Below the pieces are notes generated by a model, which saw nothing but the letters and a program-made list of their open reading frames with translations, made no database searches and was not told the origin of the DNA. Made by a program: the position numbers and the translations under genes. This document shows positions 1-64,000 of a stretch of DNA of 64,000 bases, piece after piece. Position 1 is the first letter of the stretch, and every line of letters begins with the position of its first letter. This stretch comes from Oricola sp. GTDB lineage: Bacteria > Pseudomonadota > Alphaproteobacteria > Rhizobiales > Rhizobiaceae. The stretch is taken from the NCBI RefSeq assembly GCF_022763245.1, contig NZ_JALEGV010000014.1, positions 62,001-126,000 on the forward strand. Reading direction: 5' to 3'.

Positions 1-161
1 GCTTTTACGCGGTGCAGCGCTTCGTGCTGGAATTCTGGAAGCCTTACGGAAGCGCAGTCGCGGGCCTTACGGTGTTCCAGCTGCTTTCCGTCGTGCTTCT
101 CGCCTACGCCGTTGTCATGGTCTCCACGGCCGATCGGGCAGCAGCCGGCGAACAGCCCTGA
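1..161 (+). CDS. Lgt-like membrane protein, C-terminal end (partial)
   Basis: The reading frame is open from the left edge (first full codon at base 3) and stops with TGA at 159-161, so only about 52 C-terminal residues are seen. They hold an R-F-V-L-E-F-W-K-P-Y segment followed by one hydrophobic helix ending near VVMVS. An arginine/glutamate-rich segment before a last transmembrane helix resembles the C-terminus of prolipoprotein diacylglyceryl transferase (Lgt) and its paralogs, which move a diacylglyceryl group from phosphatidylglycerol to a cysteine. The catalytic part lies outside the window, so this is a family guess. A nearby radical SAM gene of a lipid-coupling family on the same strand makes a lipid-related role attractive. 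Confidence 0.45.
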   Translation, partial: FYAVQRFVLEFWKPYGSAVAGLTVFQLLSVVLLAYAVVMVSTADRAAAGEQP

Positions 162-231
162 CGCGATTTCTTGTCGTCCGTGCGGAGACATGGTCTAGAT
201 TTGGCCAAACCTCTCCGACGAGGGTGCGGCG

Positions 232-483
232 ATGCACGACAGCGAAGACGAGACAGCGGTCAGACGATTCGGGTTCGGGCAGATCCTGCTCGGCATACTG
301 GGGCTGCTGCTGCTTCTGCCCGGCGCGTGCGGGGTTTTCGTCATCGCCCTCATCGTGAACGATCCGAACGATCCTTTCGTCGAGATCGGCGTGGCGTTCT
401 CCGTGCTCGGGCTTCTCGTCGGCGCCCTCGGCGTCTGGCTGCTGAGGCGGGTGATCCGCAACGCGCGAAGCGGACGGAGTTGA
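232..483 (+). CDS. small two-helix membrane protein (hypothetical)
   Basis: An 83-residue protein starting at ATG 232 after a GAGGG-like ribosome site. A charged N-terminus (about 12 residues) is followed by a long hydrophobic helix with the run LLGILGLLLLLPGACGV, a short polar loop containing NDPNDPF, a second helix, and an Arg-rich C-terminus. No family was recognised. The first helix closely matches that of the next small gene (LLGVLGVLLLLPGVC), so the two are probably paralogs. The gene lies between the Lgt-like gene and the radical SAM gene and could be co-transcribed with them. Function unknown. Confidence 0.6.
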   Translation: MHDSEDETAVRRFGFGQILLGILGLLLLLPGACGVFVIALIVNDPNDPFVEIGVAFSVLGLLVGALGVWLLRRVIRNARSGRS

Positions 484-571
484 CCCACACGCTCCCCTTC
501 CCGAACCTTGCCGTTTACGAAAGGCATGAAATCGCCGACCATATCGGTGATCGGCCGAAGAGGGTTCGTTG

Positions 572-754
572 ATGGTCGCAAGGGTTTTGTTGGGCGTGCT
601 CGGAGTACTTCTCCTCCTCCCGGGGGTCTGCAGCGTCGTCTTCATGGGCATGTTCGGGAATGACGGAGCCGGAATCCTCTGGCTGCTCTGGCTCGTCACT
701 TTCGCCATAGGCTGGGGCGGGTTCGTCCTGCTGCGCAAGGCCTGGCGGGGGTAG
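572..754 (+). CDS. small two-helix membrane protein, paralog of the preceding gene
   Basis: About 60 residues. ATG 572 is preferred because an AGAGGG ribosome site lies about 8 bases upstream; a TTG at 569 is the only earlier in-frame start. The protein is almost entirely two hydrophobic helices separated by a GNDGAG turn and ends in a basic tail (RKAWRG). Its first helix repeats the LLG-LG-LLLLPG-C pattern of the upstream 83-residue protein. The stop codon is two bases before the radical SAM start, so translational coupling is likely. No known family was recognised; a role as accessory membrane subunit or anchor for the radical SAM enzyme is only inference. Confidence 0.6.
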   Translation: MVARVLLGVLGVLLLLPGVCSVVFMGMFGNDGAGILWLLWLVTFAIGWGGFVLLRKAWRG

Positions 755-756
755 GC

Positions 757-2157
757 ATGAACGCGCCGTTGCGCAAGTCGCGCCCCTATCTGTTCCATGG
801 CCAGACCCAGTCGCTCTGCGAGACCTGCCTGAAGCTGGTGCCCGCCAAGATCCTGATCGACGGCGACGACGTCTGGTACCAGAAGCGCTGCCGCGAGCAC
901 GGCGTGCAGATGACGAAGATCTCGTCGGATGCCGCCTACTACAAGGCGGAACTCTCCTTCCTGAAGCCCGGCGACCGGCCGCTGGACGTGCAGACGCGGA
1001 CGGATTTCGGCTGCCCCTGGGATTGCGGCCTCTGCCCCGATCACGAGCAGCATTCATGCCTTGCGATCATCGAGGTCAACGAGGCCTGCAACCTGACCTG
1101 CCCGGTCTGTTTTGCCGGCTCATCGCAACAGGCGACGAAGCAGCTCGACCTGGCCACGATCGGCCGGATGATGGATGCGCTGGTCGCCAGCGAGGGCGAG
1201 CCGGACCTCCTGCAGCTTTCCGGCGGCGAACCGACCATCCATCCGGACATCCTGACGATCGTCGACATGGCGCGCGAGCGGCCGATCCGCCATCTGATGA
1301 TCAACACCAACGGGCTGCGCATCGCCTCCGATCCGAAATTCGCCGACGCGCTGGCGGAGCGGCGCAGGGGACTGGAGATCTATCTGCAGTTCGATTCTCT
1401 GAAGCCCGAGGCCCTTAGAGAGCTGCGCGGCGCGGATCTGTCCAAGGTCAGGCGCAATGCGCTCGAGGCATTAGAGGCGCGCGGCATCTCCACCACGCTG
1501 GTCTGCACAGTGAAGAAGGGCGTCAATGACGACGAGATGGGCGACATCATCGCGCATGCCCTGAGATATCGCTGCGTGCGCGGCGTCACCTTCCAGCCGA
1601 TCCAGGATACCGGGCGCAATCTCGGCTTCGAAGCGAAGACCGACCGGGTCCTGCTGACCGACATCCGCCGGCGGATTGTCGAAGACAGCGGGATCTTCGG
1701 CGAGGCGGACATGATCCCGCTGCCCTGCAACCCGACCGCGATCTGCATCGGCTACGGCTTGCGCAACGGCGAGCAGGTCATCCCGGTGACCGCGATGATC
1801 CCGAAGGACGAACTGGTCGCCGAATTGCCGAACGCCGTGACCTTCGAGCGCTATCCGATGCTGCGGGAGCGGATCTTCGACCTGTTTTCGCTGTCGACCA
1901 TCGAGCCCAATGCGGCGCAGCGCTTCGGCGACCTCCTGTGCTGCCTGCCGCAGGTGGCCGTGCCGGAGGGGCTCGGATATGAAAACGTCTTCCGCGTCGT
2001 CATTTCCAACTTCATGGACCGGTTCGATTTCTGTGTCGGGAACGTCAAGCGCTCCTGCGTCCACTTCGTCACGCCGGCCGGCCAGATCATCCCTTTCGAG
2101 ACCTACAACCTGTTCTATCGCAATGGCGAGATCGAGCGGATGCGCGGCGTCGGCTGA
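757..2157 (+). CDS. radical SAM enzyme, MJ0619/tetraether-synthase (Tes)-like
   Basis: A 466-residue protein. The N-terminus has a zinc-ribbon-like module (C21, C24, C45, H48), then the block CPWDCGLCPDHEQHSCL (cysteines 86-101), then the radical SAM cluster CNLTCPVC (C111, C115, C118) and a GGEP motif near residue 155 that typically binds SAM. The C-terminal part adds further cysteine pairs (PCNPTAIC, LLCCLP, FCVGNVKRSC), suggesting extra Fe-S clusters. This layout matches the family that includes the archaeal pterin methylase MJ0619 and tetraether lipid synthase Tes, which joins lipid tails carbon to carbon. The bacterial substrate is not known. Neighbours are an Lgt-like gene and two tiny membrane proteins, so a membrane lipid or lipoprotein substrate is a reasonable hypothesis. 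Confidence 0.85.
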   Translation: MNAPLRKSRPYLFHGQTQSLCETCLKLVPAKILIDGDDVWYQKRCREHGVQMTKISSDAAYYKAELSFLKPGDRPLDVQTRTDFGCPWDCGLCPDHEQHSCLAIIEVNEACNLTCPVCFAGSSQQATKQLDLATIGRMMDALVASEGEPDLLQLSGGEPTIHPDILTIVDMARERPIRHLMINTNGLRIASDPKFADALAERRRGLEIYLQFDSLKPEALRELRGADLSKVRRNALEALEARGISTTLVCTVKKGVNDDEMGDIIAHALRYRCVRGVTFQPIQDTGRNLGFEAKTDRVLLTDIRRRIVEDSGIFGEADMIPLPCNPTAICIGYGLRNGEQVIPVTAMIPKDELVAELPNAVTFERYPMLRERIFDLFSLSTIEPNAAQRFGDLLCCLPQVAVPEGLGYENVFRVVISNFMDRFDFCVGNVKRSCVHFVTPAGQIIPFETYNLFYRNGEIERMRGVG

Positions 2158-2229
2158 GGCGGGCCGGGCGAAGCCGCGAACCGTCATCATCCGGTTACGA
2201 AAATTTCACGGAACCGAGAAAGGCCTGCC

Positions 2230-2292
2230 ATGAAAGATGACGATGTGTCCGGTCGGCGCGGAGTGCGCCTTGTCCAGGAGACCCCAACATGA
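2230..2292 (+). CDS. short upstream ORF overlapping the phoD start
   Basis: A 20-codon ORF starts at ATG 2230 with an AAAGG site about 8 bases upstream. It ends in a TGA that overlaps the phoD ATG as ATGA. The predicted peptide is hydrophilic (begins MKDDDVSGRRG) and has no signal. The phoD ribosome site (AGGAG, 2276-2280) lies inside this ORF. The arrangement looks like a translationally coupled leader, but nothing else proves expression; chance is possible. Confidence 0.3.
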   Translation: MKDDDVSGRRGVRLVQETPT

Positions 2293-3866
2293 CGAAACTG
2301 ACCCATCTGTCCCGCCGCGGCTTCATGGCGGGCGCCGGCGCGACGGCCCTTGTCGCCGGTTCCGGCCTCGCCCTTCCGTCCTATTTGCGCGCCAACCAGC
2401 GCCCGATCTTCTCGCACGGCGTCCAGTCGGGTGACGTGGACGCGTCTTCCGGCGTCATCTGGACGCGCACCGACCGCCCGGCCAAGGTGATGTTCGAGGT
2501 CGCCACCACCGAGAGCTTCAAGGACGCGCGCAAGCTCGCCGCGCTCGACGCGCTGCCGACCAGCGATTTCGCGGTCAAGCGCCTGCTCCAGGACCTGCCG
2601 TCCGACCAGGACGTCTTCTACCGCATGACCGCCGTCGACCTTTCCGACGCGAACGCCGTCTCCGAGCCGGTCACCGGCCGCTTCCGCACCGCGCCGATGT
2701 CGAAGCGCTCGGTCAAGTTCGCCTGGTCGGGCGACACCGCCGGCCAGGGCTGGGGCATCGACGACGAGGGCATGCTGACCTACGCGACCATGGCGAAGCA
2801 CGCGCCCGACTTCTTCATCCATTCCGGCGACACGATCTACGCCGACGGCCCGATGGCCGACGAGGTCGAGTTCAAGGACGGCACCAAGTGGGTCAACACG
2901 GTGCTGATCGACGAGAAGCGCAAGGTCGCCGAGACGCTGGACGAGTTCCGCGGCCAGTGGAAATACAACATGATGGACGCCCATGTGCGCGCCCTGTCGG
3001 AAATCTGCCCGACCTTCTACCAGTGGGACGACCACGAGGTCTGCAACAACTGGTCCTCGTCGAAGGACCTCTCCGGCGACGACCGCTACACCGAGAAATC
3101 CGTCGACCTGCTGCGCGCACGCGCCGGCCGCGCCTTCCACGAGATGAGCCCGATCCGCTACACGCCGGCCGAGCCGGGCCGCGTCTACCGCAAGATCGCC
3201 TACGGTCCGATGCTGGACGTGTTCTTCCTCGACCTGCGCTCCTATCGCGGCCCGAACGGTCCGGCGATGGAAACCGAGATGACGCCGGAAAGCCGCATTC
3301 TCGGCGCCGAGCAGGTGGCGTGGCTGAAGCGCGAGCTGACCAATTCGAAAGCCACCTGGAAAGTCATCGCCTGCGACATGCCGATCGGCCTGATCGTCTG
3401 GGACAACTGGGCCGAACAGGCCGGCGCGGAGGCGATCGCCAATGGCGACAACGGTCCGGCCAAGGGCCGCGAACTGGAAATCGCCGACCTGCTGCGCTTC
3501 ATCAAGACCGCCGGCGTGACCAACACGGTCTGGTTCACCGCCGACGTCCACTACACCGCGGCGCATTACTACAATCCGGACAAGGCGCAGTTCCAGGATT
3601 TCGATCCTTTCTGGGAATTCGTCTCCGGTCCGCTGCATGCCGGCACCTTCGGCCCGAACGGCCTCGACATGACGTTCGGCCCGGAAGTGAAGTTCGTGAA
3701 GGCACCGACCGCCGAGCAGGGCGCCAACCTGCCGCCCTCGGCGGGTCTGCAGTTCTTCGGCCTCGTCGACATCGACGGCGCGACGGAACAGATGACCGTG
3801 CGTCTGATGGACCGCGCCGACACTGAACTCTATGCGGTCACGCTGGATCCGGTGCGCGCCGGCTGA
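2289..3866 (+). CDS. phoD: alkaline phosphatase/phosphodiesterase PhoD, Tat-exported
   Basis: A 525-residue PhoD-family metallophosphoesterase, the usual family size. The N-terminus carries a twin-arginine signal (SRRGFMAG) followed by a hydrophobic stretch, so it is exported folded to the periplasm or beyond. The PhoD N-terminal domain (FSHGVQSGDV, WTRT) precedes the catalytic domain with metal-ligand motifs SGDT, HSGDTIYADGP, WDDHEV and FTADVHYTAA. Family members hydrolyse phosphomonoesters and phosphodiesters, using Fe/Ca in the best studied case, and release phosphate from organic sources. The start at ATG 2289 has a good AGGAG site. The gene stands alone and is closed by a strong terminator. 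PhoB control is expected for the family, but only a poor Pho-box match is visible upstream. Confidence 0.93.
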   Translation: MTKLTHLSRRGFMAGAGATALVAGSGLALPSYLRANQRPIFSHGVQSGDVDASSGVIWTRTDRPAKVMFEVATTESFKDARKLAALDALPTSDFAVKRLLQDLPSDQDVFYRMTAVDLSDANAVSEPVTGRFRTAPMSKRSVKFAWSGDTAGQGWGIDDEGMLTYATMAKHAPDFFIHSGDTIYADGPMADEVEFKDGTKWVNTVLIDEKRKVAETLDEFRGQWKYNMMDAHVRALSEICPTFYQWDDHEVCNNWSSSKDLSGDDRYTEKSVDLLRARAGRAFHEMSPIRYTPAEPGRVYRKIAYGPMLDVFFLDLRSYRGPNGPAMETEMTPESRILGAEQVAWLKRELTNSKATWKVIACDMPIGLIVWDNWAEQAGAEAIANGDNGPAKGRELEIADLLRFIKTAGVTNTVWFTADVHYTAAHYYNPDKAQFQDFDPFWEFVSGPLHAGTFGPNGLDMTFGPEVKFVKAPTAEQGANLPPSAGLQFFGLVDIDGATEQMTVRLMDRADTELYAVTLDPVRAG

Positions 3867-3890
3867 TTTCAGCGGACCGAAGCGACAGTG

Positions 3891-3917
3891 AAAGCGGGCC
3901 TTCGGGCCCGCTTTTTT
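3891..3917 (+). terminator. rho-independent terminator after phoD
   Basis: A nine-base-pair stem AAGCGGGCC / GGCCCGCTT with a TTCG tetraloop is followed by a T run (3912-3917). It lies 25 bases after the phoD stop codon. Confidence 0.9.
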
Positions 3918-4104
3918 CGTCCTTTCGGTGTAAATCGCCACCCATCTGTTTCATTTCGGGACATCATCGCGGTATGGGTTGAGACGGGCCGGAATTCGGG
4001 GACGCGGGGTTCGTTAATGTTGTGTTTTCCTTATTTCGCCATTTTATTGACGAATTGAAGGGCGTATCAGCCGTCGGCGCGAGCCGGGGCAACAGGAGAA
4101 GATA

Positions 4105-4671
4105 ATGCTGAAGTCTGCGCATGCCGCGGGTGTCTGTCTGTTTGTGGCGGCGATTGCCGTCAGCGGGTGTTCGACGGCCCGATTTGGCGGCTATCCACCC
4201 TATCAACAGCCGGCGCCGATTCAGGCCGCGCCCGCAGGAACGGTGACCGCCGGCCAGTTGCCGCCGCCGACTCAGCCTGGCGCAGACCCGAATGCGCAGG
4301 GCGCCTATCCGACCGCGCCGGGTGCCGAGACGGGCGTGCCGGGCGATCCGAACGCGGCCGGCTCCAGCATCCAGAACGTCGCGACAAACGGCCCGGTCAC
4401 GCGTGAATCTCTGGTCGGCGCATGGAAGGTCACGACGGCCGGTTCGTCGTGCCAGATGTTCATGGCGTTGACCAAGTGGACCGGCGGTTTCCGCGCCGCC
4501 TCGCGCGGCTGCCCGGGTGACGCGGCCAACGTGTCCGCCTGGGACGTGCAGGGCCAGCAGGTCGTCCTGAGCGATTCCAACGGCAACAAGGTGGCGACAC
4601 TGTTCCCGACGGGCAGCGGCTCGTTCAACGGGCAGACGACCACCGGGGCCGCAATCTCGCTGTCGCGCTAA
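4105..4671 (+). CDS. omp19: outer-membrane lipoprotein, Omp19/protease-inhibitor Inh family
   Basis: A 188-residue lipoprotein with a signal peptide ending in lipobox AVSGC (Cys22), a Pro/Ala/Gly-rich linker (residues 30-95), and a C-terminal Inh-type beta-barrel domain. Motifs LVGAWKV, SSCQ, SRGCPGDAANVSAW, QGQQVVL and the ending GSFNGQTTTG...LSR match Brucella Omp19 closely; that protein inhibits host proteases and helps the cell envelope resist proteolysis. The two cysteines of the domain (SSC and RGC) would form its disulfide. ATG 4105 follows an AGGAG site. The gene sits 15 bases upstream of zapE, so the two may be co-transcribed. Confidence 0.88.
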   Translation: MLKSAHAAGVCLFVAAIAVSGCSTARFGGYPPYQQPAPIQAAPAGTVTAGQLPPPTQPGADPNAQGAYPTAPGAETGVPGDPNAAGSSIQNVATNGPVTRESLVGAWKVTTAGSSCQMFMALTKWTGGFRAASRGCPGDAANVSAWDVQGQQVVLSDSNGNKVATLFPTGSGSFNGQTTTGAAISLSR

Positions 4672-4686
4672 GCGTTTCGGGCGCCG

Positions 4687-5841
4687 ATGCCTGACCAGAT
4701 GCAGCGGATAGACCTGGTGCGGGCGCGTTACGACGCGCTCGTCGCCGAGGGCAAGCTCGATCCCGATTCCGCGCAGGAAGCGCTCGCCAGCCGTTTCGAC
4801 GCGCTGAACGAGCAGATCGGCTCGCTGCGGCTTGCCGCGAAATCCTCTTCGCTCGGCTGGCTGTTCGCGCGGCGCGCGCCCAAGCCCGAAACCGTCAAGG
4901 GTCTCTATGTCCACGGCCATGTCGGGCGTGGCAAGACCATGCTGATGGACTTCTTCTTCGCGGCCTGCCCGGCCAAGCGCAAGCGCCGCGCCCATTTCAA
5001 CGATTTCATGGCGGACGTGCATGACCGCATCGCCGCCCACCGCGCCGCACTGAAGAACGGCGAGGTCAAGGGCGACGATCCGATCCCGCCGGTGGCGCGC
5101 GACATCGCCAAGCAATCGCGCGTCTTGTGCTTCGACGAGTTCTCGGTCACCGACATCGCGGACGCGATGATCCTGTCGCGCCTGTTCACCGCTCTGTTCG
5201 AGAACGGCGTCATCCTTGTGGCCACCTCCAACGTGGCGCCGGGCGACCTTTATCGCGATGGGCTCAATCGCGGCCTGTTCCTGCCGTTCATCGACGTCCT
5301 GCTCGCCCATACGCAAGTCATGAGCCTCGACGCCGATCGCGACTATCGCCTCGACCGGCTGGGGCGCTCGAAACTCTACGTCTCGCCGCTGGGCGTGGCG
5401 GCCGACGCGGCCATCGAAGAGGTCTGGACGCGGCTGACCGGCGGCGTGGCTGCGCATCGCGAACTGATCGAGGTGAAGGGCCACGAGATCGTCGTGCCGG
5501 CCGTCGTCATGGGTGCGGCCCGATTCTCTTTCCCCGACCTGTGCGAGAAGCCGCTCGGCGCGCGGGACTTCCTGGCGCTGGCGCGCAACTACCACACCAT
5601 CTTCGTGGAGCGCGTGCCGATCATGCGCGAAGGCCGCCGCAACGAGGCGAAACGGTTCATCACCCTGGTCGACACGCTCTACGACAACCGCATCCGCCTC
5701 GTCGTCTCCGCGGAGGCGGAGCCGGACCAGCTCTATCAGGCGAAGACCGGCGTGGAGGTGTTCGAGTTCGACCGCACGGTCTCGCGGCTGATCGAGATGC
5801 GCTCGGAAGCCTGGGTGGCGCAGGCGGGCGAGGCCGGGTGA
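4687..5841 (+). CDS. zapE: cell division ATPase ZapE (AFG1-like)
   Basis: A 384-residue AFG1/LACE1-family P-loop ATPase. Walker A is GHVGRGKT (77-84) and Walker B is VLCFDEF (Asp150-Glu151); a sensor-like VATSN follows. In enterobacteria ZapE associates with the Z-ring and affects constriction; in mitochondria the homolog acts in protein quality control. No signal or transmembrane segment is seen, so it is cytoplasmic. Placement directly upstream of mdh-suc genes is usual in rhizobia. Its stop codon overlaps the GTG start of the VOC gene (GTGA), suggesting translational coupling. Confidence 0.9.
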   Translation: MPDQMQRIDLVRARYDALVAEGKLDPDSAQEALASRFDALNEQIGSLRLAAKSSSLGWLFARRAPKPETVKGLYVHGHVGRGKTMLMDFFFAACPAKRKRRAHFNDFMADVHDRIAAHRAALKNGEVKGDDPIPPVARDIAKQSRVLCFDEFSVTDIADAMILSRLFTALFENGVILVATSNVAPGDLYRDGLNRGLFLPFIDVLLAHTQVMSLDADRDYRLDRLGRSKLYVSPLGVAADAAIEEVWTRLTGGVAAHRELIEVKGHEIVVPAVVMGAARFSFPDLCEKPLGARDFLALARNYHTIFVERVPIMREGRRNEAKRFITLVDTLYDNRIRLVVSAEAEPDQLYQAKTGVEVFEFDRTVSRLIEMRSEAWVAQAGEAG

Positions 5842-6254
5842 GCGCCCGCATCGCGACCGTGACGCTGGTCGTGCCGGATTACGATGCGGCCATCGGCTTC
5901 TATTGCGGCGCGCTCGGCTTTGATCTCCTCGAGGACACGCTGCTTTCGCAGGCCAAGCGCTGGGTGCGTGTCGCGCCGAAGGGCGGCGGGACGGCGCTGC
6001 TGCTGGCGCGGGCCGACGGGGCGGTGCAGGCGACCGCGATCGGCGCTCAGGCCGGCGGTCGCGTGGCGTTCTTTCTGGAAACCGACGATTTCGCCCGCGA
6101 TCACAAAGCTTTCATGAGCGCCGGTGTAGAGTTCCTCGAGACGCCGCGCAGGGAGGCCTATGGCGTGGTCGCGGTCTTCGCGGATCCGTTCGGCAATCGC
6201 TGGGACCTGATCCAGCCGGGCGGCGGGGAAAGCGGTCAAATTAGCGGAATGTGA
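5838..6254 (+). CDS. VOC-family (glyoxalase/bleomycin resistance-like) protein
   Basis: A 138-residue protein starting at GTG 5838 and overlapping the zapE stop by four bases. The vicinal-oxygen-chelate fold is seen as two beta-alpha-beta units: an N-terminal TVTLVVPDYDAAIGFYCGALGF and a C-terminal FLETDDF...VVAVFADPFGNRWDLIQP. The position of the first metal ligand (usually His in glyoxalase I) is held by another residue in VTLVVPDYD, so it is unlikely to be a classical glyoxalase I. Substrate unknown. It is probably the last gene of the omp19-zapE unit, since 190 AT-rich bases separate it from mdh. Confidence 0.8.
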   Translation: MSARIATVTLVVPDYDAAIGFYCGALGFDLLEDTLLSQAKRWVRVAPKGGGTALLLARADGAVQATAIGAQAGGRVAFFLETDDFARDHKAFMSAGVEFLETPRREAYGVVAVFADPFGNRWDLIQPGGGESGQISGM

Positions 6255-6274
6255 GAAACGGACGGCGCAAATTC

Positions 6275-6288
6275 TTACGTTTACGTAA
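6275..6288. promoter_or_regulatory. palindrome upstream of mdh, possible operator
   Basis: The sequence TTACGT-TT-ACGTAA is a perfect six-base inverted repeat with a two-base spacer in an unusually AT-rich stretch. A TTATAT hexamer (6297-6302) follows, which could be a -10 element, with the palindrome over the matching -35 position. This is what a repressor site over the promoter of the mdh-suc operon would look like. The regulator is not identified. Confidence 0.4.
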
Positions 6289-6377
6289 TTCCCGAGTTAT
6301 ATAACCGTTTGAATTCATTGATGACGAAAGTTTCGGTTGATTTTTTTCGCGGAAAGAGTCACGTCCCTTCGCGATAA

Positions 6378-7409
<1,032 letters not shown>

Positions 7410-7445
7410 GTGCGCCCCTTCGGGGCCAAGGCATGAGGAATTGCC

Positions 7446-8642
7446 ATGAACATCCATGAATACCAGGCCAAGCGGCTGCTGCACGAATACGGCGCACCGA
7501 TCGCCGGCGGCGTGGCCGTCTACTCCGTCGAACAGGCGGAGGAATGGGCCAGCAAGCTTCCCGGGCCGCTCTACGTGGTCAAGAGCCAGATCCATGCCGG
7601 CGGTCGCGGCAAGGGCAAGTTCAAGGAACTCGGCGAAGACGCCAAGGGCGGCGTGCGGCTGGCCAAGTCGGTCGAGGAAGTCGTCGAGAACGCCAAGGAA
7701 ATGCTCGGCAACACGCTGGTGACCAAGCAGACCGGCCCGGCCGGCAAGCAGGTCAACCGCCTCTATATCGAGGACGGCGCCGACATTGACCGCGAGCTCT
7801 ACCTCTCCATCCTGGTCGACCGCACCGTCGGCCGCCCGGCCTTCGTCGTCTCGACCGAGGGCGGCATGGACATCGAGGCGGTCGCCGAGGAAACCCCGGA
7901 CAAGATCTTCACCCTGCCGATCGATCCGGAGGAGGGCGTCACCGAAGCCGACGCCAAGAAGCTCAACAAGGCGCTGAAGCTGACCAAGGAAGCCGCCAAG
8001 GACGGGCTGAAGCTCTTCCCGATCCTCTACAAGGCCTTCGTCGAGAAGGACATGAGCCTGCTCGAGGTCAACCCGCTGATCGTCATGACCGACGGCCGCC
8101 TGCGCGTGCTCGACGCCAAGGTCTCCTTCGACGGCAACGCGCTGTTCCGCCACGACGACATCATGGCGCTTCGCGACAAGTCGGAAGAAGACGAGAAGGA
8201 AATCGAGGCGTCCAAATACGATCTCGCCTATGTGGCGCTCGACGGTGACATCGGCTGCATGGTCAACGGCGCGGGTCTCGCCATGGCGACGATGGACATC
8301 ATCAAGCTCTACGGCAAGGAGCCGGCGAACTTCCTCGATGTCGGCGGCGGCGCTTCGAAGGAGAAGGTCACCGCGGCCTTCAAGATCATCACCGCAGACC
8401 CGAACGTCAAAGGCATCCTCGTCAACATCTTCGGCGGCATCATGCGTTGCGACGTCATCGCCGAGGGCGTGGTCGCGGCCGTCAAGGAAGTCGGGCTGAA
8501 GGTGCCGCTGGTCGTGCGCCTGGAAGGCACCAATGTCGAGCAGGGCAAGGCGATCATCAACGAGAGCGGCCTGAACGTCATCGCGGCCGACGATCTCGAC
8601 GATGCCGCGCAGAAGATCGTGAAAGCGGTCGAGGAAGCCTGA
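7446..8642 (+). CDS. sucC: succinyl-CoA synthetase (ADP-forming), beta subunit
   Basis: A 398-residue protein, the standard length. It has an ATP-grasp domain ([12 protein letters not shown] start, [12 protein letters not shown] loop, LEVNPL metal site) and a C-terminal CoA-ligase domain with GGGAS and [10 protein letters not shown]. With SucD it makes succinate and ATP from succinyl-CoA. ATG 7446 has a GAGGAA site. Its stop is directly abutted by the GTG of the next ORF. Confidence 0.97.
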
Positions 8643-8999
8643 GTGAACGCCAACGACCAGATCGTCGTCGTGACCGCCGTGGTTGTTGCCGCGGCGGCGG
8701 TGACGCTGTTCTGGTCGGGCAGGCGGGCTGCGGGGGGCGCATGGTTCCTGCGCCGCTTGCTGGCCGGCGCCGGGCTGCTCGTGGCGCTGACGGCGGTGTC
8801 GTCCTGGTGGCTGCACGGCGTGGCCGCCGCTGACGTCGCGGCCTGCGAGGCGGCCGGCAATTCCTATGACTGCGAGGACGCCTATCTGGTCGTTGTCATG
8901 GCTCTTCTGGCGGGCGGCCTGGCCGTCGTCCTGTTTGCCGCCGGCCTCACCGGCCTGCGCCTCGCCTCGGGGCTTCGGGCGCGAAAGGCTGTCGCATGA
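8643..8999 (+). CDS. small integral membrane protein between sucC and sucD (unknown)
   Basis: A 118-residue ORF starting at GTG 8643, the base right after the sucC stop. Three hydrophobic helices are visible (about residues 6-24, 36-56 and 80-105). The loop between helices two and three carries a cysteine pair ([10 protein letters not shown]) that could form a disulfide if the loop is outside. Codon use matches neighbours. No family recognised. It splits the otherwise conserved sucC-sucD pair and must be co-transcribed with it; a functional link to the TCA enzymes is unproven. Confidence 0.65.
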
Positions 9000-9048
9000 T
9001 CACCGCAATTCTTCATCCACATCCGACTGAATTCTGGGAACTTTCCTA

Positions 9049-9969
9049 ATGTCCATTCTCGTCAACAAAGACACCAAGGTCCTGGTCCAGGGCCTGACCG
9101 GCAAGACCGGCACCTTCCATACCGAACAGGCGCTCGCCTATCACGGCACCCAGATGGTCGCCGGCATTCACCCCAAGAAGGGCGGCGAGAAATGGGTCGC
9201 CGGCGACGGCGCGGGCGAAAAGGCCGGCGCCGAGCTGCCGATCTTCGCCAGCGTCGGCGAAGCCAAGGAAGCGACCGGCGCCGACGCGTCGGTGATCTAC
9301 GTCCCGCCGGCAGGCGCGGCCGCCGCGATCATCGAGGCGATCGAAGCCGAGATCCCGCTGATCGTCTGCATCACCGAGGGCATCCCGGTGCTCGACATGG
9401 TCACCGTCAAGGCACGGCTGGAGAAGTCGAATTCGCGCCTGATCGGCCCGAACTGCCCGGGCGTGCTGACGCCGGAGGAGTGCAAGATCGGCATCATGCC
9501 GGGCTCCATCTTCAAGAAGGGCAATGTCGGCATCCTGTCGCGCTCCGGCACGCTGACCTACGAGGCCGTGTTCCAGACGACCAATGAGGGCCTCGGCCAG
9601 ACGACGGCCGTCGGCATCGGCGGCGACCCGGTCAAGGGCACCGAGTTCATCGACGTGCTTGAGATGTTCCTCGCCGACGACGAGACCCAGTCGATCATCA
9701 TGATTGGCGAGATCGGCGGCTCGGCCGAGGAAGACGCCGCCCAGTTCCTCAAGGACGAGGCCAAGAAAGGCCGCTCCAAGCCGATGGTGGGCTTCATCGC
9801 CGGTCGCACGGCGCCTCCCGGACGCACCATGGGCCATGCCGGCGCGGTGATCTCCGGCGGCAAGGGCGGCGCGGAAGACAAGATCGCGGCGATGGAAGAT
9901 GCGGGCATCCGCGTTTCACCGTCGCCGGCGCAGCTCGGCAAGACGCTTGTCGAGGTGCTGAAAGGCTGA
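9049..9969 (+). CDS. sucD: succinyl-CoA synthetase, alpha subunit
   Basis: A 306-residue protein beginning [21 protein letters not shown] with the CoA-binding Rossmann domain. The GPNCPG motif and the ligase domain follow; the phosphorylated active-site histidine lies in MGHAGAVI, and [15 protein letters not shown] is the usual signature. It forms the SucCD heterotetramer. The start ATG 9049 is 49 bases after the small membrane protein. The next 145 bases before sucA contain a strong hairpin. Confidence 0.96.
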
Positions 9970-9979
9970 CGACGGGATC

Positions 9980-10004
9980 GGCGGGGCGGCACGGTCGCCC
10001 CGCC
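9980..10004 (+). other. GC-rich hairpin between sucD and sucA
   Basis: A nine-base-pair perfect stem GGCGGGGCG / CGCCCCGCC closes a seven-base loop, 11 bases after the sucD stop. No T run follows, so it is more likely an mRNA processing or stability element inside the operon than a full terminator. Confidence 0.5.
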
Positions 10005-10114
10005 GCCCGGATTTCGTTGGGGCAAGGCGGCGCAGACCGCCGAGGAAACGCAAAGCGCGCACAGCGCATCAAATCCAAGGACAGGGCGATACCGGCCCGC
10101 GCAAGGTGAAGCAA

Positions 10115-13102
10115 ATGGCACGCACCGATGAACTGAACGACCTCTTTGCCTCGACGTCGTTCCTGTATGGCGGCAACGCCCATTACATCGAGGAACTCTA
10201 CGCACAGTACCAGGACGATCCTGCGTCCCTGCCGGTGGAATGGCAGGCCTTCTTCGGCGAGTTGCAGGACAAGCCCGACGATGTGCGCAAGAACGCCCGT
10301 GGCGCCTCCTGGGAGCGCGACAACTGGCCGTTGACGCCGAATGGCGAACTGACGTCGGCGCTCGACGGCAACTGGGGCGAAGTCGAGGCGCATGTGGGCG
10401 CCAAGCTGAAGGAGAAGGCCGTCGCCGCCGGCGCGCCGACCTCCGAGGCCGACATCCTGCAGGCGCAGCGCGATTCCGTGCGCGCGATCATGATGATCCG
10501 CGCCTACCGCATGCGCGGCCATCTGCACGCCAATCTCGACCCGCTCGGCATCGCCGGCGTGAAAGAGGATTACGACGAGCTCGATCCCAAGGCCTACGGC
10601 TTCACGGAGGCCGATTACGGCCGTCGCATCTTCATCGACAACGTGCTCGGGCTGGAATACGCGACCATCCCCGAGATGCTCGACATCCTCAAGCGCACCT
10701 ATTGCTCCACCATCGGCGTGGAGTTCATGCACATCTCCAATCCGCAGGAGAAGTCCTGGATCCAGCAGCGCATCGAGGGTCCGGACAAGGGCGTGGCGTT
10801 CACCGCCAACGGCAAGAAGGCGATCCTGCAGAAGCTGGTCGAGGCGGAAGGCTTCGAGCAGTTCATCGACGTCAAGTACAAGGGCACCAAGCGCTTCGGC
10901 CTGGATGGCGGCGAGGCGCTGATCCCGGCGCTGGAACAAATCATCAAGCGCGGCGGCGCGATGGGGCTGAGGGACATCGTCTTCGGCATGGCCCACCGCG
11001 GCCGCCTCAACGTGCTCAGCCAGGTGATGGCGAAGCCGCATCGCGCCATCTTCCACGAGTTCAAGGGCGGCTCCTTCACCCCTGACGAGGTGGAAGGCTC
11101 CGGCGACGTGAAATACCATCTCGGCGCCTCTTCGGACCGCGAATTCGACGGCAACAAGGTGCACCTGTCGCTGACCGCCAACCCCTCGCACCTGGAAATC
11201 GTCAACCCGGTGGTGATGGGCAAGGCGCGCGCCAAGCAGGACCAGATCGCCGGCGGCGCGCAGCGCGACGAGGTCGTGCCGCTTGAGGATCGCGCCAAGG
11301 TGATGGCGCTGCTGATCCATGGCGACGCGGCCTTCGCCGGCCAGGGCGTCGTGCCGGAATGCCTCGGCCTGTCGGCCCTGCGCGGCCACCGCGTCGCGGG
11401 CACCGTGCATTTCATCATCAACAACCAGATCGGCTTCACCACCAATCCGCGCTTCTCTCGGTCTTCGCCCTATCCGTCGGATGTGGCCAAGATGATCGAG
11501 GCGCCGATCTTCCACGTGAATGGCGACGACCCGGAAGCCGTGGTCTACGCCGCCAAGGTGGCGACCGAGTTCCGGATGATGTTCCACAAGCCGGTCGTCA
11601 TCGACATGTTCTGCTACCGCCGCTTCGGCCACAACGAGGGCGACGAGCCGGCGTTCACGCAGCCGCTGATGTACAAGAAGATCCGCACGCACAAGACGAC
11701 CGCGCAGATCTATGCCGACCAGCTGATCGCCGAGGGGCTGATCACGGTCGACGAGTACGACAAGATGAAGTCGGACTGGCGCGAGACGCTCGAGGTCGAG
11801 TTCCAGGCGGGCGATTCCTTCAAGCCGAACAAGGCCGACTGGCTGGACGGCAAGTGGTCGGGCCTGTCCAAGGCCGACAACCAGGACGAGCGTCGGCGCG
11901 GCAAGACCGCCGTGCCGATGAAGACCCTGAAGGAGATCGGCAAGAAGCTGACGGCGGTGCCGGAAGGCTTCAACGTCCACCGCACGGTCAAGCGCTTCAT
12001 GGACAACCGCGCCAAGATGATCGAGACCGGCGAGGGCATCGACTGGGCGACCGCCGAGGCGCTCGCCTTCGGTTCGCTCGTGCAGGAAGGATACGGCGTG
12101 CGCCTGTCCGGCCAGGACTGCGAGCGCGGCACCTTCTCGCAGCGCCACTCGGTGCTCTACGACCAGGAAGACGAGAGCCGCTACGTTCCGCTCAACGCCA
12201 TCTCCGCCGGCCAGGGCCGCTACGAGGTCATCAACTCGATGCTCTCGGAAGAGGCGGTGCTGGGCTTCGAATACGGCTACTCGCTGGCCGAGCCGAACGG
12301 GCTGACGCTCTGGGAAGCGCAGTTCGGCGACTTCGCCAATGGCGCGCAGGTGCTGTTCGACCAGTTCATCTCGTCGGGCGAACGCAAGTGGCTGCGCATG
12401 TCGGGTCTGGTCTGCCTCCTGCCGCACGGCTATGAGGGGCAGGGCCCCGAGCACTCCTCGGCGCGCCTCGAGCGCTACCTGCAGATGTGCGCGGAAGACA
12501 ACATGCAGGTCGCCAACTGCACGACGCCGGCCAACTACTTCCACATCCTGCGCCGCCAGTTGAAGCGCGACTTCCGCAAGCCGCTGATCCTGATGACGCC
12601 GAAATCGCTGCTGCGCCACAAGCGCGCGGTGTCGACGCTGTCGGAGATGTCGGGCGAGAGCGCCTTCCACCGCCTCTTGTGGGACGATGCGGAGAACAAG
12701 GATTCCGAGACCAAGCTGGTGACGGATTCCAAGATTCGCCGCGTCATCATGTGCACGGGCAAGGTCTATTACGACCTGTTGGAGGAGCGCGAGGCGCGGG
12801 GTGTCAACGACATCTACCTGCTGCGCCTCGAACAGCTCTACCCGTTCCCGGCCAAGGCGCTGATCACCGAATTGTCGCGGTTCAAGAATGCCGACATGGT
12901 CTGGTGCCAGGAAGAGCCGAAGAACATGGGCGCATGGTCATTCATCGATCCGTATCTGGAATGGGTGCTGGCGCATATCAACGCCAAGCATCAGCGCGTG
13001 CGCTACACCGGCCGCGCCGCTTCCGCCTCGACCGCGACGGGTCTGATGTCGAAACACAAGGAGCAGCTTGCCGCCTTCCTCGAGGACGCCCTCGGGGACT
13101 GA
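10115..13102 (+). CDS. sucA: 2-oxoglutarate dehydrogenase E1 component
   Basis: A 995-residue thiamine-diphosphate-dependent decarboxylase, E1 of the 2-oxoglutarate dehydrogenase complex. ATG 10115 is preferred over the in-frame GTG 10106 because AAGGTG lies just upstream and [11 protein letters not shown] fits the family start. The N-terminal peptide ([19 protein letters not shown]) docks E2. Family motifs include the [11 protein letters not shown] block, [21 protein letters not shown] in the ThDP site and the [16 protein letters not shown] segment. It decarboxylates 2-oxoglutarate and succinylates the lipoyl group of SucB. Confidence 0.97.
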
Positions 13103-13142
13103 CGCAAGCGCCGAACACCCAATCGATCTGGAAAGTCTGAAC

Positions 13143-14363
13143 ATGGCAAAAGAAATCCGCGTTCCCACCCTCGGCGAATCGGTCACCGAAGCGACGATCG
13201 GCCAGTGGTTCAAGAAGGTCGGCGACGCCGTCGCCGACGGCGAGACCCTGCTGGAGCTTGAAACCGACAAGGTGACGCTCGAAGTGCCCGCGCCCGCCGC
13301 CGGCACGCTGGGCGAGATCATCGCCAAGGAAGGCGAGACCGTCGAGGTCGACGCGCTTCTCGGCATGCTGACCGAGCGCGAGGGCGCTGCTGCCGCCGCG
13401 CCGGCCAAAGAGGAAAAGAAGGACGAGGCGCCGAAGGCGGCGCCTGCTCCTGCCGCCGCAGAGCCCGCCGGCGACATGCCGCCGGCGCCGTCGGCCGCCA
13501 AGATGATGGCCGACAAGGGCGTCGCCGCAGGCGAGGTTTCCGGCTCGGGCAAGCGCGGCCAGATCCTCAAGGGCGACGTGATCGACGCGCTGGCCGCCGG
13601 TTCGGCCGCGCCGCAGGCCGAGACGCCGAAGGCCGCGCGCCCGGCGTCGCCGGCCGAAGATGCGGCCCGCGAGGAACGCGTGCGCATGACCAAGCTGCGC
13701 CAGACCATCGCGCGGCGCCTGAAGGACGCGCAGAACACGGCGGCCATGCTGACCACCTACAACGAGGTGGACATGACGGCGGTCATAGAGATGCGCAAGA
13801 AATACAAGGACCTGTTCGAGAAGAAGCACGGCGTGAAGCTCGGCTTCATGGGCTTCTTCACCAAGGCGGTCACGCACGCGCTGCAGGAAGTCCCGGCGGT
13901 CAATGCCGAGATCGACGGCACCGACGTCATCTACAAGCATTTCTGCCACATCGGCGTGGCCGTCGGCACCGACAAGGGCCTCGTCGTGCCGGTGGTGCGC
14001 GACGCGGACCAGATGTCGATCGCCGAGGTCGAGAAGGAAATCGGCCGGCTCGGCAAGGCCGCGCGCGACGGCAAGCTCGGCATGGCCGACATGCAGGGCG
14101 GCACCTTCACGATCTCCAATGGCGGCGTCTACGGCTCGCTGATGTCCTCGCCGATCCTGAACGCGCCGCAGTCGGGCATCCTCGGCATGCACAAGATCCA
14201 GGAACGCCCGATGGCGATCGGCGGCCAGGTGGTCATCCGCCCGATGATGTATCTGGCGCTGTCCTACGATCACCGGATCGTCGACGGCAAGGAAGCCGTG
14301 ACCTTCCTGGTGCGCGTCAAGGAAAGCCTGGAGGATCCGGAACGGCTCGTCCTGGACCTTTAA
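13143..14363 (+). CDS. sucB: dihydrolipoamide succinyltransferase E2 (sucB/odhB)
   Basis: A 406-residue E2. Residues 1-77 form one lipoyl domain with the lipoylated lysine in ETDKVTLEV. An Ala/Pro/Glu linker leads to the E3/E1-binding domain ([12 protein letters not shown]...[11 protein letters not shown], about 120-155), another linker, and the catalytic acyltransferase domain ending with the active-site [16 protein letters not shown]. It transfers succinyl to CoA and forms the core of the complex. Start ATG 13143 lies 40 bases after sucA. Confidence 0.97.
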
Positions 14364-14408
14364 GGGAGGCTTCGATGATCCGCGCCGGCCGCAAGACAGG
14401 TGCGGATC

Positions 14409-15164
14409 ATGTCCGGTGACGCCAAGACGCTGCTGGTCACCGGCGGGTCGCGCGGCATCGGCAGGGCCGTGGCGCTTCTCGCAGGTGAACGGGGCTGGCG
14501 CGTCGCGGTGAACTACGCCCAGGACGAGGCCGCCGCGGCGCAGACCGTCGCGACCATCGAGGCCGCCGGAGGCGAAGCGTTTTCCGTGCGGGCGGACGTG
14601 GCACGCGAGGCCGACATCCTCGCGATGTTTGCCGCGGTGGATGCGCGATGGGCCCGGCTCGACGGGCTGGTCAACAATGCCGGCGTGGTCGACGTGCCGG
14701 CGCGGGTCGATGAGATGAGCGTCGAGAGGCTGTCGCGAATGTTCGCGATCAACATCACGGGGTCCTTCCTCTGTGCGCGCGAGGCGGTGAAACGCATGTC
14801 GACGCGTCATGGCGGCAAGGGCGGCGCGATCGTCAACCTGTCGTCCGCCGCGGCGTCGCTCGGCTCGCCCGGGCAATATGTCGATTATGCCGCGTCGAAG
14901 GGCGCGATCGATACGATGACCGTCGGGCTGGCGCGCGAAGTCGCCGCCGAAGGCGTCCGCGTCAACGCGGTGCGGCCCGGCATCATCGACACGGACATCC
15001 ACGCATCCGGCGGTCTGCCGGATCGGGTGGCGCAAATGCGGGACATGGTCCCGATGAAACGTGAGGGCACGGCGCTCGAAGTGGCGCATGCCATCCTGTA
15101 TCTTCTGTCGGACGAGGCGTCCTATTCCACGGGCGCGGTTCTCGATGTGACGGGCGGACGCTAG
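14409..15164 (+). CDS. short-chain dehydrogenase/reductase (SDR) in the 2-oxoglutarate dehydrogenase operon
   Basis: A 251-residue classical SDR. The cofactor motif TGGSRGIG, the structural NNAG, the active-site Ser in LSSAAASLG and the Tyr-x3-Lys pair (YAASK) are all intact; PGIIDTDIH and the C-terminal [11 protein letters not shown] are typical. ATG 14409 is chosen because AAGACAGG precedes it; GTG 14400 is possible. Many homologs reduce sugars or ketones; substrate unknown. It lies between sucB and lpdA on the same strand with a 20-base gap to lpdA, so it is an operon member, as often seen in rhizobia. Confidence 0.85.
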
Positions 15165-15184
15165 TTTTCAAGGAAAGGTGGATT

Positions 15185-16594
15185 ATGGCCTATGACGTTG
15201 TAGTGATCGGATCGGGACCGGGCGGCTATGTGTGCGCCGTGAAATGCGCGCAGCTTGGCCTGAAGACCGCGATCGTGGAGAAGCGGGCGACGCTCGGCGG
15301 CACCTGCCTGAACATCGGCTGCATTCCGTCGAAGGCCCTGCTGCAGGCCTCCGAACACTTCGTCGCGGCCGAGCACACGCTGCCGAAGATGGGCGTCAAG
15401 GTCGGCAAGCCTAAGCTCGACCTGAAGGCGATGCTCGCCCACAAGGACGCGACCGTGAAATCCAACGTCGACGGCGTCGCCTTCCTGATGAAGAAGAACA
15501 AGATCGACTGGATGACCGGCACCGGCAAGGTCCTCGGCGAGGGCAAGGTCTCGGTGACCGGCGAGGACGGCAAGGAGCAGGAGATCGAGGCGAAGAACAT
15601 CGTCATCGCCACCGGCTCGGACGTCGCCGGCATTCCGGGCGTGGAGGTCGATTTCGACGAGAAGGTGATCGTGTCGTCGACCGGCGCGCTCGACCTCGCC
15701 AAGGTGCCCGGCCACATGGTCGTGGTCGGCGGCGGCGTGATCGGGCTCGAACTCGGTTCGGTGTGGAAGCGCCTCGGCGCCGAGGTCACCGTGGTCGAAT
15801 ATCTCGACACGATCCTCGGCGGCATGGACGGCGAAGTCTCCAAGCAGTTCCAGCGCATGCTGGAGAAGCAGGGCATGAAGTTCAATCTCGGCGCCAAGGT
15901 GACCGGCGTGACCAAGGCGGGCAAGGGCGCCCAGGTGACCTTCGAGCCCGCCAAGGGCGGCGATGCGGTGACGCTCGACGCCGACGTCGTGCTCGTCGCC
16001 ACGGGCCGCAAGCCCTACACGGAAGGCCTCGGACTCGAGAAGGCCGGCGTCGTGCTCGACGAGCGCGGCCGCGTCCAGATCAACGAGCACTGGCAGACCT
16101 CGGTCACCGGCATCTATGCGCTGGGCGACGTGGTGATCGGCCCGATGCTGGCGCACAAGGCCGAGGACGAGGGCATGGCGGTTGCCGAGATCATCGCCGG
16201 CCAGCACGGTCACGTGAATTACGACGTCATTCCGGGCGTGGTCTACACCGAGCCGGAAGTCGCCTCCGTCGGCAAGACCGAGGAAGAGCTTAAGAAGGCC
16301 GACATCGAATACACGTCCGGCAAGTTCCCCTTCGCCGCCAATGGTCGCGCCCGCGCCATGCTGGCGACCGACGGCTTCGTGAAGATCCTGGCCGACAAGA
16401 AGACCGACCGGGTGCTCGGCGTGCACATGGTGGGCCACGGCGTCGGCGAGATGATCCACGAGGCGGCCGTGCTGATGGAATTCGGCGGATCCTCCGAAGA
16501 TCTCGCGCGCACCTGCCACGCCCATCCGACCATGTCGGAATCCGTGCGCGAGGCGGCGCTCGCCACGGCCTTCGGCAAGCCGATCCACATGTGA
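15185..16594 (+). CDS. lpdA: dihydrolipoyl dehydrogenase E3
   Basis: A 469-residue flavoprotein disulfide reductase. It has an FAD-binding [10 protein letters not shown] start, the redox-active disulfide [13 protein letters not shown], an NAD-binding [13 protein letters not shown], the second FAD motif YALGDV and the C-terminal His-Glu pair (HAHPTMSE) of the active site. It reoxidises the dihydrolipoyl group of SucB with NAD. ATG 15185 follows an AAGGAAAGG site. It ends the TCA gene cluster; no clear terminator hairpin follows. Confidence 0.97.
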
Positions 16595-16634
16595 CGCCAG
16601 GCGGGTCAAGACAGGCGATACGCGCTGCGGGAAT

Positions 16635-16644
16635 TAAACGTTTA
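16635..16644. promoter_or_regulatory. short perfect palindrome upstream of the MipA-like gene
   Basis: TAAACGTTTA is a ten-base perfect palindrome in the AT-rich 135-base gap between lpdA and the MipA/OmpV gene. It may be part of a promoter or operator; nothing more can be shown. Confidence 0.25.
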
Positions 16645-16729
16645 CTGTTTCCGGTTACGCTGTCTTAACCACGGGATGCGGCGCGTATTGGCCGCCTCCT
16701 CCTTTTGACGGAACTGAAGGATCAGTGAT

Positions 16730-17530
16730 TTGTTCACCGCGTATCGCCGTCCGGCGCATTCGGTACTTGTTTCCCTCGCCATCGTCAGCCCGCTTGCCGG
16801 CGCTGCCTTCCTCGCCGGTCCGGCGGCCGCCGACGGCAGCGCTCCGGGCATCGAATTCGAGCTCGGGGGCGGCGGCGTCGTCGCGCCTCGCTACGAAGGG
16901 GCGTCCGACTATCTTCTGAGCCCCTATCCGACGTTCCGCCTCAAACGGCTGACCCTGCCGAACGGTTTCCAGATCGGCGGCGGCGACGGCATGGGCCTGT
17001 CCTTCTATCCGTCTTTCACCTTCCGCGGCGAACGCAAGGCCGCGGACAACCCGGAACTGGCCGGGCTCGACGATGTCGATTCCGCAGTCGAGCTGGGTGC
17101 CGGCGTCGGCTATGCGACGCCCTATTGGAAGGTCTTTGCCGAAGTCCGTCGCGGCTTCAGCGGCCATGAGGGCTATGTCGGGGAGATCGGCGCCGATCTG
17201 GTCGCCTATCCGACGGATCGCCTGTCGGTGTCCGTCGGTCCGCGCGCCTCGTTCGCCGACGGCGCCTACATGGACACCTATTTCGGCGTGTCGGCGTCGG
17301 AAGCGCAGAATTCGGGGCTGTCGGAGTTCGATGCCGGCGCGGGCTTCAAGTCGATCGGCGTGGAAGCGTCGGCGCGCTATGCGCTGCTCGACGCCTGGGC
17401 CGTGGAATCGTCTGCCGGATACAGCCGGCTGGTCGGCGATGCGGCCGATTCTCCTGTCACCGGCATCGGATCGCGCGACCAGTTTTCATTCCGGCTGGGT
17501 GTCGTTCGCGAATTCAAGGTCGACTTCTGA
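16730..17530 (+). CDS. MipA/OmpV-family outer-membrane protein
   Basis: About 266 residues with a signal peptide (hydrophobic run to residue about 35, AAADG cleavage region) and a mature part of alternating aromatic and polar residues expected of a beta-barrel. GGGGVVAPRYEGASDYLLSP and YPTFRLKR are typical of the MipA/OmpV family, and the last residue is Phe, as barrels prefer. The apparent start is TTG 16730 eight bases after GAAGGA; no ATG lies nearby in frame. In E. coli MipA scaffolds murein enzymes; other members have porin-like roles. The role here is not defined. Confidence 0.8.
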   Translation: MFTAYRRPAHSVLVSLAIVSPLAGAAFLAGPAAADGSAPGIEFELGGGGVVAPRYEGASDYLLSPYPTFRLKRLTLPNGFQIGGGDGMGLSFYPSFTFRGERKAADNPELAGLDDVDSAVELGAGVGYATPYWKVFAEVRRGFSGHEGYVGEIGADLVAYPTDRLSVSVGPRASFADGAYMDTYFGVSASEAQNSGLSEFDAGAGFKSIGVEASARYALLDAWAVESSAGYSRLVGDAADSPVTGIGSRDQFSFRLGVVREFKVDF

Positions 17531-17555
17531 TCGGAGGCCGACCTCGAAGGCGCCG

Positions 17556-17756
17556 TCATTCGGACGGCGCGCTCGGAACGATCTCGTCGGGCACGTCGAT
17601 CGTCACCTCGACGTCGTTGCCGCCGCTCAGCGCACCGGAATTGTAAAGATACAGTCCGCCGACGGCCAGCACGATCAGCAGCACGAGGGCGATGAACCAG
17701 CCGGCGCCGGTTCCGTTCGTATAAACGATCTTCGTTTCACGGTCCTGAGTCGTCAT
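17556..17756 (-). CDS. small single-helix membrane protein (hypothetical)
   Basis: A 66-residue protein. The start at 17756 is preferred because AGGAG lies seven bases upstream, whereas the earlier ATG at 17762 lies too close to it. A polar N-terminus (TTQDRETKIVYTNGTG) precedes one transmembrane helix (about residues 19-40, WFIALVLLIVLAVGGLYLY) and an acidic tail (DVEVTIDVPDEI). No known family. Its stop codon overlaps an eight-base-pair GC-rich hairpin (17550-17570) shared with the end of the MipA-like gene. Confidence 0.65.
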   Translation of the reverse strand: MTTQDRETKIVYTNGTGAGWFIALVLLIVLAVGGLYLYNSGALSGGNDVEVTIDVPDEIVPSAPSE

Positions 17757-17823
17757 GATCATCTCCTGTTTTACATTCAGGCGGACAACGACTCATGTAA
17801 GGGGATGGTTCCATTGCCTTTTC

Positions 17824-17860
17824 GCAAAGAAAACCCGGCGCGCTTGTGGCGACGCCGGGT
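17824..17860 (-). terminator. minus-strand terminator after the small secreted protein gene
   Basis: ACCCGGCG (17833-17840) pairs with CGCCGGGT (17853-17860). On the minus strand the stem is followed by a T-rich tract (TTTTCTTTG). It lies 28 bases after the stop of the gene at 17888-18085. Confidence 0.75.
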
Positions 17861-17887
17861 CTTCGGGTGCTGGAGGCAATGCGACGT

Positions 17888-18085
17888 TCAGGCTTTCTGC
17901 CAGGCGTCGAGGTATTTGATCAGCCAGGCATCGACCGGCATTTGCGCCACTTCCATGGTCTTCAATCTGGAATAGTCGACCGGCGTCTCGTTTTTCGCGA
18001 CCGTGTCATGCATCGGGCATGCAAGAGCGGAGCCCGAAACGAAGAAAGCGGTCGCAAGGCCAAGGCCCAGTGCTTTGTAAGACAT
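17888..18085 (-). CDS. small secreted protein (hypothetical)
   Basis: A 65-residue protein starting at ATG 18085 after an AAGGAG site. Residues 1-22 form a signal peptide ending ALA-CPMHD. The 43-residue mature part starts with a cysteine and has PVDYSRLKTMEVAQMPVDAWLIKYLDAWQ, probably a helix. With Cys next to the cleavage site (SALAC) a lipoprotein is possible, though the lipobox is weak. No family recognised. It has its own terminator downstream and 110 bases separate it from the TraB/GumN gene. Confidence 0.7.
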   Translation of the reverse strand: MSYKALGLGLATAFFVSGSALACPMHDTVAKNETPVDYSRLKTMEVAQMPVDAWLIKYLDAWQKA

Positions 18086-18195
18086 GCGCTGCTCCTTTGC
18101 TCATCCGGCAAGGACCGGATTCACGCAGCGTAACCCGAGTGTCGCGAATCACCAATATTGCGGGCGATCACAAATTCAGGAGGTCGTCCGGCGTC

Positions 18196-19278
18196 TCACT
18201 CGTAGAGCGGCGTCACGGTGTAGCCGGCCTTGTCGATCAGCGCGGCCAGGCCACGCTCTCCCGGCAGGTGGAGGGCGCCCACGGCGATGAAGGCGCCGCC
18301 TTTTTCCAGAAGAGGCAAGGCACGCTCCACCATGGTCTCGTTGCGGATGTGGACGAGGGCTTCCTCGAACTCGGCATAGTCGGCGGCGGCGTCGCTTCCG
18401 TCCTGCGGCTGCGGCGTCACCGCGCGCAGCATGGGCCACACCTTGGCGGTCTGGCCGGAGACATAGAGCTCGATCATGGTCTCGATCATGTCGTCGATGC
18501 GATCGCCATAGGAGACGGTTTCAACGAGGGCGCGCACGTGAAATTCGATGGGCAGCGAGGCCATGGCGTCGAACTGTTCCATGATGGTTTCCAGCCCGAC
18601 CAGTTCCTTGCCGTCGCGCTGGGCGTCCTGGGCGATCTTCACGTCTAGGAAAGGCTTGCCCGCCTGCTTGCGGTCCATCTCGCAAGGCGGCAGCGCGACC
18701 ATGCCGAGGATGAGCCAGGGCTTCATCCGTTCCACCAGGGCGAGCTGGATGCCGCGGGCGGCGAGACCGTCCACCAGGATCCGGCGCTGCTCCTCGGTCA
18801 GGTAATCCGACAGGTCTTCCTTGCCGGTGAACATGGTCAGTTCGGGCTTGGCGAAGATCGCGAGCTGCGCCTTGGCCGGGTCAAGGATTTCGGTGGATTC
18901 GATGGCCACCGTCCCCGACGCGTCGAAGCCGTCGCGGGCGCGGGGCGGCAGGTCGATGAGGCGCTCGTCGGTCAGATGCATGGTGCCGAACAGGTAGGAC
19001 GGTTCGAGGCCCTGCCTGTCGATGCGAAACAGGCGCGTGTCGCCATTGATCGTCGCGGCCGCCTCGTCCATCACCTGCCGATAGGTGTCCGGATCCTCGG
19101 TCTGCATCGCGGTCAGCAGGTTCTCTCCCCGGCAATCGTCCGCCGCGGCGGCCGGCAGGGACTGCATCGCGACCAGCAGCACGGCCAGGAAACTCAGCAT
19201 GAACAACGCATTGGCGAGGCCAAGCGCGGCGAGAAGCGGACCGGACAGCCGGTCGAGGCGGGTCACAAAGGCGTTCAT
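18196..19278 (-). CDS. TraB/GumN-family protein
   Basis: About 360 residues from ATG 19278 (a TTG 18 bases upstream would extend it). An N-terminal hydrophobic segment (LLAALGLANALFMLSFLAVLLVAM) may be a signal anchor. The domain shows the TraB/GumN hallmarks: two GxxH-type motifs, FGTMHLTDERL near the start and VGALHLPGERGLAALIDKAGY near the end, and VAIEST. The family is thought to be metal-dependent peptidase-like, related to Tiki proteases, but the biochemical role in bacteria is unsettled. It is downstream of xerC on the same strand, 60 bases away. Confidence 0.85.
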   Translation of the reverse strand: MNAFVTRLDRLSGPLLAALGLANALFMLSFLAVLLVAMQSLPAAAADDCRGENLLTAMQTEDPDTYRQVMDEAAATINGDTRLFRIDRQGLEPSYLFGTMHLTDERLIDLPPRARDGFDASGTVAIESTEILDPAKAQLAIFAKPELTMFTGKEDLSDYLTEEQRRILVDGLAARGIQLALVERMKPWLILGMVALPPCEMDRKQAGKPFLDVKIAQDAQRDGKELVGLETIMEQFDAMASLPIEFHVRALVETVSYGDRIDDMIETMIELYVSGQTAKVWPMLRAVTPQPQDGSDAAADYAEFEEALVHIRNETMVERALPLLEKGGAFIAVGALHLPGERGLAALIDKAGYTVTPLYE

Positions 19279-19338
19279 GGCGCCAGTCTGGCCCAAAAGC
19301 CCGACGATTCCGTTAAAACGGCCGGCAAAATGCGCGCA

Positions 19339-20298
19339 TCAGGCGCGCGGATGGGCCTGGCGGTAGACGTCGAGCAGCCGCGCCGCATCGACGCCGGTAT
19401 AGACCTGCGTGGTCGACAGGCTGGCATGGCCAAGCAGTTCCTGGATCGTGCGCAGGTCGCCGCCATTGCCTAGGAGATGGGTGGCGAAGGAGTGGCGAAG
19501 CGCATGCGGCGTCGCCGTGTCGGGCAGGCCGAGCGCGCCGCGCAGATTGCGCATGTCGCGCTGCAGGACGCCCGCCTGCAGCGCCCCGCCGCGCGCGCCG
19601 CGAAACAGCGGCTGGTCAGGCGCGAGGTCGTGCGGGCACAGGCGACGATAGAGATCGACGGCATCGAAGATGACGGGCAGCAGCGGCACCATCCGCGCCT
19701 TGTTGCCCTTGCCGGTCACCGTAAAGGCCTTTTCGCTGCGGTCGCTCAGCGCCTCGCCGGTCAGGGCGAGCGCCTCGCCAATGCGCAGCCCGCCGCCATA
19801 GAGCAGCGTCAGAACGGCGGCGTTGCGCGCCGCGATCCACGGTTCCTCGTTCGGCTGTTCGGCGGCGTCGATGACCTTGCGCGCATCGGCGGCCGTCAGC
19901 GGCTTGGGCAGCGATTTCGGCTGTCGCGGCGTGCGCAGCGCGGTTGCCGCCGCCGCATTCGCAAGGCCCTGGCGTTCGAGGTGGCGCATGAAGGAGCGGA
20001 TGCCGGCGAGGCCGCGGCCGAGGGTGCGGGCGCCGGCGCCGGCGGAGCGCCTGCGGGTCAGGAATGCGCGGAAATCGAGCGATTTCAGGTCGGCGACGTC
20101 CTTCAGGCCGGGCGGTCCGCCGAGATGGTCGGTCAGGAAGGCGAGGAACTGGCGCGTGTCGCGCTCATAGGCCTCCACCGTCTTCGGCGACAGGCGGCGT
20201 TCGCTGGAAAGATGTTCCAGCCAGGCCGTGCGGACGGCGGCGAGGTCGGGCTTCGCGTTGACGAAAAGGGCATGGTCCTGGGGCATGGATACCATCAT
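19339..20298 (-). CDS. xerC: site-specific tyrosine recombinase XerC
   Basis: About 319 residues from ATG 20298 (nearby ATGs at 20295 and 20286 are possible). It has an N-terminal SAM-like DNA-binding domain (WLEHLSSERRLSPKTVEAYERD) and a catalytic domain with Arg in YGGGLRIGEAL, Lys in TGKGNKAR, the His-x2-Arg box HALRHSFATHLL, HASLSTTQ and the nucleophile Tyr in VYT. With XerD it resolves chromosome dimers at dif. There is no phage or integron context, so it is the chromosomal enzyme, not an integrase. Confidence 0.93.
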   Translation of the reverse strand: MMVSMPQDHALFVNAKPDLAAVRTAWLEHLSSERRLSPKTVEAYERDTRQFLAFLTDHLGGPPGLKDVADLKSLDFRAFLTRRRSAGAGARTLGRGLAGIRSFMRHLERQGLANAAAATALRTPRQPKSLPKPLTAADARKVIDAAEQPNEEPWIAARNAAVLTLLYGGGLRIGEALALTGEALSDRSEKAFTVTGKGNKARMVPLLPVIFDAVDLYRRLCPHDLAPDQPLFRGARGGALQAGVLQRDMRNLRGALGLPDTATPHALRHSFATHLLGNGGDLRTIQELLGHASLSTTQVYTGVDAARLLDVYRQAHPRA

Positions 20299-20337
20299 GG
20301 CGGGCAATGGTTACCGGCTGATTGCGCCGGGCTTCAA

Positions 20338-20366
20338 AACGAGAAAAGCCCCGCTTTGAGCGAGGC
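20338..20366 (-). terminator. minus-strand terminator after the small Cys-rich secreted protein gene
   Basis: On the minus strand GCCTCGCT pairs with AGCGGGGC (one G-T pair) around a three-base loop, followed by TTTTCTCGTTTT. It lies 24 bases after the stop codon at 20391. Confidence 0.8.
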
Positions 20367-20390
20367 CTTTCCGTTTTCTGTCGCGGGAGA

Positions 20391-20660
20391 TCAGCTGACG
20401 CAGGCGCCCTTGGTCGGCTGGCCCTGCGTGTTGTGCGAGGATTCAGACCAGGTGCCGCCATTGCCGGCGCAGATCGCGATCAGGGCGTTGCAGGCCGTGA
20501 CGCCGGAGCAATGCTGGGTGATCGCCTGGGTGCCCGGCTTGTTCGTCGTGTAGCCGCCGATGGTCGGACGCTCGGTCTGGACCGAGAGCTTGCCGCCAGC
20601 CAGAGCCGGCGAGGCGACGAGGGTTGCAAGAAAGAGTGCCGTCGAGATTTTCTTCATCAT
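20391..20660 (-). CDS. small secreted four-cysteine protein (hypothetical)
   Basis: An 89-residue protein starting at ATG 20660, spaced nine bases from an AAAGG site. A clear signal peptide (MMKKISTALFLATLVASPALA) leaves a mature part of about 68 residues with four cysteines (HCSG, TACN, AICA, GACVS), enough for two disulfides. The middle is rich in Thr/Gly/Asn. No family was recognised. It is monocistronic: own terminator downstream, divergent from rimM. Confidence 0.7.
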   Translation of the reverse strand: MMKKISTALFLATLVASPALAGGKLSVQTERPTIGGYTTNKPGTQAITQHCSGVTACNALIAICAGNGGTWSESSHNTQGQPTKGACVS

Positions 20661-20832
20661 CGTTTTTTTCCTTTGTTTGGGTGGTGTGTCCCTGCTCATG
20701 GAGATAGTCGCTTCCGTCCTGGCGCGATGTGCAAACCCTCACAGGAGTCCTTCCGTTGCGGCAGGTTCGGCACTTGCCCGGAAGGGCAAAGGGTGCTTTC
20801 AACGCCGCACATCGACGAATGGCGAGAGCTGC

Positions 20833-21408
20833 ATGACAAAACCCGACAATCCGGTGCTGATGGGCGTGATCGGCGCGCCGCATGGCGTGCGCGGCGAATT
20901 GCGCGTGAAGCCCTACACGGCCGATCCGATGGCGCTGGGCGATTACGGTACGCTTTTCGACAGCGAGGGCCGCGCCTTCGACGTCATCGAGATCCGGCCG
21001 CAGAAGACCGTGGTGGTCGTCACCTTCGAACAGGTGCGCGACCGGTCGCAGGCCGAGGCGCTCAACGGCGTGGAACTGTTCATCTCGCGCGACCAGTTGC
21101 CCGACGAGGAGCTGGAGGAGGACGAGTTCTTCGTCGCCGACCTGGTCGGTCTGGACGCGCATGACGAAACCGGCGCCAAGACCGGGCAGGTGATCGCCGT
21201 GCACAATTTCGGCGCCGGTGACCTGCTGGAGGTCGCCCCGGTCACGCCGGGTGGCGGGCTGGCGCGCAAGCGCGCCTTCCTGGTGGAATTCTCGCTGGAG
21301 ACCGTGCCCGACATCGATTTCGAAGGGGGCCGGCTGACCCTGATCCGCCCGCACGAGATCGAGGCGCGCGGCGAGGAGGCCGACACGGCCGAGGACGGCG
21401 AGGCATGA
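20833..21408 (+). CDS. rimM: ribosome maturation factor RimM
   Basis: A 191-residue protein starting at ATG 20833. The N-terminal RimM barrel ([22 protein letters not shown]) and the C-terminal PRC-like barrel ([13 protein letters not shown]...[15 protein letters not shown]) are both present. It assists 30S subunit assembly, binding S19. It overlaps the trmD start by four bases (ATGA), the usual rimM-trmD coupling. Confidence 0.95.
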
Positions 21409-22088
21409 GCTTTCGCGCAACCGTGCTGACGCTCTACCCGGAGATGTTTCCGGGCACGCTCGGCCAGGCGCTGGCCGGCAAGGCCCTGGCGCGTGGCGAC
21501 TGGTCGCTCGACGCCGTACAGATCCGCGATTACGCCACCGACCGGCACAGGAGCGTGGATGACACGCCGGCCGGCGGCGGGGCCGGCATGGTGATGCGCG
21601 CCGACGTGCTCGCCGCGGCGCTCGACGCCAATGCCGGCACGGACGATCCGCGTCCGCGCCTCTTGATGAGCCCGCGCGGCGCGCCTTTGACTCAGGCGCG
21701 CGTGCGCGATCTCGCGGCCGGTCCGGGCGCCGTCATCGTCTGCGGGCGCTTCGAGGGCGTCGACCAGCGGGTGATCGAGGGCCGCGATCTGGAGGAGGTC
21801 TCCATCGGCGATTACGTGCTGTCCGGCGGCGAGGTCGCTGCGCAGGTGCTGCTCGACGCCGTCATCCGCCTGTTGCCCGGCGTCATGGGCAATGCGCAAT
21901 CCGGCGAGACGGAGAGCTTCGAAGGCAATCTCCTCGAACACCCGCATTACACCCGTCCCGCCGAATGGGAGGGCCGGACGATCCCCGAGGTTCTGACCTC
22001 CGGCAATCACGCGAAGATCGATCAATGGCGGCGCGAGGAAGCGGAGAAGCTGACACGGGACCGCCGACCCGACCTGCTGGACGGCTGA
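21405..22088 (+). CDS. trmD: tRNA (guanine37-N1)-methyltransferase TrmD
   Basis: A 227-residue SPOUT methyltransferase. [12 protein letters not shown], the SAM-binding trefoil knot with [24 protein letters not shown] and [11 protein letters not shown], and the C-terminal [19 protein letters not shown] are all conserved. It methylates G37 of tRNAs that read CNN codons, preventing frameshifts. It ends 12 bases before a convergent TauE gene; rplS, usually next in this operon, lies 1.1 kb further on. Confidence 0.96.
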
Positions 22089-22100
22089 CCGTCCCGCCCG

Positions 22101-22844
22101 TCATTTCGTGAAGTAATACCAGCTCAGCGTCAGGCCGACGATGATCACCAGGGCGCGGATGACGGATTGCGGGACCCGTTTCGCCATCCAGACGCCGGCA
22201 TAGCCGCCAAGTGCGCCGCCGGGGATCATGAGCGCGGCGGGAAGCCAGGCGACCACGCCACCGCCGGAAAAGACGATGATCGCCACCGCGGCGATCAGCA
22301 CGGCGACGAAATTCTTCAGCGCGTTGAGCCGGTGATAGTCACCGCCCTTGGAGATGCCGAGCACCGCCAGCATCATGATGCCCATCCCTGCGCCGAAGAA
22401 GCCGCCATAGATAGAGGTGGCGAACTGGGCGGCGAGGCCGATCGGGCCCATCGGATGGTCGGGGGCGAGCCGCTTCGGCTTCAGCCACGGGCCGGCGGCG
22501 AACAGCGCCGTCGCGGCGATCAGCAGCCACGGCACGATCTGGCGGAACGTCGGGTTCGACAGGGCGAGCAGCACCAGCGCGCCGACCAGGCTGCCGATCA
22601 CGGAGAGCCCGCCGATCAGCAGCGCCTCGCGCAGATCCTTCCGGATTTCCTCACGATAGGCGAGCGCCGAGGTCACGTAGCCCGGGAACTGGGTCACCGA
22701 GGAGGTGGCGTTGGCCACGATCGGAGGCACGCCTGCAAGCGTCAGCGCCCCGAAGGTCAGGAAGGTGCCGCCGCCGGCGATCGCGTTGACGGCGCTGGCC
22801 AGAAACCCGGCCGAAAACAGGAGCATCGCATCGATTATGGTCAT
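22101..22844 (-). CDS. TauE/SafE (TSUP) family permease
   Basis: A 247-residue membrane protein with about eight helices. The N-terminal half starts with a GGGT-containing segment (NAIAGGGTFLTFGAL) and the second half repeats the pattern (SIYGGFFGAGMGIMML), as in the TSUP family of proposed exporters of sulfite, sulfoacetate or other organic anions. The gene is inserted on the opposite strand between trmD and rplS. Substrate unknown. Confidence 0.88.
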   Translation of the reverse strand: MTIIDAMLLFSAGFLASAVNAIAGGGTFLTFGALTLAGVPPIVANATSSVTQFPGYVTSALAYREEIRKDLREALLIGGLSVIGSLVGALVLLALSNPTFRQIVPWLLIAATALFAAGPWLKPKRLAPDHPMGPIGLAAQFATSIYGGFFGAGMGIMMLAVLGISKGGDYHRLNALKNFVAVLIAAVAIIVFSGGGVVAWLPAALMIPGGALGGYAGVWMAKRVPQSVIRALVIIVGLTLSWYYFTK

Positions 22845-23190
22845 GGGTTTCGCTTCTCGGGGCGCAATGCCCGTCTCCGCCTAGCCGACCGGGCGGCCGG
22901 TGCGCAAGCTGCGTGGAGACAAACCGCGTGTTGGGCGGCCGAGCGCGGGGCAATCCGGTGACTGGTGAGAGATGACCGGATTCGGCCGATACTTTGCCGA
23001 GCACCAAAAGGGCGTGACAAAACCACCTTTCTCCTGTAAGCACCCGCGGAAATCGGGCGCCAAGTCCTGACTCAACAGCAAATACGATCTCGTGAATACG
23101 CTCCGGCCTTCGGGCCAGGCATGACGGTCAATTGACTTTCAGCCCTTGTCGAGCGCTCTGGCGGTTCAAAAGAACAAGAGGAAGTAAATC
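22845..23190. promoter_or_regulatory. divergent intergenic region between the TauE gene and rplS
   Basis: 346 bases without a convincing ORF. It must hold promoters for the leftward TauE gene and the rightward rplS. A TTGACT hexamer at 23132-23137 could be a -35 element, but no good -10 follows it. A small hairpin (GGCC-TTCG-GGCC, about 23106-23117) lies in the rplS leader. The rplS ribosome site is AGAGGAAG, seven bases before ATG. Confidence 0.4.
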
Positions 23191-23718
23191 ATGACGGACA
23201 TCATCCGCCAGCTCGAGGCCGAACAGGCCGCCAAGATCATCGAAAAGCGCACCCTGCCGGAATTTTCGCCCGGCGACACCGTCCGCGTCCAAGTGCGCGT
23301 CACGGAAGGCAAGCGCACCCGTCTGCAGGCCTATGAAGGCGTTTGCATCGCCCGCGCCGGCGCCGGCTTCAACGAGAACTTCACCGTTCGCAAGATTTCC
23401 TACGGCGAAGGCGTGGAGCGCGTGTTCCCCGTCTATTCGCCGCTGGTCGAGGCCGTCGAAGTCGTTCGCCGAGGCAAGGTGCGCCGCGCCAAGCTCTATT
23501 ACATGCGCGGCCTGACGGGCAAAAAGGCCCGTATCACCGAGAACACCAACGCCCGTTCGCGCAAGCTGAACGACGATGAGCGCCGCAAGATCGCCGAGGA
23601 AAAGGCCCGCATCGAGGCCGAGAAGATCGCAGCCGCCGAGGCTCTGGCCGCCGAGAAGGCAGCAGAGGAAGCAGCAGCCAAGGCCGCTCAAGCCGAAGCA
23701 GGCGCAGAAGACGCATAA
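23191..23718 (+). CDS. rplS: 50S ribosomal protein L19
   Basis: A 175-residue L19. The conserved core (residues 1-120) has [25 protein letters not shown] and [30 protein letters not shown]. The last 50 residues are a Lys/Glu/Ala-rich extension, common in alphaproteobacterial L19 but absent from the shorter E. coli protein. L19 sits at the 30S-50S interface. A strong terminator closes the transcript. Confidence 0.97.
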
Positions 23719-23737
23719 GGCCGTCCGGCCCGACCGG

Positions 23738-23808
23738 GCGGCTTCGAGCCGCCCGTTGAGACACATCGCTTTCAAGGGCGCGGTTCGTCAGAACCGCGCC
23801 CTTTTCGT
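23738..23808 (+). terminator. double hairpin terminator after rplS
   Basis: A first stem CGGGCGGCT / AGCCGCCCG (about 23739-23757) is followed by a second, stronger stem of eleven base pairs, GGGCGCGGTTC / GAACCGCGCCC (23776-23801), loop GTCA, then TTTTCGTTT. The second is a standard rho-independent terminator. Confidence 0.9.
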
Positions 23809-23852
23809 TTCGGCGCGGCATTGACCGAGGCCCGAACCTAAAGGAGAGCAAT

Positions 23853-25244
23853 ATGTTGACGGGCAAGGATCTGATCGAGGCCGGATTTCAGCCGGGCAAG
23901 TGGTTCGCCGAGGCGCTGGACACCGCCAATGCGATGCTGGCCGAGGGCACCGACCGGGACGCGGCCTTCGCGGCCGTTGCCGCGCTCGCACCGCCGCCGG
24001 TGCGCGCGCTCCACCCGGTGGACAGCAAGCCGCTGCATATGAACATCGACGCCGAAAACGACGCCGAGGCCGACAATCTCGAAGCCGTGCGCCAGTCGAT
24101 GCGCGCCCTGTTGCGGACGCCGGTGGTCAAGGCCGGCGCGGTGATGCCGGACGCCTGCCCGGCGGGCCCGTCGGGCACGATCCCCGTGGGCGGCATCGCC
24201 GTCTCCGAGGCAATCCATCCGGGCATGCATTCGGCCGACATCTGCTGCTCGATGGCCTACACCAATTTCGGGTCTCTCGACCCGAAGGCGTTGCTCGACG
24301 CCACGCATGAGGCCACCCATTTCGGGCCGGCCGATCGCGCGGCGCCGGTGGCCATGCCGGAAAGCCTCGGCTCGGCCCTCGAAGAGGATCCGCTGCTGAA
24401 GCCGCATGCGGTTCTGGCGGCGCGCCATTTCGCCACCCAGGGCGACGGCAACCACTTCGCCTATGTCGGCACGCTGGCCTCGACCGGCGACACGATCCTC
24501 GTGACCCATCACGGCTCGCGCGGGCTCGGGGCGCGGCTGTATTCGACGGGCATGCGCATTGCGGAGCGCCATCGCTTGCGGCTTGCGCCGGAAACGCTGA
24601 AGCAGAATGCGTGGATCCCCGCGGACACGCAGGAGGGCGAGGCCTACTGGACCGCCCTGCAGCTGGTGCGCGCCTGGACGAAGGCCAACCATTTCGCGAT
24701 CCACGACCTGGTGGCGGAGCGGACTGGTGCCGGCGTTCAGGACCGGTACTGGAACGAGCACAACTTCGTCTTCCGCAAGTCGGACGGCCTGTTCTACCAC
24801 GCCAAGGGGGCGACGCCGGCCTTCGACGGCTGGGCGGGCGACGCGACCGATCTGACGATCATTCCGCTCAACATGGCGGAACCGCTCCTGATCGTGCGCG
24901 GCGCCGACGCCGGGCACGGCCTCGGCTTCTCGCCGCATGGCGCCGGGCGCAACATGTCGCGCACGGCGCACAAGCGCCAGCTCGGCGACCGGCCGCATGC
25001 CGACGTCTTCACCGACGAAACGGCGGGCATCGACGCGCGGTTCTTCTGCGGGCGGATCGACGTGTCGGAACTGCCGTCGGCCTACAAGAACGCCAGGGCC
25101 GTGCGCGAGCAGATCGGCCGGTTCGGCCTGGCGAAGGTCGTCGACGAGGTGATCCCGCACGGATCGATCATGGCCGGCGACTGGGAGCACGACGCGCCGT
25201 GGCGCAAGAAGCGGGACGCCAGGAGCAGGCAGGCGAAGCAGTGA
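23853..25244 (+). CDS. rtcB: RtcB-family RNA-splicing ligase
   Basis: A 463-residue RtcB homolog, about 55 residues longer than the E. coli enzyme. RtcB joins 2',3'-cyclic phosphate and 5'-OH RNA ends using GTP and Mn. Residues aligned to the active site are retained: Asp129 and Cys132 (in DICCSM, where most RtcBs have DIGCGM), Asn200-His201 (GDGNHF), His219 (HHGSRG), His303 (EHNFVF) and the guanylylated histidine His362 ([10 protein letters not shown]). So it should be active despite the altered DIGCGM box. ATG 23853 follows AAAGGAG. It is monocistronic between two terminators; no archease, RtcA or RtcR gene is adjacent. Confidence 0.88.
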
Positions 25245-25278
25245 GGAAAGGCGGGCCGGGTGCCCGCCTTTCCCGTTT
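25245..25278 (+). terminator. terminator after rtcB
   Basis: GGAAAGGCGGGC pairs with GCCCGCCTTTCC (12 base pairs) around a five-base loop, starting directly at the rtcB stop codon. The T tail is short (CGTTT). Confidence 0.75.
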
Positions 25279-25354
25279 GCGCTTGCGCCGCGCTCGCCAG
25301 CGGCTAGTCTCCCCAGCACCTGATCCCGCAAGATCGAACCCCCGGAGGCCACAC

Positions 25355-26152
25355 ATGATTTCCCGTCGCTTCGTGCTCGGCGCCTGCGCCGCCCTCGTCA
25401 TCGCACCCGTCGCCGCCTCGGCGCAGGACCTGCCCGATCTCGGCGGCCGCTCGGTGGTCGTCGTCACCGAAAACGCCTATCCGCCGCTGCAGTTCGTCGA
25501 CCCGAAATCCGGCGACGCGATCGGCTGGGAATATGACGCCGTCGCCGACATGGCCGAACGGCTGAACATGACGGTCGAGTATCGCAACACCTCCTGGGAC
25601 GCGATGATCCAGGCCGTGTCCGACGGCCAGTACGACATGGGCATGACCGGCATCACCATCACCGAGGAGCGCGGCGAGAAGGTCGATTTCTCCGATCCCT
25701 ACATGCGCTCCGAAATGTACATGCTGGTGCGCGCCGACGAGGACCGCTTCACGGATGCCGGCTCCTTCTCCGCCTTTGAGGACGGGCTGGTCGGCGCACA
25801 GGCCGGCACGACGCCCTTCTACGTGGCCGTCTACGACGTGCTCGACGGCGACGAGGCCAATCCGCGCATCAAGCTGTTCGAGACCTTCGGGGCGTCCGTG
25901 CAGGCGCTCAGGATCGGCGACGTCGATCTCGTGCTCACCGACGGCACCGCCGGCAAGGGCTATGTGGAAGCCTCGGGCGGCGCGCTGAAGCTGATCGGCG
26001 ACCCGCTCGGCTCGGAGGATTTCGGATTCATCTTCCCGAAGGGCTCCGACCTCGTCGCGCCGGTCAACGCCGCGATCGCGGCGATGAAGGCGGACGGGAC
26101 GCTCGACGCGCTCAACACCAAGTGGTTTCTCGACTACAAGCTCGGCCAGTAG
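25355..26152 (+). CDS. amino-acid ABC transporter substrate-binding protein
   Basis: A 265-residue family 3 solute-binding protein. ATG 25355 follows GGAGGCC. The signal peptide carries an RR pair ([24 protein letters not shown]), and cleavage after ASA is likely. The mature part has [33 protein letters not shown] and the family signature [21 protein letters not shown]. It would deliver a polar amino acid or an opine-like ligand to the permease encoded 28 bases downstream. Confidence 0.92.
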
Positions 26153-26180
26153 GACTTGACGGGCGAGGGAACGCCGGCCG

Positions 26181-26993
26181 GTGCGACCTGAACGGCAGGG
26201 CGAGAAGGACTTTCCCTGGTGGCTGGTGGCGCTGGGCGCGATCGGGCTTGCGCTGGCGCTCCTGATCGCGGGCAACGACCCTTACGCGCAGGTCTTTTCG
26301 ACCGTGGCCAAGGGCGTGCGGATCACGATCTTCGTGACGCTGACGGGTTTCGCGCTTGCCACGGCGCTCGGCCTGGCGGTCGCGCTGATGGGGCTGTCGG
26401 GCTCGCTCGTCCTGCGCCAGGTCGCGCGCTTCTATGTCGAGATCATCCGCGGCGTGCCGATCCTGGTCCTGCTGTTCTACATCGCCTTCGTCGGCGCGCC
26501 GAGCCTGGTGTGGCTGGTCAATCTCCTGACCCAGCCGCTGCAGGCCGCGGACCTGATGGACAAGGTGCTGGTGCGCGACATCTCGCTTCTGTGGCGGGCC
26601 ATTCTCGCGCTGATGATCGGCTATTCGGCCTTCATCGCGGAGGTCTTCCGCGCCGGCATCCTCGCCGTCGACGAGGGCCAGATCGAGGCGGCCGAATCGC
26701 TCGGCCTGACGCGCTGGCAGCGGTTCCGGCTGGTCGTCTTCCCGCAGGCGATCCGCACCATCCTGCCGCCCCTCGGCAATGATTTCGTCGCGATGGTCAA
26801 GGATTCCTCGCTCGTCTCGGTGCTCGGCGTCGCCGACATCACCCAGATGGGCAAGGTCTATGCGGCCGGGTCGTTCCGCTTCTTCGAGACCTATTCCATC
26901 GTCGCCTATGTCTACCTGATCCTGACGGTCGGCCTGTCGATCGCGCTCCGGCGGCTGGAGACCCGCATGCGCCGGACCGACGCGCGCGGCTGA
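26181..26993 (+). CDS. amino-acid ABC transporter permease
   Basis: A 270-residue His/Glu/Gln/Arg-type permease starting at GTG 26181. Several transmembrane helices are visible from residue 14, with the family segment YVEIIRGVPILVLLFYIAF and the ATPase-contacting EAA loop (AAESLGLTRWQRFRLVVFPQA, about 172-192) followed by PPLGNDFVAMVKDSSLVSVLG. No ATP-binding gene follows; the next gene is convergent, so the ATPase must be supplied from elsewhere. Confidence 0.92.
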   Translation: MRPERQGEKDFPWWLVALGAIGLALALLIAGNDPYAQVFSTVAKGVRITIFVTLTGFALATALGLAVALMGLSGSLVLRQVARFYVEIIRGVPILVLLFYIAFVGAPSLVWLVNLLTQPLQAADLMDKVLVRDISLLWRAILALMIGYSAFIAEVFRAGILAVDEGQIEAAESLGLTRWQRFRLVVFPQAIRTILPPLGNDFVAMVKDSSLVSVLGVADITQMGKVYAAGSFRFFETYSIVAYVYLILTVGLSIALRRLETRMRRTDARG

Positions 26994-27001
26994 CCGGCCC
27001 G

Positions 27002-27799
27002 TCATCGCGACGGGATCGATTCGTCCCCGACGTCATAGACGTAGAGGCCGGCGACCCGGTCCCAATAGGCCTGGCCGTTCCAGCGGATGAAGGATCCGAA
27101 CAGGAACCAGAGCGCGGCAAATGAGACGATCAGCACCAACGCCAGGCCCGGAAGCGGATTGAAGCCGGTCAAAATGCCGGACGATCCCAGCGCTTCGGCC
27201 ATCTTGATCGGGTCGGCCATAAGGGCCGTCCACATCGTCGGGAGCGCGATCACGGCGGACATGACCCACGGAGCGAAACGGACGAGTTCTCGCAAGAGGG
27301 CCCGGCGGTAGGACGGGTTTTTTCTCTCGCGCGTCTGAATGCGAAGATAGAACAGGGATTTGCCGGGCGTTGCGCCTCGTCTTGCAACGAAGAACGCGGC
27401 CACGAAGGGCAGCAGCAACGCACCCGGACTGGCGGTGTCGATGAACGGCACGGCTTTGCCGTCCTCGTCGACGGGATAGCTCACCATCACCTGAACGCGT
27501 TCCACGGCCTTGGCATATCCCACGATCCGCAGATCGACCCGGTTGATGAACATCTGCCGTATCGTGCATTGTTTCTTGAACAGGATCGCGTCCGAAGGCG
27601 ATTGCAGCGCCACGATCACCGGGTCGTCCCGATCGACCACCAGGTCGTAGCAGGCCTGAGCATTCATGATCGACGGAACGAGGACCTGGACGGGCAGGAG
27701 CTTTGCCAGAAACACGAAGATGGCGGCCGCGACGAAGTAGTAGAGCAGCAGATCGACAATGTAGGCGAGCGCGCGCACTCGAAAAAGCCGTTGCTGCAT
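27002..27799 (-). CDS. RDD-family membrane protein
   Basis: About 265 residues from ATG 27799 (MQQRLFRVRALAYIVDLLLYY); an ATG at 27898 would add 33 polar residues that do not look like part of the fold. The RDD signature is present: the Arg and Asp of helix one (RALAYIVD) and the conserved RRGATPGKSLFYLRIQ after helix two. Between helices one and two is an unusually long extracytoplasmic segment (about 110 residues, two cysteines). RDD proteins are loosely linked to ion or small-molecule transport. It ends nine bases from the convergent permease gene. Confidence 0.8.
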   Translation of the reverse strand: MQQRLFRVRALAYIVDLLLYYFVAAAIFVFLAKLLPVQVLVPSIMNAQACYDLVVDRDDPVIVALQSPSDAILFKKQCTIRQMFINRVDLRIVGYAKAVERVQVMVSYPVDEDGKAVPFIDTASPGALLLPFVAAFFVARRGATPGKSLFYLRIQTRERKNPSYRRALLRELVRFAPWVMSAVIALPTMWTALMADPIKMAEALGSSGILTGFNPLPGLALVLIVSFAALWFLFGSFIRWNGQAYWDRVAGLYVYDVGDESIPSR

Positions 27800-27960
27800 C
27801 CTGCCTGATCGTCCTCTGCCGCTATCGACCGTGCCGATATGCTTGTGGGTATACGGCCGGGGCCTGAAATTCAATGCTGGGTTGCAGGATGTGCGCATTG
27901 CACCGTCGCGCCGAGCTTCCCAGATTGCCGTCGCACCGGAAACTTGATAATAGCGCGGCC

Positions 27961-28077
27961 ATGGAAAAGCTGTTCGGACATCCGGGCTTCAAGAGCTTCA
28001 CGCTGCAGGACCGCAAGCGCCTGCCGTCGCGCTTCTTCGCGCACGTGGCGCTGAACCAGCTCGCGCGACTTAGCTGA
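27961..28077 (+). CDS. short ORF in the leuC leader (38 codons)
   Basis: A 38-residue basic peptide (starts MEKLFGHPGFKSF, ends LARLS) runs from ATG 27961 to TGA 28077 and is followed 13 bases later by a terminator-like hairpin, itself just before leuC. Six leucines occur but not in a run, so it is not a classical leucine leader peptide. It may be a genuine small protein: it is hydrophilic, and its high Lys/Arg content would fit nucleic-acid or ribosome binding. No strong Shine-Dalgarno is seen. Expression is uncertain. Confidence 0.4.
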   Translation: MEKLFGHPGFKSFTLQDRKRLPSRFFAHVALNQLARLS

Positions 28078-28090
28078 GCGGTTTCCGCTC

Positions 28091-28110
28091 CCGGCGTGAC
28101 GCCGGTTTTT
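28091..28110 (+). terminator. terminator-like hairpin directly upstream of leuC
   Basis: CCGGCG-TGA-CGCCGG followed by TTTTT, then a second T run (28116-28120). Only 36 bases remain before the chosen leuC start, too few for a normal promoter and leader. It may terminate the short ORF transcript or act as an attenuator for leuC. Confidence 0.7.
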
Positions 28111-28146
28111 CGACATTTTTCGCAGCCCTGAATGGATATCAATCAC

Positions 28147-29553
28147 ATGACCGCACCGCGCACACTCTATGACAAGATCTGGGACGATCACCTGATCGAC
28201 ACCGACGAGAACGGCACGTCGCTGCTCTATATCGACCGCCACCTGGTTCACGAAGTGACCAGCCCGCAGGCCTTCGAGGGGCTGCGCATGGCGCATCGGC
28301 CCGTCCACGCGCCGTCCAAGACGCTCGCCGTCGTCGACCACAACGTGCCGACCACGCCCGACCGTCACCAGGGCATCAAGAACGAGGAAAGCCGCATCCA
28401 GGTCGAGGCGCTGGCCAAGAACGCCGCCGATTTCGACATCGAATATTATTCGGAGAACGACAAGCGGCAGGGCATCGTCCACATCGTCGGGCCGGAACAG
28501 GGCTTCACCCTGCCGGGCATGACGATCGTCTGCGGCGACAGCCACACCTCCACCCATGGCGCCTTCGGCGCGCTGGCGCACGGCATCGGCACGTCGGAGG
28601 TCGAGCATGTGCTCGCCACCCAGACGCTGATCCAGAAGAAGGCCAAGAACATGCTCGTCCAGGTGGACGGCCAGCTTCCCGACGGCGTCACCGCCAAGGA
28701 CATCGTGCTGGCGATCATCGGCGAGATCGGCACGGCCGGCGGCACCGGCTACGTGATCGAGTTCGCCGGCGAGGCGATCCGCGCCCTGTCGATGGAAGGC
28801 CGCATGACCGTCTGCAACATGACCATCGAGGGCGGCGCCCGCGCCGGCCTGATCGCGCCGGACGAGACGACCTTCGCCTACATCAAGGACAAGCCGCGCG
28901 CGCCGAAGGGCCAGGCCTGGGACATGGCGCTGGAGTACTGGAAGACGCTGAAGACCGACGAGGGCGCGCATTACGACAAGGTCGTCAAGCTCGACGCGGC
29001 CGACCTGCCGCCGATCGTCACCTGGGGCTCCTCGCCGGAAGACGTCGTCTCGATCGAGGGCGTGGTGCCCAACCCGGACGACATCGCCGACGCCAACAAG
29101 CGCGCCTCGAAATGGCGGGCGCTGGAATATATGGGCCTCGAGCCGGGCACGAAGATGACCGACATCGCCATCGACCGCGTCTTCATCGGCTCCTGCACGA
29201 ACGGCCGCATCGAGGATCTGCGCGAAGTGGCGAAGGTCGTCGAGGGCAAGACGGTCGCTTCCACGGTCAACGCGATGATCGTGCCGGGCTCCGGCCTGGT
29301 GAAGGAACAGGCGGAAGCCGAGGGTCTCGACAAGATCTTCCTGGCCGCCGGTTTCGAGTGGCGCGAGCCGGGCTGCTCCATGTGCCTTGCCATGAATGAC
29401 GACCGGCTGAAGCCTGGCGAGCGTTGCGCGTCCACCTCGAACCGCAATTTCGAGGGCCGCCAGGGCTTCAAGGGCCGCACGCATCTGGTTTCGCCGGCCA
29501 TGGCGGCGGCGGCGGCGATCGCCGGCCATTTCGTCGACGTGCGCGATCTCTGA
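28147..29553 (+). CDS. leuC: 3-isopropylmalate dehydratase, large subunit
   Basis: A 468-residue aconitase-superfamily enzyme of leucine biosynthesis that isomerises 2- to 3-isopropylmalate with LeuD. ATG 28147 gives the family N-terminus [15 protein letters not shown]; an ATG at 28132 adds five residues. The [4Fe-4S] ligands are Cys in IGSCTNGR and the pair in [34 protein letters not shown] is typical. leuD is not adjacent, as often in rhizobia. A terminator follows. A short ORF and hairpin precede it. Confidence 0.96.
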
Positions 29554-29575
29554 TCGCATCCGTCAACCAATCCGG

Positions 29576-29601
29576 AACGGCGCCTGCGGGCGCCGTTTTC
29601 T
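29576..29601 (+). terminator. terminator after leuC
   Basis: AACGGCGCC / GGCGCCGTT stem (nine base pairs) with a TGCG loop, followed by TTTC. It lies 22 bases after the leuC stop. Confidence 0.8.
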
Positions 29602-29706
29602 TGCCGGCTCCAGGCCATGGCGGTCGGCCGGTTAACGCAATGGCAAGCGCAAGGCCCTAATCTGGTCATCCGATGGGGCGGCGCCGGCCGCCAACCGGTT
29701 GGATGG

Positions 29707-30891
29707 ATGTTCGAACAGTCTTATTTCCAGCTCCTGAATCCGCTGATTTCGCTCACCTTCGCGGGTGGGTTCCTCGTGCTGTGGCATTATGCGCGTGACA
29801 TCCGGTCGCTGCGCTTCTTCTCGGCCTCCTACTTCCTCGCGGCCTGCGCCATGGTGGCCGACTTCCTGCAGGCGATGATGGCGCCGGTGGTCGCGTCGGC
29901 GCTTCTGACCAGCCTCTACGTGGTCGCGTCGGTCTTCTTCTGCGCCGGGCTCTACCAGCTCTACACCAACCGGGTTCCCTGGAAGCCGCTGTCGGCGGCG
30001 GGGGCGGTGGTGCTCGTCGCCTACACCGTTCTGCGGCTTGGCATCGAGAACGTGGTTCCGAGCGCATGGGCGATCAATGTCGGCATCGCCACGCTCTATC
30101 TGCATTCGCTTTTCGTGTTGCGCCGGCACATGCGCAGCGGCATGCACCGGGCTCTCCAGTGCGTCGTCGCGACCAGCGCGGTTCTCCTGGTCGTGCGGAC
30201 CGCCGTGGTGTTCTGGTATGTCGGCGTGACGATGACGGAAGCCGATTATGCCGGTTCGCTGGCCTCGGTGACGCTGCAGCTCTTCCTCGCGGTCGCCTCG
30301 CTTGCCATCGCCGTCGTCCTCTTCGTCATGTTCGGCACGAAGATCGTCGGCCGGATGACGGAGAAGAGCTACACCGACCCGCTGACCGGCGCCCTCAATC
30401 GGCGCGGCTTCGAGGCCCGGATCGCGACCCTGGTCGGCGACCGCACGGCGACCGAACGCCGCCATGCCGTCGTCATGGCCGATCTCGACCAGTTCAAATC
30501 CGTCAACGACACCTATGGCCACGAGGCCGGCGACGTCGTGATCATGGCCTTTGCGAAACTGTTGCGCGATTCCGCGCGTGCCGAGGACGTCGTCGTTCGA
30601 TGGGGCGGCGAGGAGTTCCTCGTCGTCGTCGCCAACAGCGAGACCGCCTCCGCGCGGCTGTTCGCCGAAGGGGTGCGGGTGCGCTGGGAGGCGATCCGCC
30701 ACGACTGCCTCGACGGCGGTTCGGTGACGGCCAGTTTCGGGGTTGCCGGCTGGCGATCCGGACAGGATGTGGCCGGTGTCGGCCGCGCGGTCGACGCGGC
30801 GCTCTACCAGGCCAAGCGCGAAGGCCGCAACCGGGTCTGCGTGGACCGGCCGGACCCTCCCGCCAAGCCGGTTCGCGCCGAAGTCGCCTGA
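29707..30891 (+). CDS. membrane diguanylate cyclase (GGDEF), copy 1
   Basis: A 394-residue protein from ATG 29707 (MFEQSYFQLLNPL); longer starts add a non-conserved leader. Residues 1-215 hold about six or seven hydrophobic helices and form a membrane sensor of unrecognised type. The GGDEF domain follows (SYTDPLTGALNRRGFE, ADLDQFKSVNDTYGHEAGD), with active-site GGEEF and an inhibitory RxxD site (RAED) five residues before it. It should make c-di-GMP with product inhibition. A second gene at 32041 has the same length and a clearly homologous sensor (SYFQL...FSASYF). Confidence 0.92.
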   Translation: MFEQSYFQLLNPLISLTFAGGFLVLWHYARDIRSLRFFSASYFLAACAMVADFLQAMMAPVVASALLTSLYVVASVFFCAGLYQLYTNRVPWKPLSAAGAVVLVAYTVLRLGIENVVPSAWAINVGIATLYLHSLFVLRRHMRSGMHRALQCVVATSAVLLVVRTAVVFWYVGVTMTEADYAGSLASVTLQLFLAVASLAIAVVLFVMFGTKIVGRMTEKSYTDPLTGALNRRGFEARIATLVGDRTATERRHAVVMADLDQFKSVNDTYGHEAGDVVIMAFAKLLRDSARAEDVVVRWGGEEFLVVVANSETASARLFAEGVRVRWEAIRHDCLDGGSVTASFGVAGWRSGQDVAGVGRAVDAALYQAKREGRNRVCVDRPDPPAKPVRAEVA

Positions 30892-30913
30892 CCGGCGGCG
30901 CGCGCCGCCCGTC

Positions 30914-31861
30914 TCATCCGGGCAAGGCGTGGTGGAGAATGTAGATCCACACCGTCACTGTCAGCACCGAGAATGTCGTCGCCAACAGGAACGCCGAGGC
31001 GGCCAGGTTGACGGCGCGGTCATACATCACCGCGAAGAGATAGATGTTCATGCCCGGCGGCATGGCGGCCAGCGTCACGGCGGCGCGCACCATGTCGGGC
31101 GGCAGGGCGAAGACGTAGTGCGTCAGCACGAAGGCGATCGCGGGATGGACGATCAGCGACAGGGCCGCCACCATGCCGGCCTCCGGCAGGTCGGCGCGCA
31201 GCTGGTAGCGCGTCATCGCCGCGCCGATCCCGACCAGCGCGACCGGAATGGCGGCCTGCGCGATCATGTCCACGGCGGCCATCACCGGAGCGGGCAGCCA
31301 GTGCCCGGTGACGTTGACGATGGCGCCGCACAGGATGCCGAGCATGATCGGGTTGACGATGATCGCGCGGCCGGCGACCGACAGGGTCTCGGTCAGCGAG
31401 CGCCCGTTGCGGCGCATCAGTTCCATCGTCACCATGCCGACGGCGTAGATCATCGGCGCGTGCAGCGCGATGATGCCGAAGGACGGGGTCAGCGGCCCCG
31501 TGCCATGCGAGCGTTCGACGATGGCGAGGCCGAGCAGCACCGAATTGGAGAAGGTGGCGGCAAAGCCGACCGCGACGGCCTCTCCCGGCTGGCGGGCGAA
31601 CAGCCGGCGGGCCAGGATGATGCCGATGACAAAGCATGAAAACGCGCCGGTGTAGAAGCTGAGGAGCAGCGGCGGCGAGAAGGCGGTCGACAGGTCGAGG
31701 CGCTCCAGCGCCCTGAACAGCAGCACCGGAACGGCGATCTTGACGGCGAAGCCGTTGAGCGCGTCGGCAAGGCCGCCGGGGAGGTAGCCGATCTTGACGG
31801 TGGTCCAGCCGACGGCGATGAGGAGGAAGACCGGGGCGACGGTCACGAGAATGGCCAGCAT
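30914..31861 (-). CDS. AEC-family (auxin efflux carrier-like) transporter
   Basis: A 315-residue membrane protein with about ten helices and the usual two-bundle layout of the AEC family (LNGFAVKIAVPVLLFRALER at the first broken helix; IVNPIMLGILCGAIVN and the C-terminal TLAAMPPGMNIYLFAV for the second). Bacterial members carry malate, malonate or other organic acids; substrate unknown. It runs opposite to, and between, the two paralogous diguanylate cyclase genes, ending 22 bases from the first one. ATG 31861 is the start. Confidence 0.88.
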   Translation of the reverse strand: MLAILVTVAPVFLLIAVGWTTVKIGYLPGGLADALNGFAVKIAVPVLLFRALERLDLSTAFSPPLLLSFYTGAFSCFVIGIILARRLFARQPGEAVAVGFAATFSNSVLLGLAIVERSHGTGPLTPSFGIIALHAPMIYAVGMVTMELMRRNGRSLTETLSVAGRAIIVNPIMLGILCGAIVNVTGHWLPAPVMAAVDMIAQAAIPVALVGIGAAMTRYQLRADLPEAGMVAALSLIVHPAIAFVLTHYVFALPPDMVRAAVTLAAMPPGMNIYLFAVMYDRAVNLAASAFLLATTFSVLTVTVWIYILHHALPG

Positions 31862-32040
31862 GCGTCCGGTTTAGACCGGAAAGGGCGCGATTGGGAAGTG
31901 GCGGTTCGGCTCGCGGCGGCATCGTCACTTTATCCGCCGCGGCGAAATCGAAGCCGCATCATTAACTCCCCATCAAACAGGCGGGTGTATGGTCCGCGCC
32001 GACATTGCCGGTATTCCCCGGCGGGCGGTGGAACGGAAGC

Positions 32041-33225
32041 GTGCAGATACAGTCCTACTTCCAGCTGATCAGCCCGGTGATCTTCCTGGTTTTCGCGTGC
32101 GGTTTCCTGGTGGTTTCCCACTACGCGCGCGAGATCGCGGCTGCGCGGATCTTCTCCGCCTCCTATTTCTTCATCGCCTGCGCGCTCATCGCCGACTACC
32201 TGCGCGGCCTGCAGCCGCAGATCGTCGAGATCTACCTGATCAACACGCTCTACACGGCCGGATCGGCGCTGTTCTGCGTGGCGCTCTTCACCTTCTATCG
32301 CGGCCGCGCGCCGCTGCGCCTCATCGTCGGTACCTGCATCGCCATGCTCATCGGCCTGACCGTGTTCCGCTTCGTTCAGGACGAGATCGCCGGCCGCATC
32401 GTGGTCATGGATGTCGGCATCGCGTCGATGTTCATCTACGCCGCCTACGACATGCGCCACCTCATGCGCCGCCCTGTCGATCGTATCCTGCAGACCCTGG
32501 TCGCGCTCAACGGCGCGCAGCTGATCACGCGCACGGTTTTGATGCTGTGGTTCGAGGGCGGCGTGTTGACCCAGTTCAACTACGCCGAGTCGTTCTCGGC
32601 GATGTCCATGCAGTTCGTCGTTTCCGTGCTGGCGCTGGTGGTCGCGGCCAATCTGTTCATGATCTTCGGCATGGAGATCGTGAAGCGTCTGACGCTGACC
32701 AGCGAGACCGATCCGCTGACGGGCCTACTCAATCGCCGCGGTTTCGAGCGCCAGATGCCCGCATTGGCGGACCGGATCGCAGAAGGCGGGCTGGGCCATG
32801 CCGTGGTCCTGGCCGACATCGACCGGTTCAAGGCGATCAACGACCGGCACGGCCACGAGGCAGGCGACGACGTGATCATGCATTTCGCCCGCATGCTGGC
32901 CTGCCTGGCGCGCGAGGAGGATTTCGTGGTGCGCTGGGGCGGCGAGGAATTCATGATCGTCATGCCCATGGCCGACAAGGGCATCGCCCGGCTCTACGCG
33001 GAATCGGTGCGCTCGGCGCTGGAAGCCCTGCGGCATGACAGCCTCGGCGGCGAGAACGTCACGGCGAGCTTCGGCGTCGCGGTCTGGACGCGCGGGCGGC
33101 GGATTTCCGACGCGGTCCAGGGCGCCGACCATGCGCTCTACCGGGCCAAGCGCACGGGCCGCAACCGCGTCTGCCTGCACGGGGCGGAGACGCAGCTCGA
33201 CACCCGGCAGGAGGCCGTCGCCTGA
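32041..33225 (+). CDS. membrane diguanylate cyclase (GGDEF), copy 2
   Basis: A 394-residue protein starting at GTG 32041 (VQIQSYFQLISPV), identical in length to copy 1. About seven N-terminal helices include FSASYFFIACALIADYL, closely matching the first copy (FSASYFLAACAMVADFL). The GGDEF domain has TDPLTGLLNRRGFERQ, ADIDRFKAINDRHGHEAGDDV, intact GGEEF and an RxxD inhibitory site (REED). It should synthesise c-di-GMP in response to a membrane or periplasmic signal. No EAL domain or partner gene is near. Confidence 0.92.
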   Translation: MQIQSYFQLISPVIFLVFACGFLVVSHYAREIAAARIFSASYFFIACALIADYLRGLQPQIVEIYLINTLYTAGSALFCVALFTFYRGRAPLRLIVGTCIAMLIGLTVFRFVQDEIAGRIVVMDVGIASMFIYAAYDMRHLMRRPVDRILQTLVALNGAQLITRTVLMLWFEGGVLTQFNYAESFSAMSMQFVVSVLALVVAANLFMIFGMEIVKRLTLTSETDPLTGLLNRRGFERQMPALADRIAEGGLGHAVVLADIDRFKAINDRHGHEAGDDVIMHFARMLACLAREEDFVVRWGGEEFMIVMPMADKGIARLYAESVRSALEALRHDSLGGENVTASFGVAVWTRGRRISDAVQGADHALYRAKRTGRNRVCLHGAETQLDTRQEAVA

Positions 33226-33264
33226 CGGCTTGCCCGCATCTTCGCGGCGGCCTATCACGTCGCC

Positions 33265-33582
33265 ATGAGATTTCCCCGCATTCTGATTCTTGTCGCCCTG
33301 GCGTCCGTTCCCGCCGGCTGCCAGTCGATGATGCTCGATGGCCTGTCCGCTCCCGCGGGCGGCCCGATGCAGTATCGCTGCACCGACGGCGTGAAGCTCA
33401 CGCTGGAGCGCTCCGCCGGCTCGGTCACGGCGTCCGACAGCCGCGGCTTCAACGCCGAGATGCCAGCCAGTCCGCCCGCCCAGACGACGCGCTACGCCGA
33501 GGGCATCTACGCGCTGATCCTGGAGGACGTGCGGGCGACCTGGTTCGTGTCCGGCCAGAAGCCGGTGGAATGCCGCCGATAG
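33265..33582 (+). CDS. small lipoprotein, MliC-like
   Basis: A 105-residue lipoprotein with signal peptide and lipobox VPAGC (Cys19). The mature part resembles the MliC lysozyme-inhibitor fold: a YRCTDGVKLTLER start, a central loop PPAQTTRYAEG, an ATWFVSGQKPVEC end, with the two cysteines placed for the family disulfide. MliC proteins block C-type lysozyme. The canonical inhibitory S-A-S-G-x-R-Y loop is only partly kept (PAQTTRY), so inhibition is uncertain. It begins 39 bases after the second diguanylate cyclase and may be co-transcribed. Confidence 0.6.
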   Translation: MRFPRILILVALASVPAGCQSMMLDGLSAPAGGPMQYRCTDGVKLTLERSAGSVTASDSRGFNAEMPASPPAQTTRYAEGIYALILEDVRATWFVSGQKPVECRR

Positions 33583-33603
33583 GCGCCGGATCCCGCCGAA
33601 AGG

Positions 33604-33632
33604 GCCGCGAAACCAGCGGCTTGGGCTTTTTT
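33604..33632 (+). terminator. weak terminator-like hairpin
   Basis: A five-base-pair GCCGC/GCGGC stem is followed after six bases by six T. It lies between the MliC-like gene and sdhC. The stem is short, so this is tentative. Confidence 0.35.
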
Positions 33633-33812
33633 CGATACCGCTCGCGGTTCCAATCGATTGAAAGCCCGGCGTGGTGTTGCATTGCAGCAGAATCCCACTA
33701 AGGGATGACGTCGGTCGCCGTGCGGTCCTTTGACGCGGCGTGAAAGCCGCCCTATGAACGGGTGCACCGCAATGTGCGCCGGCCCTATTTTGAAAACGAG
33801 GAGCAGCCTGTC

Positions 33813-34214
33813 GTGAGCGCTTCCAGTCCTGCGAAAACCGAGCGTCCGCTTTCGCCGCATCTGCAGATCTACAAGCCCATTCCGACCATGATGATGTCGA
33901 TCGTGCATCGCATCACGGGTGTCGCGCTTTATGCCGGCACGCTGCTGGTCGCTTGGTGGCTGATCGCCGCGGCGAGCGGGCCGGACTATTTCGACTTCGT
34001 CAACGCCGTGCTCGGCTCGTGGTTCGGCATCCTCGTGCTGTTCGGCTTCACCTGGGCCTTGATCCATCACATGCTCGGCGGCCTTCGCCACTTCGCCTGG
34101 GATCTCGGCTACCTGTTCGAGAAGCGCACCTCGACGAAACTTGCCTATGCGACGATCATCGCCTCTGTGGCGCTGACGCTCCTGATCTGGATCGTCGCCG
34201 CGCTGGCCTATTGA
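33813..34214 (+). CDS. sdhC: succinate dehydrogenase cytochrome b556 subunit
   Basis: A 133-residue three-helix membrane anchor. GTG 33813 is chosen because GAGGAG lies about nine bases upstream. Motifs [21 protein letters not shown] (Ser/Arg of the quinone site) and the heme-ligand region [15 protein letters not shown] are standard. With SdhD it binds heme b and ubiquinone in complex II. It is the first gene of sdhC-sdhD-sdhA-(two extra genes)-sdhB. The 230-base region upstream has no ORF and presumably the promoter. Confidence 0.95.
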
Positions 34215-34228
34215 GGGGGAGAAACGGC

Positions 34229-34609
34229 ATGTCCATCCTGACACCTTACAAGCGCGCCCAGGGCCTCGGCTCGGCCAAGGACGGCACGGAGCATTTCTGG
34301 CGCCAGCGCCTGACCGCGGTGGCCAACGTGCCGCTGATGATCGCCTTCGTGTGGATCGTGGCCTCCTGCATCGGCCAGCCCTACGAGACGGTTCTCGCGA
34401 CGCTCGGCCATCCCTTCGTGGCGGCCATCCTGCTGCTGGTCGTCGTCAGCGGGCTCTACCACGCGAAGCTCGGCATGCAGGTGGTCATCGAGGACTATGT
34501 GCATGGCGAAAGCGCGAAGCTCGTGGCGCTGATGCTCAACGTCTTCTTCACCTTCGTGATTGGCGCGCTCTGCGTCTTCGCAATCCTGAAACTGGGTTTC
34601 GCCGGCTGA
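34229..34609 (+). CDS. sdhD: succinate dehydrogenase membrane anchor subunit
   Basis: A 126-residue three-helix protein starting at ATG 34229 after GAGGGGGAG. It has [20 protein letters not shown] at the N-terminus and the heme/quinone region [21 protein letters not shown]. It forms the membrane domain of complex II with SdhC, 14 bases downstream of it. Confidence 0.95.
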
Positions 34610-34655
34610 CACGGCCGCGGCGAACCCGGAACAGCGGCTCCAGGGAACGACACGC

Positions 34656-36500
34656 ATGAACACAAACGCTTCCAACCCGGCGACGGCGGGCAGAGCCTAT
34701 CGCTACGAGGACCACAAATTCGACGTCGTCGTCGTTGGCGCCGGTGGCGCCGGTCTGCGCGCCACGCTTGGCATGGCCGAACAGGGCCTGCGCACGGCCT
34801 GCATCACCAAGGTGTTTCCGACGCGTTCGCACACGGTCGCCGCGCAGGGCGGCATCGCTGCCTCGCTGACCAACATGACGCCGGACTGCTGGCAGTGGCA
34901 CATGTACGACACTGTGAAGGGCTCGGACTGGCTCGGCGACGTTGACGCCATGCAGTATCTCGCCATGGAAGCGCCCAAGGCGGTCTATGAGCTTGAGCAT
35001 TACGGCGTGCCCTTCAGCCGCACCGAAGACGGCAAGATCTACCAGCGGCCTTTCGGCGGCCACATGCAGAATTTCGGCGACGGCCCGCCCGTGCAGCGCA
35101 CCTGCGCCGCCGCCGACCGTACCGGCCACGCCATCCTGCACACGCTCTACGGCCAGTCGGTGCGCAACAACGCTCAGTTCTTCATCGAGTATTTCGCGCT
35201 CGACCTGATCATGGACGATGACGGCCGCTGCACCGGCGTCGTCGCCTGGAACCTCGACGACGGCACCATCCACCGCTTCTCCGCGAAGATGGTGGTGCTG
35301 GCGACCGGCGGCTACGGCCGTGCCTATTTCTCCGCGACCAGCGCGCATACCTGCACCGGCGACGGCAACGGCATGATCGCCCGCGCGGGCCTGCCGCTGC
35401 AGGACATGGAGTTCGTTCAGTTCCATCCGACCGGCATCTACGGCGCGGGCTGCCTGATCACCGAGGGCGCGCGCGGCGAGGGCGGCTATCTCGTCAATTC
35501 GGAAGGCGAGCGCTTCATGGAGCGCTACGCGCCGTCGGCCAAGGATCTCGCCTCGCGCGACGTCGTCTCGCGCTGCATGACGATGGAGATCCGGGAAGGG
35601 CGCGGCGTCGGCAAGAACGCCGACCACATCTTCCTGCATCTCGACCATCTGGATCCGGCTGTGCTCGCCGAGCGCCTGCCCGGCATCTCGGAATCGGCGA
35701 AGATCTTCGCCGGCGTCGATGTGACGAAGGAGCCGATCCCGGTTCTGCCGACGGTCCATTACAACATGGGCGGCATTCCGACCAATTACTGGGGCGAGGT
35801 GCTGAACCCGGCCAATGGCGGGCCCGACGCGGTGGCGCCTGGCCTGATGGCGGTCGGCGAGGCGGGCTGCGCCTCCGTCCACGGCGCCAACCGGCTCGGC
35901 TCCAACTCGCTGATCGACCTCGTGGTCTTCGGCCGGGCGGCTGCCATTCGCGCCGGCGAGGTGATCGACCGCGAATCCTCGATCCCCGACGTCAACGAGG
36001 CGGCCTGCGACAAGATCATGGATCGTTTTGACCGGCTGCGCCACGCCAGCGGTTCCACGCCCACGGCCGACCTGCGCGAGAAGATGCAGCGCGCCATGCA
36101 GGAAGACGCCGCCGTCTTCCGCACGCAGGAATCGCTGGAGCAGGGCTGCCAGCGCATCTCGGCCATCTGGAGCGAACTGCCGGACCTCAAGGTCACCGAC
36201 CGCTCGATGATCTGGAACTCCGACCTGGTGGAAACGCTGGAACTGGAAAACCTGATGGCTTGCGCCATCACCACGGTCTACGGCGCGGAAGCCCGCAAGG
36301 AGAGCCGCGGTTCGCATGCCCGCGAAGACTATGCCGAAGGCAAGTTCGCCGGCCGCGACGACGACAACTGGCGCAAGCACACGCTGGCCTGGGTCGATGA
36401 CGCGGGCAAGGTGACGCTCGACTATCGCCCGGTGCACACCGACCTGATCGCCGACGGCATCGAGCTCGCCAAGATCGCGCCGAAGGCGCGGGTGTACTGA
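34656..36500 (+). CDS. sdhA: succinate dehydrogenase flavoprotein subunit
   Basis: A 614-residue flavoprotein. FAD-binding [12 protein letters not shown], the covalent-FAD histidine in [10 protein letters not shown], active-site [11 protein letters not shown] and [11 protein letters not shown], and the Arg of [13 protein letters not shown] are conserved. It oxidises succinate to fumarate and passes electrons to SdhB. Length is standard. The stop is two bases before the next ORF. Confidence 0.97.
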
Positions 36501-36502
36501 CC

Positions 36503-36940
36503 ATGGCGCTGGCGGCGGCCGGATATTCGGGCAAGCCCGTTGCCGACAAGCTCGGCATGAAGGACGGCCACGCCGAGCTGTTCGTCAACCTGCCCGAGGA
36601 CGTCGCCGATCTGGCCGGCGCGCGCGATTTCGCGTCCTGCGAGAAGACGTCGTGGAACGCGCTCCCCGGCAAGGGGCATTACGATTTCGTGCATGCCTTC
36701 ACGACGGAGAAATCCGACCTGGAAGGCAATGCCGCACGCCTGCGCGACTGGATCATGCCGGACGGCATGGTCTGGGTGTCGTGGCCGAAGAAGTCGTCGA
36801 AGGTTGAGACCGACATCACCGAGGACACCGTCCGGGAGACGCTTTTGCCGACGGGGCTGGTCGATGTGAAAGTCTGCGCCGTCACCGAGATCTGGAGCGG
36901 GCTGAAGCTTGTCGTCCGCAAGGAACTGAGAACGCATTGA
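36503..36940 (+). CDS. DUF3052-family protein inside the sdh operon
   Basis: A 145-residue soluble protein starting two bases after sdhA. It begins AAAGYSGKPVADKLGMKDG and continues with YDFVHAFTTEKSDLE, MPDGMVWVSWPKKSSKVETDITEDTVRE and LVDVKVCAVTEIWSGLKLVVRKELR, all typical of DUF3052. The fold looks like a small Rossmann-type, methyltransferase-like domain without a recognised cofactor motif. No biochemical function is established. Tight spacing implies translational coupling with sdhA. Confidence 0.8.
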   Translation: MALAAAGYSGKPVADKLGMKDGHAELFVNLPEDVADLAGARDFASCEKTSWNALPGKGHYDFVHAFTTEKSDLEGNAARLRDWIMPDGMVWVSWPKKSSKVETDITEDTVRETLLPTGLVDVKVCAVTEIWSGLKLVVRKELRTH

Positions 36941-36972
36941 TGTGGACCACGGGATATCGGGAGGAAAATGCC

Positions 36973-37290
36973 ATGGCCAATCTGTTCGCGAAACTCGCAG
37001 GTGCAACGACCGTGTGCGCGGTGGCGCTGGCCACCGGCGCGGCTTCTGCCAATGACGAGGTGATCCTGGCTTCCTGCAAGGCCGAGCTCCAACTGTCGGA
37101 CGCCGGATGCGCCTGCGTGCTCGACAAGGTTCACTCCGAATTGAGCGACAAGCAGCTCGAATTCTTCGTCGCCGCAATCAGCAAGAACCAGCCTGTCATG
37201 ATGCAGGCCCAGATGGCGCTCACCGGCGCTGAAATGATGGAGATCGCGAATTTCATGACCGTGACTCCGCAGCAATGCCAGAACCAGTAG
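36973..37290 (+). CDS. small periplasmic Cys-containing protein in the sdh operon
   Basis: About 105 residues from ATG 36973, which follows GGGAGGAAA. A signal peptide (ending GAASA) leaves a mature part of about 80 residues with four cysteines (ASCK, GCAC, QQC) and several Met-rich segments (PVMMQAQMALTGAEMMEIANFM). The cysteine spacing would allow two disulfides or metal binding. No known family. It lies 15 bases before sdhB, so it is made with complex II; an assembly or metal-handling role is only a guess. Confidence 0.7.
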   Translation: MANLFAKLAGATTVCAVALATGAASANDEVILASCKAELQLSDAGCACVLDKVHSELSDKQLEFFVAAISKNQPVMMQAQMALTGAEMMEIANFMTVTPQQCQNQ

Positions 37291-37305
37291 TGGAAACGAC
37301 GCACC

Positions 37306-38085
37306 ATGGTTGAACTCGCACTTCCCAAGAACTCGAAGATCTCGCAGGGCAAGGTCTGGCCGAAGCCGGAAGGCGCGACCAATCTGCGCGAGTACAAGAT
37401 CTATCGCTGGAGCCCGGATGACGGGAAGAACCCGTCCATCGACACCTATTACGTCGACATGGACGATTGCGGACCGATGGTGCTCGACGGGCTCTTGTAC
37501 ATCAAGAACAAGATCGACCCGACGCTGACGCTGCGCCGTTCCTGCCGCGAAGGCATTTGCGGCTCCTGCGCGATGAACATCGACGGCACCAACACCTTGG
37601 CCTGCACCAAGGGTTCCGACGAGATCGACGGCTCGATCAAGGTCTATCCGCTGCCGCACATGCCGGTCGTCAAGGACCTGGTGCCGGACCTGACCCAGTT
37701 CTACGCCCAGCACGCCTCGATCCAGCCCTGGCTGGAGACGAAGACGCCGGCGCCGGAAAAGGAATGGCGCCAGACGCATGAGGACCGTGCGAAGCTCGAC
37801 GGGCTCTACGAGTGCATCCTGTGCGCCTGCTGCTCGACCTCGTGCCCGTCCTACTGGTGGAACGGCGACCGCTATCTCGGCCCCGCCGCGCTGCTGCAGG
37901 CCTATCGCTGGCTGATCGACAGCCGTGACGAGGCGACCGGCGAGCGTCTCGACAATCTCGAAGACCCGTTCCGGCTGTATCGCTGCCACACGATCATGAA
38001 CTGCACCCAGGCCTGCCCGAAGGGCCTGAACCCGGCGAAGGCCATCGCCGAAATCAAGAAGATGATGGTCGAACGGCGGGTGTGA
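37306..38085 (+). CDS. sdhB: succinate dehydrogenase iron-sulfur subunit
   Basis: A 259-residue protein. An N-terminal plant-type ferredoxin domain carries the [2Fe-2S] ligands ([16 protein letters not shown] and TLACT), and the C-terminal domain carries the [4Fe-4S] and [3Fe-4S] ligands ([30 protein letters not shown]). It carries electrons from SdhA to ubiquinone. The next 275 bases hold nothing convincing, neither ORF nor clear terminator. Confidence 0.97.
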
Positions 38086-38360
38086 CGCCCGCTGCCGTCC
38101 CGTTGGGCTGAAGACGGTTTTCGCGGCGCTTTGAGCTCGCGATGTCGAGGCACTCGGCTCCTTCTGGCCCCTTCGTCCCTCCGCTTGTGGGGATGGATGA
38201 AGGGTGGGCGTCGTCGCGAAGCGACGCTCAAACTGCAAACGCCATCGCCATTGCGAGATCGCCCGCCGCGTCGGCGCGGGCCTGCGGCTGCCTGCGCCGT
38301 GGTCGCCGGAGGATGTCACAACCACGGCAGGCTTTGCGGCAGGCCCGCGCGGACCCGCCG

Positions 38361-39734
38361 TCAGGTCGATCCGAGGAAGCGGCGGATCCAGTAATGGGTG
38401 GCGCGGGCGTTGGGCAGGCCGTTGTGGGTGCCGGGCACCCGGACGGCGAAGCCGGGGCCGGTGGCGCTCAGCTTTGGCACCGTGCCGTCGCCGGCCGTGG
38501 ACTGCGGATCGTTCCAGTCATTGGTCAGGATGTCGCCGGATTCGTAATCCTCGACCTTGATCTTCTCGTCGGTCGCGTGATCGGCGGAATAGAGAACGAG
38601 GTTGATGTTGCCCGGCAATTGCGGTCCGAGAGCCTGCTTGAACAGCATCGCCTTCTTCGCCAGGAGCCTTGCCTGAGGCGTGGGGAACTTGGCGACGTCG
38701 CGCAGGTCCTGGTTCTTCAGATAGGTCAGGCTCCAGCTCTGCAGAACGCCGGAGCCGTTCAGCGTTCGATCCTCCACCACGTAGCGGTTCAAGTGCTGGG
38801 CATGGAACCAGTAGGCGTCGGGCATCAGCTCGTAGACGGAGGGCAGGTCGCCGATCAGCGCTTTCACGGCCTTGCTGACCGAGGCCTCGTCGCCCTTGAG
38901 CGGGCTGAACAGGGACAGGATGATCTCGGCTGCAAAGGAGAAGAATTTGCTATCGACATATTTCAGCGCGATTTCCGGGTGCAGCCAGAAATAGGCGAGG
39001 CTGGCGCCGTAATGCGGCGAGGCCAGATAGACGGTGCGGTGGATCGGCGCCTTGTAGAGGCCCGCCGCCGCCCGTGTGACCAGGCCGCCCATCGAGTGGC
39101 AGATCACATCGACACCGAGCTGCTGCCATTGCGGCGACTTGGCGATCACGTGGTTGACGTAGCCAGCGAATTTGCGGCCGGAATCATTGTTCGACTTGGT
39201 CCAGTCATAGGGGAAGATGAACAGCGTCTCGTCGAGCTTGTAGCCCATCTCGTCGACGAGGAAGTCGATCAGCTTCGTGTAGACATTCGGGATCAGGCCT
39301 GTCGGCACTTTCTGAGGCACGCCGATATGCTTGATCGCGTGCTGCATCGTGTCGCCGCTGTTGAGGCCGTGATGCGCCGGCGGCCACAGTTCGCCGCCGG
39401 TGTAGATGCGCTTGGTGTTGCCGACCGTGCGGATGTCGGCATGCGACAGGGTCGAGCCCATGATGCCGGGAACGAAGATCAGCGGGCGCTTGATCAGTTC
39501 GATCGTGGAGTTCGGGTCGTAGCGGTCTTCCGGCACGTCGGTGGGGTTGCCGGAATCCGAGCCGGGCGGGGCATGGGGCGGCGGTCTGCCCCAGGTCGCC
39601 TCGCCGGCGGGTTGCGGGTCCCATGTCTCGCCGACATTGGTCTGTTCCGGCGGAGGGTCGTCGATATCGACGGTCGGGATGTTGTCATCGAGGAACACGT
39701 AGTTCCGGCGAATGAAATCCAGTTCGTTGGCCAC
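38361..39734 (-). CDS. LCAT-like alpha/beta hydrolase (putative lipase/acyltransferase)
   Basis: A 457-residue protein without signal peptide. After an acidic, Pro-rich N-terminus (residues 20-75) comes an alpha/beta-hydrolase domain like lecithin:cholesterol acyltransferases: oxyanion strand RPLIFVPGIMGSTL (83-96), nucleophile Ser214 in CHSMGG, acid Asp416 in DGTVP and base His437 in THNGL, a complete triad. Bacterial LCAT-like proteins act on phospholipids or other esters; the substrate is unknown. The gene stands alone: no immunity gene, type VI secretion gene or ABC exporter is adjacent. Start ATG 39734; the 13-base inverted repeat TTACG-CAA-CGTAA lies about 60 bases upstream (39793-39805). 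Confidence 0.8.
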   Translation of the reverse strand: MANELDFIRRNYVFLDDNIPTVDIDDPPPEQTNVGETWDPQPAGEATWGRPPPHAPPGSDSGNPTDVPEDRYDPNSTIELIKRPLIFVPGIMGSTLSHADIRTVGNTKRIYTGGELWPPAHHGLNSGDTMQHAIKHIGVPQKVPTGLIPNVYTKLIDFLVDEMGYKLDETLFIFPYDWTKSNNDSGRKFAGYVNHVIAKSPQWQQLGVDVICHSMGGLVTRAAAGLYKAPIHRTVYLASPHYGASLAYFWLHPEIALKYVDSKFFSFAAEIILSLFSPLKGDEASVSKAVKALIGDLPSVYELMPDAYWFHAQHLNRYVVEDRTLNGSGVLQSWSLTYLKNQDLRDVAKFPTPQARLLAKKAMLFKQALGPQLPGNINLVLYSADHATDEKIKVEDYESGDILTNDWNDPQSTAGDGTVPKLSATGPGFAVRVPGTHNGLPNARATHYWIRRFLGST

Positions 39735-39843
39735 GGCTGCCTCCCTCGCTCCGTGTGCGGCGCCACTCGGTCACATCGCGCAATGGATCAACATTACGCA
39801 ACGTAAGATGGCGCGGCAATGCCAACTATTCGCGCATGGCGGG

Positions 39844-40335
39844 TCAGGCGGCCGGCTTGCGCATCCGGATCAGCACGTCGGTCTTGAGGATGAACTGGTG
39901 GTAAAGCGCGCCCAGCACATGAAGCGCCACCAGTGCCAGCAGGATCACCCGCATGACTTCGTGGCCCTCGGCGGCCGCTTCCACACCGCCGAACCAGGCG
40001 GCCATGCCGGACAACGGCATCAGGATCATCAGCGCGTAGAGCGCGATGTGCGTGACGGAGGCGGCGAGCTTGAGGATCGGCGGCTCCTGTTCCGGTGCGG
40101 CCGGCGCGCCGCGCTTGACCCTGAGAGCGATGCGCCAGAGCGCGAAGAGCAGCACGAGGATGCCGCCGGCGACGTGGCTTGCCACCACCGGGTTGAAGGC
40201 GATCTCCTCGCCGCGCTCATAGGCGTGCCAGGCATCCGAAATCGGCTCGTGCAGGACATATTGCAGGACGATCAGGATGAAGACGATCCAGTGCAGCCGG
40301 ATCTGGGTAGCGGAAAAACCGGTCGGTGCGGCCAT
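39844..40335 (-). CDS. cytochrome b561
   Basis: A 163-residue four-helix membrane cytochrome. ATG 40335 is preferred over upstream ATGs because GGAGGG lies seven bases before it. Four heme-b histidines are placed as in the family: LHWIVFIL (helix 1), SHVAGG (helix 2), THIALYAL (helix 3) and LHVLGALYHQF (helix 4). The family transfers electrons at the membrane; some members oxidise superoxide. It is on the same strand as the LCAT-like gene, 110 bases upstream of it. Confidence 0.9.
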   Translation of the reverse strand: MAAPTGFSATQIRLHWIVFILIVLQYVLHEPISDAWHAYERGEEIAFNPVVASHVAGGILVLLFALWRIALRVKRGAPAAPEQEPPILKLAASVTHIALYALMILMPLSGMAAWFGGVEAAAEGHEVMRVILLALVALHVLGALYHQFILKTDVLIRMRKPAA

Positions 40336-40442
40336 GAAACCCTCCATGCGCAAACGGATCCGTCGCCGGATCCCTGTCAGGCGACACTAACCGATCATAG
40401 ACTGCATTGCATGCTATATTGTTGCGACGCTGCGTCGCGGCC

Positions 40443-41450
40443 TCACGATGTGGCCGGGCTCTCCGCCGGCAGGGGGTGGAAGCATGCATGGGTCTGCGAC
40501 CCCGCTTCGGTCAGCGCCGGCTGTCGGTCGCGGCATTCCTGCGTGGCGCGCCAGCAGCGCGGGTTGAAGGCGCAGCCCTTCGGCGGATCCAGCGGCGAGG
40601 GCAGTTCGCCTTCCAGCCGGATGCGGTGCTTTTCGTGGAACGGGTCGGCCACCGGCGTCGCCGACAGGAGTGCGGCAGTGTAGGGGTGGTGCGGATGGGC
40701 GAAGACGTCTTCCGACGGCCCGGTCTCAACCGGTTTGCCGAGATACATGACCATGATGTCGTCGGCGAGGTGCTTCACCACGGACAGGTCGTGGCTGATG
40801 AACAGATAAGCGAGCCCGAGTTCGGCCTGCAGATCCATCAGGATGTTGAGCACCTGCGCCTGGATGGACACGTCCAGCGCCGAGACCGGCTCGTCGAGGA
40901 CGAGGATCTTCGGATTCAGCATCAGGGCACGGGCGATCGCGATGCGCTGGCGCTGTCCGCCGGAGAACATGTGCGGATAGCGCTCGTAATGCTCGGCGCG
41001 CAGTCCCACGCGCTCCATCATGGCGATGGCCTTGGCGCGCCGGGTGGTCGCATTGTCCTTCGTGTTGATGACCAGCGGCTCCTCCAGGATGGCGCCGATC
41101 TTCTGGCGCGGATTGAGCGAGCCATAGGGGTTCTGGAAGACGATCTGCATCTTGCGACGCAGTTCCGCCGTGAACTGCGTCACGGGTTGGCCGTCGATCA
41201 GCAATTCGCCGGAGGTCGGCGGCTCGATCATGGTCACGAGGCGGGCGAGCGTCGACTTTCCGCATCCCGATTCGCCGACCACCGCGAGCGTCTGGCCCGC
41301 GGCAAGCTTGAACGACACGCCGTCGAGCGCCTTGACGACGCCCTTCTCGCTGAACGGGCTGCCGCCGACATCGTAGTAGCGGGTGAGATTGCGAGCCTCG
41401 ACGACGATGTCGCCGGCCTCGGTGCGGTGGTCGAGCACGGTGTCGTTCAT
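40443..41450 (-). CDS. dppF: dipeptide-type ABC transporter ATP-binding protein DppF
   Basis: A 335-residue ABC ATPase. Walker [11 protein letters not shown]-loop [10 protein letters not shown], signature [16 protein letters not shown], Walker B ILVLDEP and ALDVSIQAQ, plus the C-terminal oligopeptide-transporter domain with its cysteine cluster ([15 protein letters not shown]). Start ATG 41450 overlaps the dppD stop by four bases. It powers dipeptide/oligopeptide import with DppD. Confidence 0.92.
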
Positions 41451-42454
41451 CGGTCCGCCTCCGCGCCGGTCCTTGCGGGATGGCCGCTCGGGACGCCGTC
41501 CACCAGCGGGTAGTTGCAGAGCGCGAAGCCATGGTCCGGGCCCTGGCGCACCGCCTCGCGGGCGCAGCGCTCGGTGGCGTATTGGCAGCGCGGCGAGAAC
41601 AGGCATCCGCTCGGCCGGTCGCCTTGTCCCGGCACGACGCCGGGGATCGACGGTAGTCTGCCGCGGCGTGTCGCGCGTTCCGGCAGGGCCGAGAGCAGCG
41701 CTTGCGTATAGGGATGATGCGGATCGCGGAACAGCGCCTTTACTTCCTGTTCCTCCACCTTCTGGCCGGCATATTGCACCTGCACCCGCTCCGCCGTCTC
41801 GGCAACGACGCCCATGTCGTGGGTGATCAGGATCAGCCCCATGCCATGGCTTTCCTGCAGGTCGACCAGCAGGTCGAGGATCTGCGCCTGGATGGTCACG
41901 TCGAGGGCGGTGGTCGGCTCGTCGGCGATCAGCAGTTTCGGGTCGCAGGCAAGCGCCATGGCGATCATGACGCGCTGGCTCATGCCGCCGGACAGTTGGT
42001 GCGGGAACTGGCCGAGCCGCTTTTCCGGCGCGGGAATGCCGACGAGGTTCAGGAGTTCGATCGCGCGCTTGCGCCGCGCCTTGCGGTCGAGGCCCAGATG
42101 GATGCGCAGGCTCTCGCCGATCTGGAACCCGACGGTGAAGCACGGGTTGAGGCTCGACATCGGCTCCTGGAAGATCATGGCGATCTCCTTGCCGATGATG
42201 CCGCGGCGGTCTCTCGCCGAAAGCGCGAGCATGTCGCGCCCGTCGAAGCGCATCGTGTCGGCCGTCACCGTCGCCGTCCAGGGCAGGAGCCCCATCAGCG
42301 CCAGCATGGCGACAGACTTGCCGGAGCCGCTCTCGCCGACGATCGACAGGATCTCGCCGCGGTCGCAGGACAGCGAAACGCCGTCGACCGCCTTGAACGG
42401 GCCGGTGGAGGTCTTGAAGCTGACCGTCAGGTTTTCAATCTCGAGAAGCGCCAT
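41447..42454 (-). CDS. dppD: dipeptide-type ABC transporter ATP-binding protein DppD
   Basis: A 335-residue ABC ATPase, partner of DppF. Walker [10 protein letters not shown]-loop [10 protein letters not shown], signature [16 protein letters not shown], Walker [13 protein letters not shown], and the C-terminal Cys-containing extension ([15 protein letters not shown]). It is five bases downstream of dppC and overlaps dppF. Confidence 0.92.
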
Positions 42455-42458
42455 TGTG

Positions 42459-43394
42459 TCAGCTCTGCTTCAGTTTCGGGTCCAGCGCGTCCCGCAGGCC
42501 GTCGCCCATCAGGTTGATGGCGAGCACGGTGACGAGGATCGCGAGGCCGGGCAAAGTGACCACCCACCAGGCGCGCAGGATGAACTCGCGCGCTTCGGCG
42601 AGCATCGTGCCCCATTCCGGCGTCGGCGGTTGCGCGCCCATGCCGAGAAAGCCGAGTGCGGCGGCGTCGAGGATGGCGTTGGAGAAGGCGAGCGTCGCCT
42701 GGACGATCAGCGGCGCGAGGCAGTTCGGCAGGATGGTCACGAACATCAGCCGCAGCTTGCCTGCGCCTGCGACACGCGCCGAGATGACGTATTCGCGCTC
42801 GCGTTCCGCAAGCACGGAGGCGCGGGTCAGCCGCACGAAATGCGGCTGCAGGATCAGCGCGATGGCGATCATCGCATTGGTCAGGCCCGGGCCGAGGATC
42901 GCCACCAGAACGAGTGCCAGCAACAGTGACGGAAAGGCGAGGATCACGTCCATCACGCGCATGATGGCGGTGTCGATCCAGCCGCGGAAGAAACCGGCGA
43001 TCAGTCCGACGATGACGCCCACTGACACGGAAAGCGTGACGACCACGACGCCGATGAAGAGCGAGAAGCGCGCGCCGAAGATCAGGCGCGAAAAGATGTC
43101 CCGCCCGAGCGCGTCCGTGCCGAGCGGATAGGCCCAGGTGCCGCCTTCCATCCATGCCGGCGGCCACAACAGCGCCTCGCGGTTCTGCAGGCTCGGGCTG
43201 TGGGGCGCGATCAGCGGCGCGAAGACCGCGAGGAAGACGACGACTGAGAAGACGACGAGGCCGATCACGGCCCCCTTGTTCTGGCTGAAATAATACCAGA
43301 ATTCCGACAGCATTGCCCTGCGCATCGCGCCGGCGCTGACCGGAGCGGATGTCGGGGCGGCGCTGTCCGCCTGTTGCGCTTCGGTATGGGTCAC
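42459..43394 (-). CDS. dppC: dipeptide-type ABC transporter permease DppC
   Basis: A 311-residue permease. An N-terminal helix and the OppC-type region ([18 protein letters not shown]) precede the transport domain; the [13 protein letters not shown] motif and the EAA loop ([17 protein letters not shown]) contact the ATPases. Six transmembrane helices are expected. Start ATG 43394, six bases after dppB. Confidence 0.92.
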
Positions 43395-43400
43395 GGGAGA

Positions 43401-44405
43401 CTACCTCCTGATGCGCGGATTGATGAAGCCGTAGAGCACGTCGACGGCCAGATTGACGATCATGATGACGCTTGCGATCAACAGCAGCCCGCCCTGCACG
43501 ACCGCGTAGTCGCGCTTGCCGACGGAATCGATCATCCACTTGCCGATTCCCGGCCAGGAAAAGATCGTCTCGGTCAGGATCGCGCCCGTCATCAGCACGC
43601 CGACCTGCAGGCCGATCGTGGTCACGACCGGAATGAGCGCGTTGCGGAGCGCGTGCAGGCCGATGATGCGCTTGGGCGCGAGGCCCTTCGACTTTGCCGT
43701 GCGCACATAGTCCTCGCCGAGCACTTCCAGCATGGCCGAGCGTGTCTGCCGGGCGATCACCGCCAGCGGGATCGTCGCCAGCACGATGGTCGGCAGGACG
43801 AGATGGCTTACGGCGGAGGAAAAGGCGCCTTTCTGGCCGGAGAGCAGGCTGTCGATCAGCATGAAGCCGGTCACCGGCTCGAAATAATAGAGCAGCGAGA
43901 TGCGCCCCGAGACCGGCGTCCAGCCGAGATAGCCGGAGAAGAAGATGATCAGCAGCAGGCCCCACCAGAAGATGGGCATGGAATAGCCGGTCAGGGCCAC
44001 GCCCATGATCGACTGGTCGAACCACGAGCCGCGCTTGACCGCGGCCAACACGCCGGCGGGAATGCCGATCGCGACCGCGAGGATGATGGCGCAGAACGAC
44101 AGTTCGAGCGTCGCGGGAAACAGCGCGAAGAACTCCTGCAGGACCGGGCGCTTGGTGACCAGCGAGGTGCCGAGGTCGCCCTGCAAGACGCCCAGCACAT
44201 AATCGAAATACTGCACGACGATCGGCTGGTCGAAGCCGTAGAGCGCACGCACCTGCTCGTAGCGCTCAGGTGTCATGCCCCGTTCGCCGGCGAGCAGCAG
44301 GATCGGGTCTCCGGGCAAAAGGCGGATGAAAGCGAAGGCGACGATCGAGACGCCAACGAATGTCGGGATGATCAGCGCGAGCCGGTAGAGGAAAAATCGA
44401 AGCAT
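43401..44405 (-). CDS. dppB: dipeptide-type ABC transporter permease DppB
   Basis: A 334-residue permease with the family N-terminus (MLRFFLYRLALIIPTFVGVSIVAF) and LLPGDP, six helices and the EAA loop (AKSKGLAPKRIIGLHALRNALIPV). It forms the membrane channel with DppC. A strong inverted repeat separates it from dppA. Confidence 0.92.
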   Translation of the reverse strand: MLRFFLYRLALIIPTFVGVSIVAFAFIRLLPGDPILLLAGERGMTPERYEQVRALYGFDQPIVVQYFDYVLGVLQGDLGTSLVTKRPVLQEFFALFPATLELSFCAIILAVAIGIPAGVLAAVKRGSWFDQSIMGVALTGYSMPIFWWGLLLIIFFSGYLGWTPVSGRISLLYYFEPVTGFMLIDSLLSGQKGAFSSAVSHLVLPTIVLATIPLAVIARQTRSAMLEVLGEDYVRTAKSKGLAPKRIIGLHALRNALIPVVTTIGLQVGVLMTGAILTETIFSWPGIGKWMIDSVGKRDYAVVQGGLLLIASVIMIVNLAVDVLYGFINPRIRR

Positions 44406-44473
44406 GGCGGCGGGCTCTGCCTGATTTTGTTGGGCCGATCAACCGGCCAGTTTCGCCTCAAGGGCGAAGGAAA

Positions 44474-44502
44474 CGATGCCCGGAGCGTGGCTCCGGGCAT
44501 CG
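44474..44502 (-). other. twelve-base-pair inverted repeat between dppA and dppB
   Basis: CGATGCCCGGAG pairs perfectly with CTCCGGGCATCG around a five-base loop, 11 bases after the dppA stop. On the minus strand it is followed by TTTCCTTCG, not a full T run. It may protect the dppA mRNA end or partly terminate, so that binding protein exceeds permease. Confidence 0.65.
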
Positions 44503-44512
44503 CGGTTTCGAC

Positions 44513-46111
44513 TTACTCGGCGATATCGACGCCTTCGAAATTATGGCCGCCAAGCGGGTCCATCTTGTAGCCGGTGACGCTGGAGCGCATCGGCATGTGG
44601 ACGACCGAATGGGCGATGGTGGCCCACGGCGCTTCGCGTTTGAACACGACCTGGGCTTCCTCGTAGAGCTTGGCGCGCTCGTCCTGCGAACCGCTCTTCG
44701 CCTTCATGATGAGGTCGTTGAATTCCTCGTTGCACCACTGGGCGCGGTTGGCGCCGCCGACGGCGTCACAGCCGAGCAGCACGGCGAGGAAGTTGTCCGG
44801 ATCGCCATTGTCGCCGGTCCAGCCGAGCAGCACGGCACCGTCGCGGTCTTCCGCCTTGGAGCGCTCGAGATACTCGCCCCACTCATAGGAGACGATCTCG
44901 ACCGTCACGCCGATCTTGGAGAAATCCTCCTGGATGACTTCGGCCATGCGGCGCGCATTCGGGTTGTAAGGACGCTGCACCGGCATCGCCCAGACCTTCA
45001 TCGACAGGTCGGTGACGCCTGCTTCCTCGAGCATCGCCTTCGCCGCATCCGGATCATACGGGTCGTCCTCGATGGAGTCGTTGTAGGACCACATCGTTGG
45101 CGGGATCGGGTTCTTGGCCGCCTGGCCGGCGCCCTGGAACACCGTGTCGAGGATCGCCTGCTTGTTGATCGCCATGTTCAGGGCCTTGCGGACCTTGGCG
45201 TTGTCGAACGGCGCGACCTTGGTGTTGTAGGCGAGATAGCCGACGTTCAGGCCTTCCTGCTCCATCACGGTGATGTCCGAATTGTCCTTGAGCGACTGGA
45301 CATCGGCCGGGTTCGGATAGGGCATCACATGGCATTCGCCGGCGAGGAGCTTTTGCTGGCGCACGGCGTTGTCGGTGGTGATGGCGAAGACGAGATCGTC
45401 GATCGGCTGCTTGCCGGCATAGTAGTCCGGGAAGGCCTTGTAGCGGATCACGGCGTCCGGCTGATAGGCGACGAACTGGAACGGCCCGGTACCGACGGGC
45501 TTCTGGTTGAGGTCGGACTTCGTGTCGGACTCGATGAGCTTGTCGGCATATTCCTTGGAGACGACGGAGGCGAAGTCCATGGCCAGGTTCGCGACGAACG
45601 GCGCTTCCGGACGCGTCAGCACGAACTTGACGGTCATGTCGTCAACCTTCTCGATCGACGAGATCAGGTCCGGCATCGACATGGCGTTGAAATATTCCCA
45701 GCTCGCGCCTTCGACATAGGAGAAGTACGGGCTCGCCTCGTCCATCTGCCGCTCGAAGGTGAAGATGATGTCGTCGGCGTTCAGGTCGCGGGTCGGGGTG
45801 AAGAAGTCGGTCGTGTGGAACTTGACGCCCGGACGCAGCTTGAAGGTGAACTCCAGCCCGTCGTCGGAGACTTCCCAGCTCTCGGCGAGGTCCGGAACGA
45901 CATTGGTCGTGCCCGGCTCGAACTGGACGAGGCCGCTATAGACCGGCTTGGAGGAGGCGTCGAAGGTCGTGCCGGCCGTGTAGAGCGCGGTGTCGAAGCC
46001 TTCCGGAGACCCCTCCGAGCAATAGACCAGCGTTTTCGCGCTGGCGGCGGTCGCCAGGCCCGATGCGAGGATCGTCGCAGCGAACAGCTTGGTGATGGTG
46101 CGAAGTTTCAT
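44513..46111 (-). CDS. dppA: dipeptide-type ABC transporter substrate-binding protein DppA
   Basis: A 532-residue family 5 solute-binding protein. ATG 46111 follows GGGAGCAACC and yields a clean signal peptide (MKLRTITKLFAATILASGLATAASA). The mature start KTLVYCSEGSPEGFDTALYTAG is the DppA type, with one early cysteine that pairs with a later one in E. coli DppA. The domain signature covers VPDLAESWEVSDDGLEFTFKLR. Ligands could be dipeptides, heme or delta-aminolevulinate. The 245 bases upstream carry the operon promoter and no ORF. Confidence 0.93.
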   Translation of the reverse strand: MKLRTITKLFAATILASGLATAASAKTLVYCSEGSPEGFDTALYTAGTTFDASSKPVYSGLVQFEPGTTNVVPDLAESWEVSDDGLEFTFKLRPGVKFHTTDFFTPTRDLNADDIIFTFERQMDEASPYFSYVEGASWEYFNAMSMPDLISSIEKVDDMTVKFVLTRPEAPFVANLAMDFASVVSKEYADKLIESDTKSDLNQKPVGTGPFQFVAYQPDAVIRYKAFPDYYAGKQPIDDLVFAITTDNAVRQQKLLAGECHVMPYPNPADVQSLKDNSDITVMEQEGLNVGYLAYNTKVAPFDNAKVRKALNMAINKQAILDTVFQGAGQAAKNPIPPTMWSYNDSIEDDPYDPDAAKAMLEEAGVTDLSMKVWAMPVQRPYNPNARRMAEVIQEDFSKIGVTVEIVSYEWGEYLERSKAEDRDGAVLLGWTGDNGDPDNFLAVLLGCDAVGGANRAQWCNEEFNDLIMKAKSGSQDERAKLYEEAQVVFKREAPWATIAHSVVHMPMRSSVTGYKMDPLGGHNFEGVDIAE

Positions 46112-46356
46112 GGTTGCTCCCGTGTTTGACGCTTTAACGTTTAAGCGGTCCGTCGCGCCAAGGACGAAACCGCAAAACGGCATTCCTGCGGAATGCGGAA
46201 GCGCAAAGCAAAACCCGAAAGATCGGTCTTGGCAATATGTCCCGATCAGATTCTTTGTCCATTTGATAAAAGCTGCAATCCGCGCGTCCACAGTCTCACC
46301 GGTTGAGAAGCCGAGGCGGTGAGGCGTAATGTCGAGGCCGGCAGGGTTTTGCTGTC

Positions 46357-47385
46357 TCACTCCGCTGGATGGAGGGCGGCGCGCCTCAAATCCTCCCCCG
46401 TCAGGCCGCCCGGCATATCGCCTGCGAAGACGCTCTCCACCAGCGCGACGATCCTTTCATTGACCGGTGTCGCGGTGCCGGTCTTGCGCCCGAGCGCGAC
46501 GATTTCGCCGTTCAGCCAATGGATTTCGGGCTGCCGCCCGCGCGCCAGGTCTTCGGCCATAGACGATGTCGCATCGTCGTCGAGCTTCAGCATCGAGCCG
46601 GCGAGCCGCAGGAACAGCCAGTCCGGCAGGTTGAGAACGGCCGGGAGCAGGGCGGGGCCGACCTTGCCGACTTTCGCCGGCCGGATGCCGGCCTCTCGCA
46701 GCACGAGGAGGGCCTCGCGGATGGAGGCCGCAAGCACCTGGCGATAGGCTCGTCTGGCCAATTGTTGCTTCAACGGAAGCTCCGAGAGAGCGTTGACCGC
46801 GTTGTTGAGGTTGAGGATCAGCTTGCCCCATTGCACCGCGTCGATCTCGGCCGATTCTTCCGTAATGACACCTGCATCGTTCAAGTGACGGACAAGCGAA
46901 CCGGCGCTGGGATCCGCCTCGATGACGATCTCGCCCTCGGTGCCGCAGTGAAAGCGGCTGGATCCGATCTGCGCGACATTGAAGCCGACCATGCCGGCAA
47001 GGACGCTGCGCGGTGCAAGCGCGTCTCGCAGCCGGGCGGCGTTGGAGACGCCGTTTTGCAGGCTCACCACCAGGGCGTCGGGCCTGGCGGCTTTGGCGAG
47101 CGCGCGTGCGGCGGTCTCAGTCGCGTCGCTCTTCACGCAGACGAGGATGACGTCGCAGTCACGCAGGGCCGACGGATCTGTGGAGAAACTGACATCCTCC
47201 GGCGCCGCGCGCTGTTCGAGGCCGTCGAACCGCGTCAACACGATGCCGCCGGAGAGCCGCTCGGCCATGGTCTCGCGGCCGACGAAAATGACGTGCAGGC
47301 CGGCCGCCGCCAGCATGCCGCCGACATAGCAACCGACCGAGCCGGCGCCGAAAATTCCGATCCGCACGGGCCTCGCCTCCTCCAT
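46357..47385 (-). CDS. panE: 2-dehydropantoate 2-reductase (ketopantoate reductase family)
   Basis: A 342-residue enzyme with the NADP Rossmann motif GIFGAGSVGCYVGG at residues 10-23, LVCVKS and LQNGVSN typical of ApbA/PanE, and the catalytic Lys in AVQWGKLILNLNNAVNAL. It would reduce ketopantoate to pantoate for CoA synthesis. Rhizobia often carry several PanE-like paralogs, so physiological substrate is not certain. Start ATG 47385 divergent from the NDUFA9-like gene. Confidence 0.82.
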   Translation of the reverse strand: MEEARPVRIGIFGAGSVGCYVGGMLAAAGLHVIFVGRETMAERLSGGIVLTRFDGLEQRAAPEDVSFSTDPSALRDCDVILVCVKSDATETAARALAKAARPDALVVSLQNGVSNAARLRDALAPRSVLAGMVGFNVAQIGSSRFHCGTEGEIVIEADPSAGSLVRHLNDAGVITEESAEIDAVQWGKLILNLNNAVNALSELPLKQQLARRAYRQVLAASIREALLVLREAGIRPAKVGKVGPALLPAVLNLPDWLFLRLAGSMLKLDDDATSSMAEDLARGRQPEIHWLNGEIVALGRKTGTATPVNERIVALVESVFAGDMPGGLTGEDLRRAALHPAE

Positions 47386-47544
47386 GCCGTTTCGACGCCA
47401 AGGGTGACGCCGGGGCGGTTTTCGTCAAGTCCCGGAAGATTGCCGCAGGTCTCGACGCTGTGCGGTCAATTTTCCCCTTCACCTCGGCGGCCAAAACCGG
47501 TAGTGGATCGACATTGCGAGAGACGGCGAATTCCGGAGAAATCC

Positions 47545-48543
47545 ATGACCGAGAAAACCAATCTTCCCAAAGTGGTAACGGTCTTTGGCGGCTCGGGCTT
47601 TGTCGGTCGCCATGTCGTCCGCGCCTTGGCGCGCCGCGGCTACCGGGTGCGCGTCGCCGTCCGACGCCCCGATCTTGCCTTTCATTTGCAGCCGATCGGC
47701 GATGTCGGCCAGATCACGGCAGTGCAGGCCAATCTGCGCCATCGCTGGTCGATCGAGCGTGCCGTCGAGGGCGCCGATGCCGTCATCAACCTCGTCGGCA
47801 TCCTGTTCGAGAGCGGTCGCCAGTCATTCCCGGCCGTGCAGGAATTCGGTGCGCGCGCCGTCGCTGAAGTCTGCGCCGAGGCCGGCCTGCCGCTGGTGCA
47901 CATGTCCGCGCTTGGCGCCGATCCGAAGGCCGAGGCCGACTATGCCCGCTCCAAGGGACGCGGCGAGGACGCGGTTCTGTCCGCGCTTGGCGACCAGGCG
48001 ATCATCATGCGGCCGTCGATCATTTTCGGGCCGGAAGACGGTTTCTTCAACAAGTTTGCCGATCTGGCGCGCTTCTCGCCCTTCATGCCGTTGATCGGCG
48101 GTGGCGAGACGAAGTTCCAGCCGGTCTACGTGGGCGACGTCGCGGAGGCCTTCGCCCGTGCGATCGACGGCGAGATCGCGGGCGGCAAGGTTTACGAGAT
48201 CGGCGGGCCCGAGGTTCTGACGTTCCGCGAATGCATGGACGAGGTCCTGCGGGTGACCGAGCGCAAGCGCTTCATCGTGACCGTTCCGTGGTGGGCGGCG
48301 CGCATTCAGGGCCGTATTCTCGGCCTTCTGCCGAAGCCGCTTCTGACTGTCGATCAGGTCACGCTCCTGAAGAGCGACAATGTCGTCTCCGATACGGCCG
48401 AACTGGACGGGCGTACCCTGAGCGGCATCGGTATTCGCCCGGCTGCGCTGGAGGCGATCCTGCCCAGCTATCTGTGGCGCTACCGCGAGACCGGCCAGTA
48501 CCGCAATCCGGCCTCTCCCACCGAGAATGGCGGCACCGCCTAA
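47545..48543 (+). CDS. NAD(P)-binding protein, complex I NDUFA9 subunit family
   Basis: A 332-residue atypical SDR. ATG 47545 follows CCGGAGAA. The N-terminal GGSGFVGRHVVRALARRGY binds NAD(P); ILFESGRQSFPAVQ, HMSALGAD, YARSKGRGE and MRPSIIFGPEDGFFN follow the NDUFA9/NAD-epimerase pattern. In mitochondria NDUFA9 is a supernumerary subunit of complex I; in alphaproteobacteria a homolog is found near uppP, as here. Enzymatic role unknown. It overlaps the next gene by 17 bases. Confidence 0.88.
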   Translation: MTEKTNLPKVVTVFGGSGFVGRHVVRALARRGYRVRVAVRRPDLAFHLQPIGDVGQITAVQANLRHRWSIERAVEGADAVINLVGILFESGRQSFPAVQEFGARAVAEVCAEAGLPLVHMSALGADPKAEADYARSKGRGEDAVLSALGDQAIIMRPSIIFGPEDGFFNKFADLARFSPFMPLIGGGETKFQPVYVGDVAEAFARAIDGEIAGGKVYEIGGPEVLTFRECMDEVLRVTERKRFIVTVPWWAARIQGRILGLLPKPLLTVDQVTLLKSDNVVSDTAELDGRTLSGIGIRPAALEAILPSYLWRYRETGQYRNPASPTENGGTA

Positions 48544-49312
48544 GGGCAGCTTTCCTTTGGACGTCACCTTTCTGCTTCCCGACACCATCCCGGCGTCGGT
48601 CGCCTTCGGATTTGTCGCGCTCAGCTTCTTCACCTCAGCCCTGACGGCTGCCGTCGGTCTCGGCGGGGGGCTGGTGATGCTGGTGGTGATGGGGTTCTTC
48701 ATGCCCGCCGCCGCGCTCATACCGGTCCACGGACTGGTTCAGTTCGGCTCCAATTTCGGACGGGCCTGGCACCTGCGCCGGCACGTCCTGCTGCGCGCGA
48801 TGGCGCCGTTCGTCATCGGCGCCATTTTCGGGGCGATGCTGGGCGGGGTCGTCGTTGTCGATCTGCCTGATCTCGTCTTGAAGACCGCGCTCGCCGCCTT
48901 CGTCATCATCCTGACCTGGATCAAGCTGCCCGCCTTCGTCAACGCGTCGTCGCCCTATGTGTTCGCGATCGGCGGTTTCGTGACGACGGCGGCCTCCATC
49001 TTCCTCGGAGCGACCGGGCCGCTTGTGGCGGCCTTCACCAGCCGCGCCTTCGACGACCGGCACAACATGGTCGCCAATTTCGCGCTGGCGATGACAGCGC
49101 AGCATCTTCTGAAGGTGGTGGCCTTCGGCGCCCTCGGCTTCGCGCTGGCGCCCTGGCTGCCCCTGGCCGCCGCCATGATCGCGAGCGGCTATCTCGGCAC
49201 GCGGGCGGGCGCGGTGGTGCTGGATCGCACCGGCGAGGCGCGGTTTCGCATCACGCTGAAGGTCGGCATCACGCTTCTGGCGCTTGAAATGGCGCGCCGG
49301 GCCTGGATGTAG
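48527..49312 (+). CDS. TauE/SafE (TSUP) family permease, second copy
   Basis: A 261-residue protein with about eight helices; ATG 48527 overlaps the upstream gene by 17 bases (a TTG 30 bases later is possible). TSUP features: TAAVGLGGGLVMLVVMGFF in the first half and VTTAASIFLGATGPLVAAF in the second. It is divergent in sequence from the copy at 22101-22844, so probably a different substrate. It lies convergent to uppP with one base between stops. Confidence 0.87.
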   Translation: MAAPPKGSFPLDVTFLLPDTIPASVAFGFVALSFFTSALTAAVGLGGGLVMLVVMGFFMPAAALIPVHGLVQFGSNFGRAWHLRRHVLLRAMAPFVIGAIFGAMLGGVVVVDLPDLVLKTALAAFVIILTWIKLPAFVNASSPYVFAIGGFVTTAASIFLGATGPLVAAFTSRAFDDRHNMVANFALAMTAQHLLKVVAFGALGFALAPWLPLAAAMIASGYLGTRAGAVVLDRTGEARFRITLKVGITLLALEMARRAWM

Positions 49313-49313
49313 G

Positions 49314-50120
49314 TCAGCCGACCAGCCAGAGCCCGATGAGGCCCGCCGTGCCGACGGCGATGCGCCACCAGGCAAACAGCGAAAAGCCGTGTTTCGACAC
49401 ATAGTCGAGCAGATATTTCACCACGAAGGCGCCCGCGATGAAGGCGGTGACGAAGCCCGCTCCGATGATCATCGCGTCGTCGAGTGTCAGCACGTCGCGG
49501 TTCTTGTAGAGGTCGAGCACGAAGGCGCCGGTCATCGTCGGCATGGCGAGGAAGAAGGAGAACTCGGCGGCCGAGCGCTTGTCCGTGCCCATCAGGAGCG
49601 CTCCGGCGATCGTCGCGCCGGACCGGGACGTGCCGGGCACCATCGCTAGGCACTGGCAGAGGCCGATCTTGAGGCAGAGGCCGAGCGGATATTCCGTCAC
49701 GTCGGTGTAGCGCGGCTTCAGCGGCAGCCGGTCGATCCACAGGAGGATCACCCCGCCGACGATCAGCACGATGCAGATCAGGAGCGGCGTCTCGAACAGC
49801 ACCGTCTTGATGAAGTCATGCGCCAGCGCGCCGATGACCGCGGCGGGCAGGAAGGCCAGCAGGATGCCGCCGACGAAATGCTGTGTCTTGCGGTCCTTCG
49901 GCAGGTTGACCGCCAGTTGCCACAGCCGGGTGAAATACACCGTCAGGATGGCCATGATCGCGCCGAGCTGGATCAGCACCTCGAAGGTCTTGCCGGTTGA
50001 TTCGAAGCCGAGGAAATGGCCGGCCAGGAGAAGATGCGCGGTGGAAGAGACGGGAACGAATTCCGTGAGCCCCTCCAGAATGCCAAGGAGGAGCGCTTCG
50101 ACGATCGTCTGGTCAGCCAT
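49314..50120 (-). CDS. uppP: undecaprenyl-diphosphatase UppP (BacA)
   Basis: A 268-residue membrane enzyme with ATG 50120 (standard family length; a TTG 18 bases upstream is less likely). Catalytic motifs [17 protein letters not shown] (glutamates and Ser/His) near the N-terminus and [10 protein letters not shown] (Arg) in the second half are intact. It recycles the lipid carrier for peptidoglycan and other glycans and can raise bacitracin resistance. Confidence 0.95.
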
Positions 50121-50225
50121 GTCAGAAATCCGGTTCAACGCCGCGCCGTGGCGGCCTCAGGGTCAGCGTGGCCCGCAGATACACGAAAACCGAAAGGGCT
50201 GGCCAGCGCGAAAGTCGACCATGTT

Positions 50226-50693
50226 CTACAGAGGAAGTGCGCTTGTATCCTTTAGGGTCTGCAGCACGATCGACGTCTTCACGTTCTGCACCGCCTCGTG
50301 CGGCAGCAGCGTCTCGTTGACGAAGTCCGAGAGACCGCGCAGGTCGCGTGTGACGACCTTCAGGATGTAGTCCATCTCGCCGGTCAGGGAGTGGGCTTCC
50401 TGCACCTCGGGCAAGCGCGCCATCAGATCCGCGAATCGCGCCGAATTGTTGCGATTGTGGGTCGCCAGCGTCACCGAAATGAAATTCACCAGGCCGAAGC
50501 CCGCCTTCTCGCCGTCGACGCGCGCATGGTAGCCGGCGATCAGCCCGTCGCGTTCCAGCCGCGATCGGCGACGCGAGCATTGCGAGGGCGACAGGTGGAT
50601 GCGCTCGGCGATGTCGTTGTTGGTCAGCCGCGCGTCCGCCTGCAGAAGCGCAAGGATTTTGCGATCCGTCGTATCCAGCCCAATCTCCGACAC
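50226..50693 (-). CDS. Lrp/AsnC-family transcriptional regulator
   Basis: A 155-residue regulator. GTG 50693 is chosen because GGAGGA precedes it by seven bases; an ATG at 50756 would lie inside the operator region. An N-terminal winged helix (LDTTDRKILALLQADARLTNNDIAERIHLSPSQCSRR) precedes the RAM ligand/oligomer domain (EVQEAHSLTGEMDYILKVVTRD). It is divergent from the hpd gene with 118 bases between, so it probably controls tyrosine/phenylalanine breakdown in response to an amino acid. Confidence 0.9.
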   Translation of the reverse strand: MSEIGLDTTDRKILALLQADARLTNNDIAERIHLSPSQCSRRRSRLERDGLIAGYHARVDGEKAGFGLVNFISVTLATHNRNNSARFADLMARLPEVQEAHSLTGEMDYILKVVTRDLRGLSDFVNETLLPHEAVQNVKTSIVLQTLKDTSALPL

Positions 50694-50709
50694 GAGAAAT
50701 CCTCCATGG

Positions 50710-50758
50710 ATGCACGATGTTTGCATGATCGTGATCCAACGTGCATCAAAATGCAAAC
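50710..50758. promoter_or_regulatory. paired boxes between the Lrp-type regulator and hpd
   Basis: GATGCACG (50710-50717) recurs inverted as CGTGCATC (50741-50748), and TTTGCAT (50721-50727) recurs inverted as ATGCAAA (50752-50758). In both pairs the starts are 31 bases apart, about three helical turns. Such phased repeats suit an Lrp octamer or dimer array and could serve both divergent genes. Confidence 0.55.
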
Positions 50759-50811
50759 ACCTTGCGGCCTGTCCGCGCTATTCTGTCGCAAGCAAGCGAT
50801 GGAGAGCAGCC

Positions 50812-51924
50812 ATGGGACCGTTTCCGCATCACGCACCGCAAGCCGAGATTTCGGCCGACAATCCGGCCGGCACGGACGGGTTCGAATTCGTCGAGTTCGC
50901 CCATCCGGACCCGAGCGAACTGGAAACGCTGTTTGCGCGCATGGGCTATGTGCCGGTAGCGCGTCACAAGACGAAGAAGATCACCGTCTGGCGCCAGGGC
51001 GACATCAACTACATCGTCAATGCCGAGCCGGGCTCGCATGCGATGCGCTTCGTCGGGGAGCACGGCCCTTGCGCGCCGTCGATGGCGTGGCGCGTGGTCG
51101 ATGCGCAGCACGCCTTCGATCACGCCGTCGCCAAGGGCGCGACGCCCTATCAAGGCGAGGACAAGACGCTGGACGCGCCGGCCATCGTCGGCATCGGCGG
51201 TTCGCTCCTCTATTTCATCGACGCCTATGGCGAGAAGGGCTCGGCCTATGATGCGGCGTTCGAGTGGCTGGGCGAGCGCGATCCGAAGCCCGAGGGCGTC
51301 GGCTTCTATTACCTCGATCACCTGACCCACAACGTCTATCGCGGCAACATGGACACGTGGTGGGACTTCTATCGCGAGCTGTTCGGCTTCACCCAGATCC
51401 ACTTCTTCGACATCGAGGGCAAGCTGACGGGGCTGGTCAGCCGCGCGATCACCTCGCCTTGCGGCAAGATCCGCATTCCGCTGAACGAATCGACCGACGA
51501 CAAGTCGCAGATCGAGAGCTATCTGAAGAAATACAAGGGCGAGGGCATCCAGCACATCGCGGTTGGCACGGAACAGATCTACGACGCTACCGACGCGCTC
51601 GCCGCCAACGGCCTGCAATTCATGCCCGGACCGCCGGACGCCTATTACGCGATGAGCTTCGACCGCGTGCACGGCCATGACGAGCCGGTCGATCGCATGA
51701 AGACCTACGGCATCCTGATCGACGGCGAAGGCGTCGTCGGCGGCGGGGAGACGAAGATCCTGCTGCAGATCTTCTCCAAGACCGTCATCGGGCCGATCTT
51801 CTTCGAGTTCATCCAGCGCAAGGGCGACAACGGGTTCGGCGAGGGCAACTTCCGCGCCCTGTTCGAATCGATCGAGCGCGAGCAGATCGAATCGGGCGAA
51901 CTGGCGGTCGAGGCCGCCGAATAG
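50812..51924 (+). CDS. hpd: 4-hydroxyphenylpyruvate dioxygenase
   Basis: A 370-residue Fe(II) enzyme with two VOC-type domains. ATG 50812 has a GGAGA site eight bases upstream. C-terminal Fe ligands are His in LDHLTHNVY, His in GIQHIAVG and Glu in FFEFIQRKG. It converts 4-hydroxyphenylpyruvate to homogentisate in tyrosine breakdown. No homogentisate dioxygenase gene is adjacent. The divergent Lrp/AsnC regulator probably controls it. Confidence 0.96.
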   Translation: MGPFPHHAPQAEISADNPAGTDGFEFVEFAHPDPSELETLFARMGYVPVARHKTKKITVWRQGDINYIVNAEPGSHAMRFVGEHGPCAPSMAWRVVDAQHAFDHAVAKGATPYQGEDKTLDAPAIVGIGGSLLYFIDAYGEKGSAYDAAFEWLGERDPKPEGVGFYYLDHLTHNVYRGNMDTWWDFYRELFGFTQIHFFDIEGKLTGLVSRAITSPCGKIRIPLNESTDDKSQIESYLKKYKGEGIQHIAVGTEQIYDATDALAANGLQFMPGPPDAYYAMSFDRVHGHDEPVDRMKTYGILIDGEGVVGGGETKILLQIFSKTVIGPIFFEFIQRKGDNGFGEGNFRALFESIEREQIESGELAVEAAE

Positions 51925-51946
51925 GCGCACGCCGCCGATCCGGTCG

Positions 51947-53164
51947 TCAGGCCGCAATCATCCGGTTGTGGCGGGAGCGCAGGAAGATCGTGGCGATGAT
52001 CGCGATGTTCAGGATGTTCCAGGCGATGCCGTTCAGGAAGGCCATCTCGTAGGAGCCGGTGAGGTCGTAGATCCAGCCGGACATCCAGCCGCCGAGCGCC
52101 ATACCGGCGATGGTCGCCATGATGACGAAGCCGACGCGGGCGCCGGCTTCCTTCGCTGGCAGGTATTCGCGCACGATGAGCGCATAGCTCGGCACGATGC
52201 CGCCCTGCGACAGGCCGAAGACAAGGCTGACCATGTAGAGCGAGACCAGCCCGTCATAGGGCAGGTAGAGGAAGAGCGCGATGCATTGCAGGGTCGAGCC
52301 GATCAGCAATGTGCGCACGCCGCCGAGCTTGTCGGCGATCAGGCCCGAGACGAGCCGCGACACCACGCCCCCCATCAGCATCAGGGACAGCATTTCCGCG
52401 CCCGCGACCGGGCCGTAGCCGAGATCGACGCAGAGCGACACCAGATGCACCTGCGGCATCGACATGGCCACGCAGCAGCCGACGCCGGCGAGGCCGAGCA
52501 TCCATTGCAGCGTCCTCGGTGAAAAGCCTGTGGCCGGCATTTCCTCGACCACGCTATCACCCGTCGCTCCATGGATCGCGGCGACCGGCGGCCGGCGGCG
52601 CAGCAAAAGCGACAGCGGAATGATGCTCGCCACGATGACGATCGCAAGAACGGAGTAGGACGCGCGCCAGCCGGCGTCGTGCTGCAGCGAGTTCAGGAGA
52701 ACCGGCCAGACGACGCCGGACAGGTAGTTGCCGCTCGCCGCGATGGCGACGGCAATACCGCGCCGACGGTGGAACCAGTGCGAGATGTCGGCAATGAGCG
52801 GGCCGAACCCGGCCGCCGTGCCAAGGCCGATCAGAAGCTGCGCCGCCGACAGGAGGTGAACGGAGGGGCTGATCGCGGCGAGGCCGTAGCCCGCGCCCAG
52901 CGTCAGTGCCGAGCCGGTCAGCGCGATGGTGATGCCGTAGCGGTCGACCACGCGCCCGAGAACGAGATTGCCGATGGCGAAGCCGATCATGGTCACGGTG
53001 TAGGGGACCGAGGCGGCGGCGCGCGCGATGTCGAATTCGGCCTGGACGTCGGGCATGACGACGACGATCGACCACATGCCGACATTGCCGATCGTGGCGA
53101 TCAGCAAGGTGAGTGCCAGGCGCTTCCAGGCATAGGCGCTGTCGGGGGCGGGCGTTGATTGCAT
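51947..53164 (-). CDS. MFS transporter
   Basis: A 405-residue, twelve-helix major facilitator. The N-terminal half shows IGNLVLGRVVDRYGI (motif A-like loop) and IADISHWFHRRRGIAVAIAASGNYLSG; the loop between helices six and seven is about 25 residues. The pattern resembles monocarboxylate/oxalate-formate type carriers. It is convergent to hpd (22 bases apart); transport of an aromatic acid is possible but only by proximity. Confidence 0.88.
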   Translation of the reverse strand: MQSTPAPDSAYAWKRLALTLLIATIGNVGMWSIVVVMPDVQAEFDIARAAASVPYTVTMIGFAIGNLVLGRVVDRYGITIALTGSALTLGAGYGLAAISPSVHLLSAAQLLIGLGTAAGFGPLIADISHWFHRRRGIAVAIAASGNYLSGVVWPVLLNSLQHDAGWRASYSVLAIVIVASIIPLSLLLRRRPPVAAIHGATGDSVVEEMPATGFSPRTLQWMLGLAGVGCCVAMSMPQVHLVSLCVDLGYGPVAGAEMLSLMLMGGVVSRLVSGLIADKLGGVRTLLIGSTLQCIALFLYLPYDGLVSLYMVSLVFGLSQGGIVPSYALIVREYLPAKEAGARVGFVIMATIAGMALGGWMSGWIYDLTGSYEMAFLNGIAWNILNIAIIATIFLRSRHNRMIAA

Positions 53165-53241
53165 GGCGCGACGCTATTGCCGCGCGGTGCATTTGTCTAA
53201 TGGCTTTTCGGGGGCTCGGACAGGTGCGTCGGGGCGGGCCT

Positions 53242-53535
53242 TCAGAAGCCCATCCGGCTTCCCACCGCTTTGAGCGCGGCCAGAAAGGCGAGGCTCAGAA
53301 ATGCGCCGCTGACGATCAGGACAGCCTGCGATGTGCCGTCCCCAAACGGCAGGCGAAGCGACTCCGAGACATACAGCCCGAGAAAGCCGCCCGCGATCAG
53401 GATCACCGCGTTCAACAGGACGCCGAAACCGTCTTCGCGCAGCACGCCGTCCATTGCGACGCCGACGAAATAGGCGCCCGCCACCCCGATGAAGAGGAGG
53501 AACAGGAACATCGTCGTATCGGTTCCATAAATCAT
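53242..53535 (-). CDS. small membrane protein with three helices (hypothetical)
   Basis: A 97-residue protein starting at ATG 53535 after a GGAGG site nine bases upstream. Three hydrophobic segments (about residues 8-25, 36-55, 68-90) are separated by short loops, one with MDGVLREDGFG. No family recognised. It lies on the minus strand between the MFS gene and a diguanylate cyclase, probably monocistronic. Confidence 0.65.
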   Translation of the reverse strand: MIYGTDTTMFLFLLFIGVAGAYFVGVAMDGVLREDGFGVLLNAVILIAGGFLGLYVSESLRLPFGDGTSQAVLIVSGAFLSLAFLAALKAVGSRMGF

Positions 53536-53801
53536 GCCGAAACGCCTCCAGTTCGCTTTCCGGTATAGTTGCCGTCACGTGAGAATGGCATGGCCGTGTG
53601 AATGTCCGGTTTCCCGGCCGCGCTGATTTGTCGGCTCGCATGCCGCAATTTGTTAAGACACGCCGCCTATCGATCGCCCCGGAACCGTTGGTGGCGGTTT
53701 TCCTAGAATTTTATCGTCCCGATAAGAGCGAATTTCACCGGGCGTGTGGTTGTTATGACACGCGGACCCGGACGCATCGGCGACGGGCAAAGAGAGATGC
53801 G

Positions 53802-54560
53802 GTGACACAACGCTTGTTCAAACGGCTGAGGCGGCTACCGGTCTGGTTCCAATCCATTCTGGTCACGGTGTTGGCCATCGTCGGCGCGGATGCGCTGACT
53901 TTTGCCTTCTACTGGTTCTTTTTCCAGGACCGGCTCTTGCTCGACCTGGTCCTCACCGCGATCATCACGATCGCGGTCGCGACGCCGATGAGCCTCGTGT
54001 TTCTCGACCAACTCACCAAGCTTGAAGCGCTGGTGTCGGAACTGCGGCATGCCAGCCGGACTGATCATCTGACCCGCATCGCCAACCGCCGCGAATTCAT
54101 GAGCACGGTGGGGCCGGCGCTGCTGGAGGTCCCCGACGCGGGCAGCGCGGGCGCGCTGCTGTTCATCGACGCGGACCGGTTCAAGCATATCAACGACACA
54201 TATGGCCATGCGGTGGGCGACAAGGTGCTCGTCGCGCTCGCGGAGCAGATCGGCGACTGCATTCGGCGCCAGGACATCGCCGCGCGGATCGGCGGCGAGG
54301 AATTCGCGGCCTTCCTGATCGATGCCGACAACATCCAGGCCCATCGGGTGGCGGAGCGCATCCGCACGAAGGTGTATGGCATCGGCACGCGGCTTGGCCT
54401 GTCGTCAGATGCGGTGAGCGTCTCCATCGGGATTGCCATTCACGAGCCGGGCGAGGATCTGGAAAGCGTTCTGCGCGAGGCGGACCGCTCTCTCTATGTC
54501 GCCAAGAACGAAGGCCGCAACCGGATCGCCGCCAACAGGATATTGTCGTCGGCGGCATGA
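53802..54560 (+). CDS. diguanylate cyclase with two membrane helices (GGDEF), copy 3
   Basis: A 252-residue protein from GTG 53802 (AAGAGAG site upstream); an ATG at 53598 would add 68 residues of low plausibility. Two N-terminal helices (about residues 14-35 and 40-62) are followed by GGDEF: TDHLTRIANRREFM, IDADRFKHINDTYGHAVGD, active GGEEF, and an RxxD inhibitory site (RRQD). Its membrane part is unrelated to copies 1 and 2. It should synthesise c-di-GMP. The 266 bases upstream hold no other gene. Confidence 0.88.
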   Translation: MTQRLFKRLRRLPVWFQSILVTVLAIVGADALTFAFYWFFFQDRLLLDLVLTAIITIAVATPMSLVFLDQLTKLEALVSELRHASRTDHLTRIANRREFMSTVGPALLEVPDAGSAGALLFIDADRFKHINDTYGHAVGDKVLVALAEQIGDCIRRQDIAARIGGEEFAAFLIDADNIQAHRVAERIRTKVYGIGTRLGLSSDAVSVSIGIAIHEPGEDLESVLREADRSLYVAKNEGRNRIAANRILSSAA

Positions 54561-54713
54561 TTTGAGCGACGGCTCAAGGCTCCCGCCTTCTTTCTCAGCT
54601 ACCCGCAAGATCAGGTCGCCCGAGGGGCGACGCCTACCGTCCGTCGTCGCACCCGGGCTCACCGAGCGTGGTGTGGTGTATACAAACGGCGGGTCCACAT
54701 TCTTCCACGCAAG

Positions 54714-54742
54714 CAAAAACGCCCGCATTGCTGCGGGCGTTT
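54714..54742 (-). terminator. terminator of the double-barrel outer-membrane protein gene
   Basis: On the minus strand AACGCCCGC pairs with GCGGGCGTT around a six-base loop, followed by a T run. It lies 28 bases after the stop codon at 54770. Confidence 0.85.
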
Positions 54743-54769
54743 CGTATTCTCGTTCGTGATCCGTCAGGA

Positions 54770-56353
54770 TCAGTTGATGCGCCAGGTCAGGCCTGCCGTG
54801 AAGGACTGCACGTTGGAGTCCTCGGTCCGGGTGAAGCCCTGCAGGGCGTCGCCGTAGAGTTCCTCGTCCGTCCACTTCGTGTTGCGGTATTCCAGCTTGG
54901 TGGAGAGATTGTCGGTGAGCATGGTCTCCATGCCGATACCGTAGGTCCAACCGTCACGGTCATAGGAGTAGGACAGCAGCTCTTCGGAACCGAACGCGCC
55001 GGTGCCGAGGGTCAGGTCCGCATCCATGCTGGTACGGGTGTAAGCGCCGAGGCCGTAGAACAGGGTCTTCGGATTGAGCAGCACACCGGCGCGACCACCG
55101 ACGGACCAGCTGTCGCCGGTCTTCAGCGTGTAGGTGAGGTCGCCCGAGCCGGTCACGTAGCCGTCATCGCAGTCATCCGCGCCAGGGCCGGAATTGCCGC
55201 CGGACTTGTAGCCTTCCAGGCAGTAGTCGCCGAACAGACCGACCTGCGACTCAGCGTTGGAGAAGGTGTAGTCGGCGAGCACACCGGCAACGAAACGGTT
55301 GCCGAGCTGCATGTCGTAGCCAGCCTCGAGACGACCGACGAGACCTTCGCCGCCGAAGTCGATGTCGCCGCCAACGGAGAAGATGTCGACCGGGCCGACC
55401 TGGATCAGGCCGCCGAGCGTGTAGTCGTGGAGTTCGATGCCGGCATTGTGGCGAACCGTCGAGAAGCCGCCGGACGCACCGACCGAGAAGCCGGTCCAGT
55501 CAACGGTCGGGATTGCATCGACAGCTGCCTGCTGCTCGGCGCTGCCGCCGCCGAAGCGGTACGACAACACGCCGCGGATCGTGTGGACAGTTGCGTCATC
55601 CCAGGTGCTGATGCCTGCTTCCGGGCCGAGCGGGTAGGTGTCGCTGTTGTCCCACCGCGTACGGCGATATTCCATCTTCATCGACGTCGAGCCGCTGATC
55701 AGCGCTTCGATGCCGCCGCCGACGGTCCAGCCGTCACGATCGTAGTCGTAGGACACGAGCGGCACGGTTCCGGTGGGCAGGGAGGTCAGCGTCAGAGCGC
55801 CTTCCAGATGGGTGCGGGTGTAACCGCCCAGGGCGTAGGCCAGCGCGCCTTCGTTGGCGACCATGCCGACGCGGCCGAGGACGCTCCAGCTGCTCTTGGC
55901 CGACAGGGAGTAATCGATGCTCGGATCGTCATCGACCGTCGCGGTGTCGCAGCTGTCAGGGCCGTTCGGATCTTCGTAGCAGACCTCGCCGTTGATGCCG
56001 GCGGTCGCGTCGATGTCCGACCAGGTGTAGTCGCCCTGGATACCGAGAACGAAATTGCCGACCTGGACATCGTAGCCGCCTTCGATCGTGCCGAGGTAGC
56101 CGTCGCCTCCGGCGTCGATCATGGCGCCGATGGAGAAGATATCGACCGGTCCGACCTGGATCAGGCCGCCCGTCTCGTAGTCGTAGATCTCGGCGCCCGC
56201 ATTGTGCGCCACGCCGCCGAGGCCGGCACCGGCGCCGAGATGGAAGCCCGTCCAGTCATAAGCGCTCGGCGGCGGGGCCAGGTCATCCGCCGCGTAGGCG
56301 GCGGTGCTGGACAGCAACAAGGCCGAGATAACTGCAAATTTCGTTCCGCGCAT
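54770..56353 (-). CDS. outer-membrane protein with two tandem Omp25/Omp31-like barrels
   Basis: A 527-residue protein starting at ATG 56353 after GGAGGGGAG. Residues 1-21 form a signal peptide (cleavage after AYA). Two homologous units follow: about 33-268 and 285-527. Each starts with DWTGF, contains an identical GGLIQVGPVDIFS block, then GGY/AGYD, DYT, a loop with two cysteines, GRVG/GRAG, SYDYDRDGWT/SYSYDRDGWT, EYR and a final beta-strand. Single units of this type (about 210-240 residues) form eight-stranded barrels in Brucella and rhizobia. Here two are fused by a short linker (SAEQQAAVDAIPT). It probably folds as two barrels or one large one. The protein ends in WRIN, without a terminal Phe. 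Confidence 0.85.
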   Translation of the reverse strand: MRGTKFAVISALLLSSTAAYAADDLAPPPSAYDWTGFHLGAGAGLGGVAHNAGAEIYDYETGGLIQVGPVDIFSIGAMIDAGGDGYLGTIEGGYDVQVGNFVLGIQGDYTWSDIDATAGINGEVCYEDPNGPDSCDTATVDDDPSIDYSLSAKSSWSVLGRVGMVANEGALAYALGGYTRTHLEGALTLTSLPTGTVPLVSYDYDRDGWTVGGGIEALISGSTSMKMEYRRTRWDNSDTYPLGPEAGISTWDDATVHTIRGVLSYRFGGGSAEQQAAVDAIPTVDWTGFSVGASGGFSTVRHNAGIELHDYTLGGLIQVGPVDIFSVGGDIDFGGEGLVGRLEAGYDMQLGNRFVAGVLADYTFSNAESQVGLFGDYCLEGYKSGGNSGPGADDCDDGYVTGSGDLTYTLKTGDSWSVGGRAGVLLNPKTLFYGLGAYTRTSMDADLTLGTGAFGSEELLSYSYDRDGWTYGIGMETMLTDNLSTKLEYRNTKWTDEELYGDALQGFTRTEDSNVQSFTAGLTWRIN

Positions 56354-56635
56354 GGAGAACTCCCCTCCGAATCATAACCCTAAGTGAGGTCAAGTTATCG
56401 AGTCCGGGGTGCATGTATCAACCTCAAGAACTTGCCGGCGGTGAAAAAGTCGGAGTCTGTGTCTTTGCGGTAACATGGAGCGTTGCGAGTATACATCGCA
56501 GCTGTTTTTGGCTCGACTCTCGGCGAAAGCGCGATGACTTGTCGCATGCGGCCCTCGCGGCGCGACAATGCCGGAGGGCGTGCCGGGCAACACGGTCGGC
56601 AGCGGTGAAACGGCGTGATGCCGCTCTTCGGCCCG

Positions 56636-56962
56636 CTACTGCTTGTATTCCCAGACCTGCTGGAAGCTGAGGTCGGTGAACGCCATGGCGTCGCGGGCGG
56701 CGCCGTCGCAGCCGAGCGTTCGGACGCTGCGCCGCATCTCGTCGCGCCATTGCGGCACGACGGCCATGGCGGCGGCGCGGTCGCCGGGGCTCAGGTGGCT
56801 GCCCTGCGTGGCGTTCGGATAGGCGAAATAGGCCGGGCAGGCCTCCTCGATCGCCGAGGTGTAGCCGCGGAAGATGGCGAAGCGCACGGCTTCGTTCTCT
56901 CCTGCCTGAGCGGACCAGGCCACGCCTGCGATGACTGCCCCGAGAACCAGCCGATTGAGCAT
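56636..56962 (-). CDS. small periplasmic protein (hypothetical)
   Basis: A 108-residue protein from ATG 56962 after GGGAGA. A signal peptide (MLNRLVLGAVIAGVAWSAQA) leaves about 88 residues with two cysteines (EEACPAY and TLGCDG) that could pair. The rest is mostly helical (AVVPQWRDEMRRSVRTLG). No family recognised. It lies upstream of the double-barrel gene on the same strand, with 280 bases between them. Confidence 0.65.
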   Translation of the reverse strand: MLNRLVLGAVIAGVAWSAQAGENEAVRFAIFRGYTSAIEEACPAYFAYPNATQGSHLSPGDRAAAMAVVPQWRDEMRRSVRTLGCDGAARDAMAFTDLSFQQVWEYKQ

Positions 56963-57475
56963 GTGCCTGCCTGTCTCCCGTGGTCGATTGATTGGCCGCG
57001 ACCCGGATAGTGCAATCGGTGGAACCTGTCCATGCCGGTTCGACAACCGGCGCGGGCTTTGTCGGGGAAAGCTCTGGACAAGGCGCCGTGGCACAAGGGC
57101 GGGACACCCCGTGCCCGCGAAGGCAACAGGGTATCTCGCATCAAGTGCTGGTCCGGGTTGTCTTCTCGTTGTGTCGGGCCCCGGTGATGGGGGCGCCGGG
57201 GCCCGTTTGCCGCCTTTTGACAGGCGGCTTGGGGAACCTTGCGGTTCCCGAGTGCTGTGGCCGGTCGGCACGGGCTGGCAGGAGCGGATGCCCGAGCGGG
57301 GAGGACCGGCTTGGCGGTGACAACCCTTGGTTGGAAGTCGCCGCCGATGCACGCGTTGTGACAGGCAAAACGGGCTCGCGGCAGTCGGCCGAACGGGTAG
57401 GCCGTGGCGCGAATGGATGCGGACCTATCCGAAAGGATAGGAGCGGCCATCCGATCGGCGCGGCGGACGGTTTCG
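56963..57475. other. gene-free stretch with three consecutive strong hairpins
   Basis: 513 bases without a convincing ORF; the frames that stay open lack family features. Between 57175 and 57258 are three perfect stems in a row: CGGGCCCCGG/CCGGGGCCCG (57175-57205), GCCGCCT/AGGCGGC (57209-57228) and GGGAACC/GGTTCCC (57232-57249). None has a clear T run on either strand. They may terminate the efflux operon or belong to an unannotated RNA. The rest would include the promoter of the leftward periplasmic protein gene. Confidence 0.5.
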
Positions 57476-58855
57476 TTACTGCGCCGTCGCGGGGCTCCAG
57501 CCGCGGCCGGCGGCGATCTGCATGGTGATCCACTGCGCGGTCATGTTCTGGATGGCGGAGGCCAGCGTCAGGCGGGCGCTTGCCACCGACCTCTGGGCCT
57601 CCAGCAAGTCGAGGATCGTCGAGGTGCCGCCCTGATAGGCGGCCTGGGCGAGGTCGCGGGCCTTGGCGTAGGCCTCGACGCTGGCACGCGCGGCGGTGAC
57701 GGTGCGGCGCGCGCGCAGATAGGCGGTCTGCGCGGTCTGCACCTCCTCCACCGCCTGGCGAACGGCGCTGCGCCAGGCCAGTTCGGCCTGTCGCGCCTCG
57801 GAAACGGCGACGTTGCGTTCGGCCTTCAGCGTTTCGCGATTGAGGACGGGAAGCTTCAGCGCGGGCCCGAAGGACCAGCTGTTCAGATCCGGCGTCACAT
57901 TGACCGAGCCGGACAGGGTGAGGCTCGGATAGAGTTCGGCCTCGGCGACGCCGATCGCCGCGGTCGCGGCCGCGAGCGAGCGTTCGGCCGACATCACGTC
58001 CGGCCGGTTGCGCAGGAGATCGGCGGGAATGCCGGCATTGGCTTTCGACGGCGAATAGGGTTGCGGCGCGCCGCGCTGGAGCGCGCGGATCAGCGGATCG
58101 GCCGGTTCGTCGAGCAGGGTGGCGATGTGGTAGACATTGGCGTGGAAGCTGCTTTCGAGCGAGGGCAGCCCGGCCTCCGCCGTGGCGACATCCGCCTCGG
58201 TCTGCGCCACGTCGAGTTCGCTGCCGGCGCCGATGTCGCGGCGTTCGCGCGCCAGGCGCAACGTTTCGCGGCGAGAGGCGATGGACTGGCGGGTCAGTTC
58301 CAGCGCTTCCTGATAGTAGCGCGCGTTGACATAGCTGCCCATCAGGTCGGCGAGGAAGGCGAGCCGCGTGGTGGCCGCGTCGTAACGCGCGGCGTCGAGC
58401 TGGGCGAGGGCGCGTTCGCGGTTGCGGCGCTTGCCGCCGAACAGGTCGAAGACGAAAGCGGCGTCGAGGCCGGCGCTGTGCGTGGTCGTGCTGCTGGAAT
58501 CCGATCCCGAGACCGTCGTCGCGGCGCTCGCATTGCCGCTGAGCTGGGAGGCCAGCCCCGTCGCGCCTGCGCTCTCGCGGGCCGCGGTGATGCGCTCGTT
58601 TGCGGTCTCGATGTCGAGGTTCTGATCGAGCCCGCGCGCGACGAGGCCGTTCAGCGTCGTGTCCTTGAGGTCCCGCCACCAATCGACGTCGGCCTTGACC
58701 TGCGGCGCATAGGCGCTCGCCTCGGCGTATTTTTCCGGCATCGCCATCTGCGGGCCGAGGAAATCCGGACCGACCACGCAGCCGGACAGGAGGGCTGCGG
58801 TGGACAGGAGAAGGATGGTCCTGCCCGCGACTGTAGTTCTGATGGAGTGGGTCAT
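57476..58855 (-). CDS. outer-membrane efflux lipoprotein (NodT/OprM family, RND)
   Basis: A 459-residue TolC-type channel. ATG 58855 gives a signal peptide with lipobox LLSGC (Cys26). Two homologous halves (outer efflux protein repeats) contain ITAARESAGA, LDAAFVFDLFGGKRRNRE, GAGSELDVAQTEADVA and RNRPDVMSAERSLAAA, ending ITMQIAAGRGW. It forms the outer-membrane duct of the pump and starts four bases after the RND stop. Confidence 0.93.
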   Translation of the reverse strand: MTHSIRTTVAGRTILLLSTAALLSGCVVGPDFLGPQMAMPEKYAEASAYAPQVKADVDWWRDLKDTTLNGLVARGLDQNLDIETANERITAARESAGATGLASQLSGNASAATTVSGSDSSSTTTHSAGLDAAFVFDLFGGKRRNRERALAQLDAARYDAATTRLAFLADLMGSYVNARYYQEALELTRQSIASRRETLRLARERRDIGAGSELDVAQTEADVATAEAGLPSLESSFHANVYHIATLLDEPADPLIRALQRGAPQPYSPSKANAGIPADLLRNRPDVMSAERSLAAATAAIGVAEAELYPSLTLSGSVNVTPDLNSWSFGPALKLPVLNRETLKAERNVAVSEARQAELAWRSAVRQAVEEVQTAQTAYLRARRTVTAARASVEAYAKARDLAQAAYQGGTSTILDLLEAQRSVASARLTLASAIQNMTAQWITMQIAAGRGWSPATAQ

Positions 58856-58859
58856 TGGT

Positions 58860-61800
58860 CTATTCCCCCGGGATGTTCGCCGACACGCTTGCCGGCAAGG
58901 GCTTTCCGCGACCGACAAAGCGCCGGATCAGCACGTAGAAGGATGGCACCATGAAGATGCCGATGAAGGTGGCGGCCAGCATGCCGCCGAACACGCCGAT
59001 GCCGATCGCGTTCTGGGCGTTGGCGCCGGCCCCGGTCGCCATGGCCAAAGGCAGTACGCCGAGCAGGAAGGCGAAGGAGGTCATCAGGATCGGCCGCAGG
59101 CGCTGGTGGGCCGCCGTCACGGTCGCCTCGATCAGGCCCTTGCCTTCCGTTTCCAGGTTCCGGGCGAATTCGACGATGAGAATGGCGTTCTTGGCGGCCA
59201 GGCCGATCGTCGTCAGCAGGCCGACCTTGAAATAGACGTCGTTGGACTGGGAAAAGAGCAACGCGGCGGCCAGAGCGCCCATCACGCCGACGGGCACGGC
59301 GAGCATCACGCTCATCGGGATCGTCCAGCTTTCATAGAGCGCGGCGAGGCACAGGAAGACGACGAGAACCGACAGCGCGTAGAGATAGGGCGCCTGGGTG
59401 CCGGACTGGCGTTCCTGGTAGGAAATGCCGGTCCAGGCCGCGCCGTAGCCGCCGGGCAGGTCCGCCACGAGTTCTTCCATCGCGTCCATCGCCTCGCCGG
59501 TGCTGGAACCCGATCCCGGTTCGCCTGAAATCTCCAGCGCCGACGTGCCGCCATAGGCCGAAAGGTTCGGCGGCACCGAGACCCAGGACGTGGTCATGAA
59601 GGCCGGGAAGGGCACCATCTCGTTGCCGTCATTGCGGGCATACCAGGCCTCGATGTCCTCGGGCTGCATGCGCCATTCGGCGTCGGCCTGGACGATCACG
59701 GGGCGGAGGTCGGCGCCGAGCTCGAAGTCGTTCACCTCGCTGCCGGAGAAGATCACCGAGAGCATCGCGTTGACCCCGCTCAGCGACAGGCCGAGCGCTT
59801 CGGCCTTCTGCTGGTCGATGTCGATGCGCAAGGCGCTCTTCTCGTCGGTGCCGCTGGCCCGGACATTGCTGACACGTGCGTCGGCATTTGCCGTCAGGGC
59901 CAGGGACTTGGCCGCCTCGACCAGCGCGTCGGTGCCGTTGCCCGCCTGGTCGATCAGATACATCGAGAAGCCGGAGGAATTGCCGAGCCCCATGATGGCC
60001 GGGGGCTGCATGACGATGATCCGCCCGGCGCGGTTTCCGGCAAAATGCATGTTGGCGCGTGCCGCGATCGACGAGGCCGACAGGTTCGCGTCCTCGCGCT
60101 CGTCGAAATCGCGCAGCTTGGTGAAGATCATCGCCGTGTTCTGGCCGCTGCCGCCGAAGCCGAAGCCCATGGCGGTGAAGACCGATTCGACGCCCTCCTT
60201 CTCGTCTTCCAGAAGGTAGGTCTCGATCTCCTCCACGATGGAGAGCGTCTGCTGGGTCGTGGAGCCTTCCGTCAGTTCGACCATGGCCATCAGCACGCCC
60301 TGGTCTTCCTGCGGCAGGAACGAACTGGGCAGGCGCATGTAGAACAGCGTGGTCAGTCCGCCGATCGCGAGCAGCACGACGAACATGCGCAAGGGGCGCG
60401 AGGCGAGCGCGCGGACCCCGCCGCGGTAGCGGTCATTGGTGCGGTCGAAGGCGGTGTTGAACCAGCGCGCCGGCGCGAAGCGCTGTTCGCCATGCGGTGC
60501 CTTGAGGAGCGAGGCACAGAGCGCTGGCGTGAGGATCAGCGCCACGGCCGCCGACAGCACCATGGCCGAGATGATCGTGACGGAGAACTGGCGATAGATG
60601 ACGCCCGTCGATCCGCCGAAGAAGGCCATGGGCAGGAAGACGGCGGAGAGAACCAGCGCGATGCCGATCAGCGCCCCGGTGATCTGGCCCATGCTCTTGA
60701 CCGTCGCCTCGCGCGGCGAAAGCTTCTCCTCGGCCATGATGCGCTCGACATTCTCGACGACGACGATCGCGTCGTCGACCAGCAGGCCGATCGCCAGAAC
60801 CATGGCGAACATGGTCAGCGTGTTGATCGAATAGCCGAGCACCGACAGGACGGCGAAGGTGCCGAGCAGGACGACCGGCACGGCGATCGTCGGGATGAGG
60901 GTCGCGCGCCAGTTCTGCAGGAAGACGAACATCACCAGGAAGACCAGGGCGACAGCCTCCAGCAGCGTCTCGTAGACCTTTTCGATCGACAGTTCGACAA
61001 AGGGCGCGGTGTCGTAGGCGTAGAAGATCTCGACGCCGTCCGGCAGGCTGGACTGCAGGCCGGCGAGCGTCTCGCGGACGGCGGCCGCCGTGTCGACGGC
61101 ATTGGCGCCGGTGGCCAGGTTGACGCCGAAGCCGGCGGCCGGGAGGCCGTCGAAGCGCGAATCCCCGCCATAGCTTTCCTGACCGATCTCAACCCGGGCG
61201 ACGTCGCCCAGATAGACCGAAGCGCCGTCTTCGGTGGTCTTCAGCAGGATCTTCTCGAATTCCTCCACCGAGGTGAGCTGGCTCTGGGCGGTGATGGTCG
61301 CTGTGAGCTGCTGGCCCTGGACCGTCGGCTGGGAGCCGAGCGAACCGACGGTGACCGTCGTGTTCTGGGCTTCGACCGCCGAAACGATGTCGGCCGGCGT
61401 CAGCTGGAACTCGTAGAGGCTGAGCGGATCGAGCCAGATGCGCATCGCGTATCCCGAGCCGAAGGAATTGATCCCGCCGACGCCTTCGGTGCGCTTGACC
61501 GGATCGGTGACGACCTGCTCGAGAAGGTTGCCGAGCCGGATCGTGTCATATCGGCCGTCGGTCGAGACCAGCGCGCCGACCATCAGGATGGACGAGGACG
61601 ACCGGCTGACCGAAAGGCCGGATTGCTGAACCGCTTCGGGCAGTTGCGAGGTGACCCGTTCCAGCTTGTTCTGGACATCGACCTGCGCGTCGTTCGGATC
61701 GACCTCGTCGGAGAAGGTCAGCGTGATGCTGGCGGAGCCCTCAGAGGACGACGACACCATGTAGAGGAGGCCGTCGATGCCGGTCATGCCGCTCTCGATG

Positions 61801-61991
61801 ACGGTGGTCACCGAATTGCGTACGGCCTGGGCGGACGCGCCATTGTAGTTCGCCGAAATCCGGACCGTGGTCGGGGCGATGTCCGGATACTGGGAGACGG
61901 GGAGCGTGGTCACGGCCAGCGCGCCGGCCAGCATTGTCACGATGGCGAGAACCCAGGCGAAGACGGGGCGGTTGATGAAGAAGCGGGCCAT
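58860..61991 (-). CDS. RND efflux pump inner-membrane transporter (AcrB/MexB type, HAE1)
   Basis: A 1043-residue RND transporter starting at ATG 61991 (MARFFINRPVFAWVLAI). Proton-relay residues are intact: Asp pair in GLLVDDAIVVVENVERIM (TM4) and Lys in GLAAKNAILIVEFARNLE (TM10). Two large periplasmic domains and twelve helices match the drug-exporting HAE1 group. It would extrude hydrophobic drugs, detergents or flavonoids with the MFP and NodT-type channel encoded on either side. Confidence 0.95.
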   Translation of the reverse strand: MARFFINRPVFAWVLAIVTMLAGALAVTTLPVSQYPDIAPTTVRISANYNGASAQAVRNSVTTVIESGMTGIDGLLYMVSSSSEGSASITLTFSDEVDPNDAQVDVQNKLERVTSQLPEAVQQSGLSVSRSSSSILMVGALVSTDGRYDTIRLGNLLEQVVTDPVKRTEGVGGINSFGSGYAMRIWLDPLSLYEFQLTPADIVSAVEAQNTTVTVGSLGSQPTVQGQQLTATITAQSQLTSVEEFEKILLKTTEDGASVYLGDVARVEIGQESYGGDSRFDGLPAAGFGVNLATGANAVDTAAAVRETLAGLQSSLPDGVEIFYAYDTAPFVELSIEKVYETLLEAVALVFLVMFVFLQNWRATLIPTIAVPVVLLGTFAVLSVLGYSINTLTMFAMVLAIGLLVDDAIVVVENVERIMAEEKLSPREATVKSMGQITGALIGIALVLSAVFLPMAFFGGSTGVIYRQFSVTIISAMVLSAAVALILTPALCASLLKAPHGEQRFAPARWFNTAFDRTNDRYRGGVRALASRPLRMFVVLLAIGGLTTLFYMRLPSSFLPQEDQGVLMAMVELTEGSTTQQTLSIVEEIETYLLEDEKEGVESVFTAMGFGFGGSGQNTAMIFTKLRDFDEREDANLSASSIAARANMHFAGNRAGRIIVMQPPAIMGLGNSSGFSMYLIDQAGNGTDALVEAAKSLALTANADARVSNVRASGTDEKSALRIDIDQQKAEALGLSLSGVNAMLSVIFSGSEVNDFELGADLRPVIVQADAEWRMQPEDIEAWYARNDGNEMVPFPAFMTTSWVSVPPNLSAYGGTSALEISGEPGSGSSTGEAMDAMEELVADLPGGYGAAWTGISYQERQSGTQAPYLYALSVLVVFLCLAALYESWTIPMSVMLAVPVGVMGALAAALLFSQSNDVYFKVGLLTTIGLAAKNAILIVEFARNLETEGKGLIEATVTAAHQRLRPILMTSFAFLLGVLPLAMATGAGANAQNAIGIGVFGGMLAATFIGIFMVPSFYVLIRRFVGRGKPLPASVSANIPGE

Positions 61992-61995
61992 CGGA

Positions 61996-63138
61996 TCACT
62001 CGGCTTCCCGGACGACGCCGTTTTCGTCGATCTTAACCGCAATGCCCGAGACCTCGGCGCCGTCGGTCAGGTTGGAGAGCCCGTCGACGATGGCGAGGTC
62101 GCCCTCCTCGAGGCCTTCGGTCACCACCCAGCTGCTCTCGTAGGAGCCGATCGTCGTCAGCGTGCGTTGCCGGGCCACGCCGTCCTCGGCGACCCACAGG
62201 TTCAGCGCGCCGTCGGCGCCGCGGGTCGTCGCCCGCTGCGGAACGAGAAAGGCGTTGCGGGTGCCGACCGTCACCTTAGCCCGAACGAACATGCCGGGCA
62301 GGATGAGATGATCCGGGTTGTCGAACTGGATGCGCAGTCCGATCGATCCCGTCGTCGATGACACCACGAAGTCGGGGCTGACCATCTCGCCGGTCCTGTC
62401 GTAGACAGCGCCGTTCTCCAGCGTCAGCGTCACGTCGAGCTTTTCGCCCGGCGAGACCGCGCCTTCGCTGATCTGCTGGCGCATGCGCAGGATCCGGGCG
62501 CTCGATTCCATCATGTCGACATAGATCGGATCGAGCCGGGTCACGGTCGCCAGCGCATCGGACTGGCTGGCGGTCACGACCGCGCCGACCGAGACTTGCG
62601 GTACGCCGACATTGCCGTTGATGGGGCTCGTCACCGTGGTGTGGGCGAGATTGACGCGCGCCGTTCGCAGGCTCGCCTCGGCCGCCCTGACATCCGCTTC
62701 GGCCTGTTTGAGCGTGACGCGCGCCGATTCCAGTTCGATTTCGGTGACGCTCGACCCCAGAAGCGACTCATACCTGTCGAATGTCGTTTGGGCCTGCGGC
62801 ACGGCGACCTCCGCCCGTGCGAGTTCGGCCTCCGCCTGGGCGACGGTCGCTTCGTAGCTGTCGGCGGAAATGCGGAACAGCGGGTCGCCGGTTTTGACCT
62901 GCGTGCCGGGCTTGTAGAGGATTTCGTCGATGGCGCCGCCGACCTGGGGCCGGATGTCGGTCTGCTCATAGGCGACCGCGCGGCCCGGAAGGGTGACGGA
63001 ATAGGGGACGTCCTGGCGGGTCATCTCGATCGTTCCGACCTCGGTGGGGCCGGCCGCGCCGCCCGGCGGCATCTGGGCGAAGGCTGCAGCGGACGGCAGG
63101 CAAAGCGCCAGCGCGAGGAGGAGGGAGGCGTGTCTCAT
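61996..63138 (-). CDS. RND efflux periplasmic adaptor (membrane fusion protein)
   Basis: A 380-residue adaptor with signal peptide (MRHASLLLALALCLPSAAAFA, no lipobox). A split lipoyl/barrel-sandwich domain (VTLPGRAVAYEQTDIRPQVGG and INGNVGVPQVSVGAVV) surrounds a helical hairpin (EATVAQAEAELARAEVAVPQAQTTFDRY...). It bridges the RND pump and the outer channel. ATG 63138 overlaps the kinase stop (ATGA); the RND start is four bases after its stop. Confidence 0.93.
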   Translation of the reverse strand: MRHASLLLALALCLPSAAAFAQMPPGGAAGPTEVGTIEMTRQDVPYSVTLPGRAVAYEQTDIRPQVGGAIDEILYKPGTQVKTGDPLFRISADSYEATVAQAEAELARAEVAVPQAQTTFDRYESLLGSSVTEIELESARVTLKQAEADVRAAEASLRTARVNLAHTTVTSPINGNVGVPQVSVGAVVTASQSDALATVTRLDPIYVDMMESSARILRMRQQISEGAVSPGEKLDVTLTLENGAVYDRTGEMVSPDFVVSSTTGSIGLRIQFDNPDHLILPGMFVRAKVTVGTRNAFLVPQRATTRGADGALNLWVAEDGVARQRTLTTIGSYESSWVVTEGLEEGDLAIVDGLSNLTDGAEVSGIAVKIDENGVVREAE

Positions 63139-64000
63139 GGGATCTGCTTCTTGTCTTTGGGCGCGGCAGCGGTCGTCTGCTTCGCCTGGCCTGTCGGAAA
63201 GGTGATTGTCTGTCGAAGGCCGCCTTCGGGCCGGTTCTGCACCGCGATCGTTCCACCGTAGCGCTGGATGATCTCGCGGGCGATCGCCATGCCAAGTCCG
63301 GCGCCGGGCACGGTCTTGCGGCGTGAGATGTCCACCCGGAAGAACGGTTCGAAGACCCGGTCGATCTGGTCGGCCGGAATGCCGGGGCCGTTGTCGTCGA
63401 TCGTGAGCACGGCCTTTTCCTTCGCCTGCGCCAGGCCGACCTTTGCGCCGCCGCCATGGGTGGCCGCGTTGACGACAAGGTTTCGCAGCGCACGCTTCAG
63501 CGCGGCCGGTCCAGCCTTGATCTCGATTGCGGGCAGTTTGCCGATCGTCGCGGACATGTGCAGCTGGTCCATCTCCTCGGCGATGTCGTGCAGCAGTTTG
63601 TCGAGCCGGGCGGTCTCGGCGCCGGACGATCCCACTTCCTCGCGCACCAGCTGGATGGCGCTGTCGGCGATCATGTCGAGCTCCGCGAGGTCGGCGAGCC
63701 ATTTGCTGCGCTCCTCGTCGTCGGCGATGAACTCGGCGCGCAGCCGCATGCGGGTCATCGGCGTGCGCAGATCGTGGCCGGCGGCGGCGACGAGCCGCAT
63801 GCGGCTTTCCATCGCGAATTTCAGGCGCTCCGTGAGCCGGTTCAGGGCCTGCGCCGTGGCGCGCACTTCCGCCGGTCCGTCATCCGGGATCTGCCCGATG
63901 ACGGCGTCCGAACCGATGGAATTGGCGGCCCTTTCGACAAGGCGAAGCGGCCGGGTGATCATCGACGTGGCGTAGAGCGCGACGACGGTGCTGCCGGCGA
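63135..64000 (-). CDS. sensor histidine kinase, N-terminus beyond window (partial)
   Basis: The frame is open to the right edge. The visible 288 residues hold the end of a transmembrane helix (STVVALYATS), a HAMP linker (MITRPLRLVERAANSIG), the phosphoacceptor H-box (AAAGHDLRTPMTRMRLRAEF), an N-box (ALRNLVVNAATHGGG), DNGPGIP and the G-box GAGLGMAIAREI. It is EnvZ/QseC-like. Its stop overlaps the adaptor start by four bases, so it is the leading part of the efflux operon; a response regulator gene probably lies just outside the window. Confidence 0.92.
   Translation of the reverse strand, partial: AGSTVVALYATSMITRPLRLVERAANSIGSDAVIGQIPDDGPAEVRATAQALNRLTERLKFAMESRMRLVAAAGHDLRTPMTRMRLRAEFIADDEERSKWLADLAELDMIADSAIQLVREEVGSSGAETARLDKLLHDIAEEMDQLHMSATIGKLPAIEIKAGPAALKRALRNLVVNAATHGGGAKVGLAQAKEKAVLTIDDNGPGIPADQIDRVFEPFFRVDISRRKTVPGAGLGMAIAREIIQRYGGTIAVQNRPEGGLRQTITFPTGQAKQTTAAAPKDKKQIP

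Follow-up and report, generated by a model that had tools for sequence, protein, structure and literature searches.

A Tes-like radical SAM enzyme, a divergent Lgt paralog and small G-x-C membrane proteins form a co-inherited bacterial gene set that suggests a way for lipids to be attached to proteins and remodelled there

What does a relative of an archaeal lipid synthase do in a bacterium that encodes it next to an apparent diacylglyceryl transferase and two tiny membrane proteins? The question is raised by the first 2157 nucleotides of the stretch of Oricola sp. DNA analysed here, 64,000 nucleotides in length and referred to throughout as the window. Four genes occupy positions 1-2157, all on the plus strand: an Lgt-like gene, two genes for small membrane proteins and then a radical SAM gene. 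No Rfam family matches the window at gathering scores. The earlier note on this DNA, made from the sequence alone, had proposed that a bacterial lipid- or lipoprotein-coupling reaction could be encoded here, and had merely mentioned the tiny proteins, which turn out to be the key through a conserved G-x-C motif.

The radical SAM gene (757..2157, plus strand) encodes a protein of 466 residues with the Pfam domains Zn_ribbon_HMPTM and Radical_SAM. Its best-scoring NCBIfam model is that of TrsS (NF045646), a radical SAM (seleno)protein, at 300 bits relative to a cut-off of 490, and it scores 260 bits with the Tes model (NF045702), for which the curated cut-off is 450. Neither name applies to the protein, since both cut-offs are missed. 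All 21 aligned relatives match both models at E<=1e-20, the comparison with the Tes cut-off applying to the first member of that alignment only. The host genome holds one further match to the radical SAM search, with 31% identity over 164 residues, which we take to be MoaA. When the profile of the window enzyme was compared with the PDB, Tes/MJ0619 (7tol/7tom) was the sole strong sequence relative, lying alone at E 1e-10 or better with an E-value of 1.7e-86. The predicted structure (mean pLDDT 79) was matched by Foldseek to 7tom and 7tol with a TM score of 0.80 by query length and an E-value of 1e-33, and the other 48 among the matches listed have TM scores of 0.38 or lower. The model matches Tes along its length. 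The initial description of the enzyme as Tes/MJ0619-like is thus borne out by its domains, fold and metal ligands, with the correction that Tes and MJ0619, named as two families, are one protein (PMC9433317) and so constitute one family.

In Tes, a rubredoxin-type iron is bound by C9-x2-C12-x20-C33-x2-H36, an auxiliary cluster by C73, C77, C80 and a histidine, and the radical SAM cluster by CX3CX2C (PMC9433317). These ligands are all kept in the window enzyme and are invariant in the alignment of relatives (21/21). They comprise a rubredoxin-like site, C21-x2-C24-x20-C45-x2-H48 (817..900), spaced as in Tes; the N-terminal auxiliary [4Fe-4S] ligands C86, C90, C93 and H96 (1012..1044), the cysteines spaced like C73/C77/C80 and H96 probably being the counterpart of the auxiliary-cluster histidine; and the radical SAM cluster itself, C111, C115 and C118 (1087..1110). 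A C-terminal region (1726..2058), on the plus strand like the other sites, contains the invariant residues C324, C395, C396 and C434, candidate ligands that could serve a third, C-terminal cluster. Two residues that are invariant in archaeal Tes, Met439 and Tyr459, correspond to S417 and F437 in the window protein, an assignment that comes from the alignment with Tes and assumes the published numbering to be shifted by 20; both columns vary among the 21 relatives. This loss does not exclude carbon coupling, because the Tes variants M439A, Y459F and Y459L still work (PMC9433317). Since the overall plan of Tes is kept, the enzyme probably works on lipid tails.

Only the 3' end of the Lgt-like gene lies within the window (3..161, plus strand). 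The whole gene (L003:16449-17162) starts 552 bases before the window and encodes 237 residues; as had been supposed, it is related to Lgt, scoring 63.6 bits with Pfam LGT (PF01790) relative to a gathering cut-off of 24.9. An ordinary second lgt resides on another contig of the same genome and scores 257.7 bits, as compared to 62.5 bits for the Lgt-like gene. The upstream gene is a divergent Lgt paralog. By the fold test applied it has the Lgt fold: alignment of its model with VIA-align recovered E. coli Lgt, which was not among the Foldseek matches listed, and its profile found a match in the PDB, where a phmmer search with the single sequence retrieved no chain. R143 and R239 of Lgt have equivalents in R115 and R191, mapped by motif and Lgt profile alignment and kept in 85/85 family members. 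Other positions differ from those of Lgt. N146 is replaced by an invariant cysteine (C118) and R246 by an invariant lysine (K198), the signature loop is longer by three residues, and the canonical Lgt signature GRLGNFINGELWG is absent from the family, which has instead G-R-x-G-C-x3-G-x2-D-x-T-x-G, with the named residues invariant in 85/85. In addition, the position of H103 in the HGGL motif, a residue essential in E. coli Lgt (PMC4728403), is taken by V (47), A (20), L (9), E (8) or I (1) and never by histidine (n=85). Given the loss of H103 and the change of N146 to an invariant cysteine, the Lgt-like enzyme may carry out another reaction.

Are these two enzymes a pair? A genome scan provided the best 80 of 218 places encoding a relative of the radical SAM enzyme which, together with the window's own locus, made 81 loci. 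Clustering of open reading frames placed the Lgt-like gene beside the radical SAM gene in 72 of these 81 loci, as the only widely shared neighbour family, the radical SAM gene itself and shadow frames aside. The next real shared family is confined to cyanobacterial loci. Several antisense or out-of-frame clusters (e.g., clusters 1, 3-5 and 7-10) were rejected as families, being apparent shadow frames of the two large genes; cluster 6, a three-helix cyanobacterial protein, proved real. An improved search, extended by ten loci, found the Lgt-like gene to start within 3.5 kb upstream of the radical SAM gene in 81/91, a count that includes three cyanobacterial locus pairs more than 97% alike and some new loci that are mutually close. 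In two of the remaining ten, the contig begins immediately ahead of the radical SAM gene. The other eight, in which the two genes do not start within 3.5 kb of each other, all still carry the Lgt-like gene (8/8), slightly further away in the case of L084 and elsewhere in the genome otherwise.

Genome samples told the same story. Within the order (249 genomes), 11 carry the Lgt-like gene (E<1e-80; matches to ordinary Lgt begin at E 1.2e-19), and the same 11 carry the radical SAM gene (E<1e-200), the two being separated by at most about 0.6 kb in each (11/11). Nine more genomes of the order possess distant radical SAM relatives only (E 1e-126 to 1e-71), with no Lgt-like gene. Among 299 genomes of the phylum, both genes occur in the same nine, at E<=1e-110 and E<=1e-40, four of these carriers also belonging to the order sample. 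The co-occurrence on which the earlier proposal depended was therefore seen in relatives at both levels. The cyanobacterial sample, 194 genomes selected around a known carrier, has the radical SAM gene in eight genomes and the Lgt-like gene in seven of those eight; the cyanobacterial genome G528 encodes the radical SAM enzyme and a small prolipoprotein-like protein, but ordinary Lgt only. A quick tree grouped 29 paired radical SAM proteins (G528 counted among them, even without the Lgt-like gene) in one clade with an SH-aLRT value of 99, separate from Tes and from nine relatives of genomes without the Lgt-like gene. A firm place in a clade with another known substrate had been named beforehand as a point that would speak against the proposal, and the enzyme's clade stands apart from Tes and the other relatives compared. 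Finally, the tree distances of the Lgt-like and radical SAM proteins correlate with r 0.90 over 85 loci and with 0.87 within the 54 alphaproteobacterial loci, a value reached by 0 of 1000 permutations.

It could be argued that the genes are neighbours by chance: a superfluous second Lgt, a radical SAM enzyme with no connection to it, and overlapping reading frames. The patchy distribution (11/249 genomes of the order), and nothing else, speaks for this explanation, which is barely credible in view of the near-perfect co-occurrence in samples of two phyla, the closeness of the genes and the strand and position contrast of the G-x-C motif described below. Taken as a whole, the three-part gene set and its co-inheritance are well shown, and it is the chemistry that we infer.

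The third part of the set consists of the small membrane proteins. The window encodes one of 83 residues (232..483, plus strand), with the codons of G31-A-C33 at 322..330, and one of 61 residues (569..754, plus strand), with the codons of the same motif, here G-V-C, at 623..631; for the latter, the ATG at 572 is an equally likely start. In each, the motif follows a hydrophobic helix, and the protein is a proposed lipid acceptor, with C33 the proposed modified cysteine of the first. Both had been put forward as tiny membrane proteins and both behave as real genes, with dN/dS values, window versus L005, of 0.40 (232-483) and 0.14 (569-754), and lie on the same strand as the two enzymes. The two proteins have ...LLLLPGxC... 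in common. A profile built from 15 small proteins, the window's two included, retrieves these two alone from the whole genome at E-values up to 10. Their Pfam matches (holin-like and DUFs) were weak and under the cut-offs, and were not used.

A fixed rule derived from the first loci, namely a hydrophobic helix ending in G-x-C, identified 101 reading frames beside the enzyme pair on the pair's strand, as opposed to one on the opposite strand nearby and two and three in the flanks, in 378 kb of near and 579 kb of far sequence. Applied to the loci of ten new genomes from the order sample, which have at most 78% DNA identity to the earlier loci, this rule succeeded in 8/10. After the length limit and one charged position were loosened in response to near-misses, the relaxed rule yielded 136 G-x-C sites (127 reading frames) beside the pair, relative to one on the other strand and two and three in the flanks, and 88 of 91 loci (the best 80 of 218, the window's and the ten new ones) encoded such a protein, including 10/10 of the new loci. 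Used unchanged on further loci, from which L155 and L160 had been dropped as identical in DNA to L024 and L066, respectively, it was successful in 7/11, for a total of 95/102 distinct loci. No G-x-C small protein was present at three loci where the radical SAM relative is distant and the Lgt-like gene is missing. Other strings were also counted (near plus/near minus/far plus/far minus). GxS (39/10/19/8) and GxA (69/9/45/44) gave a weaker contrast, and GxG (118/4/21/14) and GxF (53/2/8/7) were enriched too, which probably reflects the high glycine and phenylalanine content of these same small proteins. Of all strings tried, G-x-C (136/1/2/3) gave the sharpest contrast, as one of several that are enriched.

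The architecture of these proteins varies with lineage. Alphaproteobacteria have mostly two-helix proteins; in the betaproteobacterial loci examined, the small proteins are encoded between the two enzymes or ahead of both; and cyanobacteria have a three-helix protein with the motif in the last helix. Two or three G-x-C reading frames are present in 35 of the 88 loci, all lineages considered. In an alignment of 15 alpha- and betaproteobacterial proteins, M1, G31 and C33 alone are invariant, the glycine and cysteine partly by construction, since the proteins were picked for G-x-C. The cyanobacterial cluster is free of this choice, having been gathered by sequence similarity without reference to the motif, and G-x-C is present in 29/29 of its members. 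The last lysine or arginine lies 14-15 or 18-19 residues before the glycine at 114 of 134 sites, and the net charge before the helix is higher than that after it in 110/133 (equal in 11, lower in 12). By the positive-inside rule, this charge pattern would place the cysteine near the outer face of the membrane, which is where Lgt meets its substrate (PMC8048626, PMC4728403). When the sites were tested for a lipobox, [LV][ASTVI][GAS]C, 0/134 matched [LVI][ASTVI][GAS]C, as follows from the motif itself, since the search demands a glycine two residues before the cysteine, one that is absent from the lipobox class. The residue just before the cysteine is leucine at 58 of 134 sites, and the middle position of G-x-C is free.

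Small proteins adjoining radical SAM enzymes are often precursors, and one might propose that the small protein is itself the substrate of the radical SAM enzyme, receiving a crosslink or thioether at G-x-C in the manner of a RiPP, with the Lgt-like enzyme lipidating another site or merely binding the precursor. The strong divergence around the motif (mean column identity of 22% in the 15 aligned proteins) would suit such a role, as would the ATGA-type overlap of the start of a downstream small reading frame with the radical SAM stop in 46 of the 80 loci having such a frame. We nevertheless judge this explanation improbable: going by charge, the motif should sit close to the outer side of the membrane, not in the cytoplasm, the place of work of an iron-sulfur enzyme; the cluster and rubredoxin ligands of Tes, which acts on lipids, have been retained; and the middle residue of the motif is free.

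The loci without G-x-C are instructive. In five of these seven (L070 and L163-L166), the operon includes a gene for a prolipoprotein-like protein, 62-184 residues long, in which a hydrophobic stretch leads to a cysteine and then to a polar, mostly proline-rich part; this class was recognised after the fact and without a control. Examples include ...AWFASEACS... and ...GWFATQACF..., neither of which is a lipobox. L083 encodes a similar helix with A-T-C, and L084 showed neither a G-x-C nor a prolipoprotein-like small protein at the locus. A further explanation is that the product of the enzymes is a modified lipid free in the membrane, either membrane-spanning or branched; the small proteins would then be helper subunits holding the enzymes or the lipid, and the cysteine would be structural. 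Tes acts on free phospholipids (PMC9433317) and is resembled by the radical SAM model over its full length, and there are two tiny proteins in the window and up to three elsewhere, as there might be if they were helpers. It seems unlikely all the same, as it leaves unexplained why differing small and prolipoprotein-like proteins all have a cysteine near the outer end of a helix, and why the partner is a paralog of Lgt, the type of enzyme for which the known acceptor is a protein cysteine.

We favour dedicated protein lipidation, to which we give about an even chance: the Lgt-like enzyme would lipidate the G-x-C cysteine, and the Tes-like enzyme would remodel the attached lipid or its donor. 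That the cysteine receives diacylglyceryl is the simplest reading, given an Lgt paralog as partner and a cysteine positioned as in a lipobox. Strong comparative evidence suggests that the Lgt-like enzyme would transfer diacylglyceryl from a phospholipid, probably phosphatidylglycerol, to this residue, at the outer helix end of the small membrane proteins encoded adjacently, or, in some lineages, to a prolipoprotein-like protein with an odd lipobox. The argument is weaker for the second step. Here the Tes-like enzyme may act on hydrocarbon tails, either those of the lipid on the protein or those of the lipid donor, and the likeliest reaction is the one known from Tes, in which carbons are joined by way of the auxiliary cluster; the lipidation step is thus the better founded of the two, and both are proposed without a fixed order. 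It is tempting to suggest, more tentatively, that the Tes-type enzyme joins a tail of the protein-bound diacylglyceryl to another lipid tail, so that lipid and protein would form a covalent rivet able to reach across the membrane; as a specific outcome, this is possible, if doubtful. Points against dedicated lipidation include the loss of H103, the change of N146 to cysteine, the 0/134 lipobox count, the failure to keep Met439/Tyr459, and the cases of G528 and L084. The coupling reaction originally proposed fits the evidence as inferred chemistry, and the enzyme, missing the cut-off, cannot be classed as Tes itself.

Several known systems bear a likeness to this gene set. Tes (GDGT-MAS), the archaeal tetraether lipid synthase, has in common with the window enzyme its fold, its radical SAM cluster and the spacing of the rubredoxin-like and N-terminal auxiliary ligands. 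The window enzyme differs in being bacterial, under the Tes cut-off, without Met439/Tyr459 and in a separate clade, and enzymes of its type are nearly always accompanied by an Lgt paralog and small cysteine-containing proteins. Bacterial Tes homologues were noted in 2022 in the two discovery papers of Tes, 456 of them in one survey (PMC8941075, PMC9433317); both leave their function open in the portions that deal with them, and the former suggests branched tetraethers. A later survey extends such homologues to other phyla (PMC11868695). Lgt2, encoded on mobile elements, is likewise a second lgt beside another lipid enzyme, but the relevant account has it co-transcribed with the transacylase Lit2 and with copper resistance, rather than with a radical SAM enzyme (PMC8275575). 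DAG-RiPPs, which are RiPP-lipoprotein hybrids, are small gene-encoded peptides that are both lipidated at a cysteine and changed by a metalloenzyme, and they may serve as a precedent in principle for small peptides treated in both ways. As described, they involve MNIO enzymes and the ordinary lipoprotein pathway with its signal peptides (PMC12636315), and the present set departs from that description in having an Lgt paralog of its own, a radical SAM enzyme resembling Tes and acceptors that lack a lipobox. PMC8939145, related in wording, concerns other peptides as far as its relevant text goes. Searches confined to the open-access literature brought up no publication in which we recognised this gene set.

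What is new is the system as such, the two enzymes being new branches within superfamilies already known. The gene set suggests an undescribed route by which lipids would be attached to proteins and remodelled there. It provides one large branch of the bacterial Tes homologues with both a partner enzyme and a probable substrate, which makes the question of that branch's function directly testable. If the proposal is true, protein lipidation would not be one pathway with one lipobox; rather, some bacteria would run a second, dedicated lipidation route that has its own acceptor motif and is coupled to radical lipid chemistry.

The usually tight operon of S16, TrmD and L19 seems to be split here by a stretch containing the Lgt-like/radical SAM system, since one presumed member lies just before the Lgt-like gene and the other two some 21-23 kb further on. 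Specifically, the gene directly 5' of the Lgt-like gene, the divergent lgt paralog at L003:16449-17162, occupies L003:16001-16420 (L003 being the window's own locus, including bases before the window) and is taken by us, from its sequence, to be ribosomal protein S16. The two distant genes, at window positions 21222-22085 and 23188-23715, are presumably TrmD and ribosomal protein L19, likewise named from their sequences. In the genome G113, the Lgt-like gene (C311:15702-16397) contains one in-frame TAA.

The radical SAM gene (window 757-2157) is followed on its 3' side by genes for a PhoD-like alkaline phosphatase (window 2289-3866) and a ZapE-like ATPase (window 4687-5841), both labels being our own. 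When nine loci other than the window were compared, the phosphatase was present in L003 itself, L005, L006 and L137, and the ATPase in L005.

In locus L157, the opposite-strand match of the G-x-C scan for small ORFs, on the minus strand near 2461, resembles an ordinary lipoprotein signal (LGGC); the scan therefore also catches normal lipoproteins.

At L142:3198-4718, a distant relative of the radical SAM enzyme (36% identity) that has no Lgt-like gene lies immediately 5' of a gene that we label methyltransferase-like (L142:4720-5544). The Tes-like radical SAM proteins of the order include a further branch, seen at L144:1933-5800 and placed after a MobA-type nucleotidyltransferase look-alike and before an adenylate-forming enzyme (again our labels), and the partners of this branch might be deduced by the same approach.
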